Below the pieces are notes generated by a model. That model did not search any database. It was not told where the DNA came from and saw nothing but the letters and a program-made list of their open reading frames with translations. This document shows positions 1-58,164 of a stretch of DNA of 58,164 bases, piece by piece. The translations under genes were made by a program, and so were the position numbers. Source of the stretch: Aminobacter aganoensis (lineage in GTDB: Bacteria > Pseudomonadota > Alphaproteobacteria > Rhizobiales > Rhizobiaceae); the NCBI RefSeq assembly GCF_014206975.1, contig NZ_JACHOU010000026.1, positions 1 to 58,164 on the forward strand, written 5' to 3'. Each line of letters starts with the position of its first letter. Position 1 is the first letter of the stretch.

Positions 1-8
1 TTCCTCCC

Positions 9-704
9 TCAGGCGCCGCGGAAGCCGCGGGCGCGGGCGTTTTCAAGCGCAGCGGCCTTCACCGCCGCATCGTCGGCCGAGCCATTCGACAACCCGTTGA
101 GGCCAGACATATGCTGCTGACCGCCGAAGGTGGTCAGCGGCACGTCCTTCTCCTGCCCGGGCTCGAAGCGAACGGCGGTGCCCGCGGCAATGTCGAGGCG
201 CATGCCGAAGGCCGCCGCGCGGTCGAAGTCGAGCGCCTTGTTGACCTCGAAGAAATGATAATGGCTGCCGATCTGCACCGGACGGTCACCGGTGTTGACA
301 ACCTTGAGCGTAAGCTTGCGGCGTCCGGCATTGAGTTCGATGTCACCCTCCTCGGCAACGATGGCGCCGGGTTCGACATCGTCTGCGGTCGCGCCGGCGG
401 CCGGGCGCAGCGGTTCGTGCACGGTGACCAGCTTGGTGCCGTCGCGGAACGTCGCCTCGACCTGCAGCATCGGCAGCATTGCCGCGATCCCGGGCATGAC
501 GTCGGCCTGGGTCAGGATGGCCGAGCCGATCGACATCATCTCGGCGACCGATCGCCCTTCCCTGGCACCTTCGAGGATCTCGTCAGTGATGATCGCCACC
601 GCCTCGGGATAGTTGAGCAACAGGCCCTTGGCCCGGCGCTTGCGCGCAAGTTCGGCCGCCGTGTAGATCGTCAGGCGCTCGAGTTCGGTCGGTGTCAGCA
701 GCAT
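9..704 (-). CDS. ureAB: Urease gamma-beta fusion subunit (UreA-UreB)
   Basis: Structural part of the cytoplasmic nickel urease, which hydrolyses urea to ammonia and carbamate. Residues 1 to about 100 are the gamma domain ([14 protein letters not shown], then [20 protein letters not shown]). From about residue 112 ([18 protein letters not shown]) to about 205 is the beta domain, with [17 protein letters not shown]. The 231-residue length equals gamma plus beta, so this is a true fusion and not a read-through. The start follows GAGGAG at good spacing, and that site overlaps the ureF stop, so the two are probably translationally coupled. The catalytic subunit UreC is not in the window and is expected just past the left edge. 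Last gene seen of the amiCR-urt-ure module. Confidence 0.95.
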
Positions 705-716
705 GGTGTGAACTCC

Positions 717-1400
717 TCAATTCGAAAACAGGCGCTGGCCCGAAGCGCCGTGCAGGGCGACCGCGATCTCGCAGAGCGGCGTAAACGACCGCAGCGGCTC
801 GTCGTCGCCGACCGGGGCGCGGGCTGCGGCCTCGATAGCAGGCAGGGCGCGCGCGACAACCTTCTGCGCGTCAATGGCACCGCTCACGCCGAGCCGCACC
901 GCGGCAGTCGCCAGTGACGCCACCATCTGGTAGCCGCCGATCGCAACGGCACTCGCCTCATCGAGTTCCAGCGCCTGCCATGCCAGCCCTTGCACAACAG
1001 CCAGGTGGCCGCAGGCTTCGCCCTTGCGGACCATCGCGCGATAGGCGGCAGCGCCCCTCGTCCCAATCCGCTCATGTGTCGTCAGCAGCGCCATGCCGTT
1101 GCGGCGCGAGCCAGATCGCAGCCCCTCGACAAAGGTCGAGGCCTCGACCTCGCGATCGAGTTCGGCCAGCGCCTCAAGATCGCCCGCGAGTCGAAAAGCC
1201 CGCACCAACGCGACGCGATCAGCGGCGGCCCAGCGATGGCGGATCTGGATATCGACGAAGCCGGCAAAGTCGAAGGCGCCCAGTTTCCCGGCAAGCGTGG
1301 ACGACGCCTCCAACCCCTGCGAAAAGGCAAAGCCGCCGGAGGGAAACTGCCCATCGGCATGTTGCAGGGCGACGAGTAATTGTGCCGATGGGATGCTCAT
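717..1400 (-). CDS. ureF: Urease accessory protein UreF
   Basis: Chaperone of the UreDFG complex that loads nickel and CO2 into apo-urease; cytoplasmic. The 227-residue protein has the UreF N-terminal signature (QHADGQFPSGGFAFSQGLE, residues 13-31) and a mostly helical remainder, with normal family length. Its ATG overlaps the ureE stop by four bases (1397-1400), which indicates translational coupling. It lies between ureE and ureAB, 12 bases before ureAB. Accessory genes ahead of the structural genes is less common than ureDABCEFG. Confidence 0.93.
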   Translation of the reverse strand: MSIPSAQLLVALQHADGQFPSGGFAFSQGLEASSTLAGKLGAFDFAGFVDIQIRHRWAAADRVALVRAFRLAGDLEALAELDREVEASTFVEGLRSGSRRNGMALLTTHERIGTRGAAAYRAMVRKGEACGHLAVVQGLAWQALELDEASAVAIGGYQMVASLATAAVRLGVSGAIDAQKVVARALPAIEAAARAPVGDDEPLRSFTPLCEIAVALHGASGQRLFSN

Positions 1401-1849
1401 TCGGCCTCCTCGGCCATCTCGACGCGGCCGCCGGAGATAAGCTGCTCGATGCGTGCGGCGTAAGCCGAGGCAGGACCGTCCTGCGCGACAAGCAGATCCT
1501 CGCCGTCGAAGCGCACCCGCCAGTGCAGATTGCCGGCGTGATAGCCGAGTTCGAGCGCATCGCTCGCCGAACGCGGCGTGAACCTGAGCCAGCGCTGCTC
1601 GCCGGCGCGCACGATCACGGCGCGATGGTGGTCGAGCACCAGCACCGCGCCGTCATGCAGCTTCTGGTCGCGCGGCAAGGTGATCGCCACCTCTTCGCCC
1701 TTGTCGGTCTTGGCCATCAGCCGTCGGCGGTCGAGATCACCTGCCGCTACCGTCACGAACTCCACCGCATGGTGGTGTTCGAGATGATGAATGGCCTCAT
1801 GCAAGACCGGATCGTTGCGGCTGCCAAGCACACTTTCAACTCGGAGCAT
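1397..1849 (-). CDS. ureE: Urease accessory metallochaperone UreE
   Basis: Nickel-binding metallochaperone that delivers Ni2+ to the urease assembly complex. 150 residues. The N-terminal half has LDRRRLMAKTDKGEEVAITLPR, typical of the UreE beta domain, and the C-terminal half has ELGYHAGNLHWRVRF, in which the conserved metal-binding histidine of the GNxH motif is present. The His-rich C-terminal tail of some UreE proteins is missing; the protein ends in acidic residues (EMAEEAE). It starts 50 bases after urtE and overlaps ureF by four bases, so transporter and urease genes form one transcription unit. Confidence 0.92.
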   Translation of the reverse strand: MLRVESVLGSRNDPVLHEAIHHLEHHHAVEFVTVAAGDLDRRRLMAKTDKGEEVAITLPRDQKLHDGAVLVLDHHRAVIVRAGEQRWLRFTPRSASDALELGYHAGNLHWRVRFDGEDLLVAQDGPASAYAARIEQLISGGRVEMAEEAE

Positions 1850-1899
1850 CTCAAAATCCTTTCTGCGCCTGACGTTCAGGCTGGCGGCGGCCTTCGCGG

Positions 1900-2595
1900 C
1901 TACAGGCCCATATGCTTGTGGATCAGCTCATTGCTGAGATTGGCGGTGTCACCCTCGGCAGCGATCTGCCCCTTCTCCAGAATGGCGAAGCGGTGTGCAG
2001 CGGTACGGGCGAAACGTATCTTCTGCTCGACCAGGATGATGGTCAGGCCATGATCCCGGTTGAGCGACACGATCGCCTCTTCGATATGCTCGACGATGTT
2101 GGGCTGGATGCCCTCCGTCGGTTCATCGAGAACCAGGATGCTCGGATCGGTGGCAAGCGCGCGGGCAATTGCCAGCTGCTGCTGCTGTCCGCCCGAAAGA
2201 TTGGTGCCACGCCGGTTCAGGTGGTCCTTCAGGAACGGAAACAGCGTCCAAACCAGTGGCGGCACCGAGGTCTGGCCATCCGCCCGGGCGTTGCAGCCGA
2301 GCAGGATGTTGTCGAGCACGCTGAGCCCGGGCACGATCTCGCGCCCTTGCGGAACATAGCCGATGCCGCGCCGCGCCCGCTGGTAGGTGAGGTCGCCACT
2401 GATGTCGGCGCCTTCGAACTCGATGGTGCCTTTGGTGTTCACGGTGATGCCGAGCAGGCTGCGCAGCAGCGTCGTCTTGCCGACGCCATTGCGCCCCATG
2501 ATGCAGAACACCTCGCCCTTGCGGATTTCAAGGTTGAGATCGTGGATGATGTGGCTGGTTCCGTAGAACGCATTGAGGTCTTTGAACTTAAGCAT
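1900..2595 (-). CDS. urtE: Urea ABC transporter ATP-binding subunit UrtE
   Basis: LivF-type ATPase of the urea uptake transporter, on the cytoplasmic face. 231 residues from the chosen start. It has Walker A GRNGVGKTTLL near residue 38, ABC signature LSGGQQQQLAIARAL and Walker B ILVLDEPTEGIQP; the EGIQPN stretch after Walker B is typical of UrtE rather than LivF. The start at MLKFKDLNAFYG is preferred over a start seven codons upstream because homologues begin here. It overlaps the urtD stop by eight bases (2588-2595). Confidence 0.93.
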   Translation of the reverse strand: MLKFKDLNAFYGTSHIIHDLNLEIRKGEVFCIMGRNGVGKTTLLRSLLGITVNTKGTIEFEGADISGDLTYQRARRGIGYVPQGREIVPGLSVLDNILLGCNARADGQTSVPPLVWTLFPFLKDHLNRRGTNLSGGQQQQLAIARALATDPSILVLDEPTEGIQPNIVEHIEEAIVSLNRDHGLTIILVEQKIRFARTAAHRFAILEKGQIAAEGDTANLSNELIHKHMGL

Positions 2596-3382
2596 GGCTG
2601 AGCGTCGCCGATCCAAGATAGGCCTCGATCACTGCGGGATTGCCTTCGATCTCCTCCGCGGTTCCCTCGGCAAGGACAGCCCCCTGGTGCATCACGGTGA
2701 TGGTCTCGCAAATGCGGCGAACGAAGGCCATGTCGTGCTCGATCACCAGCACCGTGTGGCTGCCCGCGAGATCGAGCAGCAGCTCCGCCGTCTTGTCGGT
2801 CTCGGCCGCCGTCATGCCGGCGGCGGGCTCGTCGAGCAGGATGATTTTTGGATCCTGGCTCAGCACCATCGCCAGTTCGAGCCATTGCAACTGGCCATGC
2901 GACAGTTCCGATGCCTTGCGCTTCAGCGAGCCGAGCAGGCCAGTCCGTTCGGCAACCGCGATCTCCTTGTCGTTTGGCCCTGGTTTCACCCGGTCGAACA
3001 GGTTCTGGAAGACGCGGACACGGCGGTTGCTCGCCACCTGCAGGTTTTCCAGTACCGTCATGTCCTTGAACACTGTCGGCGTCTGGAACTTGCGGCCGAC
3101 GCCGCTGCGAGCGATCGCGGCTTCGCCTATGCCGGTGATATTGCGGTCGCGAAGCCAGATCTCGCCCTCGGAGGGCAGTGTCTTGCCGCACAGAAGGTCG
3201 AGCAAAGTCGACTTGCCGGCACCGTTGGCGCCGATGATCACCCTAAGCTCGCCGTCGGCGATCGACAGGTCGACGTCGCGCACGGCGGGAAATTCGTCGA
3301 ACCGTACCGTCAGTTTCTGTGTCCGCAGGATCGGCACCGCCGACACGGTCTCCATCTTCGATGGCCTATGAACGGCATTCAT
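2588..3382 (-). CDS. urtD: Urea ABC transporter ATP-binding subunit UrtD
   Basis: LivG-type ATPase, partner of UrtE in powering urea import. 264 residues. Walker A is GANGAGKSTLL, the signature is LSHGQLQWLELAMVL, where the usual SGGQ is SHGQ as in other UrtD proteins, and Walker B is IILLDEPAAGM, followed by the H-loop VIEHDMAFV. The first ten residues could be an over-extension, with an internal ATG at METVSAVP as alternative. Three bases separate it from urtC upstream and it overlaps urtE downstream. Confidence 0.93.
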   Translation of the reverse strand: MNAVHRPSKMETVSAVPILRTQKLTVRFDEFPAVRDVDLSIADGELRVIIGANGAGKSTLLDLLCGKTLPSEGEIWLRDRNITGIGEAAIARSGVGRKFQTPTVFKDMTVLENLQVASNRRVRVFQNLFDRVKPGPNDKEIAVAERTGLLGSLKRKASELSHGQLQWLELAMVLSQDPKIILLDEPAAGMTAAETDKTAELLLDLAGSHTVLVIEHDMAFVRRICETITVMHQGAVLAEGTAEEIEGNPAVIEAYLGSATLSHA

Positions 3383-3385
3383 CGG

Positions 3386-4555
3386 TCACGCCTCCCTTGC
3401 GGTCAGTTCGGTCTGGACGCGCTCGGACTTGTCGGAGCGTTCAGTCTTGCCGGAGGGCCTTGTCTCGCCGAGCCGCTCGGTCCTGCCGTTGCGTTCGATG
3501 AACGCCTTGAAGATTCCGGCGATGCCGTTCGGCATGAACAGCACGACGACGACGAAAAGCAGCCCCAGGATAATAGGCCACACCGGCTGGAAAGTCGCGC
3601 TTTCGCTGGCAAGCGAGCCGACGAAGTTGACGATCAGCGCGCCGATGCAGGCGCCAAGCAGCGACGCACGACCACCGGTCGCCGCCCAGATCACCATCGA
3701 GATACTGAGTGACGTCGCCATCAGCGACGGCGTGGCGAATTCCGATGTGAGCGTGAACAGCATCCCGGCCAGGCCGGCGACGCCGGCTGAAACGCAGAAG
3801 ATGAAGAGCTTGAAGTTCTCGACATCGTAGCCGAGGTAGCGCGCGCGTGCCTCGTCCTCACGGATGGCCTTGAGCACCTGGCCGATACGTCCGGTCAGCA
3901 TATAGCGGGCGAGCAGGATCACCGCGATCAGCGTGAAAGCGACGGCGTAATATGCGCTCGGACCATAGGGGTCGAACTCGAAGCCGCCGATCTCCAGCAG
4001 TGCCAGGTCGGCCAGACCATTGAAGCCGCCGGTCAGCGGCTGGTTGTTGATGATGAGCAATTGCCCGATAAGGGCGAAGGCCAGCGTGATGATGCTGACA
4101 TAGACGCCCGTCGTACGCCGCTTGAACATGACGTAGCCGATGCCGGCCGCCAGGATGCACGGCACGACGATGCCCGCAATCATGCCAACCGCGACCGAGC
4201 GGAACGGGATCCATAGGAACGAGCCCGTGGTGACGCAGCAAAGGTCGCGAACCGCGTTCGGTTCCATGTTGAGCAGCATGAGCTGCGGCACCGGATTGTT
4301 TTCCGGAACGGCAAGCGTCAGCGACATCGCCAGCATGTAGGCGCCCATGCCGAAGAACAGCCCCTGGCCGAGGCTGAGGATGCCGGCATAGCCCCACGAC
4401 ATGCTGATGCCGATCGCGCAGATCGAATAGACCAGGTAGATCGCGACACGGTTGGTCCAGAAGCTGTTGAGCACCAGCGGAAGCGCGAGCACAACGGCGA
4501 AGAAGGCGATGTAGGCGATGATGGAAGCGGTGCGGTAAGTCATGCGCTCGTCCAT
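3386..4555 (-). CDS. urtC: Urea ABC transporter permease UrtC
   Basis: LivM-type inner-membrane permease for urea. 389 residues with about ten hydrophobic segments, the family motif SMSWGYAGILSLGQGLFFGMGAY near residues 50-75, and the conserved permease loop AIREDEARARYLGYDVENFKL. The C-terminus carries a charged cytoplasmic tail of about 35 residues rich in K, R, E and S (SGKTERSDKSERVQTE) that is longer than in many homologues. An in-frame ATG four codons in (MTYRTAS) is an alternative start. It follows urtB by 13 bases. Confidence 0.92.
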   Translation of the reverse strand: MDERMTYRTASIIAYIAFFAVVLALPLVLNSFWTNRVAIYLVYSICAIGISMSWGYAGILSLGQGLFFGMGAYMLAMSLTLAVPENNPVPQLMLLNMEPNAVRDLCCVTTGSFLWIPFRSVAVGMIAGIVVPCILAAGIGYVMFKRRTTGVYVSIITLAFALIGQLLIINNQPLTGGFNGLADLALLEIGGFEFDPYGPSAYYAVAFTLIAVILLARYMLTGRIGQVLKAIREDEARARYLGYDVENFKLFIFCVSAGVAGLAGMLFTLTSEFATPSLMATSLSISMVIWAATGGRASLLGACIGALIVNFVGSLASESATFQPVWPIILGLLFVVVVLFMPNGIAGIFKAFIERNGRTERLGETRPSGKTERSDKSERVQTELTAREA

Positions 4556-4568
4556 GTTTCAGCCAAGC

Positions 4569-5459
4569 TCAGCGGCTCTTGGTGACGAAGAGGCCCTGAG
4601 GCTTGAAGAGGAGAATGAAGATGACGACGGCAAACAGGACTGTCCGTCCGTAGACGTCGTTTGCCCAGGTGGCGACAAAGCTCTGGACCTCGCCGAGAAT
4701 GCCTGCCGAGGCAAAAGTGCCGAGCAGATGGCCGACACCGCCGGCGACCACGACGAGGAAGGCGTCGACGACATAGGGAGTGCCCATGTCGGGCGACACG
4801 GTCTTGAAGCCCGAGACCAGCACGCCGGCGATGCCTGCAAGCCCGGAGCCGTAGGCGAAGGCCAGCATGTTGACGCGCTTGTCGTTGATGCCGCAGGCGG
4901 CCGCCGTGTTGCGGGCGACCGAGACGGCACGCAGTTGGCTGCCGAAACGCGTCTTGTAGATGAGCAGCCAGGTGATGGCGCCCAGAGCCAGCGCGGCCAC
5001 GAACACGAAGGCTCGATAGACCGGTATGTTGGCGCCGAAAACGCGGATGGCCTGTTGGAGTTCGGCGGGAACGGGCACGTTCTGCAGGTCCGAGCCGAGG
5101 CCATCGATCTCGACGCCGAACAACCCGAGCCCGAAGTGGATCCGGATGAGTTGCTGCAGGATGAGGGCGATGCCCCATGTCGCCAGCAAGGTATCGAGCA
5201 GCCGCCCGTACAGCCTGCGCACGACGGTGCGTTCGATGATCAGCCCGAATGTCGCCGTCACCAGGAATGCCAGCGGCAGGCAGAGATAAATGTTGATGCC
5301 GAGATGCTTGGTCGCCAGCACCGTGGTGTAGGCGCCGATCATCACCATCTCGCCATGGGCGAGGTTGATGACGCTCATGGTGCCGTAGATGATTGCCAGG
5401 CCAAGGGCGACCATGAACAAAATCGATGCGATGCTCAGTCCGATGACAAAAGTTTCCAT
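4569..5459 (-). CDS. urtB: Urea ABC transporter permease UrtB
   Basis: LivH-type inner-membrane permease pairing with UrtC. 296 residues of mostly hydrophobic sequence, with ALGLAIIYGTMSVINLAHG near the N-terminus, a family hallmark, and a conserved GGVGHLLGTFASAGILGEVQ loop near the C-terminus. This is the short form, without the roughly 200-residue N-terminal extension seen in some UrtB proteins. It is separated from urtA by 74 bases that contain a stable hairpin (5490-5517). Confidence 0.92.
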   Translation of the reverse strand: METFVIGLSIASILFMVALGLAIIYGTMSVINLAHGEMVMIGAYTTVLATKHLGINIYLCLPLAFLVTATFGLIIERTVVRRLYGRLLDTLLATWGIALILQQLIRIHFGLGLFGVEIDGLGSDLQNVPVPAELQQAIRVFGANIPVYRAFVFVAALALGAITWLLIYKTRFGSQLRAVSVARNTAAACGINDKRVNMLAFAYGSGLAGIAGVLVSGFKTVSPDMGTPYVVDAFLVVVAGGVGHLLGTFASAGILGEVQSFVATWANDVYGRTVLFAVVIFILLFKPQGLFVTKSR

Positions 5460-5489
5460 GCCGCTTCCATCCGCGTTGGTCGGGGGTTC

Positions 5490-5517
5490 GTGCCGGCGTG
5501 AAAGTGCGCGCCGGCAC
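5490..5517 (-). promoter_or_regulatory. Intercistronic hairpin between urtA and urtB
   Basis: Perfect 9-bp inverted repeat GTGCCGGCG/CGCCGGCAC with a 10-base loop, starting 16 bases after the urtA stop. No U-run follows, so it is more likely an mRNA-stabilising or attenuating structure that keeps the binding-protein transcript abundant than a full terminator. Comparable hairpins follow three other binding-protein genes in this window. Confidence 0.6.
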
Positions 5518-5533
5518 TACTGGCAGTCGGGGA

Positions 5534-6781
5534 CTAGAGCGTCGCTCCGCTTGTCGTGCAGACCCGCTTTTCGGCCGTCTCGCCGACACTGGAGTAAGGC
5601 AGCGGCACAAGCGGCTCGGCATACTGGTCGACGATGTCGAGCAGGCCGTCGGCACGTGTCTTGCCGATGCGCGGCGTCAGGTAGCTGTGCAAGTTGTCCG
5701 GGTCGATGGTGACCTTGCCCTGGGGCGCGGCGAAGGACAGGCCGCCGACATTGGCAACGATCGCCTCCGGGGCGAGGTCGCCCGCCTTTTCCGCAGCCAT
5801 CGCCCACATGTTGACGCCGACATAAACCGCTTCCATCGCAGCGTGGGTCACGGCATCAGGGCCAGCATAGGCCTTAAAGGCCTCGACGAAGACCTTGTTC
5901 TCAGGCGTGTCGACGGTCTGGAAATAGGGCAGCGACACGTAGCTGCCGAGCGCATATTCGGGGCCCATCGCCTTGATCTCGACCTCCGTCGTGGTCGAGG
6001 CGCAGAGGGGCAGCTTGTCGAAATCGTAACCCTGGTTGCGCAGCTCGCGGTAGAACGCAACGATGGAGTCGCCTACCACGTTGGAGAAGATCACGTCCGC
6101 GCCGCTGGATCCGATCTTCGAGACCATCGACGCCCATTCGGTGTGCCCGAGCGGCAGGTATTCGTCGCCGACAACCTGCATGCCGATCTTTTCGCAGATT
6201 GTCTTTGACGTCTTGGCCATTCCGCGCGGGAAGGCATAGTCGGAGCCGACGATGAAGACCTTATTCTTGCCGAGGCTCTTTTGCAGCCACGGGAGGGAAT
6301 TTTCCAGCTGCTGGTTGGGCACCGCAGAGCCGGCATAGAGCACGTTCTTGGAGCACTCCTCACCTTCGTACCAGGTCGGCCAGACGAGCAGGCCCTTGCG
6401 CCGCTCGACGACAGGCAGAACCGCCTTGCGGCTGGCAGTGGTGTAGCAGCCGAAGATCACGGGAACCTGGTCCTCGATCGTCAGCTTGCGCGCCTTTTCG
6501 CTGTAGATGCGCGGTTCGGACGCCGGATCCTCGATGATCGCGCGCAGCTTGCGGCCAAGGACGCCGCCCTTGGCGTTGATCTCGTCAATCGCCATCTGGG
6601 CGCACTGGTTCATCGACTTCTCGACGATCGCGGTGGTGCCCGTCAGTGAATACATGATCCCGACCGGGATCTCCTCCGCGGCCCAAGCCTTGTCGCCGAG
6701 GCGCAGGATCGCCGGAGCCGCAAGTCCAACAGCGGCCAGGCCCGATACCTTCAAAAATGTACGCCGATCATGGTTGTTCAT
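5534..6781 (-). CDS. urtA: Urea ABC transporter substrate-binding protein UrtA
   Basis: Periplasmic urea-binding protein that delivers substrate to UrtBC. 415 residues. The N-terminus MNNHDRRTFLKVSGLAAVGL is a twin-arginine (RRTFLK) signal followed by a hydrophobic core and AWA, so export by Tat is likely. The mature part begins EEIPVGIMYSLTGTTAI and contains FGCYTTASRKAVLPVVE and LLVWPTWYEGEECSKNV, typical of the UrtA/AmiC branch of type I binding proteins. The start at 6781 is chosen because AGGAGG lies just upstream; an upstream in-frame start would disrupt the Tat signal. First gene of urtABCDE, downstream of the amiCR leader. Confidence 0.94.
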   Translation of the reverse strand: MNNHDRRTFLKVSGLAAVGLAAPAILRLGDKAWAAEEIPVGIMYSLTGTTAIVEKSMNQCAQMAIDEINAKGGVLGRKLRAIIEDPASEPRIYSEKARKLTIEDQVPVIFGCYTTASRKAVLPVVERRKGLLVWPTWYEGEECSKNVLYAGSAVPNQQLENSLPWLQKSLGKNKVFIVGSDYAFPRGMAKTSKTICEKIGMQVVGDEYLPLGHTEWASMVSKIGSSGADVIFSNVVGDSIVAFYRELRNQGYDFDKLPLCASTTTEVEIKAMGPEYALGSYVSLPYFQTVDTPENKVFVEAFKAYAGPDAVTHAAMEAVYVGVNMWAMAAEKAGDLAPEAIVANVGGLSFAAPQGKVTIDPDNLHSYLTPRIGKTRADGLLDIVDQYAEPLVPLPYSSVGETAEKRVCTTSGATL

Positions 6782-7158
6782 TGTTCCTCCTGTCGCATCT
6801 TTGTGCGTTGGCTTTTTTGAAGCCGCCCCATTCGCGGCCACATACAAGATGTATTAGAAAAATATAATATGCAATACATCGCAACTATATTTTTCTTGTA
6901 TACTTAGAAAGTAGGACACATTCTCAATATCCGCACTTTATAACGCGAAAAATACCAAAATAGTCAGAATGTTGATTTATAGATGCTTTCTATCTATTTC
7001 ATCTCTCTCCTTGTCGCGCGGAAGGAACGACATAAGCAACCGGGGTGCTCGACTAGGTCAAAGCGACGCCGCGCACGCGTTCGCACGCGCTGCCCAATGA
7101 GCGTCAAGAAGTGCTGCAGTTAGAACCAAACGGCTGCCAACAGCCTTGTCGGAAGCCG

Positions 7159-7202
7159 AAAAACAAAAAAGCCCGCCAACTCCGTTCAGGAGTTTGCGGG
7201 CT
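7159..7202 (-). terminator. Intrinsic terminator in the amiR-urtA leader
   Basis: On the minus strand AGCCCGC-A-AACTCC pairs with GGAGTT-G-GCGGGCT (13 bp plus one A.G mismatch, loop of five). TTTTTTG and a further T-run follow directly, so this is a strong rho-independent terminator. It lies about 80 bases after the amiR stop and before urtA, exactly where an AmiR-type antiterminator should act. Confidence 0.85.
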
Positions 7203-7238
7203 ACCTAGCCTCTGGTGCGGACCCCCTTGTCTCACACC
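7199..7238 (-). promoter_or_regulatory. Candidate ANTAR-binding dual hairpin
   Basis: Hairpin P1 (7214-7238) has a 9-bp stem (GGTGTG and GAC against GTC and CGCACC, one bulged A) closing the hexaloop AAGGGG. It has A at loop position 1 and G at position 4, as the ANTAR RNA consensus requires. Three bases further, P2 (7199-7210) is GGC-TAGGTA-GCC: G at loop position 4 fits, T at position 1 does not. P2 uses bases 7199-7202, which are also the base of the terminator stem, so P2 and terminator are mutually exclusive. That is the arrangement expected for AmiR-type antitermination. Confidence 0.6.
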
Positions 7239-7281
7239 GTACCGACGACCGAGGTTCACCCGGCGTCAATTAAGTTTCATA

Positions 7282-7890
7282 CTAGTCACGCATCTCCTTA
7301 AACGTCAAGAGTTCATGTGCATTAATGATCGCACTCGCGAGATCGTCCATCGGAACGCGTTTTGCCATGGCTTGCCGGCGTATGTTCTCATAGGCGTCCT
7401 GCTCACTAAGCCCTTGCGTTTCCATCAGAATACTCTTCGCGCGCAGGATGCGGTTGTTGCCGGCCAGCTTCCGTTCCAGTTTACGGATCCGCTTGCTGGC
7501 GTTCTGCCGCTCGAGCCAGAGCGCGCGTGCAATCGTTAGATTGGTCAGCAGGCCGAACGGACGGATCGGCCGCTCGATGACCGCCAGTGCCCCGCATTCC
7601 AGCACCACCTGCAGCGTGCTCGGATCCTCGTAGGTGACCACCGCCAGCAACGCCGGATCGGACGGCTGCACCGGCCGGAACAGGCTCAGTATCTTGTCGC
7701 GGTTCTCCTGCTCGATCGAAACCAGCACTGCCACCGCCGAAGGGTTGATGGCGTCGGGCAAAGGCCAGGTCGTCTCGCAACTGCAGCCGATGCGCCTGAG
7801 ATGCTCGACCAAGGCCAGCCCCTCCTGGTCCGGCGGGTGGATGACTTGGACGCGCAAGCCCTTCAGGTCTTGGAGTATCCTGGTTGGCAC
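7282..7890 (-). CDS. amiR: ANTAR-domain antiterminator, AmiR family
   Basis: RNA-binding antitermination regulator. 202 residues: an N-terminal receiver-like domain (about 1-125) without the usual phospho-acceptor motifs, as in Pseudomonas AmiR; a short coiled-coil linker (ERQNASKRIRKLERKLAG); and a C-terminal ANTAR domain (about 140-200) with ILMETQGLSEQDAYENIRRQ and conserved Ala/aromatic positions. It starts with GTG, 13 bases after amiC. In AmiR systems the protein is held inactive by AmiC until ligand binds, then binds hexaloop RNA hairpins to block a terminator. Such a leader lies immediately downstream, before urtA. Confidence 0.88.
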   Translation of the reverse strand: MPTRILQDLKGLRVQVIHPPDQEGLALVEHLRRIGCSCETTWPLPDAINPSAVAVLVSIEQENRDKILSLFRPVQPSDPALLAVVTYEDPSTLQVVLECGALAVIERPIRPFGLLTNLTIARALWLERQNASKRIRKLERKLAGNNRILRAKSILMETQGLSEQDAYENIRRQAMAKRVPMDDLASAIINAHELLTFKEMRD

Positions 7891-7903
7891 CGAAAACGAT
7901 CCG

Positions 7904-9058
7904 CTATGCTTTGCGTTTCAGTTGATGGGGCTTGCTCATCCAATCATCGAATGATGCCGTGACGAAATAGGGATCCGGCCTAACCCGTGTTTCGGACTGC
8001 CAGATAACGTCGAACTTGCCCTCGGCGTTGACCCGACCGATGCGCGACCACAGCTCGGTATGGTGGTTGTCAGGATCGATGCGGATCCGCCCTTGCGGCG
8101 CATCGAATTCCAGCCCTGCGAGGTGCTTGGCCAGCGCCTCCGGCTCGTCTGAGCCAGCCAGTTCCAGCGCCTTGGCATAAAGATGGACCTGGAAATAGGC
8201 AGCCTCGGCGCCCGCTGTGACAGGAGCATTGGGGCCAAAGCGCTGCTTGTAAGCCGAAACAAACAGCCGCGCCTGCGGGGTGTCGAGCGTTTCAAAGAAC
8301 GATGCCGAGGTCAGATGCCCTGCCGCAATCGACGGCGCCATCTCGGCGACCTCCGCTTCGGTTGTCGTCAGGCTGGCGATCGGCATCGTCGCGACGTCGA
8401 AACCGGCCTCCTTGTAGGCCTCGTAGAGCATGACCGCGCCGGTGCCGACCACCGTCGACACGACGATGTCCGGCTTCAGCTTGCCGATCTGCTTGATGAC
8501 CCGATCGAAATCCTTGCGAACGGCTTCGACGGGCACGTAGAGTTCGTTGAGAATGGTGCCCTTGGCTCTAGTGACCAGGTCCATCACGACGCGGTTGTAC
8601 TCGTAGGGGAACACATAGTTCGAGCCGACCAAGAGGAAACGCGTGCCGTAATTCTCGATCAGGTAGCGCGCTAGCTGGACGGCGTTCTGGTTCGATGAGG
8701 AACCGGTGTAGAAACAGCGCGTCGAATACTCGAACCCTTCATAGAAGGTCGGGTAGAACAGCATGCCGCGATAGGCTTCGATCTCAGGCAGGACGGCCTT
8801 TCGCGCGGACGACATGTAGCAGCCGAAGATGATCTTGATCCTGTCTTCGGCAAGCAGGCGAACCGCCAGATCCTGATACTTCTTGGCCGAACATTCCGGA
8901 TCGTAAAAGACCGGCGTAATCTGGCGCCCGAGAACGCCGCCGGCCGCGTTGATCTCTTCGACTGCAAGGCGTGTCGCGTTCGATTCAGCCATCTCGGCCG
9001 CAGCGGTTACCCCGCTGCTGGAAAACAGGACGCCAATCCGCCAGTCACCATTCGCCAT
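7904..9058 (-). CDS. amiC: AmiC-like cytoplasmic amide/urea sensor
   Basis: Type I periplasmic-binding-protein fold used as a negative regulator of AmiR. 384 residues, beginning MANGDWRIGVLFSSSGVTAA without any signal peptide, so it stays in the cytoplasm, unlike its paralogue UrtA in the same cluster. Shared family segments include INAAGGVLGRQITPVFYDPECS, FGCYMSSARKAVLPEIE and LFYPTFYEGFEYS. Gene order amiC-amiR matches the Pseudomonas amidase regulator. Ligand is inferred to be urea or a short amide from the urt-ure neighbours. Confidence 0.85.
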   Translation of the reverse strand: MANGDWRIGVLFSSSGVTAAAEMAESNATRLAVEEINAAGGVLGRQITPVFYDPECSAKKYQDLAVRLLAEDRIKIIFGCYMSSARKAVLPEIEAYRGMLFYPTFYEGFEYSTRCFYTGSSSNQNAVQLARYLIENYGTRFLLVGSNYVFPYEYNRVVMDLVTRAKGTILNELYVPVEAVRKDFDRVIKQIGKLKPDIVVSTVVGTGAVMLYEAYKEAGFDVATMPIASLTTTEAEVAEMAPSIAAGHLTSASFFETLDTPQARLFVSAYKQRFGPNAPVTAGAEAAYFQVHLYAKALELAGSDEPEALAKHLAGLEFDAPQGRIRIDPDNHHTELWSRIGRVNAEGKFDVIWQSETRVRPDPYFVTASFDDWMSKPHQLKRKA

Positions 9059-9317
9059 GCGCTATAAGCCACCTATTGAGCAGGTCGATATACTACCCGG
9101 TCATCGGCTCGAGCCGGGTGGAGTCTGCTTTGGGAAATTTGGGAAACGCCACTGTTTCCAGTCCCATAGAGATAACCTGACAGCTAGGGAAAGGCAACGC
9201 GAGCTCTGCGGTGCCGCCATTCAATCTACATTCGACAGACGGCAGGCCGTGCCCTCGCAATGGGCGGCGGTCGAGGAACCGCCCCGCCACTCGCAGGGCG
9301 GCCCTTGCCACGAACCG

Positions 9318-9458
9318 TCAGGCGTTGCCGGTGAGCATGTCGTAAAGCGCCAGTGTCACCACGTTGGTCGCCAGGACGAGGTCGTCGATCTTGAGCTTTT
9401 CGTCGGCGCGATGCGCATTACCCTCGAGCATCGTTCGCGGACCGGCGCCATGCGACGC
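9318..9458 (-). pseudogene. Peptidase M20 (ArgE/DapE-like) C-terminal remnant
   Basis: The minus strand encodes GAGPRTMLEGNAHRADEKL followed by KIDDLVLATNVVTLALYDML and a stop. That is the C-terminal end of M20-family metallopeptidases or deacylases, including the conserved EGNAHRADE segment. Nothing upstream continues the protein: the sequence before it (SSSQTPRYSPQASH) is unrelated. Only about 45 codons of a protein of about 400 residues remain. Confidence 0.6.
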
Positions 9459-9676
9459 CTGCGGCGAATATCTGGGTGTCTGGGACGAGCTTCTGGCAAG
9501 CACGGCTACTGGTCAGAGGTTGCCAGGTGTAAATTTACCGCGGTACACCTTGTCCGGCGTAATAGTCATCATAGCAATCCGGCGATTTACTCTGCTCACG
9601 CTCGTTACGGCGACCGGCGTGTTCAAAGCACGATGCTGAGCACATTTGGGGCATCACCGGCTTTGCTACGAAGTAA

Positions 9677-9704
9677 GACCTGCCGTGGGGGAAGACGGCA
9701 GGTC
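9677..9704. repeat. Perfect 10-bp hairpin in the decayed stretch
   Basis: GACCTGCCGT, eight-base loop GGGGGAAG, then ACGGCAGGTC. No T-run follows on either strand, so a terminator function is weakly supported. It may be part of a structured RNA or a vestige of a terminator. Confidence 0.4.
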
Positions 9705-10518
9705 CAGAGCAGTAACGCGAACGGTTCGGGATCGTTGCTTGTGGCGCTCCCCCCAATTCGGGTTCCCGGAGCGTGCCAACATGGCGACTGGCAAACCCTT
9801 CGCAACAAACCTGGCAAGCAAACAGGCCTGACGTCGCGAAATCCGCCACACGCTGAGAGGGACACCACGCTGGAGACGGATCGGGAACCTGTAAGCCACG
9901 AACGAAACTCCTCGGATTTTGTTCCCAGGCCAAACGAGAGCCTGTCTTGCTTCCCCAGACGTCGGCTTATTCCCGCTACCAACAAATTCGATGCGCATCG
10001 ACGATATTGCGTGCTCGCGGGCTCCAGGCGTGTCGATCGGCAGGCACTTCCGTGTGAACAGGGCCCCTCGCGAGCCCGCCCCCCTCAAGTCGAAACCGCA
10101 GCCACGCCCGCGCAGTGGCTTCGCGAATACAGCGATTCGGAACAACATCCGTCGCAGTTACAGCCAACTCTGGAGGCACTTCCACTCTCGTGCAGGCCTG
10201 ACGTGGGCGAGCTTCCCCGCCCTGGCTGGGTTCTAGGCGCTGCCGCGCGCAGAACCAAGCCTGGTGATCGGGAAGCGAAATGCTGCCGTCCGCCTACGCA
10301 GAGTAGTTATCTATCGGACAAGACAGTTCCTGCCTCGAGGATGAGCGTTGGATAAGTTTCGCAAAACCGCCCGCGTTGAAGAACATCGCGACATCCCCGG
10401 CACAAAAGGACTGCAATACTAACTCACAGAAATAGGTCAGACTCATTGACCTAAATCCAGTATCGCATTAGGATAATACCGTTACGCTACTGAAATGACG
10501 CAGCAGACAGGAAGCGAA

Positions 10519-11208
10519 ATGCGAGACGCTGATGTAAGGCAGGCGGTTAGACGCTACCTTACAAAACTGCACAATGGCAACGCAACCACGCGCATCGTTG
10601 AAGAGATGGGCGTGTGGTCAGGCTCGGTTCGTGTTGATCTTGCCGTCATCAATGGCGAACTATCGGGCTTTGAACTTAAGAGCGACAGCGATACGCTACA
10701 GCGTCTTCCAATGCAGGCTGATATCTATAGCCGTGTATTTGATCGGATGACGCTTGTCGTTGGGCGACGGCACGCGATCAAGGCGACTGACATAATTCCG
10801 AGTTGGTGGGGTATGATAGTCGCCGATGAGACGGACGTTGGTGTCGTTCTGGAGCACCATATGTGCGGCTCTCGGAATCCCTCTCCCGACCCAGTGTTGA
10901 TCGCAGGTCTCCTCTGGAAAGAGGAGGCCCTCGCGGTGCTGGAGGAGCATGGGCTTGCTGTTGGCTGGCGAAGCAAACCAGCAAAAGCCATCCACCAGAG
11001 GCTTGCCGGCGAGTTATCCTTTTCCGACCTAAGCGACGAAGTTCGGCAAGCACTGAAGTCGAGAGTTGCGTGGTTAAGGCAACCTGTCAGCAACATGCGA
11101 CATATGGCGATTGAGCAGCAAAGCCGCCCATTGGCCCCGCCCCCCTGCGCCGCCGGGGGTGACAGCATAATGCTGAATGCGCCCATCACCCCAACAGGGT
11201 GCCGCTAG
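10519..11208 (+). CDS. sce7726 family protein
   Basis: Cytoplasmic protein of unknown role, 229 residues from the chosen start. Begins MRDADVRQAVRRYL and has VRVDLAVINGELSGFELKSDSDTLQRL, which reads like a nuclease-type D...ExK core (D in RVDLAV, E and K in FELKSD), and VVGRRHAIKATDIIPSWWG. These match the sce7726 family, often found beside beta-type proteins. The start at 10519 is preferred over 10495 because AGGA lies six bases upstream. The last 40 or so codons (from SNMRHMAIE) run antisense through the C-terminus of the convergent beta-family gene and are proline-rich, probably an extension after loss of an earlier stop. Function unproven; a defence role is speculation. Confidence 0.75.
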   Translation: MRDADVRQAVRRYLTKLHNGNATTRIVEEMGVWSGSVRVDLAVINGELSGFELKSDSDTLQRLPMQADIYSRVFDRMTLVVGRRHAIKATDIIPSWWGMIVADETDVGVVLEHHMCGSRNPSPDPVLIAGLLWKEEALAVLEEHGLAVGWRSKPAKAIHQRLAGELSFSDLSDEVRQALKSRVAWLRQPVSNMRHMAIEQQSRPLAPPPCAAGGDSIMLNAPITPTGCR

Positions 11209-12078
11209 ACCACCAAACGCTGGGTCTGCCACCAGAGTCTGGGCGTGGCCTCTATATTGCGTTCCCATATCAATCCCGTTGGCGCCGCTAGTTCGGACGC
11301 CCTTGTGAATAACCCATATGTCGTCAATTGCATACCGAACACTTACTGTAGCATTGGCCATAGCGTATCCGGGCACCTCATCAAGCGAGGGGTGGACGTG
11401 GCCTGAATCGGAATAGTCGAGCTGAAAATGGACAAGATCTCTAACCAGTTGCCCTGTCTGCCAATCTAGGCGCTGGACATCATTGCGGCCCGGATTCAAA
11501 GGACCGTGATCTTTGGGCGCACTCCAAGAATGGAGGGCCACCGATCTCCAAGGATGATTATCCCTCATGGACGCATTTATCGTATGCGCAACATAATTTG
11601 CGTAAGGAATAGGGGGGTGTTCGGCAACTCCAGCAACATCAATGAGTACGTCGATTTCTTTTGGATTCCATGCGGGAACACTGGCCACCCAAGTCGCAAG
11701 ATGTGGCAAATCAGCCAATGGTACATGCAGTACGAAACCTGGCCCATATGCGCCGACCAAGGCAGCAGCCGCTATGTTGTAAGCGGGCTGAGCCCGAAGC
11801 GATAAAGTCGGGATAGTGGGAACCCCACCAGCGCCAAGGCGATTGAATAGCGCAGTGTAGACAGCAGCGCTGCCTGTAACCGTGAAGTTGTGGATGCCCT
11901 CAAGAGCGATTTGAAAACCAGCAGCGCTAGCAATCATCTTTGGCAAAAAGGTAGTCGGAACTGCCCCGCCAAGTCTTATAAGAGGGAAAATTCGCGCTCT
12001 TGCTGCTGGCGACAAGTTCCCTAGTGCGTCGGCCTCACCGGCTTTAGTGCGGACAATAGGTATATAGCGGTATGGCAT
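11074..12078 (-). CDS. Beta family protein (phage T4 beta-protein-like)
   Basis: 334 residues, no signal peptide or membrane segment. Begins MPYRYIPIVRTKAGEADAL and continues IFPLIRLGG, the opening pattern of the beta protein family; other family-like segments are KEIDVLIDVAG and the end GRGQWAALLLNRHMSHVAD. SD GGGGGA lies six bases before the ATG. It is convergent with the sce7726 gene and the two coding regions overlap for 135 bases at their 3' ends. In other genomes these two families are frequent neighbours, but their biochemical function is not established. Codon and base composition are less GC-biased than in the flanking catabolic operons, which suggests acquisition. Confidence 0.7.
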   Translation of the reverse strand: MPYRYIPIVRTKAGEADALGNLSPAARARIFPLIRLGGAVPTTFLPKMIASAAGFQIALEGIHNFTVTGSAAVYTALFNRLGAGGVPTIPTLSLRAQPAYNIAAAALVGAYGPGFVLHVPLADLPHLATWVASVPAWNPKEIDVLIDVAGVAEHPPIPYANYVAHTINASMRDNHPWRSVALHSWSAPKDHGPLNPGRNDVQRLDWQTGQLVRDLVHFQLDYSDSGHVHPSLDEVPGYAMANATVSVRYAIDDIWVIHKGVRTSGANGIDMGTQYRGHAQTLVADPAFGGLAAPCWGDGRIQHYAVTPGGAGGRGQWAALLLNRHMSHVADRLP

Positions 12079-12621
12079 TAATGTCCCCCAAAGGATTTAT
12101 TTGAGGAAGGCTAGCATTCAGCAACCAACTGGGGAAGCCGGGCCTGTTTGACGATATAATCGCCCTCGACGCGCGATTGGCATACATTATCGAGGACCAG
12201 CGGATCCTTGGCAGCCCATGGGACGAGACATCAAGCAAGTAAGCCGCCTGCGCGCCACCCACCGGCGAACCAAACTCGCCGCCCAGCAGCAGCACATCCG
12301 CAGTATCCATCTTCACGCAATGTGTGCGCCCGATGAAGCGCGGCGACTTCAACCACCGAGCGGCGGCGACACACGCGGTTCCTAATCGCGGCGGCGATCG
12401 CAGATGGGCGGGTACCTAGGAAGAAGGGTGCTTTCAGTCGGCTGTGCCATGCGTGACGGACCCATTCGGCACCCCGATTTATGGCGCCTGGACTGTGTCC
12501 GCATTCCCTCGATGAGCACGCTCCTGTAGCTGGCCTGCCGCTTCTCCCTCCAAACCGAAAGCTGCAGGCCTTTCGATAGCGTGACGGCGGCCAACTCCCT
12601 CAGGTCGCCGCTACCCCTAGA
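12079..12621. other. Intergenic stretch without a recognised gene
   Basis: About 540 bases between the beta-family gene and the ligJ-like gene. Two minus-strand open frames occur (12044-12352 and 12382-12594), but neither resembles a protein family I know, and the first merely overlaps the beta gene start in another frame. The promoter of the beta gene should lie in 12079-12180. Confidence 0.4.
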
Positions 12622-13650
12622 CTAGTTCGAGCGCGCTGCGAGGTGCTTCTCGAGACGGGGATAGACCCGGCGCGCATTGCCTTCGAAGATCTTGTAGCGA
12701 TCCTCGTCGGATAGGCCGGGCGCGGCCTCGATGAAGTGCTTGGTGTCGTCGTAGCTCCGGTCCGTCTCGGGATCGATGCCCCGGATAGCGCCAACCATTT
12801 CGGATGCGAAAAGGATGTTGTCGACCGGGATCACGCGGGTCAGCAGATCGATGCCCGCCTGATGATACACGCAGGTATCAAAGAACACGTTCTTCATCAG
12901 GTGTTCGTTCAGGTGGGGCTTGCGCATGTCCTGCGCGAGGCCGCGGTAGCGACCCCAGTGATACGGCACCGCGCCGCCGCCATGCGGAATCACGAAGCGG
13001 AGCGTCGGGAAGTCCTTAAACAGGTCGCCCTCGACGAACTGCATGAAAGCCGTCGTGTCGCCGTTGATGTAGTGAGCGCCGGTGAAGTGGAAGGCCGGGT
13101 TGCACGAGCAACTGACATGGACCATCGCCGGAACGTCGAGCTCGACCATCTTTTCGTAGATCGGATACCAAAAACGGTCGGTCAGCGGCGGCTCCTGCCA
13201 GTATCCGTCGCTTGGATCCGGGTTGAGGTTACAGCCGACGAAGCCAAGCTCCGTAACGCAACGCTCCAGCTCTTCCACGCAGTTGGCCGGGGAGACGCCA
13301 GGTGATTGCGGCAACTGGCAGACACCGACGAAATTCTTCGGGTACAGCGAGCAGACGCGATGAATTAGGCCGTTTGAAACGCGTGACCACGCCTCCGAAG
13401 TCTCCTTCGTGCCGATGTGGTGGGCCATGCCGGCCGCCTTCGGCGAGAAGATCGTAAGGTCGGTGCCGCGCTCGCGCTGCAGCTTAAGCTGCGCACCCTC
13501 GAGCGACTCGCGGATCTGGTCATCGCTGATGGCCAGGGCTTCCGAAGAAGGTGCTTTCGTCGAATCCTCGAGCGCTGCGATCTGCGCCTGACGAAAAATA
13601 TCAAGTTCCTTGGGGGCGGTGGTGTAGTGGCCGTGACAATCGATGATCAT
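12622..13650 (-). CDS. ligJ: 4-oxalomesaconate hydratase, LigJ-like amidohydrolase
   Basis: Amidohydrolase-superfamily protein of 342 residues. MIIDCHGHYTTAPKELD at the N-terminus carries the HxH metal motif in the LigJ-specific form CHGHYTTAP. Later segments include MVHVSCSCNPAFHFTGAHY, FVIPHGGGAVPYHWGRYRG and NILFASEMVGA. LigJ hydrates 4-oxalomesaconate to 4-carboxy-4-hydroxy-2-oxoadipate in protocatechuate 4,5-cleavage and gallate pathways. The LigK-like aldolase for the next step is four genes upstream in the same operon, which supports the call. It follows tctC after 75 bases containing a hairpin. Confidence 0.8.
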   Translation of the reverse strand: MIIDCHGHYTTAPKELDIFRQAQIAALEDSTKAPSSEALAISDDQIRESLEGAQLKLQRERGTDLTIFSPKAAGMAHHIGTKETSEAWSRVSNGLIHRVCSLYPKNFVGVCQLPQSPGVSPANCVEELERCVTELGFVGCNLNPDPSDGYWQEPPLTDRFWYPIYEKMVELDVPAMVHVSCSCNPAFHFTGAHYINGDTTAFMQFVEGDLFKDFPTLRFVIPHGGGAVPYHWGRYRGLAQDMRKPHLNEHLMKNVFFDTCVYHQAGIDLLTRVIPVDNILFASEMVGAIRGIDPETDRSYDDTKHFIEAAPGLSDEDRYKIFEGNARRVYPRLEKHLAARSN

Positions 13651-13686
13651 GCTGTACTCGTTCGCTGGTCTTTCTGGAGGTGGCCA

Positions 13687-13705
13687 ACGCGGCCGCGGGC
13701 CGCGT
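13687..13705 (-). promoter_or_regulatory. Hairpin between tctC and the ligJ-like gene
   Basis: 8-bp inverted repeat ACGCGGCC/GGCCGCGT with a three-base loop, 20 bases after the tctC stop and before the ligJ-like gene. No U-run. Same position relative to a binding-protein gene as the hairpins after urtA and livK. Confidence 0.45.
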
Positions 13706-13725
13706 CGGATTGGGCGTTGCCGGCC

Positions 13726-14724
13726 CTATTGCTTGGCGACGCCTGCGTCTTCGATCACCGAAGCCCATTTCAGGACGTCAGCGCTCATGCGCTCGGCCAG
13801 CGCCTCAGGGGTGGTCGGCCGTGGTTCCATGCCGAAATCGGCCATCCGTGCGATAACTTCCGGGTTTGCCAGCGCTTCCGCCACTGCCTCGTTCAGTGCG
13901 GCGATGTGTTCCGCGGGGATCCCCTTCGGGCCCGCGAGCGCGTTCCAGCTCGTCACCGAGTACGGCTTGACGCCGGCTTCTTCGATCGTCGGAATGTCCG
14001 GCAGGTTCGAGGCGCGGTTCGATCCGGTCGTCGCCAGCGGAATTACCTGCTTGGCGTCGAGTGCGCTCTTCAGCCCGGCATAGATCTCGAAGCCGACATC
14101 CACATCGCCGCGGATGGTGGCGGTGACGAGGTCAGGCGAGCCCTTGAACGGGATCAGGCTGGCATCGATGCCGGCCACGTTCATGAAGAGCTCGGCGGAC
14201 AGGTTCTGCGTCGAGCCGGTGTTAATCGAGCCGATGTTGAGCTTGCCGGGATTGGCCTTCGCGTAATCCAGGATATCCTGGGCCGACTTGAACTTGGAAT
14301 TGGCGCCGGTGAACATCACCAGGCCGAACTCGGCGAACATCGACACCGGCTCGAAGTTTGCCTCCGGGTCGTACGGCAACTGCGTAAACAGCGACTTGGC
14401 GATCGCCTGGCCGTTGCCGATCAGCATCAGCGTGTAACCGTCATTGGCCGCGTTGAGCGCAGTCTGGATGCCCAGGATGCCGCCACCGCCTGGCTTGTTT
14501 TCGACGATGAACTGCTGGCCCAGCTTCTTGCCCATCTGTTCGGCAATCAGGCGGGTCGAAATGTCGGCCACGCCGCCTGGCGCATAAGACAGCACGATCG
14601 TCACCGGCTTGGCCGGGTAATCGGCGGCAATGCCGATATCGGCGCTGCCGGACACGAGAATGGCCGCGGCGGCGATTGCCAACGTGCATTCGGAAATCCT
14701 GCGTTTCAACGAGTTCCAGTTCAT
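13726..14724 (-). CDS. tctC: Tripartite tricarboxylate transporter binding protein TctC
   Basis: Periplasmic solute receptor of a TTT (Bug-type) carboxylate importer. 332 residues: signal peptide with hydrophobic core LAIAAAAILVSGSADIGIAA (residues 14-33), then YPAKPVTIVLSYAPGGVAD, the classic Bug motif, and QFIVENKPGGGGILGIQ. The start at 14724 is chosen because GGAGGAG sits six bases upstream; an earlier TTG would place this site inside the gene. It follows tctA and precedes the ligJ-like gene. The substrate is likely an aromatic or dicarboxylic acid used by the surrounding enzymes. Confidence 0.9.
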   Translation of the reverse strand: MNWNSLKRRISECTLAIAAAAILVSGSADIGIAADYPAKPVTIVLSYAPGGVADISTRLIAEQMGKKLGQQFIVENKPGGGGILGIQTALNAANDGYTLMLIGNGQAIAKSLFTQLPYDPEANFEPVSMFAEFGLVMFTGANSKFKSAQDILDYAKANPGKLNIGSINTGSTQNLSAELFMNVAGIDASLIPFKGSPDLVTATIRGDVDVGFEIYAGLKSALDAKQVIPLATTGSNRASNLPDIPTIEEAGVKPYSVTSWNALAGPKGIPAEHIAALNEAVAEALANPEVIARMADFGMEPRPTTPEALAERMSADVLKWASVIEDAGVAKQ

Positions 14725-14800
14725 GAGCTTCTCCTCCAAATTGGCCAGTATTTCACCTGGCAGATCAGTTGTCCTACGACTGCAGGGTGCTTCCAGATGG

Positions 14801-16312
14801 CTAGTCGGTCTCCTCGAACACCTCGCTTCGCTTGCTCGCGATGGAGGGTCGGGTGACCACGAACAGAAAAATGCACGCGGTGATCAGCAGCCCCGCGCTG
14901 ATGGGATGGGTGATGAAGACCATGGGGTCGCCGCGCGAAAGCATCATGGCGCGACGCAGATGCTCCTCCAGTAGGGGCCCAAGCACAAACCCGAGGAGCA
15001 GCGGCGCCGGCTCGCAGTCCAGCTTCGTCAGAATATAGCCAACGAAGCCGAGAGCCAGCAGCGCGAAGACATCGAACGTATTGGAGTTGATCGAGTAAAC
15101 ACCGATCGCCGAAAAAACCATGATCGCCGGGAACAGTACCTGGTACGGAATGGTCAGCAGGCGCACCCACAATCCGACTAATGGCAGGTTGAGGAGGAGC
15201 AGCATGACGTTGCCGACCCACATCGAGGCGATCAGGCCCCAGAACAGGTCAGGCCTTTCGGTCATGACGTTCGGACCCGGGATTATGCCCTGGATGATCA
15301 TAGCGCCGACCATCATGGCCATCACCGCGTTGGACGGGATGCCCAGCGTCAGCATCGGAATAAAGGAGGTCTGCGCCCCGGCATTGTTGGCGGCCTCCGG
15401 TCCGGCGACGCCCTCGATCGCACCATGTCCGAAGCGTTCGGGCGTGGGCGAGATTTTCTTCTCCGCGGCATAGGAAGCAAAGGACGCCAGAAGAGCCCCT
15501 CCGCCGGGCAGCACGCCGAGGATGGACCCGATCGCCGTGCCGCGCAGGATCGGCGCCACGCTTGCCTTCAGTTCCGCGCGTGTCGGCATCACGCTGCCTA
15601 TCTTTAGCGTCAGCACCTCGCGCCCGCGCTCATGTTCGAGGTTGCGCAGGATCTCGCTGACGCCGAAAAGTCCGACGGCCAGCGCGACGAAATTGATCCC
15701 GTCCGATAGCTCGAAATGGCCGAAAGTGTAGCGCTGCATCCCGGTGTAGAGGTCGGTGCCGACCATGCCGAGCAGCAGGCCAAGCACGATCATCGCCAGC
15801 GCCTTCAGGATGGACCCGTGGGCGAGTGCGATCGAGGCGACCAGGCCGAGGACGATGAGCGAGAAATATTCCGTCGGACCGAACTGCAATGCGACCATGG
15901 TCAGCGGCGGCGCCAACATTGCAATCACCAGCGTGGCGATCGTGCCGGCAACGAAGGATCCTATGGCCGCCGTGGCGAGGGCGGCGCCGGCCCGGCCGTT
16001 GCGCGCCATCTGATAGCCGTCGACCGCCGTCACGGCCGATGAGGCTTCGCCGGGCAGGTTGATCAGAATCGCCGTGGTCGATCCGCCATATTGCGCACCA
16101 TAATAGATGCCGGCCAGCATGATCAGGGACGTCTCGGGGGAGAGCGAAAAGGTCAGCGGCAGCAGCATAGCGATGGTCGCCGTCGGGCCGACGCCGGGTA
16201 GCACGCCGACCAGCGTCCCCAGCAGCACGCCAATGAAGCAATAGAAAAGGTTGTAGGGCAGCAGGGCCGTCTGCAGCCCCAGCGCCAGATCCGAGAGCAG
16301 GTCGAAGCCCAT
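14801..16312 (-). CDS. tctA: Tripartite tricarboxylate transporter large permease TctA
   Basis: Large membrane subunit, 503 residues and about twelve hydrophobic segments. It begins MGFDLLSDLALGLQTALLP and has the family motif GTLVGVLPGVGPTATIAMLL near residues 30-50 and a related repeat later (GSILGVLPGGGALLASF). The start at 16312 is set by the ATGA overlap with the tctB stop; the longer open frame upstream only runs over tctB. Imports a carboxylate with cation symport together with TctB and TctC. Confidence 0.93.
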   Translation of the reverse strand: MGFDLLSDLALGLQTALLPYNLFYCFIGVLLGTLVGVLPGVGPTATIAMLLPLTFSLSPETSLIMLAGIYYGAQYGGSTTAILINLPGEASSAVTAVDGYQMARNGRAGAALATAAIGSFVAGTIATLVIAMLAPPLTMVALQFGPTEYFSLIVLGLVASIALAHGSILKALAMIVLGLLLGMVGTDLYTGMQRYTFGHFELSDGINFVALAVGLFGVSEILRNLEHERGREVLTLKIGSVMPTRAELKASVAPILRGTAIGSILGVLPGGGALLASFASYAAEKKISPTPERFGHGAIEGVAGPEAANNAGAQTSFIPMLTLGIPSNAVMAMMVGAMIIQGIIPGPNVMTERPDLFWGLIASMWVGNVMLLLLNLPLVGLWVRLLTIPYQVLFPAIMVFSAIGVYSINSNTFDVFALLALGFVGYILTKLDCEPAPLLLGFVLGPLLEEHLRRAMMLSRGDPMVFITHPISAGLLITACIFLFVVTRPSIASKRSEVFEETD

Positions 16313-16785
16313 CACCAGAACCTCACCCAGGGACCGAAGGTTGGTACAGCGAGATTGAGCCATTCTCCGAAGATCAGGGCGCACAGGATCGACAGAACGA
16401 CGCCTGTGGCAATGGCCTGATACGCCGTGATGCGTACGCTGGCCAGCGATCCGATTATCGCCGCGAAGAACACGGCGGCGGCAATGCCGAGACCGTCAAG
16501 TGTCGTTGCGAAGAAGACCAGCGCGGCCGCCGTGAAAAAGGCGCCACGCCACGGGACAGCGCCAAACTGCGAGGATTCGCCACTGGCAATCCCGCGTAGA
16601 GCCATCACGACGCCGAGCACGACAAGCACGCTGCCGAGCATGATCGGGAAGTAGCCAGGTCCCATCCGTGTGCCGGTGCCTATCGGCAGGTTGAGATAGG
16701 CGATGATAGCGAATGCGAGACCGAGACCGGTGAAGATCAGGCCTGCAGTCACATCCTTTGCGTTTTGCGTCCAACGGGAGAGCAT
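16312..16785 (-). CDS. tctB: Tripartite tricarboxylate transporter small subunit TctB
   Basis: Small membrane subunit of the TTT importer, 157 residues with four predicted membrane helices (LIFTGLGLAFAIIAYL; YFPIMLGSVLVVLGVVMAL; AFFTAAALVFFATTL; ATGVVLSILCALIFGEWL) and the family motif GTGTRMGPGYFP. The start at 16785 follows GAGGAGG at ideal spacing; the upstream start at 16875 is much less supported. Its stop overlaps the tctA start (ATGA). Confidence 0.88.
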   Translation of the reverse strand: MLSRWTQNAKDVTAGLIFTGLGLAFAIIAYLNLPIGTGTRMGPGYFPIMLGSVLVVLGVVMALRGIASGESSQFGAVPWRGAFFTAAALVFFATTLDGLGIAAAVFFAAIIGSLASVRITAYQAIATGVVLSILCALIFGEWLNLAVPTFGPWVRFW

Positions 16786-16850
16786 CTCTCCTCCTCTTGT
16801 TCTTCCACCTGGCAGCCCCGCACCCGTGGGGGCGACTCCCGTCGGGACAA

Positions 16851-17852
16851 TTAGACGAGTACTTGTTTCAGCCAAGCCGCTCCGTTGTGGAAATTGGTGA
16901 CCGCGCTGCCGGGTGGCACCAGGTCGTCACAGGCGTCCCGGATATCGGACGTCAGCGACATTTCGGTCATTGGCAAGGCTTCTCGCAGTTGACCGACTGT
17001 GCGCGGTCCGAAGATCGGCGCGGTGACGGCGCGCTGGTCCTTCACCCACAGCAGCGCGAGCTGTGCCGGGGTGATGCCCGCACCGCCCGCCAGCGCGGCC
17101 AGCTTCTGGCCGACTTCGACGCCGCGGTCGTTCACACGCCCCTGATAGAGGCCGCCCTTGCGGGCCGCGCGCGAATCGGCGGGAACGTTGGTTGCGCTGC
17201 TGTAGCGGCCGGCCAGCACGCCCTGGGCCATCGGCGCATAAGGGATGATGCCGATGCCATGCGCATCGCACAGCGGCGCCAACTCGTTCTCCACCCGGCG
17301 GTCGAGCAGGTTGTAGGGCGGCTGTTCGGAGACGAAGCGCGCGAGATTCTTTTTGTCGCTGATCATCAGGCCTTCCATGACCTTCCAGGCCGGATGGGTC
17401 GATGTGCCGATGTAGCGAACCTTACCCTGCCGGACGAGGTCATCCATCGCGCCCAGCGTTTCATCGAAGGGGATGTCGAAGACCGGACGGTGGAGCTGAT
17501 AGAGATCGATATAGTCCGTGCCGAGGCGACGCAGCGCGTCCTCGCAGGCCCGGATGACGTGGAGCCGCGAGTTGCCGCGGTCGTTTGGCCCCGGGCCGAT
17601 TGGAAAATGGCATTTGGTCGCGACGATGAATTCGTGGCGCTGACCAAGGTCGGCAATCGCACGCCCGAGCGCTCGTTCGCTCTCGCCGCCATTATAATTG
17701 CCCGCAGTGTCGAAGAAATTGACGCCGGCCTCATGGGCGACGCGGACGATTTCGCGTGCGTCTTCTTCCGGAGTGGCGTCCGCGAAGTTCATCGTGCCGA
17801 TGCAGAGGGGCGATACCATCATCCCCGTACGGCCAAGCGATCTGTATTTCAT
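16851..17852 (-). CDS. Aldo/keto reductase
   Basis: NAD(P)H-dependent oxidoreductase of 333 residues. [23 protein letters not shown] is a typical AKR N-terminus. The catalytic tetrad is visible: D in [10 protein letters not shown] in the same motif, K in IVATKCHF and H in LYQLHRPVF. The C-terminal [20 protein letters not shown] stretch binds the cofactor phosphate region. The start at 17852 is chosen by homology; the open frame continues upstream only antisense to the ligK-like gene, 13 bases away. Substrate unknown; by context a keto or aldehyde intermediate of aromatic acid catabolism. Confidence 0.88.
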
Positions 17853-17865
17853 TGTCGTCGAACCC

Positions 17866-18597
17866 TTAGGATTGCTTGCCGGGCGAGTTCTCGCGATCCG
17901 GGTAGCGAACCCCGAAACGTTCGAGCACCAGTCGCAGATTGACGACGTCGAGGCTGAGTTCGCCACGCGCAAAGCGTTCCCGCGCCTTCGCCTCGTTGTC
18001 TTCGCGCGCCTGGGCCGCCGCCACGACCATTTCGAGGCGCTCTTTCGGGATGACGACGACGCCGTCATCATCCGCCGCGATGACGTCGCCGGGCCTGACA
18101 TTCACCTGGCCGCAGATGACCGGAACGTTCACCCAGCCGGGGTTGGACTTGGCCGTTCCCTGGCTGGAGATCGTGCGCGTCCAGATCGGGAAGTTCATTG
18201 CGCGCAGATCCCTGACATCGCGTGCGCCGGCGTCGATAATCACGCCCGCAAGACCTCGGGCTATGCACGATGTCGCCAGAAGGTCGCCGAACATGCCATG
18301 CGTCGATGGCGACAGCGTCGTCACGACCAGAACGTCGCCCGGCTGGCAGACCTCCAGCGCGGCGTGGATCATCAGGTTATCGCCGGTGTGGTCGAGCGAC
18401 GTGACGGCCGGTCCGCAGATCGACAGGCCGGAGACAATCGGCTTAATCTCGTGCATGTAGCCACGCCGGCGATCCGCCTCGTGGATCGTCGACACGCCGA
18501 AGCGCGACAACTGCCTCACCAGTTCCGGATCCGACCGCTCGATCTTCTCGTACACGGCCGGCGCGTCGAAGAAGCCCTGTCCAACTTTGTCGCTCAT
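17866..18597 (-). CDS. ligK: 4-carboxy-4-hydroxy-2-oxoadipate aldolase, LigK/RraA family
   Basis: RraA-fold class II pyruvate aldolase, 243 residues. The family signature GDNLMIHAALEVCQPGDVLVV and the downstream VIIDAGARDVRDLRAMNFPIW provide the D and R-D residues that bind metal and pyruvate. LigK cleaves 4-carboxy-4-hydroxy-2-oxoadipate to pyruvate and oxaloacetate and also decarboxylates oxaloacetate. The presence of a LigJ-like hydratase in the same operon supports this substrate over a generic RraA role. SD GGGGGA precedes the ATG. It lies 27 bases after the upstream decarboxylase-like gene. Confidence 0.78.
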   Translation of the reverse strand: MSDKVGQGFFDAPAVYEKIERSDPELVRQLSRFGVSTIHEADRRRGYMHEIKPIVSGLSICGPAVTSLDHTGDNLMIHAALEVCQPGDVLVVTTLSPSTHGMFGDLLATSCIARGLAGVIIDAGARDVRDLRAMNFPIWTRTISSQGTAKSNPGWVNVPVICGQVNVRPGDVIAADDDGVVVIPKERLEMVVAAAQAREDNEAKARERFARGELSLDVVNLRLVLERFGVRYPDRENSPGKQS

Positions 18598-18624
18598 GTC
18601 GTCCCCCAGTTCTGACCGAAGCGG

Positions 18625-19500
18625 CTATTCGCCGATTGCCTTGAGAATCCGCTCATCGAACAGCTCGTCGACGCTGTATCTGCGGGACACAACGCCCTGC
18701 TGGGCCGCATATTTCAGCACCAGATCAATCGACGGACGCACCGCCTCGACGCCGATGGGCGTGGGATCCGGGTCAACTTTCGGCGTGGCTGCCTTGCCGT
18801 CCTTCAGCATCCGATAGAAGTCGGAGACGGCGTCGAGGTTGTTCTCCACCATGTCGTCCGACACGACGACCATGTGATTGACAGGAACTACCTTGTTGTT
18901 GGCGTACCACTGGTCGCTGGCGGCTTTGGGGTCGTCGAACAGCCTGCGAACGCGCGGGTCGTCGCTCACGTCACCTAGCACCACGTCAAGTTCGCCGTCG
19001 AGCAGCATGTCGATGATGTTGCGCCCGGCAGGCGCCCGTTCGGTCGGATCGACATATTCTGCGACGTGCGGGTCTTCGAAGCTGATCCAGTGCGCAGCGT
19101 CGAGGTCCGCGCCGTAGTCGTTCTGCAGATGGCCGCGAAGCCAAGTGACGGTTGTTGTCGTGTAGGACCGCACGCCGACGCGCCGATTGGCGATGTCGCC
19201 CGGGCCGTTCAGGTTGAGCTTGGCATTGTAGACAGCGAAGGGCTGCTGGAACCGGCCTATCAGAACCGCCGGCAGCAGGTTGATCGGTTTGCCGTGCTCC
19301 TTGGCGAGCAGATAGGTGATGATTGCCATCTCGCAGACGTCGAACTTGCGCTCGCGGATCATCGGCTTGAACGCGTTGTGCGTCGGCTTGATCTCGGTGA
19401 AGCGCAGGTCGAACAGCGACGACGTGATCGTGCCGTCCTTGATGCCAAGCGTCTGGGCGTGATCGCCGATGACGATGTCAAAAGTTCTCTTGGTGGACAT
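18625..19500 (-). CDS. 4,5-dihydroxyphthalate decarboxylase-like protein (copy 2)
   Basis: 291 residues of periplasmic-binding-like fold but with no signal peptide (MSTKRTFDIVIGDH), so probably a cytoplasmic enzyme. It shares with the gene at 20393-21367 the pattern FDVCEMAIITYLLAKEHGKP, RRVGVRSYTTTTVTWLRG and the C-terminal GVVSRRYSVDELFDE. The family includes Pht5, which decarboxylates 4,5-dihydroxyphthalate to protocatechuate. This copy is shorter than Pht5 (about 330) and than its neighbour (324), lacking part of the middle. Substrate is uncertain; the pair may act as a heteromer or on two related acids. Confidence 0.62.
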   Translation of the reverse strand: MSTKRTFDIVIGDHAQTLGIKDGTITSSLFDLRFTEIKPTHNAFKPMIRERKFDVCEMAIITYLLAKEHGKPINLLPAVLIGRFQQPFAVYNAKLNLNGPGDIANRRVGVRSYTTTTVTWLRGHLQNDYGADLDAAHWISFEDPHVAEYVDPTERAPAGRNIIDMLLDGELDVVLGDVSDDPRVRRLFDDPKAASDQWYANNKVVPVNHMVVVSDDMVENNLDAVSDFYRMLKDGKAATPKVDPDPTPIGVEAVRPSIDLVLKYAAQQGVVSRRYSVDELFDERILKAIGE

Positions 19501-19511
19501 TGGTGCTGTTC

Positions 19512-20354
19512 CTAGGCAAGCGAAGGATAAAGCTCTGCGGCTGTCTTGCCGAAGATCCAGCTGCGATCCTCGTCCCCCAGGAAGCTGAGCGCCTTCTCGG
19601 CGTCTCCCAGAAGCGTCGGCAATGAGCCTTCCGAGGCCGGATAGTTCGATCCCCAGGCGATACGGTTCGCGCCGAACTTCTCGATCGCCTTGCCGAAGAA
19701 GGATTCAGCCGTTGCCTTGCCGGTCTTCACAGCCGCGACGCTGATCGGGGTCAGCTTGAGATAGACCTGCGGGTACTCTGCCAGGGAAAACATCGGGTCA
19801 CCTGCCGCATAGGGTGCGCCCTCGGTGAGGTCGACCTGCATAAAATGATCCAGCAGAATCGGCACCTTTGGAAATCTCTCCAGAAGAAAGCGCACCATCG
19901 GGACGCCGACAACCAGCGCCTGAATGCAGATCGGCATTCCGATCTCGCTGGCATATTCCCAGGCCGGGAACGTTTTCGGATCGTTGAGCCAGGTCGACTG
20001 GGTTGGCATGGTGCTGCCGGTGGTGAACAGCCGCAGACCGGTGCAGCCACGTTCATGCCAGAACTGCAACTTCTCCACCGCGTCGTCGGCCAGGAGGTCA
20101 ACCGAGCACACTCCCGTCAATCGGTCCGGAAACTGTGCGACCGTGTCGACGACGTAGGAATTGTCGTGACCATAGGTGGTCGAGGACTGCACGACGGCTG
20201 CTTTGTCGATTCCGGCCTCGTCCATGGCGGCGATGAGTTGCGCGCCGGTGAGAGAGCGGGCGCTCGACCAAGCCGAGCGCTTACCACCGAGAGGGTTCAG
20301 CGGGTATTTGTCCATATCGGGCGAAATGACGTGGGGGTGAATATCATATTTCAT
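19512..20354 (-). CDS. Amidohydrolase family protein (TIM-barrel metal-dependent hydrolase)
   Basis: 280 residues beginning MKYDIHPHVISPD, with the HxH motif shifted to DIHPHV, then AAVVQSSTTYGHDNSYVVD, GLRLFTTGSTMP, ILLDHFMQVDLT and RIAWGSNYPASEGSL, which carries the usual W-G-[ST]-[DN] box with N in place of the common D. It belongs to the Amidohydro_2 group (LigI, decarboxylases, lactonases). Which of these reactions it performs cannot be told. The start at 20354 is chosen because the longer frame runs antisense through the upstream gene. Lies between the two Pht5-like genes. Confidence 0.75.
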   Translation of the reverse strand: MKYDIHPHVISPDMDKYPLNPLGGKRSAWSSARSLTGAQLIAAMDEAGIDKAAVVQSSTTYGHDNSYVVDTVAQFPDRLTGVCSVDLLADDAVEKLQFWHERGCTGLRLFTTGSTMPTQSTWLNDPKTFPAWEYASEIGMPICIQALVVGVPMVRFLLERFPKVPILLDHFMQVDLTEGAPYAAGDPMFSLAEYPQVYLKLTPISVAAVKTGKATAESFFGKAIEKFGANRIAWGSNYPASEGSLPTLLGDAEKALSFLGDEDRSWIFGKTAAELYPSLA

Positions 20355-20392
20355 GGCAGGCTCAATGTGGTGAATTGTGGGACGGGCTTGGG

Positions 20393-21367
20393 TCAGATAT
20401 CGACGAACAGCGTCTTCGCATCGGGCCGGTCGGCGATCAGCCGCTGCTGATAGGCGTAGTCGATCATTGCTTCGATCGACGCGCTGTTCGCGGCCATGCC
20501 ATAGGGCAGCGGATCGCCGACCACCGGCATCAGCGAGCGATACCGAACGTCGTCGGCAGCATCGCCCTCCCCCGCCTCCAGCTTCTGGATGTACGGCGCC
20601 TTGGCGGCCGTGAAGGCGTCGAGCATGGCCTGCGCCAGCCAAGGATTGCGCTCCAGAATGTCGTCCTTGACCACAACCAAGCCGTGGATCGGATAGATCC
20701 CGGTGCGCTTGAACCAGCGCGCTTCCTCTTCGGCCGAATCGGGAATCATCTCCGGATAGGCATCTTCCGAAACGCCGCCCTTGTTCTCCCAACCGGAGGT
20801 CGGAGGGCCGGCGCGGCCGATGCCTGCCGGTCCGGTGAAACCGGCCTGCAATTCGCCATTCGCCATCATGCTGGCCAGGGACTTGCCCTGCTCCGCCTTG
20901 ATCACATTCGGCGGCAGCTTCATCGTCGTGACGTGTTCCTCGTCATCGACAACCCACGTCACCTTCGACGGGTCGACACCGTATTCGTTCTGCAGAATGC
21001 CGCGAGTCCAGACACCGGTGGTGACCGAGTAGGCGCGGACGCCGACTTTCTTGCCTTCGAGATCCTTCGGCTGGGTGATGCCGGCGTCATTGCGATAGAC
21101 GAAGCCGCCATGGTGGAAACGACGCATGAGGTAGATCGGCAGCGCTTTGAATGGCGCGCCGAGCGAGCGTGCGATCATATAGGTGGTCGGCGCGAGTTCG
21201 CACACGTCATAGGCGGTTTCACGGACCATCCGCCGGAAAGCGGCGATGATCGGCTCGACTTCGACAAAGTCCGGCGTCACACCCATGATCGGCACGGAGC
21301 CGTTCTTCAACAGCTTGGTATGGCCATAGTTGCCGAGCGCGATGGATAGCTTCAAATCGTTAGGCAT
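20393..21367 (-). CDS. 4,5-dihydroxyphthalate decarboxylase-like protein (copy 1)
   Basis: 324 residues, cytoplasmic (no signal peptide: MPNDLKLSIALGNYGHTKLL). Motifs DVCELAPTTYMIARSLGAP, MRRFHHGGFVYR, KKVGVRAYSVTTGVWTRGIL and TGIYPIHGLVVVKDDIL match the Pht5-like decarboxylase group; the length fits Pht5 (about 330). Pht5 makes protocatechuate from 4,5-dihydroxyphthalate. First gene of the nine-gene operon that ends with the ligJ-like gene; AGGGAG precedes the ATG. It is divergent from the LysR gene with 189 bases between. Confidence 0.68.
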   Translation of the reverse strand: MPNDLKLSIALGNYGHTKLLKNGSVPIMGVTPDFVEVEPIIAAFRRMVRETAYDVCELAPTTYMIARSLGAPFKALPIYLMRRFHHGGFVYRNDAGITQPKDLEGKKVGVRAYSVTTGVWTRGILQNEYGVDPSKVTWVVDDEEHVTTMKLPPNVIKAEQGKSLASMMANGELQAGFTGPAGIGRAGPPTSGWENKGGVSEDAYPEMIPDSAEEEARWFKRTGIYPIHGLVVVKDDILERNPWLAQAMLDAFTAAKAPYIQKLEAGEGDAADDVRYRSLMPVVGDPLPYGMAANSASIEAMIDYAYQQRLIADRPDAKTLFVDI

Positions 21368-21497
21368 CTGACTCCCTGACGCGCTTTTGTGGCGCTGTTC
21401 ACTCTGCCTTCCGGCGCGGCCATCCAGCCGCCTCTCGTGGCGTCTTTACAAATGGGATTGTGGGGGCCGATATGTCCAATCCTATCTGCCATCAAGA

Positions 21498-21518
21498 TCG
21501 ATATGCAAAACGTATCGA
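21498..21518. promoter_or_regulatory. Candidate LysR operator
   Basis: Perfect inverted repeat TCGATA-N9-TATCGA in the divergent intergenic region, also containing the LysR-type T-N11-A signature (T at 21502, A at 21514). It lies about 40 bases before the LysR start and about 130 bases before the operon start on the other strand, a usual place for an autoregulatory recognition site. Confidence 0.55.
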
Positions 21519-21556
21519 CCTTGGTGGTTGAGCCAACCTCCGATGGAGACATGGGC

Positions 21557-22468
21557 ATGATCGATTTTCGGCTTTTCAGGCAGCTGTGGTATTTTCTCGC
21601 CCTGGCGGAGGAGCGGCATTTTGGCCGTGCGGCAAAACGGCTGGGCATTTCACAGCCACCGCTAACCCAGCAAATTCAGATACTTGAACAAACTCTTCGG
21701 GTGAGATTGTTCGAACGGTCGCGCAACCAGACCACTCTGACACCGCAAGGTCTGGCGATCCTGCCTGCCGTTCAGCGGCTTGCGGACCAGGCTGCGCGCC
21801 TTGAGTCGATCGTCCTCGACGCGAGACAGGGCAGCGTCGAGCAGGTGACCATCGGCGCGATCAACAGCGCCATCATCGGCATTCTGCCATCAGTGATCCG
21901 CGATGCCCGTGAATTGTTTCCGAAGGCCAACATCGCACTCACCGAACTTTACAGCGCCACCGCCTGGGCGCGGCTCAATTCCAAGGAGATCGATATTGCC
22001 TTCGGCCGCTATGACCGCGGCACCGACCAAGTCAAGGTCATCCAGTTGGGCCACAACCAGTTGGACGCGGCGATCCCCGCGCACCACCCGCTGGCCAAGA
22101 AGGACGCCGTCGGGTTGTACGATCTGAAGGACGACAATTGGGTAATGCTGAACAGGGAGGCGAGCCCGGCCTATTTCGACTCGGTCACGATGGCTTGCCG
22201 GACGCAAGGGTTCTCACCGCGGGTTTCGCATCACGTCAGTTCACAGCACTCGCAAATGGCTTTCGTCGTCTGCGGCTATGGCGTCGCGCTCGTGCCGCGC
22301 AACAACGCCATCACCTATCCCAGTGGAGTCGTGTTCAAGCCGCTGGTCGAACACCTGGAGATCGCGACGGCGTCCGTCGCCTGGATAGCCGAGACGCCGG
22401 TCATCAAGGCGATCATCGAACTGTCGCAAGGCAAGCGCATTCTGGACCATGAGTTGGCCAACGCGTAG
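21557..22468 (+). CDS. LysR family transcriptional regulator
   Basis: 303 residues. The winged helix-turn-helix is at the N-terminus: FRLFRQLWYFLALAEERHF, then AAKRLGISQPPLTQQIQILE and LRVRLFERSRNQTTLTPQG, followed by a co-inducer-binding domain with VTIGAINSAIIGILPSVIRD. The start at 21557 has GGAG eight bases upstream and matches family N-termini; upstream in-frame ATGs would add about 56 residues that look non-coding. Divergent from the decarboxylase-aldolase-tct operon, so it is likely its activator, responding to an aromatic acid or ring-cleavage product. Confidence 0.92.
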   Translation: MIDFRLFRQLWYFLALAEERHFGRAAKRLGISQPPLTQQIQILEQTLRVRLFERSRNQTTLTPQGLAILPAVQRLADQAARLESIVLDARQGSVEQVTIGAINSAIIGILPSVIRDARELFPKANIALTELYSATAWARLNSKEIDIAFGRYDRGTDQVKVIQLGHNQLDAAIPAHHPLAKKDAVGLYDLKDDNWVMLNREASPAYFDSVTMACRTQGFSPRVSHHVSSQHSQMAFVVCGYGVALVPRNNAITYPSGVVFKPLVEHLEIATASVAWIAETPVIKAIIELSQGKRILDHELANA

Positions 22469-23141
22469 CAGCCGCGACCGGACTTCCTTCCGCAAACGTT
22501 ATACCGCGCTCAGGTTCCTGACCGGTCGGCCGGGCGTGAGCGCTTCGGCGGCGGAGGCTATGCCGCATGAGTCGGTGCTGTAGTGCCGGTGCAGTTCGGC
22601 GAGCGAGCCGGTCTGCCCAAAATGCTCCCGAGCGAACGAGTGGGGTTTCGATTCGCGATGAAAGCCGATCGTGGCTATCAATGACGTCGTCACCTTCACC
22701 AGTCGCGCCATCGCGGCGATGCCATCCTAGTAGGCCGCTCGCTGCACTTTGCCGGGCTGCGCATGAGCCGGTTCGCCAAGGCCTTCCCGCGGCAGAACTT
22801 CACTTACCGAAATCGCGCCCATGTACGGCTTCGTCGATCAAAGCCTTATGCCACGTCGGTTCGCCACCCCAGCGCATGACGTGCCACTCTTCACTGGACA
22901 CCAATGCGCATCATGTGCCAGTCCGGTAGCGCGTGGCGGCCTTTGTCCACCTGTGAGCAGGATCGTCATAGAGGGCACGGCCTACGACTATGCACGTGCA
23001 AGGCCGGCGGCGGTGACGAAAGGATGCAGTCGTCACCTGTATGTAAGTAATGCCCGGTGATTTCACATCAGCGCACTTGGGCGACGGACTAATTCTCACC
23101 GACCAACAGCGCCTCAGGCTAGAGAGCGTCTGCTTCCGAAA
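22469..23141. other. Decayed stretch with a transketolase-like remnant
   Basis: About 670 bases between the LysR and racemase-like genes. The only recognisable piece is the remnant at 22499-22711. The rest (22712-23141) has open frames in several phases but nothing that I recognise. Confidence 0.5.
22499..22711 (-). pseudogene. Transketolase/pyruvate dehydrogenase E1-like C-terminal remnant
   Basis: About 70 codons reading IATIGFHRESKPHSFAREHF, then GQTGSLAELHRHYSTDSCGI and AEALTPGRPVRNL. The [RE]HFGQTG-[ST]-x-x-[ED]LYRH pattern is the C-terminal domain end of transketolase-like enzymes. No start, cofactor or pyrimidine-binding domains remain upstream, so this is the tail of a deleted gene. 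Confidence 0.6.
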
Positions 23142-23957
23142 TCAGGCTGTGGGGATGATTGTGGAAGATAGCTGCGTACGATACAGCTTGCCGAGACCTT
23201 CGATCGGCTTGTCATAGCCGCCGAGGCGCAGCATGTGCCAGGCCATGGCATGGTTGCTTGAAGTCACCGGCTTGCCGAGTTTGGCCTCGACCCGTTCGGC
23301 AATTCGGGCGACACGCAGGCTGGTGCAGGACACAAACACCGCGTCACATTCTTCCGAGCCAACATCAAGGATGGCTTTTTCGATCGCTGCGGTGGTGATG
23401 CGGGCAACGAGATTGTCGTCCGGCTCGTTGAACGAGCCCATGACGGGGATATCAAGCCCGCGCGCCGTAAAGGCATCACGCAGCGAGTGGTTGATGGTGG
23501 CGATGTAGGGCGTGAGCAACGCGATTTTTTTGGCACCCATCGCCTTGAAGGCGGCGAGCGCCGCCGTCACCGGGTCGGTGACCTTCACATCAGGCATGAC
23601 TTCCCTGACGCGCCTGGCAACCTGGGCCTCGCCGATTACCAGTGCGCCTGAGGTGCAGCCGAAACCGATGACGTCGAAGCGCACGTCGGGCAAAAGGCCG
23701 ACGGTGCCGGGAATGTCGGCTTCCATCTTGCGCAGATTGTCGGGAGTGATCTCGACCGGCGAATGCAGCCGCGCCTCGTAGAGTGCTACGCCTTCAGGCA
23801 ATGCAAATCGGAACTCGTCTTCGATGGTCTGGTCGGTTCGTAGCACCAGAAGGCCAAGATTGGCCGTCTGGCCAATGCCGTTGTCGGTATCGAACGGAAT
23901 GTTTTCGATATTCGAAACGAGACCGGCCTGGCCGGCCGGCTGTGCAGCGATGGTCAT
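23142..23957 (-). CDS. Maleate isomerase / Asp-Glu racemase superfamily protein
   Basis: 271 residues of the two-cysteine Asp/Glu racemase fold. The first cysteine is in DVIGFGCTSGALVIGEAQVA (about residue 109), the second in AVFVSCTSLRVARIAE (about residue 210), with KIALLTPYIATINHSL between. The group includes maleate cis-trans isomerases, arylmalonate decarboxylases and the ectoine-utilisation protein EutA. It is 33 bases downstream of livF and probably cotranscribed with the liv operon, so its substrate is likely imported by that transporter. An amino acid racemase or isomerase role fits the D-amino-acid dehydrogenase nearby, but this is inference. Confidence 0.78.
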   Translation of the reverse strand: MTIAAQPAGQAGLVSNIENIPFDTDNGIGQTANLGLLVLRTDQTIEDEFRFALPEGVALYEARLHSPVEITPDNLRKMEADIPGTVGLLPDVRFDVIGFGCTSGALVIGEAQVARRVREVMPDVKVTDPVTAALAAFKAMGAKKIALLTPYIATINHSLRDAFTARGLDIPVMGSFNEPDDNLVARITTAAIEKAILDVGSEECDAVFVSCTSLRVARIAERVEAKLGKPVTSSNHAMAWHMLRLGGYDKPIEGLGKLYRTQLSSTIIPTA

Positions 23958-23990
23958 GATTTGCCCTTCTATGTTTGGGGAGGTGCTGCG

Positions 23991-24746
23991 TCAGCTGACT
24001 GCCGCGAGCCGGGGATGGGGCTCGGCGGGCGGGGGCTCGCCGCCGAGGTAGAGATGGCGCATCGCAGGATCGGCCAGCAGGTCTGCTGCCCTGCCCTCAA
24101 TCGCCACCTTGCCGAGTGACAGCACATAAGCCCGATCGGCAACACTGAGCGCTTCGAAAGCGTTCTGCTCGACCATGACGATGCACATGCCGGTGCGGTC
24201 GCGGATCGCGGCGATCGCGGCAAAAACCTCGTGCATCATCAGGGGTGACAGGCCCGCTGAGGGCTCGTCGAGCAGCAGCACCTTGGGGGTGGAGATAAGG
24301 GCGCGGGCCAGCGACAGGATTTGGCGTTCGCCACCCGACAAGGCTGAGGCCTTGCGTTCCTGCTTGGAGGCCAACGAAGGATATTGCGCCATCAACTCCG
24401 CATAACGCTCGTTGCGTTCGGGTACCGGCAGATGGCGGGCGCCAAGCAGGACATTGTCGGCAACTGTCAGCGTCGAAAACACATTGTCGGTCTGCGGCAC
24501 GAAGCCCATGCGATGGTGCTTGACCTTGTCGTGCACGGCAACCGCACTGACATCGCGGCCTTCCATCTCGACCGCCCCGCCGCGCGGCCTGACAAAACCA
24601 GCGATACACTTCAGCAGCGTGGACTTGCCGCAGCCGTTGGGGCCGAGAATGGTGACGATCTCACCGCCAGAGGCGGTAAGGTCGATGCCTTGGAGGATAT
24701 CGGGGCCATCTCCATAGCCGGCCCGCACATTGTTGACGCGGATCAT
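23991..24746 (-). CDS. livF: Branched-chain-type amino acid ABC transporter ATPase LivF
   Basis: HAAT-family ATPase of 251 residues. Walker A GPNGCGKSTLL, signature ALSGGERQILSLARAL and Walker B VLLLDEPSAGLSP, then H-loop IVMVEQNAFEAL. Overlaps the livG stop by four bases. Last transporter gene of livKHMGF, ahead of the racemase-like gene. Confidence 0.93.
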   Translation of the reverse strand: MIRVNNVRAGYGDGPDILQGIDLTASGGEIVTILGPNGCGKSTLLKCIAGFVRPRGGAVEMEGRDVSAVAVHDKVKHHRMGFVPQTDNVFSTLTVADNVLLGARHLPVPERNERYAELMAQYPSLASKQERKASALSGGERQILSLARALISTPKVLLLDEPSAGLSPLMMHEVFAAIAAIRDRTGMCIVMVEQNAFEALSVADRAYVLSLGKVAIEGRAADLLADPAMRHLYLGGEPPPAEPHPRLAAVS

Positions 24747-25504
24747 GCCGACACCTTTTGCCTTGCCACAGACTTACCGAGATAGGCTTCGACGACGCGC
24801 TCGTTTTCGGTCAGCTCCCGCGGAGCGCAATCGGCGATGATTTCGCCTCGGTCGAGCACGATGCAGCGGCCGCACAGCTCGCGGATGAAATGCATGTCGT
24901 GTTCGACCACCAGCATGGCGACGCCGCGCTTGTTGAACGCCTTGAGCAGCTCGACCATGCGGCCGCGCAGCTGCGGATGAACACCCGCCGTCGGCTCGTC
25001 GAGGCACAGCAGCTTCGGTCTGGTGCGCAAGGCGACCGCGATGGAGAGCAGCTTCTTCTGCCCGCCCGACAGCGAGCTTGCCGGCAGGTGGGCAACGGGC
25101 GCAAGCGCGAACTGTTCGATCAGCTCGTCCGCGTTGGCGTCCTCGCTGCCCTTGCCGGTGAAGGAGTTGAGCAGCCCTGCCCCATCCCGCGATCCGGCGC
25201 GCAGCACCTCTCGCACCGTCATGCGGTGAGGCATCGACGGCAGCTGAAAGGTGCGTACCAGGCCATGTCGCGCGATTTTGTGCGAAGGCATTCCAGCGAG
25301 GCTTTTGCCGAGGAAAAGGATCTCGCCAGCATCAGGGCGCGAAAAGCCCGAGACGATGTTGAGCAGGGTCGACTTGCCCGAGCCGTTCGGCCCGAGTAGG
25401 CCGACTATCTCGTCAGCGCCAATGCAAAAGCGCACGTCGCTCAGCACCTTGTGGGCGCCGAAAGCCTTGGCGATATGCTCGGCGGTCAGGACAGCCTCAG
25501 CCAT
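24743..25504 (-). CDS. livG: Branched-chain-type amino acid ABC transporter ATPase LivG
   Basis: HAAT-family ATPase of 253 residues. Walker A GPNGSGKSTLLNIVSG, signature SLSGGQKKLLSIAVAL, Walker B LLCLDEPTAGVHP and H-loop LVVEHDMHFIREL. Overlaps livM by eight bases and livF by four, showing coupled translation. Confidence 0.93.
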   Translation of the reverse strand: MAEAVLTAEHIAKAFGAHKVLSDVRFCIGADEIVGLLGPNGSGKSTLLNIVSGFSRPDAGEILFLGKSLAGMPSHKIARHGLVRTFQLPSMPHRMTVREVLRAGSRDGAGLLNSFTGKGSEDANADELIEQFALAPVAHLPASSLSGGQKKLLSIAVALRTRPKLLCLDEPTAGVHPQLRGRMVELLKAFNKRGVAMLVVEHDMHFIRELCGRCIVLDRGEIIADCAPRELTENERVVEAYLGKSVARQKVSA

Positions 25505-26390
25505 TTTGCTTGCCTCCGATACGTTCGGGGATCAGGCCCTGCGTGCGCCACATCAGGAAGACAAGCAGCCCGCCGCCAACGAGCGTCAGGCGCATGGCCG
25601 CGACATATTCCGATGGCAGGCCAAGCGCGTCTTTCACGAAGGGTACGAAGGCGAACAGGAATTGCATCAGGATCGCGCCGACGATGGCGCCGAGATGGTT
25701 TCCCGAGCCACCGATGATGACCATCGCCCAGATCAGGAAGGTCTCGGAGCTGACCAGCTGGTCGGGACCGACAAAGGTGATGTAGTGGGCGAAGACGAAG
25801 CCCGAGGCTGCGGCCAGGACGGCCGCGACCATCAGCGTCTGCGTCTTGAGCACGGCGAGATCGTAGCCGAGCGAGGCGGCCAGCTGCGGCTCCTCTCGCA
25901 TCAGCTTGAGCGCAAGCCCGTAGCGGCTAGTGGTCAGACGCTGGCACAGCCACCAGGCAGCGATCAACAGGGCCACGCACAAGCCGAGCGTCATCAGCGG
26001 ACCCATGGGGCGCGGCTTGTCGCCAAACAGCAGCGGGATGCCACTCACACCTTGCGCGCCGCCTGTCAGCCAGGCTTCGTTGTTGGCAAGGATGCGCAGC
26101 ACTTCGGCGACCGCGAGCGTGGCTATGCCCCAATAGTCGGCACCGAGATTGCGGCCGAGGCGGGCAAAAGCAGCGGCGACAACGACGGCGAAGACGATAC
26201 CGAGCGCGATACCGGCGACCGGGCCAAGCTGATGGGAGAAGGCGATAGCCGCGCCATAGGTGCCGCAGCCAAACAGAATCACCTGGCCGAAATTGACCAG
26301 CCCGGCGAAGCCGACCTGCAGATTGAGGCTGAGCGACAACAGCCCGTAAAGGCAGGCCATGATCGAAACATGGATGAGGAACTCAAACAC
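25497..26390 (-). CDS. livM: Branched-chain-type amino acid ABC transporter permease LivM
   Basis: Inner-membrane permease of 297 residues with about nine hydrophobic segments. LSLNLQVGFAGLVNFGQVIL near residue 25 is the LivM family signature, and ALKLMREEPQLAASLGYDLA is the conserved cytoplasmic loop that contacts the ATPases. Overlaps livH and livG by eight bases each. Confidence 0.92.
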   Translation of the reverse strand: MFEFLIHVSIMACLYGLLSLSLNLQVGFAGLVNFGQVILFGCGTYGAAIAFSHQLGPVAGIALGIVFAVVVAAAFARLGRNLGADYWGIATLAVAEVLRILANNEAWLTGGAQGVSGIPLLFGDKPRPMGPLMTLGLCVALLIAAWWLCQRLTTSRYGLALKLMREEPQLAASLGYDLAVLKTQTLMVAAVLAAASGFVFAHYITFVGPDQLVSSETFLIWAMVIIGGSGNHLGAIVGAILMQFLFAFVPFVKDALGLPSEYVAAMRLTLVGGGLLVFLMWRTQGLIPERIGGKQNG

Positions 26391-27276
26391 GTTTCACCTC
26401 CGATACAAACAAGCCGTAGGGCTTGATCAGCAGCACGACGACAAGCAGCAGGAAGGACGCAGCGGTCGCGTATGCGGCGGGAATGAACAGCACGGACGCG
26501 CCGAACAGAGGGCCGAAATTGACATTGGTGACCATGGTCTCCGCTGCCGCGATGACGACTGCGCCGACGGCAGCACCAAGCGCATTGCCAAGCCCGCCGA
26601 GGATGGCGGCGGCAAACACCGGAAGCAGCATGTCGAGGCCGAGTTGGGCGCTCATCTCACCCTTGACCGACAAGCCGATACCGCCGAGTGCGGCCATCAC
26701 GCCCGAGAGGAAGACGACGGTGTTGGTAACCTTGCGTGTGTCTATGCCGGTGGCGCTGGCAAGCACCGAATTGGTGGCGGTGGCGCGCATGCAGCGGCCA
26801 AGGTCGGTGCGGAAGAGGATGAGCGCGAAGACTATGATGGCGAGCGCACTGATACCCACCGACATCAGCTGGTGTTCGGTCAGCCGCGCACCTAAGAAAC
26901 GCAGCGGCGGGTTGATCTCCAGCTCGAAGCGCTTGGGCCTAGGGCCTGCGGTGACGAGGAAGATCGCCGAAAACATCATGGAGAGCGCCAGCGAGCCGAT
27001 CATGGCGATAGCCGAGCCGGCGCGCAGAAGCCGCTCGAAAACGATGACGTTGAGCACGACCGCGATGATGCCGACCAGCGCGCAGGCGGCGATTGCAGCG
27101 ACCACAAGCGGCAGGCCAGCCATCTGCAGGCAGAGCGCCAGCAGTGCGCCGGTCGTCGCATATTGCACGAGTGCTACATTGGGAAAGCGGATCAGCGAAT
27201 AGACGCTGCTCAACCCGATGGCGATCAACGCCAGGTCGACCGCGCGGATCAGGACGTCGACGACAAACTGGACCAT
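26383..27276 (-). CDS. livH: Branched-chain-type amino acid ABC transporter permease LivH
   Basis: Inner-membrane permease of 297 residues. AIGLSSVYSLIRFPNVALVQ near the N-terminus takes the place of the usual NFAHG motif; the cytoplasmic loop RCMRATATNSVLASATGIDT and the end AILGGLGNALGAAVGAVVIA are typical LivH. Starts about 100 bases after livK, beyond a hairpin. Confidence 0.92.
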   Translation of the reverse strand: MVQFVVDVLIRAVDLALIAIGLSSVYSLIRFPNVALVQYATTGALLALCLQMAGLPLVVAAIAACALVGIIAVVLNVIVFERLLRAGSAIAMIGSLALSMMFSAIFLVTAGPRPKRFELEINPPLRFLGARLTEHQLMSVGISALAIIVFALILFRTDLGRCMRATATNSVLASATGIDTRKVTNTVVFLSGVMAALGGIGLSVKGEMSAQLGLDMLLPVFAAAILGGLGNALGAAVGAVVIAAAETMVTNVNFGPLFGASVLFIPAAYATAASFLLLVVVLLIKPYGLFVSEVKRV

Positions 27277-27327
27277 GCTCTTTTCTCGTAAGGGGCTTCA
27301 TCACACGCAGCTGCGCTGGTGCGGAAA

Positions 27328-27356
27328 GGCAGGCCGGACGCCAGTTCCGGCCTGCC
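27328..27356 (-). promoter_or_regulatory. Intercistronic hairpin between livK and livH
   Basis: Perfect 10-bp inverted repeat GGCAGGCCGG/CCGGCCTGCC with a nine-base loop, 21 bases after the livK stop and without a U-run. Position and shape fit a stem that protects the binding-protein mRNA or attenuates transcription into the permease genes. Confidence 0.65.
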
Positions 27357-27377
27357 GTGAGGACGAGGGTCGAGACC

Positions 27378-28469
27378 CTAGCGCTGCTGGACGCCGTCCT
27401 CGATCTTCAGCTTGAGATAAGGCTGCTTGGAGCGCTGGCGGTCGGCATCGAAAGTGATGTCGCCGGTGGCGCCCTTGTAGCCGTTGCCGATCTCCTTTAG
27501 CGCGGCACTGATCGCCTTGGGCTCGGCCGAGCCGGCTTTTTCGATGGCGGCAGCGGCCATCATCACTGCGTCATAGCCATAGCCGTTGAAGCTGGTCTTG
27601 AAGGGCTCTTTGTACTTGGCCTTGTAGGCTGCTTCATATGCTGCGCCATCGGGACCGATGTAGTTCAGGTCGAGGCCATACTGACCTTGTATGAATTTCG
27701 GGTCGGCGTCTGAGGTGCACATCGAAAGGTAGATGGCATACCAGGGCGTCGCGTTGATGCCGAGCTCGAAGGATTCGCGGTTGATCGTCGCGGCTTCCTT
27801 GCCATAGGCCGAGTAGACATAGACGTCGGGCTCGCTGCGCTCCATCTGCTGCAGTTCGCGGCGATAGGTTGTCTGGCCCTCAGTGTACATGACGGTGGTG
27901 ACGACTTCGCCGCCAAGTGCCGCAAAGGCCTTCTGGAACTGTTCGGCGACGCCTTGGCCATAGGCGTTGTTCGGCACGATTACCGCCGCTTTCTTCCACT
28001 TGTTGTCGACCACGTCCTGTGCGGCGAAGCCGGAGGACACATTGTCGAGGCCGATCAGTGAGAACGAACCGTCGCCGAGGCCGCGGATCTTGCCGCTTGA
28101 CGAGCCGATGTTGAGATGCACGCGGCCTTCCTGGACCAGATACTGTCCGACTGGAATGGTGATACCGGACGAGTATTCGCCGATCACCACCGGCACGTTG
28201 TCGACGGTGACAAGCTTCTTGGCTGCGTCGAGCGCGGACGGCGCACGGCCCCCGGAATCTTCGACGATGACGCGCAGCTTCTTGCCACCGAGCAGGCCGC
28301 CCTTTTCATTGATCTTGTCGACGGCAAGTTCGATGCCGCGGCGCTGGTCGTCACCGAGCGTCGCGCTCGCGCCCGACAGCGGCACCACGGCACCAAGAAC
28401 GAGTTCCTGGGCCAATGCAGGCAGGCTGCTCAGCGCAAGGCAAGCGGCAGCCAATAGGGCTTTGTGCAT
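27378..28469 (-). CDS. livK: Amino acid ABC transporter substrate-binding protein LivK
   Basis: Periplasmic type I binding protein of 363 residues. Sec signal peptide MHKALLAAACLALSSLPALA with cleavage near ALAQ, then ELVLGAVVPLSGASATLGDD, INEKGGLLGGKKLRVIVED and the ligand-pocket stretch VVIGEYSSGITIPVGQYL. The start at 28469 is preferred because GGAG lies six bases upstream; ATGs at 28475 and 28481 would swallow that site. Amino acid specificity cannot be read; the neighbouring oxidoreductase and D-amino-acid genes suggest aromatic or D-amino acids. Confidence 0.9.
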   Translation of the reverse strand: MHKALLAAACLALSSLPALAQELVLGAVVPLSGASATLGDDQRRGIELAVDKINEKGGLLGGKKLRVIVEDSGGRAPSALDAAKKLVTVDNVPVVIGEYSSGITIPVGQYLVQEGRVHLNIGSSSGKIRGLGDGSFSLIGLDNVSSGFAAQDVVDNKWKKAAVIVPNNAYGQGVAEQFQKAFAALGGEVVTTVMYTEGQTTYRRELQQMERSEPDVYVYSAYGKEAATINRESFELGINATPWYAIYLSMCTSDADPKFIQGQYGLDLNYIGPDGAAYEAAYKAKYKEPFKTSFNGYGYDAVMMAAAAIEKAGSAEPKAISAALKEIGNGYKGATGDITFDADRQRSKQPYLKLKIEDGVQQR

Positions 28470-28539
28470 TTTCATCTCCATTTGTTTCGCTATCGGCCGG
28501 GCCGCTACGTGGCGCCCGGTCCCCTCTTTATTGAAGGCA

Positions 28540-28573
28540 TGTAGACACAGAATTTTTTATAAGTGAATACACA
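28540..28573. promoter_or_regulatory. Candidate GntR sites upstream of livK
   Basis: Two related 10-mers, TGTAGACACA (28540-28549) and TGAATACACA (28564-28573), about 70-105 bases upstream of the livK start. They resemble TGTATACACA in front of the indolepyruvate oxidoreductase gene and the sites between gntR and ridA, suggesting one regulator. Confidence 0.45.
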
Positions 28574-28729
28574 TAATGATGCACTTGCTGTTTTATCTGC
28601 CGTACAGCTGAACAGCCCAGTTTTGCAGGCTTCCTGAGGGGAGATTTGTGTTGGCAAGGCAAAAGCGGACGACGCGCGTTCACGGCCTTGTTGGGACGCG
28701 TGAAGCATAGTGTGGTGACCCAACAAATC

Positions 28730-28751
28730 GCCCGATCTGACGAGATCGGGC
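28730..28751 (-). terminator. Possible terminator after the indolepyruvate oxidoreductase gene
   Basis: 8-bp inverted repeat GCCCGATC/GATCGGGC with a six-base loop, beginning 11 bases after the stop codon at 28762. The minus-strand sequence after it (GATTTGTTGG) has only a short T-run, so termination may be partial. Confidence 0.5.
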
Positions 28752-28761
28752 TGACCGAAAA

Positions 28762-31700
28762 CTACTCGGCTGCAATCGCCAGCGGGCGCTGGTGGAGGGC
28801 CTGTTCAAGCGATGCCCATTTGACGCGCGCCAGTTTGAGGTTGCGCTCCTTGACGTGTCCGTAGCCGCGGATTTCTTCGGGCACTTCGGCAATCGCGATG
28901 GCGGTTGCCAGCCTGTCGGGCGTCAGGACAACGAGCAGGCGTTCGATGCGGGCGCGGTATTCCACGATCAGCGCGCGTTCGGTGCGGCGTTCGACACTAT
29001 GGCCGAACGGATCGAGTGCGGTGCCGCGCAGGGGCTTGAACTTCGCCAGCACGCTGAAGGCGCGCAGCATCCACGGGCCAAAGGTCATCTTGGCCGGCTC
29101 GCCGGTGTTGGGATCCTTTTTGGCTAAAAGCGGCGGCGACAAATGGAAGGTCAGCTTGCCCTTGCCGTCGAAAGTTTCGGCCAGCTGCTTGTAAAAGGTG
29201 CCTTCGGAATAAAGCCGCGCCACCTCGTATTCGTCCTTGTAGGCCATCAGCTTGAACAGGTAGCGGGCGACCGCATCGGAGAGCTTGCCTTCGGCACCGC
29301 TCACCGACTTTTCGCGGGCGCGCACCTTGTCTACGAAAGCGCGGTATTGACCTGCGTAGGCAGCATTTTGATAGGCGGTGAGGAACGCAACGCGTCGTGT
29401 CAACGCCTCGTCGAGCGACTGCGAGGCAACGCGATGGCCAAGCGGTGAGTTGGTCTGTGTTTTGGGCAGCAAGGCATCGACCGCCGCGCGGTCCGCTGCC
29501 GCAAGCCGGCCGAGGCGGAACGCGGTGCGGTTCATCTCGACCGCCGCACCGTTGAGCTCGAGCGCCCTGTCGATGCTGGCCGAGGCCAGCGGGATCAGTC
29601 CGCGCTGCCAGGCATAACCGACCATGAACAGGTTGGTTCCGATGGAGTCGCCGAGCAGCTGCGTTGCGATCTGGGTGGCCGCGATGGTTTCGACTTGGTC
29701 CGCGCCGGCGACATCCTTGACCACGCCGGCGAGACCGGTTCCCTGGACGCGGAAATTGGGGTCGCGGATGAAGGCACCTGTGATGGTCTCCTCCGAGTTC
29801 AGCACGACGTGCGTCCTGCCGCTGGCGATGGCGCCGAGGACTTCCTTGCCTGCCGCAACGACGAGGTCGCAGCCGAGAACGACATCCGCTGAACGCGACG
29901 AGATGCGTACCGCATGCAGGTCGTGTGGCGTAGGCGCAAAGCGCAGATGCGTCGTAACCGGCCCGCCTTTCTGCGCCATGCCGGCCATGTCGAGCGTCGA
30001 ACACCCCTTGCCCTCGAGGTGAGCGGCCATGGCCAGGATCGCGCCGATGGTGATGACGCCGGTGCCCCCAACGCCGGTGACCAACACGTTCCACGATGTG
30101 GTGAGTTCAAACGGTGTTGGCTCGGCGATCGGCCGCGCGGCGATGGCCATCGGGTCAATGTTTTTGGGTCGGCGCGGCTTCACGCCCTCGACTGTCACGA
30201 AGGACGGGCAAAACCCCTTCACGCAGGAAAAATCCTCGTTGCAGGACGACTGGTCGATGCGGCGCTTGCGTCCGAATTCGGTATCGACAGGCGTCACCGA
30301 CAGACAATTCGACTTCTTCGAGCAGTCGCCGCAGCCTTCACACACCAGTTCGTTGATGATGACGCGACGCTCGACGCGCGGCTTGGGATCGCGCTTACGG
30401 CGGCGGCGCTTTTCGGCAGCACAGGTCTGGTCGTAGACGATGCCCGATACGCCTTCAACCTCGCGCAATTCGCGTTGCACGGCGTCGAGTTCGTCGCGGT
30501 GGTGGATGGTGACATTGCCCGCGAACGGCTCTTGACCGTGGTATTTCTCGATGTCGTCGGAAACAACCGCAATACGCTCGACGCCCTCGGAACGAAGCTG
30601 GTGGGTAATGCGCTGCGGGTTGAGCGTTCCGTCATGGCGTTGCCCGCCAGTCATCGCCGTCGCGTCGTTGAACAGGATCTTGTAGGTGATGTTGACCTTG
30701 GCTGCGACTGCTGCTCGGATGGCGAGCAGGCCGGAGTGGAAATAGGTGCCGTCGCCAAGGTTCTGGAAGATGTGGCGCGTCGACACGAACGGCGCTTGGC
30801 CGATCCAGTTGGCCCCCTCCCCGCCCATATGCGTATAGGTCGCGGTGTTGCGGTCCATCGCCTGCGACATCCAGTGGCAGCCGATGCCGGCGAGCGCGCG
30901 GCTGCCTTCGGGCACGCGCGTCGAGGTGTTGTGCGGGCAGCCCGAGCAGAAATAAGGCGTGCGCTGGACATGCGCAAGGCTAGCAAGCTTGGCGCTGTCG
31001 ATGTCGGACAGCTTGCCGATGCGCTCGATCAGATCCTTGTCGTCGATGAAAGGCAGGATGCGCGCGGCGATGGCACGGGCGATCTGGATCGCGGTGAGAT
31101 CGTCATGCGCCGGCAAAACGATGCGGTTTTCGCCATCGCGCTTGCCGAAAATGCGCGGCCGCTGCTCGACCGGCATGTTGTAGAGTATATCCTTGACCTG
31201 ACTTTCGATCAGCGGCCGCTTTTCCTCGACGATTAAAAGTTCTTCCAGTCCTGAAGCAAAGGCTACGATGCCCTCGGGCTCCAGCGGCCAGACCATGCCG
31301 ACCTTGTAGACCGACAGGCCAAGTTCCATGGCGCGCTTTTCGGAAATGCCGAGTTCTTCGAGCGCCTGGCGCACATCGAGATAAGACTTGCCTGTGGTCA
31401 CGATGCCAAGCCGACGGCGCGGGCCGCCGAGTGCTACGCGGTCGAAGCGGTTGGCGCGGGCAAAGGCGAGTGTCGCCGGCAGCTTGAGATTGTGCAGCCG
31501 TCGCTCCTGCTCCTGCGGGCTGTCGGGCCAGCGAATGCCCAGCCCGCCGACCGGCATCTCGAAGTCATCAGGCGTTTTGAAGGCGATACGGTCGCTGGAA
31601 ACAACGATTGAGGCGGAGGAATCGACAGTCTCAGCGATCAGCTTAAGGGCGGTCCAGCAGCCGGAATAGCGCGACAGCGCCCAGCCATAGAGGCCGAAGT

Positions 31701-32241
31701 CGAGGATCTCCTGCACGCCTGCCGGGTTGAGCACTGGGATCATCGCGTCCATCAGAGCATATTCGCTCTGGTGCGAGGTGGTCGAGGATTTGCAGGTGTG
31801 GTCGTCGCCGGCGAGCAGCAACACGCCGCCATGCGGAGCCGAGCCAGCAAGGTTGCCATGGCGAAAGGCATCGCCCGAGCGATCGACGCCCGGGCCTTTG
31901 CCGTACCACATGGAGAAGACGCCCTGTTTGTTGGCCTTTTCCATCAGATTGATCTGCTGGGTGCCGAGGATGGCGGTCGCGGCGATGTCCTCGTTGAGCC
32001 CGGTCTGGAAACGGATCTCATTGGCCTCGGCAAACTTACGTGCCTGACCAAACGCCTGGTCGATGCCGCCCAGCGGCGAGCCGCGATAGCCGGTGACGAA
32101 GCCCGCCGTGTCGAGGCCGGCGGCACGGTCAATCCGGCGCTGGACCATCGGCAGGCGCACCAGCGCCTGGGTGCCGGTCACGAAGATGCGGCCGTCGTCC
32201 AGCAGATACTTATCGTCGAGCGAAACTGCCGGATTGGCCAT
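28762..32241 (-). CDS. Fused indolepyruvate ferredoxin oxidoreductase (IorA-IorB type)
   Basis: Thiamine- and iron-sulfur-dependent oxidoreductase that converts aryl- or alkyl-pyruvates plus CoA to acyl-CoA, CO2 and reduced ferredoxin; oxygen-tolerant single-chain form in aerobes. 1159 residues. The N-terminal half has GFVTGYRGSPLGGIDQAF, CSGCPHNTSTRVPEG and AGIGCHWMSQAMDR (TPP domain). A CxxCxxC cluster site (CEGCGDCSKKSNC) lies near the middle. The gamma/IorB domain begins GVGGTGVITIGAILAMAAH and has DMAGMAQKGGPVTTHLR. The start at 32241 follows AGGAG six bases upstream. Stands alone between livK and gntR, with candidate operators in front. Confidence 0.9.
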   Translation of the reverse strand: MANPAVSLDDKYLLDDGRIFVTGTQALVRLPMVQRRIDRAAGLDTAGFVTGYRGSPLGGIDQAFGQARKFAEANEIRFQTGLNEDIAATAILGTQQINLMEKANKQGVFSMWYGKGPGVDRSGDAFRHGNLAGSAPHGGVLLLAGDDHTCKSSTTSHQSEYALMDAMIPVLNPAGVQEILDFGLYGWALSRYSGCWTALKLIAETVDSSASIVVSSDRIAFKTPDDFEMPVGGLGIRWPDSPQEQERRLHNLKLPATLAFARANRFDRVALGGPRRRLGIVTTGKSYLDVRQALEELGISEKRAMELGLSVYKVGMVWPLEPEGIVAFASGLEELLIVEEKRPLIESQVKDILYNMPVEQRPRIFGKRDGENRIVLPAHDDLTAIQIARAIAARILPFIDDKDLIERIGKLSDIDSAKLASLAHVQRTPYFCSGCPHNTSTRVPEGSRALAGIGCHWMSQAMDRNTATYTHMGGEGANWIGQAPFVSTRHIFQNLGDGTYFHSGLLAIRAAVAAKVNITYKILFNDATAMTGGQRHDGTLNPQRITHQLRSEGVERIAVVSDDIEKYHGQEPFAGNVTIHHRDELDAVQRELREVEGVSGIVYDQTCAAEKRRRRKRDPKPRVERRVIINELVCEGCGDCSKKSNCLSVTPVDTEFGRKRRIDQSSCNEDFSCVKGFCPSFVTVEGVKPRRPKNIDPMAIAARPIAEPTPFELTTSWNVLVTGVGGTGVITIGAILAMAAHLEGKGCSTLDMAGMAQKGGPVTTHLRFAPTPHDLHAVRISSRSADVVLGCDLVVAAGKEVLGAIASGRTHVVLNSEETITGAFIRDPNFRVQGTGLAGVVKDVAGADQVETIAATQIATQLLGDSIGTNLFMVGYAWQRGLIPLASASIDRALELNGAAVEMNRTAFRLGRLAAADRAAVDALLPKTQTNSPLGHRVASQSLDEALTRRVAFLTAYQNAAYAGQYRAFVDKVRAREKSVSGAEGKLSDAVARYLFKLMAYKDEYEVARLYSEGTFYKQLAETFDGKGKLTFHLSPPLLAKKDPNTGEPAKMTFGPWMLRAFSVLAKFKPLRGTALDPFGHSVERRTERALIVEYRARIERLLVVLTPDRLATAIAIAEVPEEIRGYGHVKERNLKLARVKWASLEQALHQRPLAIAAE

Positions 32242-32332
32242 CTGGATCTCCTGGGCGCGGATGTCCGTCCGGGCCGACCAGACGGAACTGACATGCGAGA
32301 GGGCAAAGCCAACTCTCATGTCAATCCATTAC

Positions 32333-32358
32333 TGTATACACATTGATCTGTCAACACA
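32333..32358. promoter_or_regulatory. Candidate GntR sites upstream of the oxidoreductase gene
   Basis: TGTATACACA (32333-32342), which contains the perfect palindrome TGTATACA, and TGTCAACACA (32349-32358), 92-117 bases upstream of the start. FCD-type GntR proteins often bind TGTATACA-like palindromes. The neighbouring gntR gene is the obvious candidate regulator. Confidence 0.5.
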
Positions 32359-32445
32359 TCGCGAGCATCCTGGCCGCTCAAGAGCTGCAAGGTATCTGGG
32401 CTTACGCGCGGCCCGGTATCGCTCGAACGGAAAGTAATTGTGGCC

Positions 32446-33150
32446 CTAGTCGGGGCGGCGAAAGAATATGCGCGCCAAGCCTTCCTTGGTCACGTCAACG
32501 GCATGGGCCGAGCTCAACGTGATATGGCGTTCTATCAGTTCGCCACCCACATCGCCATCACGGCGCCTCAGGCATTCGATAATTGCCGCGTGCTCGTCGT
32601 AGGTCCCACTGCGGCGGCGGTTGCTCTCAAGATCAATGCGGCGAAAAAAACGGATCAGCGAATTGACCCCTTCGAGCGCGTTCAGCATGCGCCCGTTTTT
32701 GGACAAGGTGACGATGGCAATATGAAAAGCCTCGTCGGCCTCAGCCACTGCGGCCCAGTCGGTCGTCGGACCGAGATTGCTGTTGTTTTGCCAAATCGCG
32801 ATAGTCTCGCCGATCTCGGCGTCAGTACCACGTTCGCAGGCTAGCCGGAACGCCGCTCGCTCAATCGCCGCGCGCAGTTCATACAGTTCCCGCACGCCCT
32901 CAGGCGTGATGTCGCGAGCATGAAAGCCGCGATTAGGCACAAAACTCATGAAGCCGTCACGGGCCAGCCGGTTGAGCGCCTCACGAACCGGTGTGCGCGA
33001 CACGCCAAGCTTGGTCGCCAGTTCAACCTCGTTGACGCGCTCGCCTGGCTTGAAGCGGTACTCGACCGCCAGTTCCTTGACCGCGTCATAGACTTTTTCG
33101 ACGCTGTCTGCGGCGCGTCCCGTCTTCTTCGGCTTGGCTGTCTTCTGCAC
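32446..33150 (-). CDS. GntR family regulator with FCD ligand domain
   Basis: Repressor or activator of 234 residues. The N-terminal winged helix carries GERVNEVELATKLGVSRTPV, REALNRLARDGFMSFVPNRG and FHARDI; the C-terminal FCD domain includes YELRAAIERAAFRLACERG and EADEAFHIAIVTLSKN, with conserved D and H residues that bind metal and ligand. A GTG at 33150 preceded by GGAG at five bases is chosen because it gives the usual family length. The open frame extends to an ATG at 33273 that has no SD and would cover the candidate operator. Divergent from ridA-dadA; probably controls these, the oxidoreductase and liv genes. Confidence 0.85.
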   Translation of the reverse strand: MQKTAKPKKTGRAADSVEKVYDAVKELAVEYRFKPGERVNEVELATKLGVSRTPVREALNRLARDGFMSFVPNRGFHARDITPEGVRELYELRAAIERAAFRLACERGTDAEIGETIAIWQNNSNLGPTTDWAAVAEADEAFHIAIVTLSKNGRMLNALEGVNSLIRFFRRIDLESNRRRSGTYDEHAAIIECLRRRDGDVGGELIERHITLSSAHAVDVTKEGLARIFFRRPD

Positions 33151-33252
33151 CTGCGCTCCGTCTTCGGTCGGGCTGTCTGTTGGTTGAGTCCGCTTCGTGG
33201 GCTCGCTTTGGCGAACTAATGCCACGACAAAGTGCAGTCGACAATCCTCTTG

Positions 33253-33272
33253 TGGATACACTTGTGTCGACA
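33253..33272. promoter_or_regulatory. Candidate GntR operator between gntR and ridA
   Basis: TGGATACACT followed by TGTGTCGACA: two motifs in opposite orientation around the centre (ATACAC-TT-GTGTCGAC), resembling TGTATACACA and its complement. It lies 43 bases upstream of the ridA start and about 100 upstream of the chosen gntR start. Confidence 0.45.
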
Positions 33273-33314
33273 TATAGTGGCAACGTAATCGAACCGAACC
33301 TGGAGTATGAAACT

Positions 33315-33668
33315 ATGAGCAACATCACCCGGATTGACGTTGGCCCGCGCATGAGCCAGGCAGTCGTGCACGGCAACACCGTCTATGTATCGGGGCAGGT
33401 CGCTCTCGATGCAGCCGGCGAAAGCGTCGCCGCCCAGACCAGGAACATTCTCGAGCGCATCGACGCCGTGCTGGCCAAGGCAGGTACTGACAAGACCAAG
33501 GTCCTGTCGGCTTCCATCTGGCTCGCCGATATCGCCGGCTTTGCCGAGATGAATGCCGTGTGGGATGCCTGGGTTGCCAAGGACAGCGCCCCTGCCCGAG
33601 CAACCGTCGAATCCAAGCTTGCCGCGCCGCAGTACACGGTCGAGATCGCCGTCATCGCCGCTCTTTGA
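33315..33668 (+). CDS. ridA: RidA family enamine/imine deaminase
   Basis: Small cytoplasmic protein of 117 residues (MSNITRIDVGPRMSQAVVHG, then VYVSGQVALDAAGESVAAQT and PARATVESKLAAPQYTVEIA). The catalytic Arg of the RidA family is in PARATVES. RidA hydrolyses reactive 2-iminoacids to 2-oxo acids and ammonia. It is 30 bases upstream of the D-amino-acid dehydrogenase gene, whose product is exactly such an imine. The start at 33315 has TGGAG nine bases upstream; the longer frame reaches back into the regulatory region. Confidence 0.9.
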   Translation: MSNITRIDVGPRMSQAVVHGNTVYVSGQVALDAAGESVAAQTRNILERIDAVLAKAGTDKTKVLSASIWLADIAGFAEMNAVWDAWVAKDSAPARATVESKLAAPQYTVEIAVIAAL

Positions 33669-33698
33669 GCAGCAACGGCATAATCACGGAGATTGAGG

Positions 33699-34949
33699 AT
33701 GCGCGTTGCCGTGCTCGGCGCCGGTGTTGTCGGCGTCACCACCGCCTATGAACTTGCCCGCGACGGGCACGAGGTGACGGTCATCGACCGGCTTTCTGAA
33801 GCGGCGGGCGAAACCAGCTTTGCCAATGCCGGACTGGTCGCGCCCGGCCACGCCTATACCTGGTCGTCACCCAAGGCGCCGCGCATCCTGCTCCGCTCAC
33901 TGTTCGACGACAGCCAAGCGCTGCGTTTCAAGCCCAGCTTGGACGTGCGTCTTTGGTCGTGGTCGTGGAAATTCCTGATGAATTGCACGGCCGAAAAGGC
34001 GCGCACCAACACCAAGCGCAAGGTGCGTCTGTGCCGCTATTCGCAGGAGCGCTTGGAGGGCATCGCCGCCGATACCGGGGTCGACTATCACGGCCTCGAC
34101 GGCGGTCTGCTCTATCTCTACCGCAAGCCAGAATCCTTTGCCCGCGGCTCGGCCAACACGCGCATCCTGTCCGAGGAAGGGTTGGAACTGCGCGCCGTCT
34201 CCCCCGATGAAGCGGCTCGCATCGATCCGGCACTTGCTTCGGTGAAAGACAAGTTCGCGGGTGCTGTTTACTGCCCCTCCGACGGCAGTGGTGACGCGCG
34301 GGTTTTCACCCAGAACCTCGCGCGTCATTGTGCCGAAGAACTCGGCGTCAAATTCATGTTCGACGCCGAGGTCAGGGGTTTCGAGACAAGCGGCGACCGC
34401 ATCGCCCGTGTCACCACCTCCAAAGGCTCGGTAGCCGCGGACGAATTCGTCCTCTGCCTCGGCGTCTTCGCGCCCGATTTTGCCCGCCGTCTCGGCGTGT
34501 CGCTGCCGGTCTATCCGATCAAGGGTTATTCGGTGACGATGCCGATCGAGGCCACTAATCTTCCGCCCACCGTCGGTGGCGTCGATGAGGACAATCTCGT
34601 CGCTTATGCCCGCTTCGGCGACCGGATGCGCGTGACAGCGACGGCCGAATTCGCCGGCTTCGACCGCTCGCACAAGCCCGAGGATTTCCGCCACATGCTG
34701 GCGGCCATTCGCGACATCTTCCCCAATGGCGCCGACTATGCCCGGCCGCAATATTGGGCTGGCCTCAGGCCGATGACACCGGAGGGCACCCCGATCTTCG
34801 GTCGTGGCGGACGCTTTGCCAACATGGTGTTCAATGTCGGCCACGGACATATGGGCTGGACCATGTCAGCGGGCTCGGCGCGCATCACCGCCGACATCGT
34901 CAAGAAGGCAAAACCCGGCTTCGATCCCGCCGGCATGCTGGTTCAGTAG
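33699..34949 (+). CDS. dadA: D-amino acid dehydrogenase, DadA-like FAD flavoprotein
   Basis: FAD-dependent, membrane-associated oxidase-type dehydrogenase of 416 residues. VAVLGAGVVGVTTAYELARD is the GxGxxG FAD motif, followed by EVTVIDRLSEAAGETSFANA; the C-terminus has YWAGLRPMTPEGTPIFGRG and NVGHGHMGWTMSAGS, the usual DadA ending. It oxidises D-amino acids to 2-imino acids and passes electrons to quinones. The start ATG has GGAG seven bases upstream. Follows ridA and ends just before a bidirectional terminator. Confidence 0.9.
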   Translation: MRVAVLGAGVVGVTTAYELARDGHEVTVIDRLSEAAGETSFANAGLVAPGHAYTWSSPKAPRILLRSLFDDSQALRFKPSLDVRLWSWSWKFLMNCTAEKARTNTKRKVRLCRYSQERLEGIAADTGVDYHGLDGGLLYLYRKPESFARGSANTRILSEEGLELRAVSPDEAARIDPALASVKDKFAGAVYCPSDGSGDARVFTQNLARHCAEELGVKFMFDAEVRGFETSGDRIARVTTSKGSVAADEFVLCLGVFAPDFARRLGVSLPVYPIKGYSVTMPIEATNLPPTVGGVDEDNLVAYARFGDRMRVTATAEFAGFDRSHKPEDFRHMLAAIRDIFPNGADYARPQYWAGLRPMTPEGTPIFGRGGRFANMVFNVGHGHMGWTMSAGSARITADIVKKAKPGFDPAGMLVQ

Positions 34950-34971
34950 CCGCAGCCAAGCCGAATGCAAC

Positions 34972-34995
34972 AAAAGCCCGCGCAGGCGGGCTTTT
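34972..34995. terminator. Bidirectional terminator between dadA and the APH-like gene
   Basis: Perfect 10-bp stem AAAAGCCCGC/GCGGGCTTTT with a four-base loop, extended by a T-run on the plus strand and an A-run on the other side. It serves dadA on the plus strand and the convergent kinase gene (stop at 35011) on the minus strand. Confidence 0.85.
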
Positions 34996-35010
34996 TTGTT
35001 CAGCGTTGCC

Positions 35011-36054
35011 TCACCAGGGTCGGGCGCCGTCGATAATTTCCATGGCCCGCGCCGCAAAGCGCCCGGCCAGCGGCGCGACATCGGCTGCATCGGTCGAAGC
35101 CGCGTTGCCGGCACGTGCCCGGTCGGCGATGCCGACGAAGATCACGGCAAAGCGAAACAGCGAAAAGACCAGATGGAAACGTTCGAGCGCTGCGGTGGGT
35201 GCCGCATGGGCGGAATAATGGTCGAGGAATTCGCGCTGGCTCGGAATGCCAAGTGCCTGAATGTCAAGGCCAAGGATGCCGCCATATTCGTCCGGCGCTG
35301 AATGCCAGGTCATCGAGCAGAAGCCGAGATCGGCGAGCGGGTGGCCAAGCGTCGACAATTCCCAGTCAAGGATGCCGATTACCTCGGGCTTTTCGGGATG
35401 AAACAGCAGATTGCCGAGGCGGAAATCGCCATGCGCGATCGACACGCGACCATCGTCCGCCGGCATGTTCTGTGGCAGCCAGTCGGCGACAGCCTCAAGT
35501 GCCGGGATGCGGTCGCTCGGCGATTCCCTGAGTTGTCGTGTCCAGCGGCCGATCTGGCGCTCGAAATAGTTGCCGGGTTTGCCATAATCGCCGAGGCCGA
35601 CATCGTCCGGTCGTACAGCATGGAGCTTGGCCATCGCCTCGGCCATGCCGAGATAGATGCCGCGCCGCCCCTCTGGCGACATGCCCGGTAAGGAGCAGTC
35701 ATGGAAGACGCGGCCTTCGAGGCGCTCCATCAGATAAAACGGTGTGCCGAGCGGGATGTCGCCGTCGTGATAGAGCACCGGCCTTGGAACTGGCACATTG
35801 GTTGGCGCCAGTGCCTCGAGCACGCGGAACTCGCGGTCGATGGCATGCGCACCTCGCAGGATCGGCCCCGCCGGCTTCTTGCGCAACACCATGCGGCGGT
35901 CGCCGAAATCGACGAAATAGGTCGGGTTGGACTGGCCACCGCCAATCCGTTCAAGCGTCATCTTGCCCTTGCCGAAACGTTCCGTAAGGAAGCTCGCCAG
36001 TGCCGCCGGATCAAAGTCCGCGTTGACCTGCACCTTGCCGTCCCCAGCCATCAA
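35011..36054 (-). CDS. APH-type phosphotransferase family protein
   Basis: 347 residues with the aminoglycoside/choline-kinase fold. Catalytic loop HGDFRLGNLLFHPEKP and metal-binding DWELSTLGHPLADLG (DxD/E type), with an N-terminal nucleotide loop GGGQSNPTYFVDFGDR and the lysine stretch RMVLRKKPAG. Proteins of this branch often accompany acyl-CoA dehydrogenases, as in ACAD10/11, and are thought to phosphorylate hydroxyacyl-CoA; antibiotic resistance is unlikely. Overlaps the acyl-CoA dehydrogenase stop by four bases. Confidence 0.85.
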   Translation of the reverse strand: MMAGDGKVQVNADFDPAALASFLTERFGKGKMTLERIGGGQSNPTYFVDFGDRRMVLRKKPAGPILRGAHAIDREFRVLEALAPTNVPVPRPVLYHDGDIPLGTPFYLMERLEGRVFHDCSLPGMSPEGRRGIYLGMAEAMAKLHAVRPDDVGLGDYGKPGNYFERQIGRWTRQLRESPSDRIPALEAVADWLPQNMPADDGRVSIAHGDFRLGNLLFHPEKPEVIGILDWELSTLGHPLADLGFCSMTWHSAPDEYGGILGLDIQALGIPSQREFLDHYSAHAAPTAALERFHLVFSLFRFAVIFVGIADRARAGNAASTDAADVAPLAGRFAARAMEIIDGARPW

Positions 36055-37280
36055 GCCTTAGCCTCGTCTTCGACATTCCAGCGCCAGAAGTCCGAGCCTT
36101 CTTCATTGAGGAAGCGGTTCAGCACCATCTTGTGCACCTCGTCGGCGCCGTCGACCAGCCTCGCCTGGCGCGCGTAACGGTAGATCCATTCAAGGACGGT
36201 ATCCTTGGAATAGCCGCGCGCGCCATTGATCTGGATCGCCACGTCGGCGGCGTCATGCAATACGTTTGCTACCTGTACCTTGGCCATCGACACTTCCTTG
36301 CGAGCAAACCCGCCGCGGTCGAGCTCCCATGCCGCCTTCATCACCAGCAAGCGACCGACCTCGATGCGCATGGCGAGGTCGCCGAGCTTGAGCTGGATGC
36401 TCTCACGGTCGGCAAGCCTGACACCGAAACCGTAGCGCTCGGCAGCATAGGCGCGCGCGATCTCGACGCAGCGCTTGGACAGGCCGAGCCAGCGCATGCA
36501 ATGGGTCAGACGTGCGGGCGCGAGCCGCACCTGGGTGACCTTCATGCCCCTGCCCTCGCCGGCGAGCAGGTTTTCGGCAGGGATTTCGAGGCCATCGAAT
36601 TCCAGCTCGCAATGACCGCCATGCTCTTCGGGGCCCATGATTTCGATGCGGCGCGTGATATGCCAGCCAGGCTGATCCTTATGGAACATCAGCGCCGACA
36701 GCCCATTGCGCGGATCATCGGAGGTGCGTGCGATCACGATGAAGTGGCTGGCGTCTTCCGCCCCTGTTATGAACCACTTGCGGCCAGTGACCACATATTT
36801 GTCGCCGCGCCTTTCGGCCCGCGTCAGCATCATCGACGGATCCGATCCACCGCCGGGATGCGGCTCGGTCATGGCGAATGCCGAGCGCACCTTGCCCTCG
36901 ACAATGGGCTTCAGCCATTTTTCCTTTTGCTCCGGCGTGGCGAGCGCTTCCAGAACCATCATGTTGCCGTCGTCGGGTGCTGCCGAATTGAAGACGACCG
37001 GGCCGAAGATCGAGCGGTTCATCTCCTCGTAGCACACCGCCATGCCCATCTTGCCGAGGCCGGCACCGCCGGTCGCAGACTTGAGCTGCAGGCACCACAA
37101 GCCAGCGGCCCTTGCCTTGGCGCGAAGTGTTTCGAGCATCGGCAGGGCGATGTTGCCATGCTCGTCATAAGACGCCTTGTCGGCCTCCAATGGCAGGATC
37201 TCGCGTGCGACAAAATCGGCGATGCGGGCGCGGTAATCTTCAACGCGGGCGGGGATGTCGAAATTCATGGCGGCACTCAC
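36051..37280 (-). CDS. Acyl-CoA dehydrogenase
   Basis: FAD-dependent acyl-CoA dehydrogenase of 409 residues. Segments FAMTEPHPGGGSDPSMMLTR (FAD and substrate contacts), RKWFITGAEDASHFIVIART, and near the C-terminus INGARGYSKDTVLEWIYRYA and DGADEVHKMVLNRFL. Belongs to the ACAD10/11-like branch, which fits the APH-type kinase downstream. It overlaps the SDR gene by four bases and the kinase gene by four bases, so the three form one coupled operon for an acyl-CoA, probably a hydroxy or branched acid. Confidence 0.92.
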   Translation of the reverse strand: MSAAMNFDIPARVEDYRARIADFVAREILPLEADKASYDEHGNIALPMLETLRAKARAAGLWCLQLKSATGGAGLGKMGMAVCYEEMNRSIFGPVVFNSAAPDDGNMMVLEALATPEQKEKWLKPIVEGKVRSAFAMTEPHPGGGSDPSMMLTRAERRGDKYVVTGRKWFITGAEDASHFIVIARTSDDPRNGLSALMFHKDQPGWHITRRIEIMGPEEHGGHCELEFDGLEIPAENLLAGEGRGMKVTQVRLAPARLTHCMRWLGLSKRCVEIARAYAAERYGFGVRLADRESIQLKLGDLAMRIEVGRLLVMKAAWELDRGGFARKEVSMAKVQVANVLHDAADVAIQINGARGYSKDTVLEWIYRYARQARLVDGADEVHKMVLNRFLNEEGSDFWRWNVEDEAKA

Positions 37281-38026
37281 AAGGATGAAACGAGATGGCC
37301 ACCATCGACTTCGATCGACGACCCAGTGATGTAGCTCCCGGCGTCGGACGCGAGCAAAAGCAGCGCGCCATCGAGCTCTTGCGGCTGGCCGAGACGGCGT
37401 TGCGGAATGCGCTTGATGAGCTCAAGTCCTGCGGCGGAGGTGAAAAACTCCCGATTGATGTCGGTCTCGATGTAGCCGGGGCACAGCGCGTTGACGCGTA
37501 GGCCATCGCGCGCCCACTCCAGTGCCAGCGCCTTGGTCAGATGGATCACCCCGGCCTTGGAAGCTGCATAGGCGCTCAGATTGCCGGCGACACGTTGGCC
37601 AAGGATCGACGCAATATTGACGATCGCCCCGCCCCGGCCCTTTGCCTTCATGCCTCGCGCCACCGCCTGGGAAACAACAAAGACGCCTTTGAGATTTGTG
37701 TCCAGCACACGGTCCCATTCGACTTCGCCAAGATCGAGCGCGCGGGACGCACCCGAAATGCCGGCATTGTTGATTAAAATGTCGAAGCAGTTACCCGACA
37801 GCGCCGCAGCCACCGAGGCGCTGTCAGTCACGTCCATTTGGATCGCGCGGGCATTGCCGCCGCTAGCAATGATCTTAGCGCAAGCATGTTCCAGCGCCCC
37901 ACGGCGGCGCGCGGCGAGCGTAACTGCCACACCGTAGCTGGCAAGTTGCTCGGCGAAATGTTGGCCGAGGCCGCCGGAAGCGCCGGTGATGAGTGCGGAC
38001 TTTCCCCTGAGGTCGTCGAACAGCAT
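37277..38026 (-). CDS. Short-chain dehydrogenase/reductase
   Basis: NAD(P)-dependent oxidoreductase of 249 residues, FabG-like. Cofactor motif TGASGGLGQHF, NNAGISGASRAL, catalytic YAASKAG (Y and K) and the end ASDAGSYITGSSIEVDGGHLV. The start at 38026 (MLFDDLRGKSALITG) is chosen because homologues start there; the open frame upstream covers the operator and would add 55 unlikely residues. First gene of the operon, divergent from the TetR gene. Likely oxidises or reduces a 3-hydroxyacyl-CoA. Confidence 0.9.
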   Translation of the reverse strand: MLFDDLRGKSALITGASGGLGQHFAEQLASYGVAVTLAARRRGALEHACAKIIASGGNARAIQMDVTDSASVAAALSGNCFDILINNAGISGASRALDLGEVEWDRVLDTNLKGVFVVSQAVARGMKAKGRGGAIVNIASILGQRVAGNLSAYAASKAGVIHLTKALALEWARDGLRVNALCPGYIETDINREFFTSAAGLELIKRIPQRRLGQPQELDGALLLLASDAGSYITGSSIEVDGGHLVSSL

Positions 38027-38050
38027 TTGCAATTGCCTTATTAAATCGAT

Positions 38051-38060
38051 CGAGCGCTCG
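38051..38060. promoter_or_regulatory. Candidate TetR operator
   Basis: The 10-bp palindrome CGAGCGCTCG in the divergent region between the SDR-acyl-CoA dehydrogenase operon and the TetR gene, 25 bases upstream of the SDR start. TetR-family proteins controlling acyl-CoA operons often bind such short palindromes between divergent genes. Confidence 0.4.
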
Positions 38061-38154
38061 TTTTCTCTATTTGCTCGCTGGCTCTTTTGCAACAAGACTT
38101 TTGCTGATATTTCGGGATGACAATGCCGCGTCAACGCCGGCAGCAGGAGCCAGC

Positions 38155-38847
38155 TTGGACGTCGCAGGACAAAAGCAGTTAACGGGCGCACTCTCTACCG
38201 AGAAGTTGTGCGCACACATTCTCGAACGGCATCGCGACTCCATTCGTGTTCAGAAGCCGCATGTCGCGATAGCCAACCTCGCACGCATCATCGAGGCGAC
38301 ACTCAAGCTCTCGAACAAGCAGGGGTTCCATGCCACCAGCTTACGCGATCTGGCACAAGCGTCAGGTCTGAGCATGGGAGGGCTGTACTCCTACTTCGAC
38401 AACAAGACGAAGCTGCTTTCGATGATCCTGGGCGAGGTCTCGTCAACGGTGAATGAGGTGCTGACTGCGGCGCCCAAAGAGATAGCCGACCGGCCACTTG
38501 AGCATCTAAAATGGCTGATCGAGACGCATATCCGTCTGACGGAAACAATGCAGCCATGGTTCGTATTTGCCTACATGGAAGCAAAGTCGTTTCCTGCAGC
38601 CGAACGTCGCATGGCGGTGGACAGCGAGGCGGCGACCGAAGAGATTTTTGCCGGTGTGCTGCGGCAAGGCGTGGCCAGCCGGCAATTCGCTGTCGCAAAC
38701 GTCGAGCTGACAGCCTCGCTCATCAAGCCTCTGCTGCAGGACTGGTATGTAAAGCGAGCAAAGTACCGCAAGCGCGGCACCCGCATTGATGAGTATATCG
38801 AAGCTGTAACGGGCATTGTTGTCGCAGCGATACATGGAGCTGACTGA
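38155..38847 (+). CDS. TetR family transcriptional regulator
   Basis: 230 residues from the chosen TTG. HTH domain: VAIANLARIIEATLKLSNKQ, GFHATSLRDLAQASGLSMG and GLYSYFDNKTKLLSMIL; the C-terminal domain has a conserved helical ligand-binding region. The TTG at 38155 has AGGAG five bases upstream, whereas the open frame back to a TTG at 38071 has no visible SD and adds a non-homologous stretch. Divergent from the acyl-CoA operon, so probably its repressor with an acyl-CoA ligand. Confidence 0.85.
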   Translation: MDVAGQKQLTGALSTEKLCAHILERHRDSIRVQKPHVAIANLARIIEATLKLSNKQGFHATSLRDLAQASGLSMGGLYSYFDNKTKLLSMILGEVSSTVNEVLTAAPKEIADRPLEHLKWLIETHIRLTETMQPWFVFAYMEAKSFPAAERRMAVDSEAATEEIFAGVLRQGVASRQFAVANVELTASLIKPLLQDWYVKRAKYRKRGTRIDEYIEAVTGIVVAAIHGAD

Positions 38848-39553
38848 GGATCACCCTTTGTTGTCGCCAACGTGCGAACCCCGCATCCGATCTGACTAGG
38901 CATTGTCCCGCCCGCGGAGTGCTGCTCAGCGAGCAGAACGACTGACTAACAATGCGTCAACCGCCACTGCCCGATCCGGCAAGACAACAACTAGACTTAG
39001 GTCCCGTTCTGCTACATTTGCACCTGCTGCAAGGCCACAACCCCGAAAATCAATTCGACAAATCTATTTACGGGCGGCGCTCCGCGGACATCGTCAGAGC
39101 AGTAGGTAACGCCTGAGACTTGCGATCATCTCACCGATGTCGTCCCGGTCTACAGGAGGGGGGCCCGTGACGGTATCTTTCGCGGGTATGACCTGGCGAT
39201 CAAGGAATCTTCGACAAATACCACCCGCAGACCACGGAGCCGCCGCAAATCGGCTGGGAAAGCGGCTCCCCAGACCGGCCCGTGTTCACCCTCACTAATG
39301 CCAGTCGCTGCCCGGGGGCCGGATTTCGGAACCGCGGAACTGGTTTCCGCGGCGACCGAGCAGCCCGCCCAACGGTTACTGCGAGCAAGTCTAGTCGGCC
39401 TGCCTGCGATCCTGTTCCCGGACCGGCCAATACACGCTACCTAACGCGAGTACGGCAGCCGCAAGACCGATCAAAGTTAGTGGTTGCAGCGTGGTGGCAT
39501 CGTGTTGACCCGAGCCGGATCTTGCAATGCTCACCGCACGCGATTGATAGTAA
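38848..39553. other. Intergenic stretch without a recognised gene
   Basis: About 700 bases between the TetR and PilZ-like genes. A minus-strand frame ends at 39391 with LTLIGLAAAVLALGSVYWP, which looks like one membrane helix, but it has no clear start or SD and I do not call it a gene. Nothing else is supported. Confidence 0.4.
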
Positions 39554-39973
39554 TTAGTACAGCTTCTTAAAAAGTTGCAAGATTTCGAACGGCAAGCTTT
39601 CTTGCTGCTTCTGACCGCCATTTGTCCCCGACAATGAGCCGAGAACGGAAATGAACTCTCCCTCCGTTATGATGCGGTCGACCTCGCTTGCTGTCTTTTC
39701 GTGGAAGAACTGACAATGGATGGTGTCGACAGACCTTCCGACAACGTAGCAGCCCGAGGTTTCCTCGTCGTCATTGAATCGCAGGTAGAAAAAATCGGGG
39801 ATGGTTCTCATACCGCCGACACGAACTGATGCCCCCCCTCCGGAGAGTCGTATAAGTTGGAATTTCGCTCCGTGTATCTCGCGCACACCACGTGCTGGAA
39901 AAAGCAATTCCACTTCGCAGTCGACTGCTCTCCAGACCCATTTCGGATCGTTAGTCGCATCTTGTGAATACAC
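39554..39973 (-). CDS. PilZ-like domain protein
   Basis: 139 residues with a beta-rich pattern reminiscent of PilZ, the c-di-GMP receptor domain: WVWRAVDCEVELLFP at the N-terminal motif position, then LIRLSGGGASVRVGG, corresponding to [DN]-x-S-x-x-G (here LSGGG), and CYVVGRSVDTIHCQFF. The paired arginines of the canonical RxxxR motif are not clear, so c-di-GMP binding is uncertain. It starts with GTG after a weak GGA. 57 bases downstream of the DUF982 gene and probably cotranscribed with it and the MEDS-LuxR gene. Confidence 0.55.
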   Translation of the reverse strand: MYSQDATNDPKWVWRAVDCEVELLFPARGVREIHGAKFQLIRLSGGGASVRVGGMRTIPDFFYLRFNDDEETSGCYVVGRSVDTIHCQFFHEKTASEVDRIITEGEFISVLGSLSGTNGGQKQQESLPFEILQLFKKLY

Positions 39974-40030
39974 GTTAGTCTTTCCGAGAAGTTACAAAGC
40001 TTTCGACCAGGGTGCGAGAACCATTGGCCA

Positions 40031-40285
40031 TCACCGCTTGGTGACAACTAGGATGCCAACTTCTTTCGCAGCTTCCTCAAACGCTGATCGGGCGTGAAAA
40101 GTCTCTTCGGCACCTCGCAGAACAGCCAGACAAGCCTCGATCGCGGTGGCGAATTTTGGTCCAGTTCCTCGCGGCCACCGGAAGAGCAGGCACTCGGCTG
40201 CCTCCTGTGTGGAGGATACAGAGCGGATTTCGTTTATGGCGCCAAGCTGAACAAAAACCGGAAGGTCGAACGGTTCATCCTCCAA
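40031..40285 (-). CDS. DUF982 domain protein
   Basis: 84 residues of a small family common in Rhizobiales and of unknown function. Typical segments: FDLPVFVQLGAINEIRSVSS, then TQEAAECLLFRWPRGTGPKF and EACLAVLRGAEETFHARSAF followed by EEAAKEVGI. The longest frame starts with TTG at 40285, and there is no better start without losing conserved residues. It lies 73 bases after the MEDS-LuxR stop. Confidence 0.78.
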   Translation of the reverse strand: MEDEPFDLPVFVQLGAINEIRSVSSTQEAAECLLFRWPRGTGPKFATAIEACLAVLRGAEETFHARSAFEEAAKEVGILVVTKR

Positions 40286-40358
40286 CTAACAACCTCGCCT
40301 GCTGCAGAGCCCGTTGCTCGGGGGCCCAGTTTCCAATAATGATTAAAGCTGGAGCGCG

Positions 40359-41297
40359 TCATTCCCCGAGGACAATTCGGATGAGGTCAATCGTACTCCT
40401 CGCACCTACTTTCTTGAGTAGGTTGGCTCTATGAAACTCAACAGTGCGAGGAACAATTCCTAGCTGCCGAGCAATTTCCTTGCTGGAGTAGCCCCGTACG
40501 AGTTCAGCCAGTACTTCGCGCTCCCTTAATGTGAGCGTGTCATGACCCGGAAACGGCTTGGACCAGATATCGCCATTGAACTCTGCGACTTCTTGTCTTG
40601 TATGCTTGCGTCCGGGGGTCTCCAGGAATTCCCACCCGCCACACCGCCGGGTGATGGTAAACTGATGAGCGCGTGCTACGTCGAGCAGGTCAACGACCCT
40701 GCTTTCCGAGAGCGAATAGGTACATAGAACGACCATCTTCTGACCGGCGAGCGACCGATCCAGTTCGTGCTCATACTCCGTGAATTTCTGAAAATGGTTG
40801 GTGCCTATCCAGAATGCGTTCCCACTCACGCGCATCCCATCGTAGCCCTTGGCCAATGCGAGCCGGAGCTTGTGATGCCAGCCCCCAGTAATCCGCTGCA
40901 AATCGAACTCCCCGCCGCGCAGATACCAGTCTGTGCCTGGAATTAGCTCGATTTGCCCGGCAGCCAGGCGCTCATCAAGGTCGGGGACTGAACGACGCTG
41001 CGCATTCTTTGCGCCCGTTTCCGTAAGTGGATCAGAGATTGCCCATACGCAGAATTCGTTGCCTTCCAAACCTGCCTTAAGATATGGAACATTGGCGTCG
41101 AGCAGGTCCTGCTTTGTCTCGTAGAAAACACAGATGTGCGCACCCCAAGCGATTTCGCTTATGGAGACGATACCCGACTTGCGTAACGCTTGGGCCGGAC
41201 CAAAAGCATCTCGCAGATCGTCTTGAATCCTGCGCGCAGGAGAAGATTTCATTTGGCTCACCAGTGGGTCCGGGCCAAAATTGGGGGACCCATCCAC
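40359..41297 (-). CDS. MEDS-domain LuxR-type response regulator
   Basis: Transcription regulator of 312 residues. An N-terminal MEDS (methanogen/methylotroph DcmR sensory) domain spans about 45-225: WGAHICVFYETKQDLLDANV, PYLKAGLEGNEFCVWAISDP and GMRVSGNAFWI. The C-terminal LuxR HTH spans about 250-310: LTLREREVLAELVRGYSSKE, then IARQLGIVPRTVEFHRANLL. DcmR-type domains sense C1-related or redox signals. The GTG start at 41297 has little SD support; the ATG at 41252 is an alternative. First gene of a likely three-gene unit with DUF982 and PilZ-like genes. Confidence 0.85.
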   Translation of the reverse strand: MDGSPNFGPDPLVSQMKSSPARRIQDDLRDAFGPAQALRKSGIVSISEIAWGAHICVFYETKQDLLDANVPYLKAGLEGNEFCVWAISDPLTETGAKNAQRRSVPDLDERLAAGQIELIPGTDWYLRGGEFDLQRITGGWHHKLRLALAKGYDGMRVSGNAFWIGTNHFQKFTEYEHELDRSLAGQKMVVLCTYSLSESRVVDLLDVARAHQFTITRRCGGWEFLETPGRKHTRQEVAEFNGDIWSKPFPGHDTLTLREREVLAELVRGYSSKEIARQLGIVPRTVEFHRANLLKKVGARSTIDLIRIVLGE

Positions 41298-42410
41298 GTA
41301 GACGACCAGTTCCAGACGCGTAAACCTGACAATATCAACAGTAGAATGTTCGCCGACCGCTGCTAGTTCACGTGTCCTAAATCGACGGTTGTAGTTGCAG
41401 TCGCAGCCAACTGGTTGTTGCTGGCCTCCAGTGATGGCTGCGGTCAGAATTGTCAGATCGGTTCGCCTTTCCAGAAAAACGCTCGTCGGTGACGACAGTT
41501 CCCGTTGGCTCCCTGGCTGATTGCTTACGCGCTTCCCTCAATGGCCACCGCAGCCGCTCAAGTAGCCAACATGTGTGTGGAGACGTCATCCGCGGTTCGC
41601 TTGCGCCAATGACGCTTCTCACGCTCGGACCGATACGTCTGTTGGGGATTTGTCCATGACGCCGAGCGGCCCCGGGCCAACAAACTCTAACCAAAAAGAG
41701 CAGCCTTACCTTCAAGATTTCTTGTCGTCATGGATGTGGCTTGTACGGGCACGAGTGAGATCGGATACCGTTTTGCCAAGGTTATTGGGGCCCCTTCGAC
41801 GAGGCTGACCAGTTCCACAGGAAGGAAAACGTGGAACGGGAGGCGCAATCTGGCCCTGGCTCTCCGCCATGGGCTACAATAGGTTTCGACCACGATAACT
41901 GAGCAGGGAGCAGCCGCACATCATGGCCTAGTACAATCAATTCTCGCGCCCGATAGTGCGGGGTTGCATGCCTCGATCCCCACGCGGCATCTGGGCAAAT
42001 TCTCGAAGAACGTCCAAACTAAATCGTCGTAACAATACTCATGGCACCTCCTACAGCTCTAGCCCCGCGACTATAGCCGCAAGGCGGAAGAGAGACATCC
42101 ACCGCATAAGAGCGGACTGGCTGTATTGGGAGCGGACGTCAGAAGTCTTACAGGTGACCGCATCGCGACCGTAAACTGCGAGGGACGCCTCCCCACCACT
42201 AGCAGACATCTATTGCTTCTGGGTTACCCACATTCGCGTGGACCACGGAAGCACTCGCGACGCAGTAGCCGTGCCCTAGTGCTAACCGGGGACGGCTGGA
42301 CGCTCGACAGAGCGGTGCCTCATTTGGTTATGCATCCAACGTCGAGCGTTGGTCGTCAACAACCTCATGCTGACCGGACCGCTTGCTGGTAGTGAGGCCC
42401 GGTCAGGACT
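41298..42410. other. Gene-poor stretch before coxG
   Basis: About 1.1 kb with no protein-like frame that I recognise. Short open frames occur on both strands but lack SD sites and family motifs. The MEDS-LuxR promoter is expected at 41300-41400. The composition is less GC-rich than the operons, in line with decay. Confidence 0.4.
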
Positions 42411-42869
42411 TCATGCCGGCACCGCTGCCTTTGAAACCACCTCAGACGCAAACCGCTCGAAAAACTCACCGGCAAGTTTTTTAGACGTGGAATCGATTAG
42501 CCTTGATCCCAATTGGGCCAATTTGCCCCCGATGTCTGCCTTCGCCGTATAGACCAACATAGTGCCGCCTTCAGCGTCCCTGAGATGAACGTCAGCGCCG
42601 CCTTTCGCAAAACCGGCAACACCGCCTTGCCCCTCTCCCACGATACTATAGCCCTCCATCGGAATGATATTGCTGAAAGTAACTTTGCCCGAAAAACTGG
42701 CCTTGATTGGTCCAATCCGAAGGACAGATTTAGCTGCTAAGGAACCGTCTTCCTGCTTTTCCAAAAATGTGCACCCAGGGATACAATCCTTCAGCACTGT
42801 TATATCATTCAACGCATTCCAAACGACCTCTCTGGGAGCAGGAATAAGTTGTTCTCCAGTCATGTCCAT
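42411..42869 (-). CDS. coxG: CoxG-like SRPBCC family protein
   Basis: 152 residues, carbon monoxide dehydrogenase subunit G family. MDMTGEQLIPAPREVVWNAL and NDITVLKDCIPGCTFLEKQE are the CoxG opening; GGTMLVYTAKADIGGKLAQL then GSRLIDSTSKKL is the conserved helix. No C-terminal membrane anchor is present, unlike some CoxG proteins. CoxG-type proteins help assembly or membrane attachment of molybdenum hydroxylases. SD GAGG lies eight bases before the ATG. It closes the coxMSLG operon, 37 bases after coxL. Confidence 0.87.
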   Translation of the reverse strand: MDMTGEQLIPAPREVVWNALNDITVLKDCIPGCTFLEKQEDGSLAAKSVLRIGPIKASFSGKVTFSNIIPMEGYSIVGEGQGGVAGFAKGGADVHLRDAEGGTMLVYTAKADIGGKLAQLGSRLIDSTSKKLAGEFFERFASEVVSKAAVPA

Positions 42870-42906
42870 CGCAATTACCTCAAGTAGAGTGTTGGATTTC
42901 TGGTGG

Positions 42907-45210
42907 TCAGTGCGCTTCGCTTTCCTTGGACTGCTCCATCAATTGCCATACGGCACAGGGAGTGAGCGGCAGGCGGGTTGGTTGAACTCCAAAAGACGAC
43001 AGCGCGTCGGCTATGGCATTCCCGATGACCGCAGCAACCGGCGCGATTGCATCTTCACCGACACCCTTCACGCCCATGGGGTTGCGATCGGTACGGGTCA
43101 GATCGAGAGAAATAGCGCGTATGTTCGGATAGTCCGTTGATGTCGGCAGCAGGTAATCTGCCAAGGAGCCGGTGAGAAACTGCGCGTTGTCATCGTAAGA
43201 TAACTGCTCCAGAAAGACCCCCCCGAGTCCTTGCACGATGGCCCCTATTTTCTGGCCATGGACAAGAAGGGGATTTATCATCTTTCCGACATCTTCAACG
43301 GCGACGTATTCGATGACCTCTACATGGCCTGTTCGTATGTCGACGGCCACATGTGCTGCATGAGTTCCATAACCATATGGCTTCCGCTTTGTGCCAAAAG
43401 TGCCATCGGCCTCCGCAGTTTTGGGCAGCACACGGGCAAGATCTGCCAAAGCTATAGGGTCTTTGGCAGCAGTCACAAAAATCCCATTTCGATACTGGAT
43501 GTTGTCGGCGTTGCACTCAAACAAGCTGGCAGCTTCTGCCTTGAGCAGAGATATTAGCTTTTCCGCTGCATCGGCAATCGCATTCCCACCCATGATTATT
43601 GAACGCGAATGAAAAGACCCAAACCCCTCATCGAGCAAGGTTGTGGACCCGTGATGGATGCTCACACTCTCAATTGGAACTTCCAGGGCATCGGCACAGA
43701 TCTGCGAGAAACCAGTTTCTATCCCTTGGCCGAGGGCCGATGAGCCTATGAAAACAGATATGCGACCGTTTGGTTCAAGTCGGATTCGACAATTTTCTTT
43801 TGGCCCCGCGCCACTGCTGTCGATGAAACTGCCAAACCCTATCCCGTGATATCGGCCGTCGACTTCCCTGCCACGCAGAGCTGCCTTTTGTTCCCATCCT
43901 ATTTCTGAGGCGCAGCGCCGAAGAACGGTGGGATGGTCGCCAAGATCGTATGAGGCGTCCTGCTCATAGGGGACCAGATTGCCCGTCGAGTATGGCAGTT
44001 GATCCGGCCTCAACAAATTGCGAAGACGGAAAGAGATCGGATCGATCCCCAGATCTCGTGCTGCGATATCAAACAGCCGTTCTCGCGCAAAACTGGACTC
44101 GAAACGACCGGGACCTCGGTAGCTCCCTGACGGCGTCTTGTTGGTCGCCAGCGAGAGGACATCGATGCTCAATGCGGAAATATCATAGGGCCCAGGCATA
44201 AACTGGGCAGCTCGGGACGCGAGGATCCCACCGGTTGTCCCGACATAGGCCCCCAGATCCGCAATGACTTGCCCACGGAGACCCAGGACCTTGCCCTGTG
44301 CATCGCACGCGACCTCGAGTTCACATTCGAACTCTCTGGAATGGTTTGTCGCCATCAAATGTTCGCGTCTGTCTTCGGACCATTTGATAGGTCGCTGTAG
44401 GTGACGTGCCGCAAAGGGTATCAAAAAGTCTTCTGGATAGAATTCCCCGCGAACGCCAAAACCACCGCCGACGTCTAACTCGATTAGATCTACGCTCTTA
44501 TCGGGAAGACCCAGCATTCCGGCGAGAACATGACGATTGAAGAAAGGGACCTTTGCCGCGCCCCAAACCGACATGTGACCCTTGCTTTCGTTCCACTCCG
44601 CGACTAGGCCGCGCATCTCCATGGGGACAGCCGTATGCCGTTGAACGTAGAACGTTTCCTTCCGTTTATAGGGTGCGCGGGAAAAAACGCCGGCCGCGTC
44701 TCCACGGTCTATCGTGTATTGAAATGCTATGTTTGATCCCAAGTCCTCATGCATTGGTGCCTGGGCGCGAAGGCTGTCTCGTGAAGAGGCAATCGGCGCC
44801 AATTCGTCGATCTCAATCTGAATAAGTTCTGCTGCGTCTTCAGCGACAGCTTGGCTCTCGGCTATGATCACCGCCACAGGTTCGCCCACATAGCGAACTC
44901 TATCCTTCGCGATTACAGGTTGTTGAAAGGGTGTAGCCTCTTCAAACGCGGCGATGCGAAAAGGGATGCGAGGAATTTCGAGGCCGAGGTCGTTGGCGCT
45001 CAACACTGCAAGCACACCATGCAGTTCTTGGGCTGCAGTGGCATCAATAGCGAGCAGCCGCCCGTGCGCGACGGGACTGCGAACGATCACGGCACACGCC
45101 ATGTTTGGCCTATGACAATCATCGACAAACGTACCGTTCCCCGTCAGTAGACGGAAGTCTTCAACACGTGGTAGCGGTTGACCGACGTAGCGGCTATTCT
45201 TCAATTGCAT
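42907..45210 (-). CDS. coxL: Molybdenum hydroxylase large subunit (CoxL/xanthine dehydrogenase family)
   Basis: Molybdopterin-binding catalytic subunit of 767 residues, cytoplasmic or membrane-associated. N-terminal YVGQPLPRVEDFRLLTGNGT, then RYVGEPVAVIIAES, DVGGGFGVRGEFYPED and, at the end, MINPLLVHGQKIGAIVQGLG and GVKGVGEDAIAPVAAVIGNA with the catalytic glutamate (GVGE). The active-site loop is SYRGPGR (363-369), not the AYRCSFR loop of true CO dehydrogenase, so this is a form II-like hydroxylase for an unknown substrate. It overlaps coxS by 17 bases. Associated genes: FAD subunit, iron-sulfur subunit and CoxG. Confidence 0.9.
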   Translation of the reverse strand: MQLKNSRYVGQPLPRVEDFRLLTGNGTFVDDCHRPNMACAVIVRSPVAHGRLLAIDATAAQELHGVLAVLSANDLGLEIPRIPFRIAAFEEATPFQQPVIAKDRVRYVGEPVAVIIAESQAVAEDAAELIQIEIDELAPIASSRDSLRAQAPMHEDLGSNIAFQYTIDRGDAAGVFSRAPYKRKETFYVQRHTAVPMEMRGLVAEWNESKGHMSVWGAAKVPFFNRHVLAGMLGLPDKSVDLIELDVGGGFGVRGEFYPEDFLIPFAARHLQRPIKWSEDRREHLMATNHSREFECELEVACDAQGKVLGLRGQVIADLGAYVGTTGGILASRAAQFMPGPYDISALSIDVLSLATNKTPSGSYRGPGRFESSFARERLFDIAARDLGIDPISFRLRNLLRPDQLPYSTGNLVPYEQDASYDLGDHPTVLRRCASEIGWEQKAALRGREVDGRYHGIGFGSFIDSSGAGPKENCRIRLEPNGRISVFIGSSALGQGIETGFSQICADALEVPIESVSIHHGSTTLLDEGFGSFHSRSIIMGGNAIADAAEKLISLLKAEAASLFECNADNIQYRNGIFVTAAKDPIALADLARVLPKTAEADGTFGTKRKPYGYGTHAAHVAVDIRTGHVEVIEYVAVEDVGKMINPLLVHGQKIGAIVQGLGGVFLEQLSYDDNAQFLTGSLADYLLPTSTDYPNIRAISLDLTRTDRNPMGVKGVGEDAIAPVAAVIGNAIADALSSFGVQPTRLPLTPCAVWQLMEQSKESEAH

Positions 45211-45700
45211 AGTGATCTCGGCTGGCTGCGGACAAGCGATCTCGTGCTTTTGCGATGGCCGTCACGATCGGGATGTACCCGGTACAGCGGCAAATATGAC
45301 CTGAGAGGACCTCACGGATACGGTCGTTACTGGCCTCGGGCTCGGTGTTTAAAAGCGCTTGCGCACTCATGAGGATGCCAGGAGTGCAAAAACCGCATTG
45401 TAAGGCGTGGTTCGCCCGAAACTCTTCCTGGATTGCCGAAAGGCAGTCGTCACTTGCCAAACCTTCGACGGTTTCCACCAGACGATCTTCAGCTTGCACT
45501 GCCAGTACCAGGCACGACCTCACGGCTTCGCCGTCCATCATTACGGTGCATGCGCCGCAGACGCCATGTTCACAACCAACATGGGTGCCGGTAAATGAAA
45601 GGTCATGACGGAGGCAGTCAGCGAGACTCCTACGAGGTTCTACAGACACGTGAACTTCTCGTCCGTTGACCTTGAAGGCTATATCCATTGGCTGTTTCAA
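45194..45700 (-). CDS. coxS: Molybdenum hydroxylase iron-sulfur subunit (CoxS type)
   Basis: 168 residues with two [2Fe-2S] clusters. The N-terminal plant-type site is GCEHGVCGACTVMMDG and a following C (RSCLVLAV); the C-terminal site is CGFCTPGILMS and HICRCTGYIPIV. Passes electrons from the molybdenum site to FAD. Overlaps the coxM stop by four bases and coxL by 17 bases. Length fits CoxS. Confidence 0.93.
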   Translation of the reverse strand: MKQPMDIAFKVNGREVHVSVEPRRSLADCLRHDLSFTGTHVGCEHGVCGACTVMMDGEAVRSCLVLAVQAEDRLVETVEGLASDDCLSAIQEEFRANHALQCGFCTPGILMSAQALLNTEPEASNDRIREVLSGHICRCTGYIPIVTAIAKARDRLSAASRDHYAIEE

Positions 45701-46575
45701 CGGACTTCTCCTCGCTTGTCGAAGGCATCGGCAAGAGCACGTTCAACAAGCACTCCCAGCAATGCGCGCCGATACTCCGATGATGCCTGGATGTCCGACG
45801 GGGGATCGATCATGTCCAATTTGGCCGCCGCAGCACCAACCGCTGCAAACGTCTTCAGATCGGGCAACGCCCCATCCAACATCGATTGCAAAGGCGTAAG
45901 GTTAACCGGGCGATCGTCTACTCCAAACGCAACTACTCGTGGAGAGTCGATCCGACCTTGTTTTAGCTCAAAATGCACAGCAACGCCGGAAATCGCAAAA
46001 TCTCCGCTGCGTCGAGCGAACTCTTTGAAGGACCAGCACCTGGTTTCGGGCCAACTCGGAAGATGGACGCGGGTGATTATCTCGTCTTCCGACAGATCAG
46101 TCGTTAGCATTCCGTGGAAGAAATCTGCGGCCGAGATTAGCCTTGACCCACCGGTTCCTTGGACTTGGATCTGGCCCTCGTGAATGAGGACGAGAGCAGG
46201 AAATTCAGCCGCAGGATCTGCGTGTGCCAAACTGCCCCCAATCGTTCCGCGATTGCGAATTTGATAGTGGGCGATGTGCTCCACTCCCGCGACCAGCAAG
46301 GGGTAGCTGCGACGAAGCTCGAGGTCCTTCTCGATGTCGACCCAGCGCAATCTGCTCCCCATGGTAAGGCCACGTTCGCTGCATTTTGCGGTGTTCAAAT
46401 CTGGTATGCGACAAATATCGACCAAAGCAGCCGGGGCCAGTAGGCGAAAGGCTAGCATCGGCAAAAGGCTTTGTCCGCCAGAGATGATCTTGGCTTCACC
46501 TCCATAGTCTTCAAGCAGCTTTATGGCGGCTTCGATCGTATCTGGGCGGTGATACTCGAACGGGGCAGGCTTCAC
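45697..46575 (-). CDS. coxM: Molybdenum hydroxylase FAD-binding subunit (CoxM type)
   Basis: 292 residues. FAD motifs IISGGQSLLPMLAFRLLAPA (near residue 30) and NRGTIGGSLAHADPAAEFPA (near residue 105). VKPAPFEYHRPDTIEAAIKL is the usual CoxM N-terminus. The GTG at 46575 is chosen because AGG with proper spacing precedes it and homologues begin here; an upstream ATG at 46641 would add 22 residues that do not fit. 130 bases and a hairpin separate it from the binding-protein gene upstream. Confidence 0.9.
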   Translation of the reverse strand: MKPAPFEYHRPDTIEAAIKLLEDYGGEAKIISGGQSLLPMLAFRLLAPAALVDICRIPDLNTAKCSERGLTMGSRLRWVDIEKDLELRRSYPLLVAGVEHIAHYQIRNRGTIGGSLAHADPAAEFPALVLIHEGQIQVQGTGGSRLISAADFFHGMLTTDLSEDEIITRVHLPSWPETRCWSFKEFARRSGDFAISGVAVHFELKQGRIDSPRVVAFGVDDRPVNLTPLQSMLDGALPDLKTFAAVGAAAAKLDMIDPPSDIQASSEYRRALLGVLVERALADAFDKRGEVR

Positions 46576-46656
46576 TCGTTTGACCTTTCTAGGGTCGTGT
46601 CCTGTCAACGCCCACGCCCTCACGTCGCCAAGCATTAACACTGAACGAAAGCGGTC

Positions 46657-46689
46657 AGCTCAGGGGATCTCGACCGGATCTCCTGAGCT
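46657..46689 (-). promoter_or_regulatory. Hairpin between the substrate-binding gene and coxM
   Basis: Inverted repeat AGCTCAGG/CCTGAGCT extended inward by GATC/GATC across one mismatch, loop of seven, 17 bases after the binding-protein stop. No strong U-run. A fourth case of a hairpin just after a binding-protein gene. Confidence 0.5.
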
Positions 46690-46705
46690 CAGCGACCCCA
46701 CGTCA

Positions 46706-47686
46706 CTACTTTTGCAGCAGCGCGTTGGTATAGAATTCGGAAAGTGGTTTCTGTACGGCCGAGCTTCCCTCATCAAGAAGCTTCAAGGCGGCGGCAATCG
46801 ACTTCTCGTCGACCCAGCCAACTGGGTGTTCGGCGCCGGCGGGAATAGAGGCAGACGTTGCTTCAATCTGCTTAAGAACAACCGCATCAGCTGGGCCATT
46901 CGGCCAAACAGCCTTCAGAGCAGTCACTGCCGTCTGGGGCTCGGTTCGTGTCTGTTCGATCGCAATTGCTGTGGAAGCAAGGAATTTCTTGAGAATGTCC
47001 GATTTGTTCGAGATCCCGTTGTCGCTTGCCACTACTGCCATGCCGGGTACATTCAGGCCATACTTGACTTGGTCGAGCACTGAGAAAGTCTTGCCAGTTT
47101 TCGCCTCAAGGATGGGGAGATCGTTGGTTTTATAGGCAGCAATTACGTCAATCTGATTGGTCAAGAACTGAGAGACGCGTGCCTGGACATCGATCTGCAC
47201 TTTCTTGATTTTGCTGCAGTCGATATCGTTGATCTCGCAAAAGACGCCGAGATAAGTCGTTCCGGTTTCGCCGATGGGCGCTGCGATTGTCTTGCCTTCA
47301 AGATCCTTGGGCGTATTGAGCGGCTGCTCTGGATGCGACACCAGAACGGTTGGCGCTGCAGGTTGGTAAAGAGCTACGATCTTGATCGGCATGCCCTTCT
47401 GAATTGCGGATATTGCAAATATTCCAGGAAGAACAATCAGGTCGTCCTGACCTTGGATCAGTGATCCGAGCGCGGCCTGAGAACTCGCGCCTTCCCCAAA
47501 GGTGGTCGAAAGGCCGGCTTGCGAATACACGCCTTTTTCCTGGCCTAGGTAGAAGAAGCCGTATTCGCCTTTCAACTTATAGCTAAAGCGGACGTTCACG
47601 TCATCGGCCGCAAGAGTTTGACTCGCACTGAAGATTGCGTTGAGGCCTATGATCCCGACCGCAATTCGATTGATAAGGCGCTTCAT
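46706..47686 (-). CDS. NMT1/SsuA-like ABC transporter substrate-binding protein (copy 1)
   Basis: Periplasmic binding protein of 326 residues with a signal peptide (RLINRIAVGIIGLNAIFSAS then ASQTLAADD). The mature start VNVRFSYKLKGEYGFFYLGQ matches the copy at 56396-57382. Two cysteines in FCEINDIDCSKIKK probably form a disulfide, also conserved in the other copy. No permease or ATPase is nearby, so it is an orphan receptor; by position it should supply the substrate of the molybdenum hydroxylase downstream. The start at 47686 follows GGGGAG. Confidence 0.8.
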   Translation of the reverse strand: MKRLINRIAVGIIGLNAIFSASQTLAADDVNVRFSYKLKGEYGFFYLGQEKGVYSQAGLSTTFGEGASSQAALGSLIQGQDDLIVLPGIFAISAIQKGMPIKIVALYQPAAPTVLVSHPEQPLNTPKDLEGKTIAAPIGETGTTYLGVFCEINDIDCSKIKKVQIDVQARVSQFLTNQIDVIAAYKTNDLPILEAKTGKTFSVLDQVKYGLNVPGMAVVASDNGISNKSDILKKFLASTAIAIEQTRTEPQTAVTALKAVWPNGPADAVVLKQIEATSASIPAGAEHPVGWVDEKSIAAALKLLDEGSSAVQKPLSEFYTNALLQK

Positions 47687-47791
47687 GCGCTTGCTCCCCT
47701 TCGTTGCTGATATACCCAAGTGTGAATTGTCAGTATCAGTTCCCAGAACAGGGTAGCGTTATAATTTTGATCCCTATTCTTGATCTCAGTA

Positions 47792-47801
47792 TGTGATCAC
47801 A
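47792..47801. promoter_or_regulatory. Candidate operator upstream of the cox-linked binding-protein gene
   Basis: Palindrome TGTGATCACA, 105 bases upstream of the binding-protein start, in an AT-rich intergenic stretch. GntR/FCD-type regulators bind such 10-bp palindromes. No matching regulator gene sits next to it. Confidence 0.35.
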
Positions 47802-47867
47802 CTACAGGCGTGTCAAGCACGAATGCTTACCTAGGGTCAGCACCACACCGCTCTAACGGGAGAGCTT

Positions 47868-48290
47868 CGTGCCGCCGCGACCGCTTTGCAGGAGCCGCGC
47901 GTGCATCTCGCGGATCAGGCGCAATGATAGCGGCAGCTCTTCCAGCCGCTCCACACCTCGCGAATGTCGTCGATCGGTTCCCGGTCTGCGCCTCGGTCTC
48001 GAAGCGCAGGAGATCGGTCAGTGTGCCTGCGCGCCTCCAATCTGGGACGACAGCACCGCCTCCTTACGCACGTACATGTAGAGGAAGAGTTCCTGGCGCG
48101 GCAGTAGCATGGTAATACCGTCCAGTCGCCCGAGCGCACGTTCGGCGAGGCTCAGCCGGTCGAGAAGTGCCAGCATGTCGATCTGCGGTTTCGGCGGTAG
48201 TGGCGGCGGAACGAAGGCGCGCACGATCTCACCCGCAACCGGGGTTTCGGCGTATCTGCCAAGGCGCTGATTAGGGTCAGAATCGCTCAT
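47868..48290 (-). pseudogene. Fic family protein remnant
   Basis: The N-terminal part is readable: RYAETPVAGEIVRAFVPPPL, RLDGITMLLPRQELFLYMYV and RKEAVLSSQIGGAQAH before a frameshift. After about 80 bases, in another frame, LEELPLSLRLIREMHARLL and QSGRGGTKLSR end at a stop near 47868. The catalytic HxFx(D/E)GNGR domain is missing. A frameshift and a C-terminal deletion make this a pseudogene. It meets the AbiEii fragment on the other strand at 48290/48291. Confidence 0.75.
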
Positions 48291-48542
48291 GTGGGCATCG
48301 TCATCACCAAGCTCGTGGTTCGCAGCGATAGCGCGCAGGTCCTGCGAGGCAGCGTAGTCGAACCCGACTTACGTCCGGTCTCCTCTGGCGTCCAAGATGA
48401 GTTTGGTTTCGCGGAGATGCGGATCGTCTCCTTTCCGGATCTCTACGCCGGGAAGATCGTCGCCGCGTTCGACCGGCTGCATCAACGTGACCTCTTCGAC
48501 GCGCGCGACCTCTTGGCGCGGGCACCAGACCTTACCTGCTAA
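48291..48542 (+). pseudogene. AbiEii-type nucleotidyltransferase toxin fragment
   Basis: 83 codons of the internal part of an AbiEii/AbiGii-like nucleotidyltransferase toxin: ITKLVVRSDSAQVLRGSVVE, GFAEMRIVSFPDLYAGKIVA and AFDRLHQRDLFDARDLLA. The N-terminal nucleotidyltransferase motif and the C-terminal domain are missing. It abuts the Fic fragment end to end, so a recombination event probably joined two unrelated broken genes. Confidence 0.7.
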
Positions 48543-48640
48543 AACGCATGCGGAAGGTTGTACCGCCACGCCGCGGCTTTGAGCAGACGTTGTTACGCTT
48601 GCCAACGGGTGTGATCGCGCCAGCGCAAATCCGTTTTTGG

Positions 48641-48967
48641 TCACGCCCCCGGTTGTCGGTAACCCACCGTTTTGGCGCGGGTGAGGGCTTCTAAAGTTTC
48701 CTCTACCGTGAGCAGCGGCGTTGTCTCAAATTTCGAAAGCGCGCCACCGCCCCCAATGGCAATGCACACGGCGGCCATCGAGACATTGTCGGGCGCTTCC
48801 CACAGATTATACCCGTCATGCTCGCCGAACGCGTACCAAAAGCCGTGCAGGTTCCCGCCAACGGATTCGATGTACTTGCGGGCGGCATCACGGCGGTCTT
48901 CCGGGTTCTGGACAAGTCGGGCCCAAGTTTCCGGCATGTAGCTGAAGCGTGTTAGGTAGAGTGTCAC
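48641..48967 (-). CDS. GYD domain protein
   Basis: 108 residues: MTLYLTRFSYMPETWARLVQ, DRRDAARKYIESVGGNLHGF and WYAFGEHDGYNLWEAPDNVS, which are the conserved GYD pattern (here HDGYNL). Starts with GTG preceded by GGAGG at eight bases, so expression is likely although the flanks are decayed. Function of the family is unknown. Confidence 0.82.
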   Translation of the reverse strand: MTLYLTRFSYMPETWARLVQNPEDRRDAARKYIESVGGNLHGFWYAFGEHDGYNLWEAPDNVSMAAVCIAIGGGGALSKFETTPLLTVEETLEALTRAKTVGYRQPGA

Positions 48968-49298
48968 GGTGGGTTCCTCCGTTCCTGGCTAAAACATTCT
49001 ACACCAAAATCGATGCGCGGCTGACCGCTTTGGGGCCGATACCGAAAGACCAGCTTTCGGGTTTGGTATTCAAGAGAGGACTTTCAGATCTCTGCGAGCA
49101 GCGTAGCTTCTAATACGGACAACTTGCGTCCTGGGCACCGGACGAATGAAATGGGCATCGCCGCGTCATTGCTGCGGCCATAAATTTCTGAGATCGTTCT
49201 TTGAGGCAGGTGCGCTCTTCGCCGCCACAAGCCGCCATTGATTTTGCGGAGCTGTCGACACTGGGAATAGATTCGGCTGCTCAAGAAGGAGCGCATCG
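48968..49298. other. Intergenic stretch without a recognised gene
   Basis: 330 bases between the GYD gene and the metallo-beta-lactamase remnant. It contains the GYD gene promoter side and nothing else that I can support. Confidence 0.4.
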
Positions 49299-49731
49299 AT
49301 GGATGAATGCCGAATTGGAGATGTCTGGGTAACCAGAATTTTGGAGATGTGTGAGCCCTGCGCACACCGTCGGAATAGTTCCCCGACAGCACTGAGGAAG
49401 CAATCAACCACATCTCCATTGGCTCACACCTCGGTCGATATCCCCTGCTACCGGCCGCATTATTCTCCCCATTCAGAGCTATCTGGTTCGTACCAGGCAC
49501 CACACCATTCTTGTCGATGGTTGCGTTGGCAACAATAAGTCCTGCAAGGACTTTGCGCACTGGCATGGCCGCCACGTCGGCACTTTTCTGGATCGATTGG
49601 CAACAGCCGGTGTTGTGCCGGAACAGATTGATTATGTCCTTCGTGCCCATCTTCATGCCGACCATTGCAGCTGGAATACGCGATTGGTGGAAGGGCGTTG
49701 GGTCCCAACATTTGCGAATGCCCGCTACGTC
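49299..49731 (+). pseudogene. Metallo-beta-lactamase fold hydrolase remnant
   Basis: The plus strand reads IGDVWVTRILEMCEP, then after a frameshift TPSE, a TAG stop, FPDSTEEAIN, then after a lost base in a C-run PHLHWLTPRSISPATGRIIL and PIQSYLVRTRHHTILVDGCV. This leads into EQIDYVLRAHLHADHCSWNT, the HxHxDH zinc motif of this fold, and then RLVEGRWVPTFANARYV. At least two frameshifts and a stop break the gene, and it ends abruptly at about 49731 where an unrelated protein begins in frame. Confidence 0.72.
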
Positions 49732-50208
49732 ATACTCGTCTGGGCGGCGGCTGGCCTTCTCGTGTATGTCCTGGTCCAGTTCGGCAGCGAGCTTGCGGCG
49801 AGCCTCGATCCCCCTCAGCGGTCGAAATGGGCGCCGCTCGCGCTCGGTGCAACGCTTGGCATCGCCGGCCTCTACCAGTTCACATCCCTCAAGCACATTT
49901 GCCTCAGCCATTGCCGTTCACCCTTCGCGTTCGTTGCGCAGTACTGGCGCGACGGCCGGGCCGGCGCGCTTGAGATGAGGCTACGCCACGGTGTCTATTG
50001 CTTTGGGTGCTGCTGGGCGCTGTTTGCCGTGCTGGTTGCGGCCGGCGTCATGAGCGTCGCCTGGATGCTGCTTCTGACACTGGTCGTCTTCGTCGAAAAG
50101 CTGCAGCCGCATGGTCGCCGCTTCGAAAGTGCTTTGGGCATTGCGCTCGTGGGGCTCGGGATCGTCGTATCGCTCGGGGCGACTGAGATGCCTTGGATGA
50201 GTGGTTAG
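49597..50208 (+). pseudogene. Chimeric frame: metallo-hydrolase end joined to DUF2182 membrane protein
   Basis: One open frame of 203 codons starting inside the hydrolase remnant. Codons 1-45 carry the HxHxDH motif and GRWVPTFANARYV. From about codon 47 it becomes a DUF2182 membrane protein: ILVWAAAGLLVYVLVQFGSE, GLYQFTSLKHICLSHCRSPF, GVYCFGCCWALFAVLVAAGV and AWMLLLTLVVFVEKLQPHG. The metal-binding Cys-rich pattern of DUF2182 (CLSHCRSP, CFGCCW) is kept, but its N-terminus is lost. The upstream half is broken and no good SD exists, so I treat it as a fusion pseudogene, though the DUF2182 part might still be translated. Confidence 0.6.
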
Positions 50209-50682
50209 GGCCATCCCGCCGCGCCAAAGTCGCTCGCTTCCCAATCCGGCGCGAACTCGCCTCGCCGCGATAGTCCTTGGGAAACGCATCGCCATTATAG
50301 AAGGCGATCTGCATGGTGGATGAATGCGCCTGCAGCAGTATGTCTGGCGCAAGAACCTTTTCTTTGAGTCGGGACGCTCGCCCGCATAGGCCGGGTCTTC
50401 GTAGGCGCCGGGATAATACCACGGCCACCCATAGAACCCACCCTGCCGGAGGTGATGAAGTCTGGCACCAGGTTCGGACGTATGAACGTGCGGGACATTC
50501 GCTCGCGTCTGGGGGCTCGCCCATGTAGTCGTATCAACTCGCCAATCCGGCCGAGGCGGGAAAGTGGGAGCATCGGAACGACGACAATCTGCTGAAGACC
50601 CTTGGTGCGCGAAACAGATACATTGCGCCGCTTCGGCATCCGCTACGGATTAATTAGCTGTGCCTGAGTAGCATCCGAGATA
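50209..50682 (-). pseudogene. PQQ-dependent sugar/sorbosone dehydrogenase remnant
   Basis: The minus strand reads HLRQGGFYGWPWYYPGAYED and PAYAGERPDSK in one frame, then KEKVLAPDILLQAHSSTMQI and AFYNGDAFPKDYRGEA in the next. The conserved QGGFYGWP, QAHS and FYxGxxFPxxYxG segments belong to PQQ-binding glucose/sorbosone dehydrogenases. A frameshift lies between the halves and both ends are missing. This is a small piece (roughly 50230-50490) of a 400-residue protein. Confidence 0.6.
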
Positions 50683-53298
50683 CTATCCTCGTCCCGGGAG
50701 GCGAGAGTCTCCTGTGGCCCGCCAGATCATGTCGGCGTCGACTTTTTCCAAGGCCGCCAATTCAGTCCCCCGCGCGGTTGGCCGGCCTATGAAAAACCCC
50801 TGCACCGCGTCGCATCCCAAGGTACGGATACAGTCGAATTCCTGGCGGGTCTCGATGCCTTCCGCCGTAACCTGCATCCCCATCGCAGCGGCGATGTCCA
50901 CTACCGACTTTACGATGGCTATTGATTGTGGATTGGCGTCGATCCCCTTTACGAACGAGCGGTCGATTTTCACGCGGGTGAACGGGAAGGTCCTGAGATA
51001 GGAAAGCGAAGAATAGCCGACCCCGAAATCGTCGAGAGCAATCTTTACGCCCATGTTCCTTAGCGAATGGAGCAGCGCTAGGTTGCGCTCGCTGCCCTGC
51101 AGGAGCACTGATTCGGTGATCTCGAGTTCAAGACGCGGGGGAGCAACCCCACTCTTGGCAAGGGCCGCGCGCACGGTATGCTGCAACCCCTCGCCCCGGA
51201 ACTGGCAGGGCGACAGGTTCACTGCCACGCTGATGCGGTCGGGCCAGTTTCCTGCAGACCTGAGCGCTTCGTCGAGGACCCACCCGCCAATGTCGGCTAT
51301 GGCGCCGGTTTCCTCAATGACGGGTATGAATTCGTCAGGCGGAACCATCCCGCGCTCAGGGTGGCGCCAGCGGATCAAAGTCTCAAAGCCGCGGACACTG
51401 TTGTCGCGCAGGCTAAGGATCGGCTGGTAAACCGTCTCGAATTGATGTTTCGGGAGGGCCTTGGCGAGATCCGCCTTCAGGGACTGCATGCGCAGTAGTT
51501 CGACTTCCATTTCCTGCTCGAAGAAGTGGAACCTTCCGGGGTCGTGGGCCTTTGCGCTAAAGAGCGCGATGTCGGCCTTCTTGAAGACCTCGTCCGGGTC
51601 TCGGCCATTGTCCGGCGCGAGCGCTATGCCCATGCTCGCACGCATCTCGATGGGCCCGACCGATACCTCAAACGGGTCCGCTATCGCGACGACAACCCGC
51701 TCGGCGAAGGCCTCGGCCTCCTTCCGCCCTCCACCGACGATGACGGCGAACTCATCACCGCCGAGCCTCGCGACGAGGGCGTCGCCGGCGCAGCCAAGCA
51801 TCCTCTCGCCAAAGCGGACAAGAACCTCGTCGCCTACAGGATGACCGTGCGTGTCGTTCACCTCCTTGAAGGTATCCAGGTCGAACACGATGACCGCCAC
51901 GGATTCGGAGGCCACCTTCTCCCGCAGCCTCTCCCGAAATACGACACGGTTGTTCAGTCCTGTCAGCGAGTCCGTCATTGCGAGGCGGTGGATTTCTTCT
52001 CGGCTCCGCCGCCTTTCGGTAATGTCCCTGAAAAAAATGGTCAGCTTGTCGGTGGAGGGATAGGCGTGCACCTCGAGCCATTTGCCGAGTGCTAGCAGGC
52101 GGCCTTCCAATTGGACTGGTTCCTGAGTGTCCACAGCTCTCCGATAGGCTTGATGGAAAGCCCCGCCGACCTCCTCAGGAAACAGATCCCAAAGGTTCGC
52201 TCCAGGCTTTAGCCCGGCATGCCCCAGCAAGCTGGCCGCCCTGCCGTTCACGTAGGTTAGAATCCAATTGGGGTCTAGAACGATCACGCTGTCCGTCGTG
52301 CTTTCGAGAACGGAGGAGAGCTCTTCCCGACTTGCATGGGCAGCGATCTTAAGTTCGCGCTCGCCCCGAAGGACGAGGTGCTCCCGCACGCCGATAAGGA
52401 AAGGCAACGCGATGGCAGCCGTGCCTGACAGCCACAACATAGCGCCGACGCGTTCCTGCGTGGCCAGCCACGCTACAGCCACAATTCCGACTGCCAGCGC
52501 CGGAACTAGGGCCTCAGCGGCCCACCGCCGCCCGGCATTGGCTTCGACCGGGGCAGCGCGGAGCCTTGCTATGTGTTCGGTAGCCGCCCATGAGATCATG
52601 AGATAAGACGCCAGCCAAAGCGCATCGTATTCCATGCCAACGGTATAGCCCCCGTCCAGCTCCGACAGGCCGTAGAATAGGTCGGCTGATGCGTGAAGCG
52701 TTGCGGCAATCACTAGAAGGCGTGTGGCTGGGCGTCGCCTGGCAGAGGCATGGAGGGCTAGGCAAGTTAGGCCGAACGCCGCGGCGGCGAATCCACAAAC
52801 AGGATACAGGAACGCGACGGCCTTCCCAAAACCGGGAAGCGGCGACGCTTCGAGGTGCCCACGGAACGCAATCAACAAAGCAAGAGAGACGGCGCTTGCG
52901 GCGATGGCAAAGTCGCAGACCTTGACTAGGCTGATGGCGCGCTCGCCTACCGTGTAGCGGAACATGCCAACCACGAAGAACAGGCAGGCAAACAGGTAAG
53001 CAGCGTCACCGGGACCGGGGAATGCGGCAAGGTTGGCGTTCCACACGATCGTCCCGGCGGCCCAGAGCAGGCAGCCCGCTGCAAGGTTTCCCCATGCTTG
53101 CCTATCTGTTCTCTGCGAGCGCATGCTCGCCCAAAGGCATAGCATGCCCGCTAGCGCGGGCGACAGGATCCATCCGGACATCGCCCAATGACCACGGGCG
53201 TCGGTGCCCATCTCCAACAGGTCAGGTCCCAATTGGAACGCTGCGGATGCGGCAATCACCAACAGCACTCCGGCGATGCTTCGTCCTACAGCGGCCAT
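50683..53298 (-). CDS. Membrane PAS-GGDEF-EAL signalling protein
   Basis: c-di-GMP turnover protein of 871 residues. An N-terminal membrane sensor of about eight helices spans 1-310, then a PAS domain (LESTTDSVIVLDPNWILTYV), a GGDEF domain with intact GGDEF (513-517) and LTGLNNRVVFRERL, and an EAL domain with ETL at 639-641 instead of EAL. EAL-domain catalytic motifs are present: VNLSPCQFRGE, LELEITES, LDDFGVGYSSLSYLRTFP and VTAEGIETRQEF, QGFFIGRP. The RxxD inhibitory site before GGDEF is absent (CAGD), so product inhibition is not expected. The start at 53298 follows GGAGG; an upstream start at 53430 adds 44 poorly supported residues. Confidence 0.9.
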   Translation of the reverse strand: MAAVGRSIAGVLLVIAASAAFQLGPDLLEMGTDARGHWAMSGWILSPALAGMLCLWASMRSQRTDRQAWGNLAAGCLLWAAGTIVWNANLAAFPGPGDAAYLFACLFFVVGMFRYTVGERAISLVKVCDFAIAASAVSLALLIAFRGHLEASPLPGFGKAVAFLYPVCGFAAAAFGLTCLALHASARRRPATRLLVIAATLHASADLFYGLSELDGGYTVGMEYDALWLASYLMISWAATEHIARLRAAPVEANAGRRWAAEALVPALAVGIVAVAWLATQERVGAMLWLSGTAAIALPFLIGVREHLVLRGERELKIAAHASREELSSVLESTTDSVIVLDPNWILTYVNGRAASLLGHAGLKPGANLWDLFPEEVGGAFHQAYRRAVDTQEPVQLEGRLLALGKWLEVHAYPSTDKLTIFFRDITERRRSREEIHRLAMTDSLTGLNNRVVFRERLREKVASESVAVIVFDLDTFKEVNDTHGHPVGDEVLVRFGERMLGCAGDALVARLGGDEFAVIVGGGRKEAEAFAERVVVAIADPFEVSVGPIEMRASMGIALAPDNGRDPDEVFKKADIALFSAKAHDPGRFHFFEQEMEVELLRMQSLKADLAKALPKHQFETVYQPILSLRDNSVRGFETLIRWRHPERGMVPPDEFIPVIEETGAIADIGGWVLDEALRSAGNWPDRISVAVNLSPCQFRGEGLQHTVRAALAKSGVAPPRLELEITESVLLQGSERNLALLHSLRNMGVKIALDDFGVGYSSLSYLRTFPFTRVKIDRSFVKGIDANPQSIAIVKSVVDIAAAMGMQVTAEGIETRQEFDCIRTLGCDAVQGFFIGRPTARGTELAALEKVDADMIWRATGDSRLPGRG

Positions 53299-55041
53299 CG
53301 AGGTTAACCCTCCGGATCCGAGCCAGTTCCACGCCTTTGCAAGGGAGGTGAACAAGAGCTTAATAAGCAGGAGTCTGAACGGTGAAGCCTGCGACGGCCA
53401 CAAGGGGCGAGGTCGTTCCGATCCAGGCACCCGTCAAACACATGGGTGAAAAACCAAGTTTCACGATGTGTACCTTCTGAGTTCGGCTCCGCACCTTTGA
53501 CAACCACGCGACTGGAACCTGCCAACACGATCAGTATGAGCGTGTCACGCCGCCGCGGAGCCAGCATGATTCCACATGATTGTTACATTCATCGAATACG
53601 GATGCGCCTCAACGTTGACAAGACCCGGACTTTTAACCTCTTGTCTGCAGCCTCTTCTCAATTTCACAATATTCTTTTCTATTCAACAACATAGAAGTTC
53701 GCATTTCCATCGAATTGGCTGCATCATCCGGTAGTCTTCGGTCCTGATATGAATTGGTCATGTAAGAGATCCGTTCAGTTTCCAAGTCCGGTAATCCGCG
53801 TCCGACATGCGGCCTGTAGTTTAGTCAGGCGTTTGAAGGCTCGGGAGACGAGTTCTTTGCGGCCGTCGCGAAGACGGATGTCGAAAGCATCGTATTTAAG
53901 CGCCGCGCCAGTATTTACCACAACGGCCCGTCCTCAGATCGGATGAAAAAAAGACGTACATACATCACAGCCAAATTCGTGATGATCGGCTACGAGAGCA
54001 AGCGAGGTCCGGCCCCGTCGCTTCTACTGGACGAAGAAACAGAAGCCCGTCCGCGCTATGAAGGCCATCAAATAATTACGGTGCTGAACTTAAAGGGAAG
54101 TTTTCGCGAGATTTTTTCCGTGGTTTCAGCATCACTCAAGACCAATCGCCTTTCCGGTCGAGTTTCGTGCCGGTATGTCCTTCGTATCGTCAGCTCCCCA
54201 TCGTCAGCATCTCCACACCCTCGCGAACAGGCGAATTTGAGGTTCATCGAACATCCTCCAACCACGGGTGATACACATGACTAAGAAGCCAAGCCGCGCA
54301 CGTGTCCTGATGATGCCCTAACGCCGAAGCGGCTGGCGCCGATCCCTAAGGACATCTCCATCCTCGGCTTCAACGACCTCGACATCGCCAAATACTTTCG
54401 GCCGGCGCTCTGCCATGGGCGCGATCCGTTGATGTGCTCGTCGATGCGATTTCCGGAAAGCCGCTTGCGTGTACTGCTCCGCTACCGATCGAGTTCGTCA
54501 CGAACAAAGTACTGGCACCGCGCCAAACACGCCTCGCGGTCGAATAAGGGTATAGCCCGGTCAAAGGCCAATACGGCTTGAACCCTCACTGTTAGGGCGG
54601 TGCTAGATTTTCTGGACAACCTCCCCCGTCTCTCGATGACCTGTCGATGTCGCATTGCCGACTGATCCACAGAGATCACGATGCCTCCTGGCTTTCGTGA
54701 GCTCTGCCCAATTCGATTGCGCGCCGAGTGTTCCATCGAATTTCTGACCGTCGCGTTCGGGGCCGCGAGCCGCCTGTCCGCAATCAGGGTGAGTTCAGCG
54801 AATAGCTGCCAATCGGTTGCGGACCTAATCGCATTACGAACATTCAATCGGTTCCCGCAAGCTGCCGTCGGCAAATTGCGCCACTCTTCGGGTACAGTCC
54901 GCAGCGCCTCGTCAAACGCATTTGACGGCCACCGCCGATCAGTACGCCTTGCCATAATAGTTGGTGCCGTAGGTAAAGCGACCGGACGCGACCACCCCGA
55001 CAAGCATCGCCGTTTGATCTTAGGCTTGGCTCAGACAGGAC
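53299..55041. other. Decayed stretch upstream of the GGDEF-EAL gene
   Basis: About 1.7 kb. It holds the LacI remnant (54330-54547) and an unassigned protein-like piece on the minus strand (53783-53932). Other open frames at 53943-54284, 54482-55003 and 54681-55097 overlap one another on both strands and show no family motifs. The promoter of the GGDEF-EAL gene should lie at 53300-53450. Confidence 0.4.
54330..54547 (+). pseudogene. LacI family regulator C-terminal remnant
   Basis: Plus strand RLAPIPKDISILGFNDLDIA and KYFRPAL, then a frameshift, then VDVLVDAISGKPLACTAPLP and IEFVTNKVLAPRQTRLAVE ending at TAA (54545-54547). IPxDISxxGFNDLD is the LacI/GalR C-terminal ligand-domain signature. 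The DNA-binding domain and most of the ligand domain are missing. Confidence 0.65.
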
Positions 55042-55950
55042 TCAATTGTCGGGAAGCGGCAGCGGTGTGTCACTCAAGGTCCGCAGGTAAGCGATGAGGT
55101 CCGCTCGCTGCTCCTCGTCGTGCAGGCCCGGGAAAGTCATATCTGTCCCAGGCAATGTGAGCGCGGGGTTTGAGATAAAGAAATTCAGTTCCTCAAAGGT
55201 CCAATCGCCACCAGCGTCCTTTAGACTTGACGAATACTGGACATCGCTTTCCGATGCCTTTCGCCGTCCTACTATTCCCCACAGATTGGCTCGTCCGGGG
55301 ACCTGGACCCCTGGCGCTGAAAGATGACAAGCGCCGCACGTTCTATCGAAAAGTTCTTTGCCCGATCCCGCGTTTGCCGATGCAAGTCGTGACGAAATTG
55401 GATCAATGGAAGGTCGTCCGGCGCCATGACTATGCAAGTAGGCCACGACATCGGCGTGACCACTAAGCTTGGCCAAATGTATGGGCGGACTTCCATTCGA
55501 TGTCAGTGCATTCACATCTGCTCCAGCATCCACAAGATGGATGACACACTGAAGGCAGCCATTCTCAGCAGCCACGTGCAGCGGGGTCTGCGATTTCGCC
55601 AACTGGTTTGGATTTGCCCCACTATCGAGTAGCAGCTTCACGATGTCAGCGTGCCCGCCCTTATTGGCGGCGTAGAGTGGCGTTCTTTGCCAACTGACAG
55701 GCAGGTCAACATCTGCCCCGCGATTGATCAGAAGTTTTGCTAGCTCGGCATTTCCGTTTTCACAGGCGATATAAAGCGCCGTAACACCGTCAATTTCGTT
55801 GATGGCGGCGCCTTTGTCCAAGGCGGATGTCACCGCTGCGACATCGCCACTCCTGACAAGATCACCTAGGTTGCTCGCTTGGGCGGGCAGTGTGAGAAGC
55901 CAAAGGACCCATGTAGCCCTTACCACCCAAATGCGCCCTCGCTTGATCAT
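55042..55950 (-). CDS. Ankyrin-repeat / c-type cytochrome fusion protein
   Basis: 302 residues, exported: signal peptide VVRATWVLWLLTLPAQASNL. Ankyrin repeats span about 27-180 (for example GVTALYIACENGNAELAKLL, TPLYAANKGGHADIVKLLLD, TPLHVAAENGCLQCVIHLVD). The C-terminal cytochrome c domain (about 195-295) has a CGACH heme site and, later, GTDMTFPGL, a likely Met ligand. Single heme. The combination suggests a periplasmic electron carrier with a protein-binding platform. It lies 445 bases from the second orphan binding-protein gene on the same strand; whether it serves the cox-type hydroxylase is a guess. Confidence 0.85.
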   Translation of the reverse strand: MIKRGRIWVVRATWVLWLLTLPAQASNLGDLVRSGDVAAVTSALDKGAAINEIDGVTALYIACENGNAELAKLLINRGADVDLPVSWQRTPLYAANKGGHADIVKLLLDSGANPNQLAKSQTPLHVAAENGCLQCVIHLVDAGADVNALTSNGSPPIHLAKLSGHADVVAYLHSHGAGRPSIDPISSRLASANAGSGKELFDRTCGACHLSAPGVQVPGRANLWGIVGRRKASESDVQYSSSLKDAGGDWTFEELNFFISNPALTLPGTDMTFPGLHDEEQRADLIAYLRTLSDTPLPLPDN

Positions 55951-56395
55951 TGTATCCTCCCTGACGAGAGTTCCATGACGGGCTTATCCTAGAACAAGGG
56001 CTTGCTGGCGACAACGCCCGCGCCGGCGGATGAGATTTGGGATACTTGGGTTGTGACCACTCCGGGGCCGGCAACGGACCGACCGCCTCCCGCAACGGGT
56101 GTGAGGAAGGGCCATTGCCGGAGTATGCCCTGAGGGAAGCATTCCTAACGGCGCCTGGGCGATACAATCCGGTCCACTACACAGCCGTTGTTGGCGGACG
56201 TAGAGCTATCACCCAGATCGGGCTCTCGGCGCTCTATGTGAAAGAGCATGCTCAGAAATCAGAACGACGCACAGCGGGCGTCGTTCTTGCAGCTTTCGGC
56301 GCTGCGGTCGCGGCTGGCTTCGGCACGCCAGTTGAGTGCGCCCAGTACTCCATACGGCTCCTGAGGAGCGAAGCAGCAAGACCCGCGAGCCTAGG
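55951..56395. other. Intergenic stretch upstream of the ankyrin-cytochrome gene
   Basis: 445 bases. A short plus-strand frame (56037-56399) has no family motif or SD. A small hairpin GCTCC-TGA-GGAGC (56357-56369) lies 27 bases after the binding-protein stop, weaker than the other such hairpins. The ankyrin-cytochrome promoter is expected here. Confidence 0.4.
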
Positions 56396-57382
56396 CTAGC
56401 GTTCCGCCTCCAATAGAGAGTTCGTATAATATTCGGAGACGGCCTTCTTACTGGCGCCGGCCTCGGTGGAAAGTACCAAATCCTGTGCATCCGATATGAC
56501 CTGGCCATCTATCCAGCCGTTGGGCTTCTCCTTGCCGTCCTGCAGAGTGAGTGAGGTTGCAATTACCGACTGCTTGATGAGATCTTCAGGGGGGGCCGCG
56601 CTCCAAGCCCTACGCAACGCGGCAGCAGCCTTCGATGGGTCCTCACGGGTCAAATCGATAGCGTCGCTTGTTGCCGCGAAGAAGCGCTTCAGCGTCTCGG
56701 AAGATTTGGTAACACTGTCGTTGCTTACTACGGCTGCAAGGCCTGGCACTGACAATCCGAATTTAGGCAGGTCGAGGACTGCAAACTTAATTCCACTTCG
56801 CTCTTCGATGAGTGGAAGATCGACGTTCGTGTAGACTGTAATCATATCAATCTTGTTTTGCAGGAACTGCGGTATCTTGACCTGAGGGTCCAATTGCACC
56901 TGATTTATCTTACTGCAATCGACCTCGTTCTTTTTGCAGAAAATACTCAGATAAGCTGTCGCAGTATCCCCCGTTGAGACGGCCAAAGATCGACCCTCCA
57001 TGTCCTTTGGAGTAGCGACTGGCCGGTCAGGATGAGAAATGAAGGCAAATGGGGTTGTGGGCTGGTAGAGTGCTGCGATCTTGACTGGCACTCCCTTCTG
57101 TATTGCCGAAATGGCAAAAATCGCAGGAACGATCACCACGTCTTCGTTTCCCTGCACGAGCGAGCCAAGTGCGGCCTGAGCGCCTGCTCCTTCGCCCAAC
57201 TGCACATCTAGTCCATGCTTTTCATAGACCCCTTGATCCTTGCCTAGATAGAAAAAGGCGTACTCTCCCTTCAACTTCCAGCTAAAGCGCACTTTTACCA
57301 GGTCATTTGCCGAACTGGAGTTCGATGCCAAAGCCGTTCCGAGGGCAACAAGCGCAATGGCTATTTTCTTGGCTATTTGCAT
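56396..57382 (-). CDS. NMT1/SsuA-like ABC transporter substrate-binding protein (copy 2)
   Basis: Periplasmic binding protein of 328 residues, Sec signal peptide MQIAKKIAIALVALGTALAS. The mature start VKVRFSWKLKGEYAFFYLGK and internal VPAIFAISAIQKGVPVKIAA and FCKKNEVDCSKINQ closely match copy 1 at 46706-47686, including the cysteine pair. The start at 57382 has GGGAGG upstream; a start at 57460 would add a poor extension. It lies 41 bases after gfa, so it is probably cotranscribed with the formaldehyde genes. No permease or ATPase is in the window. Confidence 0.8.
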   Translation of the reverse strand: MQIAKKIAIALVALGTALASNSSSANDLVKVRFSWKLKGEYAFFYLGKDQGVYEKHGLDVQLGEGAGAQAALGSLVQGNEDVVIVPAIFAISAIQKGVPVKIAALYQPTTPFAFISHPDRPVATPKDMEGRSLAVSTGDTATAYLSIFCKKNEVDCSKINQVQLDPQVKIPQFLQNKIDMITVYTNVDLPLIEERSGIKFAVLDLPKFGLSVPGLAAVVSNDSVTKSSETLKRFFAATSDAIDLTREDPSKAAAALRRAWSAAPPEDLIKQSVIATSLTLQDGKEKPNGWIDGQVISDAQDLVLSTEAGASKKAVSEYYTNSLLEAER

Positions 57383-57423
57383 TTTCGTTCCTCCCATTTC
57401 CCGATTCTCACTTTGAGAACTCC

Positions 57424-57999
57424 TTACCTCGTCAGCATGCCGGTCTTTCGCGCGGTCCAAGCAGCGAGGTAGTCCATCAGTGCCGGCGACAGGCAGTCAT
57501 AGGGCTCGAGCCCCAGTTCCATTAGCCTTGCACGCACACCATCCATCTCGGACGGATCCACACCTGCCTCGATGATCGACGAGACGAACGCCGAAAAGCC
57601 CGGCTCTGCCCAGCCATTCTCCTGGAACCGTTCAGGGTGTATAAAATCCAGGCCCTTAAAGGCGTGATCGCGCTGAACCGGGCCATACATGTGCACGCCA
57701 CAATCCTTGCACGCATGACGCTGAATGAGTGCCGAGTGATCGACCACGGCAAGCTTGTCGCCGTTCTCCAGCACGGTGATGTTTTCATGAGGCACGACTG
57801 CCACGATCGAGAACTTCGCGCCTTCTGGCTTCCAGCATTTAGTGCAACCACAGGCGTGGTTGTGGGCAACGTTCCCTTTGACGGCCACCCTTACGGGCTT
57901 GTAGACACAGGCGCATGTGAGCGTCCCGCCGCTGAAGCCTGCGATGCCGGATTTCATTCCAGCGTCCAGCGCTGGGTGTATCGATACCAAACTTGCCAT
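57424..57999 (-). CDS. gfa: S-(hydroxymethyl)glutathione synthase (glutathione-dependent formaldehyde-activating enzyme)
   Basis: 191-residue GFA family enzyme that promotes condensation of formaldehyde and glutathione. Zinc-binding cysteines are visible: CACVYKP (about 29-35), [10 protein letters not shown] (about 47-56) and [12 protein letters not shown] (about 94-105). The length matches Gfa (about 190). GGAGG precedes the ATG. It lies between the glutathione-dependent formaldehyde dehydrogenase gene and the orphan binding-protein gene, so the trio is likely one operon. Confidence 0.93.
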
Positions 58000-58048
58000 T
58001 GATCCCTCCTACATTTTCGATTGCAGATTTGGCCGCTGTCTCAAGCGT

Positions 58049-58164
58049 TCAGTAGACGACGACGCTGCGGATGCTCTCGCCGGCATGCATCAGGTCGAAG
58101 CCCTTGTTGATGTCTTCGAGCTTGAGCGTATGCGTGATCATCGGGTCGATCTGGATCTTGCCCT
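58049..58164 (-). CDS. S-(hydroxymethyl)glutathione dehydrogenase, C-terminal end (partial)
   Basis: Only the last 37 codons are inside the window; the 5' part lies beyond the right edge. The sequence GKIQIDPMITHTLKLEDINK and GFDLMHAGESIRSVVVY is the C-terminus of class III alcohol dehydrogenase (AdhC/FrmA), which oxidises S-(hydroxymethyl)glutathione. It is 49 bases upstream of gfa on the same strand, which strongly supports the pairing. Confidence 0.9.
   Translation of the reverse strand, partial: GKIQIDPMITHTLKLEDINKGFDLMHAGESIRSVVVY

What the first reader, a model, noticed from the sequence alone, without database searches (positions are those of the whole stretch)
7159..7238. AmiR-type antitermination leader in front of urea transporter and urease genes
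Seen: an intrinsic terminator with U-run (7159-7202), a hairpin with hexaloop AAGGGG that fits the ANTAR consensus (A1, G4), and a second hairpin (GGC-TAGGTA-GCC) that shares four bases with the terminator stem, so the two exclude each other. Known: AmiC-AmiR regulates by ANTAR binding to paired hexaloops. Inference: ligand-bound AmiC releases AmiR, which holds the hairpins and lets RNA polymerase reach urtA. The second loop lacks A at position 1, so it may be a variant recognition element.
Basis: partly seen in the sequence, partly recalled or inferred. Interest (0 to 1): 0.75.

Follow-up and report, generated by a model that had tools for sequence, protein, structure and literature searches.

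The report
RNA switch before urea-use genes
In a soil bacterium an RNA on-off switch of a known type sits between a sensor-regulator gene pair and genes for taking up and breaking down urea-like compounds; it is conserved in relatives but departs from the textbook form, and many relatives share an extra, unexplained hairpin just after the stop signal.

Summary
On the minus strand, between amiR and a urt-ure operon of an Aminobacter genome, lie P1 (7238-7214, hexaloop AAGGGG), P2 (7210-7199, GGC[UAGGUA]GCC) and an intrinsic terminator (7202-7170, U-run to 7159) sharing AGCC with P2. In 13 related leaders P1 and the terminator show compensatory changes, and P1 loop positions 1 and 4 alone never vary. 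A model of the leader hits strongly exactly the 7 of 10 genus genomes that carry this AmiR. Antitermination by AmiR is well supported; binding was not tested.

(1) P2 has U, not A, at loop position 1 in 13 of 13 leaders, always with A at position 6. The same change cripples EutV control (PMC3369931). (2) A third hairpin, P3 (7152-7137), with the ANTAR-like signature AC[ANNGNN]GU follows the terminator: in 21 of 25 distinct leaders of urt-linked loci with AmiR at 48% identity or more, and 0 of 24 other leaders. Rhizobium/Agrobacterium leaders show P2 and P3 but no canonical P1 hexaloop. P3's role is unknown. Verdict: a new variant of the ANTAR antiterminator.

The parts
7904..9058 (-). amiC-like ligand sensor, probably cytoplasmic
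   Evidence: Pfam Peripla_BP_5; phmmer best hit P. aeruginosa AmiC 1PEA, E 1.5e-95. The protein starts MANGDWRIGVLF, with no obvious signal peptide (read by eye)
7282..7890 (-). amiR, AmiR_N + ANTAR antiterminator protein
   Evidence: Pfam AmiR_N E 1.8e-33, ANTAR E 5.4e-16; PDB 1QO0 AmiR and 6WSH EutV matched
7241..7270 (-). P0, hairpin upstream of P1 with a GUGAA-type loop region; role unknown
   Evidence: a hairpin is predicted in all 13 related leaders, -5.9 to -17.9 kcal/mol
7214..7238 (-). P1, hexaloop AAGGGG with A1 and G4, closing pairs GAC/GUC
   Evidence: 13 leaders: 94.9% of cells paired, 3 pairs changed on both sides; loop positions 1 and 4 invariant, 2, 3, 5 and 6 vary
7199..7210 (-). 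P2, GGC[UAGGUA]GCC, overlaps the terminator's 5' arm
   Evidence: stem invariant in 13 of 13; loop U1, G4, A6 invariant, 2, 3, 5 vary
7159..7202 (-). intrinsic terminator (stem 7202-7170) with U-run
   Evidence: -23.3 kcal/mol, z -4.95; 3 pairs with two-sided changes in 13 leaders
7137..7152 (-). P3, CCGAC[AAGGCU]GUUGG, ANTAR-like hairpin starting 12 nt after the first U tract
   Evidence: AC[ANNGNN]GU in 21 of 25 distinct urt-linked leaders (AmiR at least 48% identical), 0 of 24 others; helix counted
5534..6781 (-). UrtA-like substrate-binding protein, first gene after the leader
   Evidence: TIGR03407 401.8 bits, below cut-off 492.75
1900..5459 (-). urtB, urtC, urtD, urtE
   Evidence: NCBIfam equivalogs TIGR03409, 03408, 03411, 03410 above cut-off
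9..1849 (-). ureE, ureF, fused urease gamma/beta subunit
   Evidence: UreE and gamma/beta by NCBIfam; UreF by Pfam PF01730, E 4.3e-25

Best explanation
It is an ANTAR-type antitermination leader in an operon whose regulators come first. RNA polymerase transcribes amiC-amiR and, without ligand, stops at the terminator that begins about 80 nt after amiR because AmiC holds AmiR. When AmiC binds its ligand (urea or a related amide), AmiR is freed, docks on P1 and stabilises P2. P2 uses the AGCC at the base of the terminator, so the terminator cannot form, and polymerase reads on into the urt and ure genes. Shown: the elements, their conservation, their mutual exclusion by sequence, and the adjacency to an AmiC/AmiR pair. 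Inferred from the P. aeruginosa, Klebsiella and Enterococcus systems: binding, ligand release and read-through. P3, after the terminator, is most likely a further AmiR site on read-through RNA (inference, weaker).
For: AmiR and AmiC identified. P1 and terminator covary in 13 leaders (Aminobacter genus, Mesorhizobium, Aestuariivirga, Labrys). P1 loop: 10 distinct sequences, only positions 1 (A) and 4 (G) invariant. Leader model R1 hits, at E 5.5e-18 or better, exactly the 7 of 10 genus genomes with the close AmiR, at one place each, and 4 of 247 family genomes, all four with the close AmiR. Many more distant AmiCR loci carry analogous hairpins before urt, urease or nitrilase genes, though not all AmiR loci do. 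Window AmiR has Tyr and Met aligned with EutV Tyr164 and Met172 (alignment, taking the chain index as 2 ahead of the paper's numbering; roles from PMC8934654 passages).
Against: P2's first loop base is U; in eutP the A53U change in L2 reduced induction (PMC3369931 section 7). The P1-P2 linker is only 3 nt (4 in the other 12 leaders), and shortening the eutP linker to 3 nt was harmful. P2's stem is invariant, hence unsupported by covariation. The 377 nt between U-run and urtA could hold a separate promoter. The residues matching EutV Arg142 and Lys143 are Asn in this AmiR (my reading of the alignment). Some related AmiR loci show no readable P1-P2 after amiR (for example L010, L012).
Confidence: 0.85

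Rival explanations
1. The terminator simply ends the amiCR transcript; urtA has its own promoter in the 377-nt gap, and the hairpins are incidental or part of a 3' UTR.
For: The gap between amiR and urtA is long in the window (500 nt in all) and its urtA-proximal part AT-rich. No transcript data exist here to exclude a promoter.
Against: P1 loop positions 1 and 4 are kept while 2, 3, 5 and 6 drift, which a bare terminator does not explain. P2 overlaps the terminator in all 13 leaders. Leader and close AmiR occur together in 7 genus genomes and were both not found in the other 3 (one of the 3 is only 81% complete). In R. leguminosarum L098 and Shinella L103 the whole amiR-urtA gap is only about 250 nt. 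Sigma-70 and sigma-54 consensus scans found no more than chance (a weak test).
Confidence: 0.1
2. P2 is not an ANTAR hexaloop at all but a 4-bp stem GGCU/AGCC with a tetraloop; AmiR binds only P1 (and P3), and P2 is a plain anti-terminator hairpin held by neighbouring protein.
For: U1 always comes with A6 (13 of 13 here; also in the 10 nitrilase- or transporter-linked rows labelled U1, letters read by eye). RNAfold draws the tetraloop. G4 would then be tetraloop position 3.
Against: G4 is invariant in all 13 although positions 2, 3 and 5 change, as expected of a base read by the ANTAR domain. The loci L097, L111 and L176 (AmiR 71-72%) have an A1...A6 loop, which cannot pair, at the same place.
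Confidence: 0.3
3. P3 is a DNA operator or a chance inverted repeat rather than an RNA site.
For: It is a near-palindrome; within each clade part of the likeness is shared descent. No other AmiR group counted has it.
Against: The window's clade keeps a G.U pair in P3 (GAC/GUU, 13 of 13), which is not a DNA palindrome. The stem differs between lineages (CCGAC/GUUGG, CUGAC/GUCAG, CGGAUC/GAUCCG) while A1 and G4 persist. Shuffled sequence gives it in 0-2.5% of trials per locus.
Confidence: 0.25

Closest known systems
P. aeruginosa AmiC-AmiR amidase system (amiE leader)
   Same: AmiC sensor and AmiR antiterminator are homologous. According to PMC3369931 (section 7 read) the amiE leader also has two hexaloops, with A and G at positions 1 and 4, at a terminator.
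   Different: Here amiCR come first and the leader lies between amiR and a urt-ure operon. P2 has U1 instead of A1, and there is an extra hairpin P3 after the terminator. I did not fetch the amiE leader.
EutV / eutP dual-hexaloop antiterminator (Enterococcus)
   Same: P1 = AC[ANNGNN]GU, P2 overlapping the terminator, ANTAR protein with matching Tyr and Met.
   Different: L2 U1, linker 3-4 nt instead of 5-12, and an AmiR_N (pseudo-receiver) domain beside an AmiC gene instead of a phosphorylated receiver.
ANTAR RNAs found upstream of urea transporters by covariance search (PMC3369931, section 10 read)
   Same: That paper already lists urea transporters among genes with predicted ANTAR RNAs, so the link between ANTAR control and urea uptake is not new.
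   Different: Its search model kept A1 and G4 in both loops, so the U1 form might score poorly. The supplementary tables could not be read here, so I cannot say whether these loci are among its hits.
NasT / NasR nitrate antitermination (PMC6759348, PMC7496416, passages read)
   Same: ANTAR protein binds a hairpin leader and stops termination.
   Different: Different sensor, ligand and genes. SELEX with NasR preferred A1 and G4 and a C:G closing pair (PMC7496416 passage).

Membership tests
ANTAR dual-hexaloop antiterminator RNA | two hairpins of at least 3 bp just before an intrinsic terminator | tested here: met
ANTAR dual-hexaloop antiterminator RNA | second hairpin overlaps the terminator stem | tested here: met
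   AGCC 7202-7199 shared; same columns in all 13 leaders
ANTAR dual-hexaloop antiterminator RNA | A1 and G4 in the first loop | tested here: met
   13 of 13
ANTAR dual-hexaloop antiterminator RNA | A1 in the second loop | tested here: not met
   U1 in 13 of 13; hence filed as a variant, not as a plain member
ANTAR dual-hexaloop antiterminator RNA | G4 in the second loop | tested here: met
   13 of 13
ANTAR dual-hexaloop antiterminator RNA | second loop really open as a hexaloop | tested here: inconclusive
   U1-A6 can pair; RNAfold prefers a tetraloop
ANTAR dual-hexaloop antiterminator RNA | linker of 5-12 nt (eut) or 2-25 nt (actinobacterial set, PMC8164766) | tested here: inconclusive
   3 nt here, 4 in the other 12: outside the first range, inside the second
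ANTAR dual-hexaloop antiterminator RNA | binding by the ANTAR protein and suppression of termination | not testable with these tools
   needs EMSA and in vitro transcription
AmiC-AmiR regulatory pair | adjacent AmiC-like sensor and AmiR_N-ANTAR protein | tested here: met
AmiC-AmiR regulatory pair | ligand-controlled release of AmiR | not testable with these tools
   no assay
UrtABCDE urea transporter | UrtB, C, D, E models above cut-off | tested here: met
UrtABCDE urea transporter | UrtA model above cut-off and urea-contact residues kept | tested here: not met
   TIGR03407 401.8 < 492.75. By the alignment to 8HIC, Trp120, Ser122, Tyr141 and Gln144 (named in PMC10392092) are Tyr, Thr, Trp and Trp; Glu146 is kept (residue matching done by eye)

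The most novel reading that the evidence does not exclude
AmiR leaders of urt operons form a three-site ANTAR switch: a recruitment hairpin P1, a terminator-overlapping P2 whose loop is closed by a U1-A6 pair (tetraloop-like) in one clade, and a third site P3 placed after the terminator, onto which AmiR is handed as polymerase escapes. In the Rhizobium/Agrobacterium form only P2 and P3 carry canonical loops, so the recognised pair would straddle the terminator, which the present two-hairpin model does not allow.
Probability: 0.3. Interest if true: 0.72.

Novelty: new variant of a known kind. Interest (0 to 1): 0.5.

Why it matters
The rule for ANTAR targets (two hexaloops, A1 and G4 in both) is used to find these switches in genomes. 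Here nature fixed, in 13 of 13 leaders, the very substitution (A1 to U in the second loop) that cripples EutV control, while G4 is untouched. That fits the EutV crystal structure, in which G4 is contacted and A1 is not, and gives ready-made material to test what A1 is for. A conserved ANTAR-like hairpin after the terminator has no place in the models I read; if AmiR binds it, the cycle of recruitment, hand-over and release becomes testable in a simple plasmid system.

Tried and rejected
Rfam scans: no match at gathering score; at relaxed E-values three weak hits (BcKCsr2 E 0.12, CRISPR-DR28 E 3.3, DUF805b E 4.5), all below their gathering scores. Promoter scans: sigma-70 1 found against 1.2 expected in 6700-9400; sigma-54 consensus 34 against 30.6 expected in the whole window; uninformative. 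The tool's terminator scan did not list the 7202-7170 terminator, probably because of its internal mismatch.

P3 was first counted by stem (A1/G4 hexaloop, 5 bp or more: 13 of 17 urt-linked, 0 of 16 others), then by the signature AC[ANNGNN]GU (21 of 25 distinct regions from 29 urt-linked loci, 0 of 24 distinct others from 25 loci). 'Urt-linked' there means a UrtA-like gene downstream and AmiR at 48% identity or more. Against the reading: L064 and L065 (AmiR 30-34%) also precede a UrtA-like gene, were put among the others and lack P3; the tandem-module loci (L013-L019, L110, L178), which also precede a UrtA-like gene, were not counted. One 'other' region (L163) followed the wrong U-run, so 23 of 24 are properly placed. 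In the nitrilase loci the next start codon seems to come soon after the U-run, so their lack of P3 is weak evidence; L097, L111 and L176 have room and lack it. Misses among urt-linked: L056 and L058 have none; L051 has G1; L057 has another closing pair (it counted as present).

A link between the residue matching EutV Met172 and loop pairing was explored. All 10 U1 rows of the nitrilase- or transporter-linked group have Thr there, and all 7 distinct P1 loops I listed for it have complementary bases at 1 and 6, against 6 of 19 hand-picked loops of Met types (Fisher p 0.005). The Met list was not exhaustive (L014, L019, L064, L065, second modules, Rhizobium-type triloops, L059, L061 and L103 were left out), three of the seven Thr-group loops have A at position 4 instead of G, and Thr may have a single origin, so this is a lead only. 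The window's AmiR has Met.

The 50 rows of the tree are only loci in which I could read a P2; AmiR loci without a readable P1-P2 (for example L010, L012, L020-L033, L105, L109) were left out. L106 and L163, whose P2 loop UGGCAA lacks G4, were also left out and count against a strict G4 rule; so does Roseibium L110, with A at loop position 4 in the first module. Three changes of the U1 label on the tree may be one gain and two losses, so 'two origins' is not shown.

Full report
What is there. The window is contig C26 of a 5.76-Mb genome; its close AmiR relatives in named records are Aminobacter species. On the minus strand the order is amiC, amiR, a leader, a UrtA-like gene, urtB-E, ureE, ureF, and a fused urease gamma/beta subunit at the contig end. 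A plasmid of Aminobacter sp. SS-2016 carries the same order, continuing to ureC.

The leader. Read 5' to 3' on the minus strand: amiR stop at 7284-7282; P0 (7270-7241); P1 (7238-7214); P2 (7210-7199); terminator (7202-7170, U-run to 7159); P3 (7152-7137); then 355 nt to the urtA start at 6781. The terminator folds at -23.3 kcal/mol with z -4.95. P1 and the terminator can coexist; P2 and the terminator cannot, since they share AGCC.

Conservation. Leaders of 13 genomes (seven of the window's genus, three Mesorhizobium, one Aestuariivirga, two Labrys) align from amiR's stop to P3. P1 has 94.9% of cells paired and three pairs changed on both sides; the terminator 96.4% and three pairs. Sliding the partner columns by 1-3 drops pairing to 30-55%. 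In P1 loops, 10 distinct sequences occur and only positions 1 (A) and 4 (G) never change; in P2 loops 1 (U), 4 (G) and 6 (A) never change; in P3 loops position 4 never changes and position 1 is A in 12 of 13. This pattern of fixed and drifting loop bases is what ANTAR recognition predicts, and a bare terminator does not explain it.

Company. A covariance model of P1 to terminator finds one strong site (E 5.5e-18 or better) in 7 of 10 genus genomes, the same seven that carry AmiR at 93% identity or more; in the other three neither was found (AmiR at E 1e-30, leader at E 0.3 or worse; one of them is 81% complete). In 247 family genomes it finds four strong sites, all with AmiR at 87% or more. 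The next best places are the reverse strand of the window's own terminator (E 1.4e-4) and then E 7.5e-4 elsewhere. So the leader and its AmiR travel together, with one such target per genome at this sensitivity.

Relatives further away. Shinella plasmids (AmiR 72%) put the same kind of leader before ureE, with P2 GGC[AGUGUA]GCC; L176 (71%) looks alike (gene read by eye). Rhizobium, Neorhizobium and Agrobacterium plasmids (AmiR about 51%) carry amiR-urt, mostly with an annotated amiC, with P2 GGC[AAGGRU]GCC, or in L099 GGCA[AGCGGG]UGCC, and P3 CUGAC[AGUGAC]GUCAG (AGUGAA in L100); the hairpin at P1's place has a three- or four-base loop. L099 is telling: the P2 loop region gained two bases, yet a hexaloop with A1 and G4 is still offered. 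AmiR loci followed by a nitrilase-family gene (Pfam CN_hydrolase in L008, L009, L011, L068, L069, L071, L104; annotated in L107, L186) have P2 loops such as UAUGUA and UAAGCA. Loci L013-L019, L110 and L178 have two leader modules in tandem (read by eye).

The second loop. PMC3369931 (outline, passages, and sections 7 and 10 read) defines the target by A1 and G4 in both loops, and reports that A53U in L2 of eutP reduced induction. Here U1 is the fixed state. On a tree of 50 AmiR proteins the U1 label needs 3 changes of state, at least 2 forced by well-supported branches, and the two identical Shinella AmiRs next to the window's clade have A1; gains and losses cannot be told apart. PMC8934654 (passages read) reports that Tyr164, Glu160 and Arg142 contact G4, that A1 has no specific contact, and that Met172 plugs the loop, is essential for binding and may exclude tetraloops. 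The window's AmiR has Tyr, Glu and Met at the matching places. U1 with A6 would allow a fourth P2 pair and a tetraloop; whether the loop opens on binding is open.

P3. Within 45 nt after the U-run, AC[ANNGNN]GU occurs in 21 of 25 distinct leaders of urt-linked loci with AmiR at 48% or more, and in 0 of 24 others; mononucleotide shuffles gave it in 0-1.8% of trials per locus. A stem-based count with dinucleotide shuffles gave 13 of 17 and 0 of 16, chance 0.3-2.5%. Two of the others (L064, L065) also precede a UrtA-like gene, and the tandem-module loci were not counted. Many of the 25 are close relatives, so the independent number is smaller; the stem differs between the Aminobacter-type, Rhizobium/Shinella-type and Bauldia lineages. 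The closing pairs AC/GU are those whose exchange disrupted induction in eutP P1, although PMC8934654 describes the stem contacts as limited to the backbone. P3 is made only after polymerase has passed the terminator, so it cannot help the first decision. Candidate roles: acceptor of AmiR from P2, titration of AmiR by read-through RNA, or protection of the urt mRNA. None is tested. A search for papers with ANTAR and third-hairpin terms found none in the held library, and 'third stem' and 'three stem' do not occur in PMC8164766; subscription papers and supplements were not available.

Ligand. AmiC matches P. aeruginosa AmiC best. The UrtA-like protein falls below NCBI's UrtA cut-off and differs at several urea-contact residues listed in PMC10392092 (passages; alignments). 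Urease genes downstream point to urea or a compound that yields it, but the inducer is not settled.

Verdict. As a device it works like an ANTAR antiterminator; because the second loop fails the A1 rule and a third conserved hairpin is present, I file it as a new variant of a known kind.

Noticed in passing
window 7137-7152 (minus strand); same place in L098, L102, L103, L059, L061: Hairpin P3 with an ANTAR-type loop directly after the terminator, in 21 of 25 distinct urt-linked leaders with AmiR at 48% or more.
   Followed up: partly
window 7241-7270 (minus strand) and the same place in 12 related leaders: Hairpin P0 with a GUGAA-type loop region between amiR and P1; stems differ while the loop region is largely kept. 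Role unknown.
   Followed up: no
L008, L009, L011, L068, L069, L071, L074, L104, L107, L108 (AmiR and leader): These AmiRs, mostly before nitrilase-family genes, have Thr where EutV has the essential Met172, and the 7 distinct P1 loops listed for the group all have complementary bases at positions 1 and 6 (A-U, U-A or C-G), as if the target were a tetraloop.
   Followed up: partly
L098, L099, L100, L102, L112, L113, L168, L169: Rhizobium/Agrobacterium-type urt leaders show no canonical P1 hexaloop (triloop or tetraloop instead) but keep P2 and P3.
   Followed up: partly
L013-L019, L110, L178: Two hairpin-terminator modules in tandem between amiR and a UrtA-like gene; several second modules have G or U at loop position 1.
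   Followed up: no
window 5534-6781 (minus strand): The 'UrtA' is below NCBI's UrtA cut-off and lacks several urea-contact residues, so the transporter may carry a urea analogue.
   Followed up: partly
L106 and L163, leader after amiR and AmiR itself: P2 loop UGGCAA with C at position 4, an exception to the otherwise near-universal G4; both AmiRs have Phe in place of the Tyr that stacks on G4, but so has L064, which keeps G4.
   Followed up: no
G000 contig C16, L003/L040: The same genome has a second AmiR (37% identity) with canonical loops AACGUU and AAAGAA before a terminator, upstream of a hydantoinase gene; one search also lists a further A1/G4 hexaloop hairpin some 65 nt downstream, also present in L039.
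   Followed up: no
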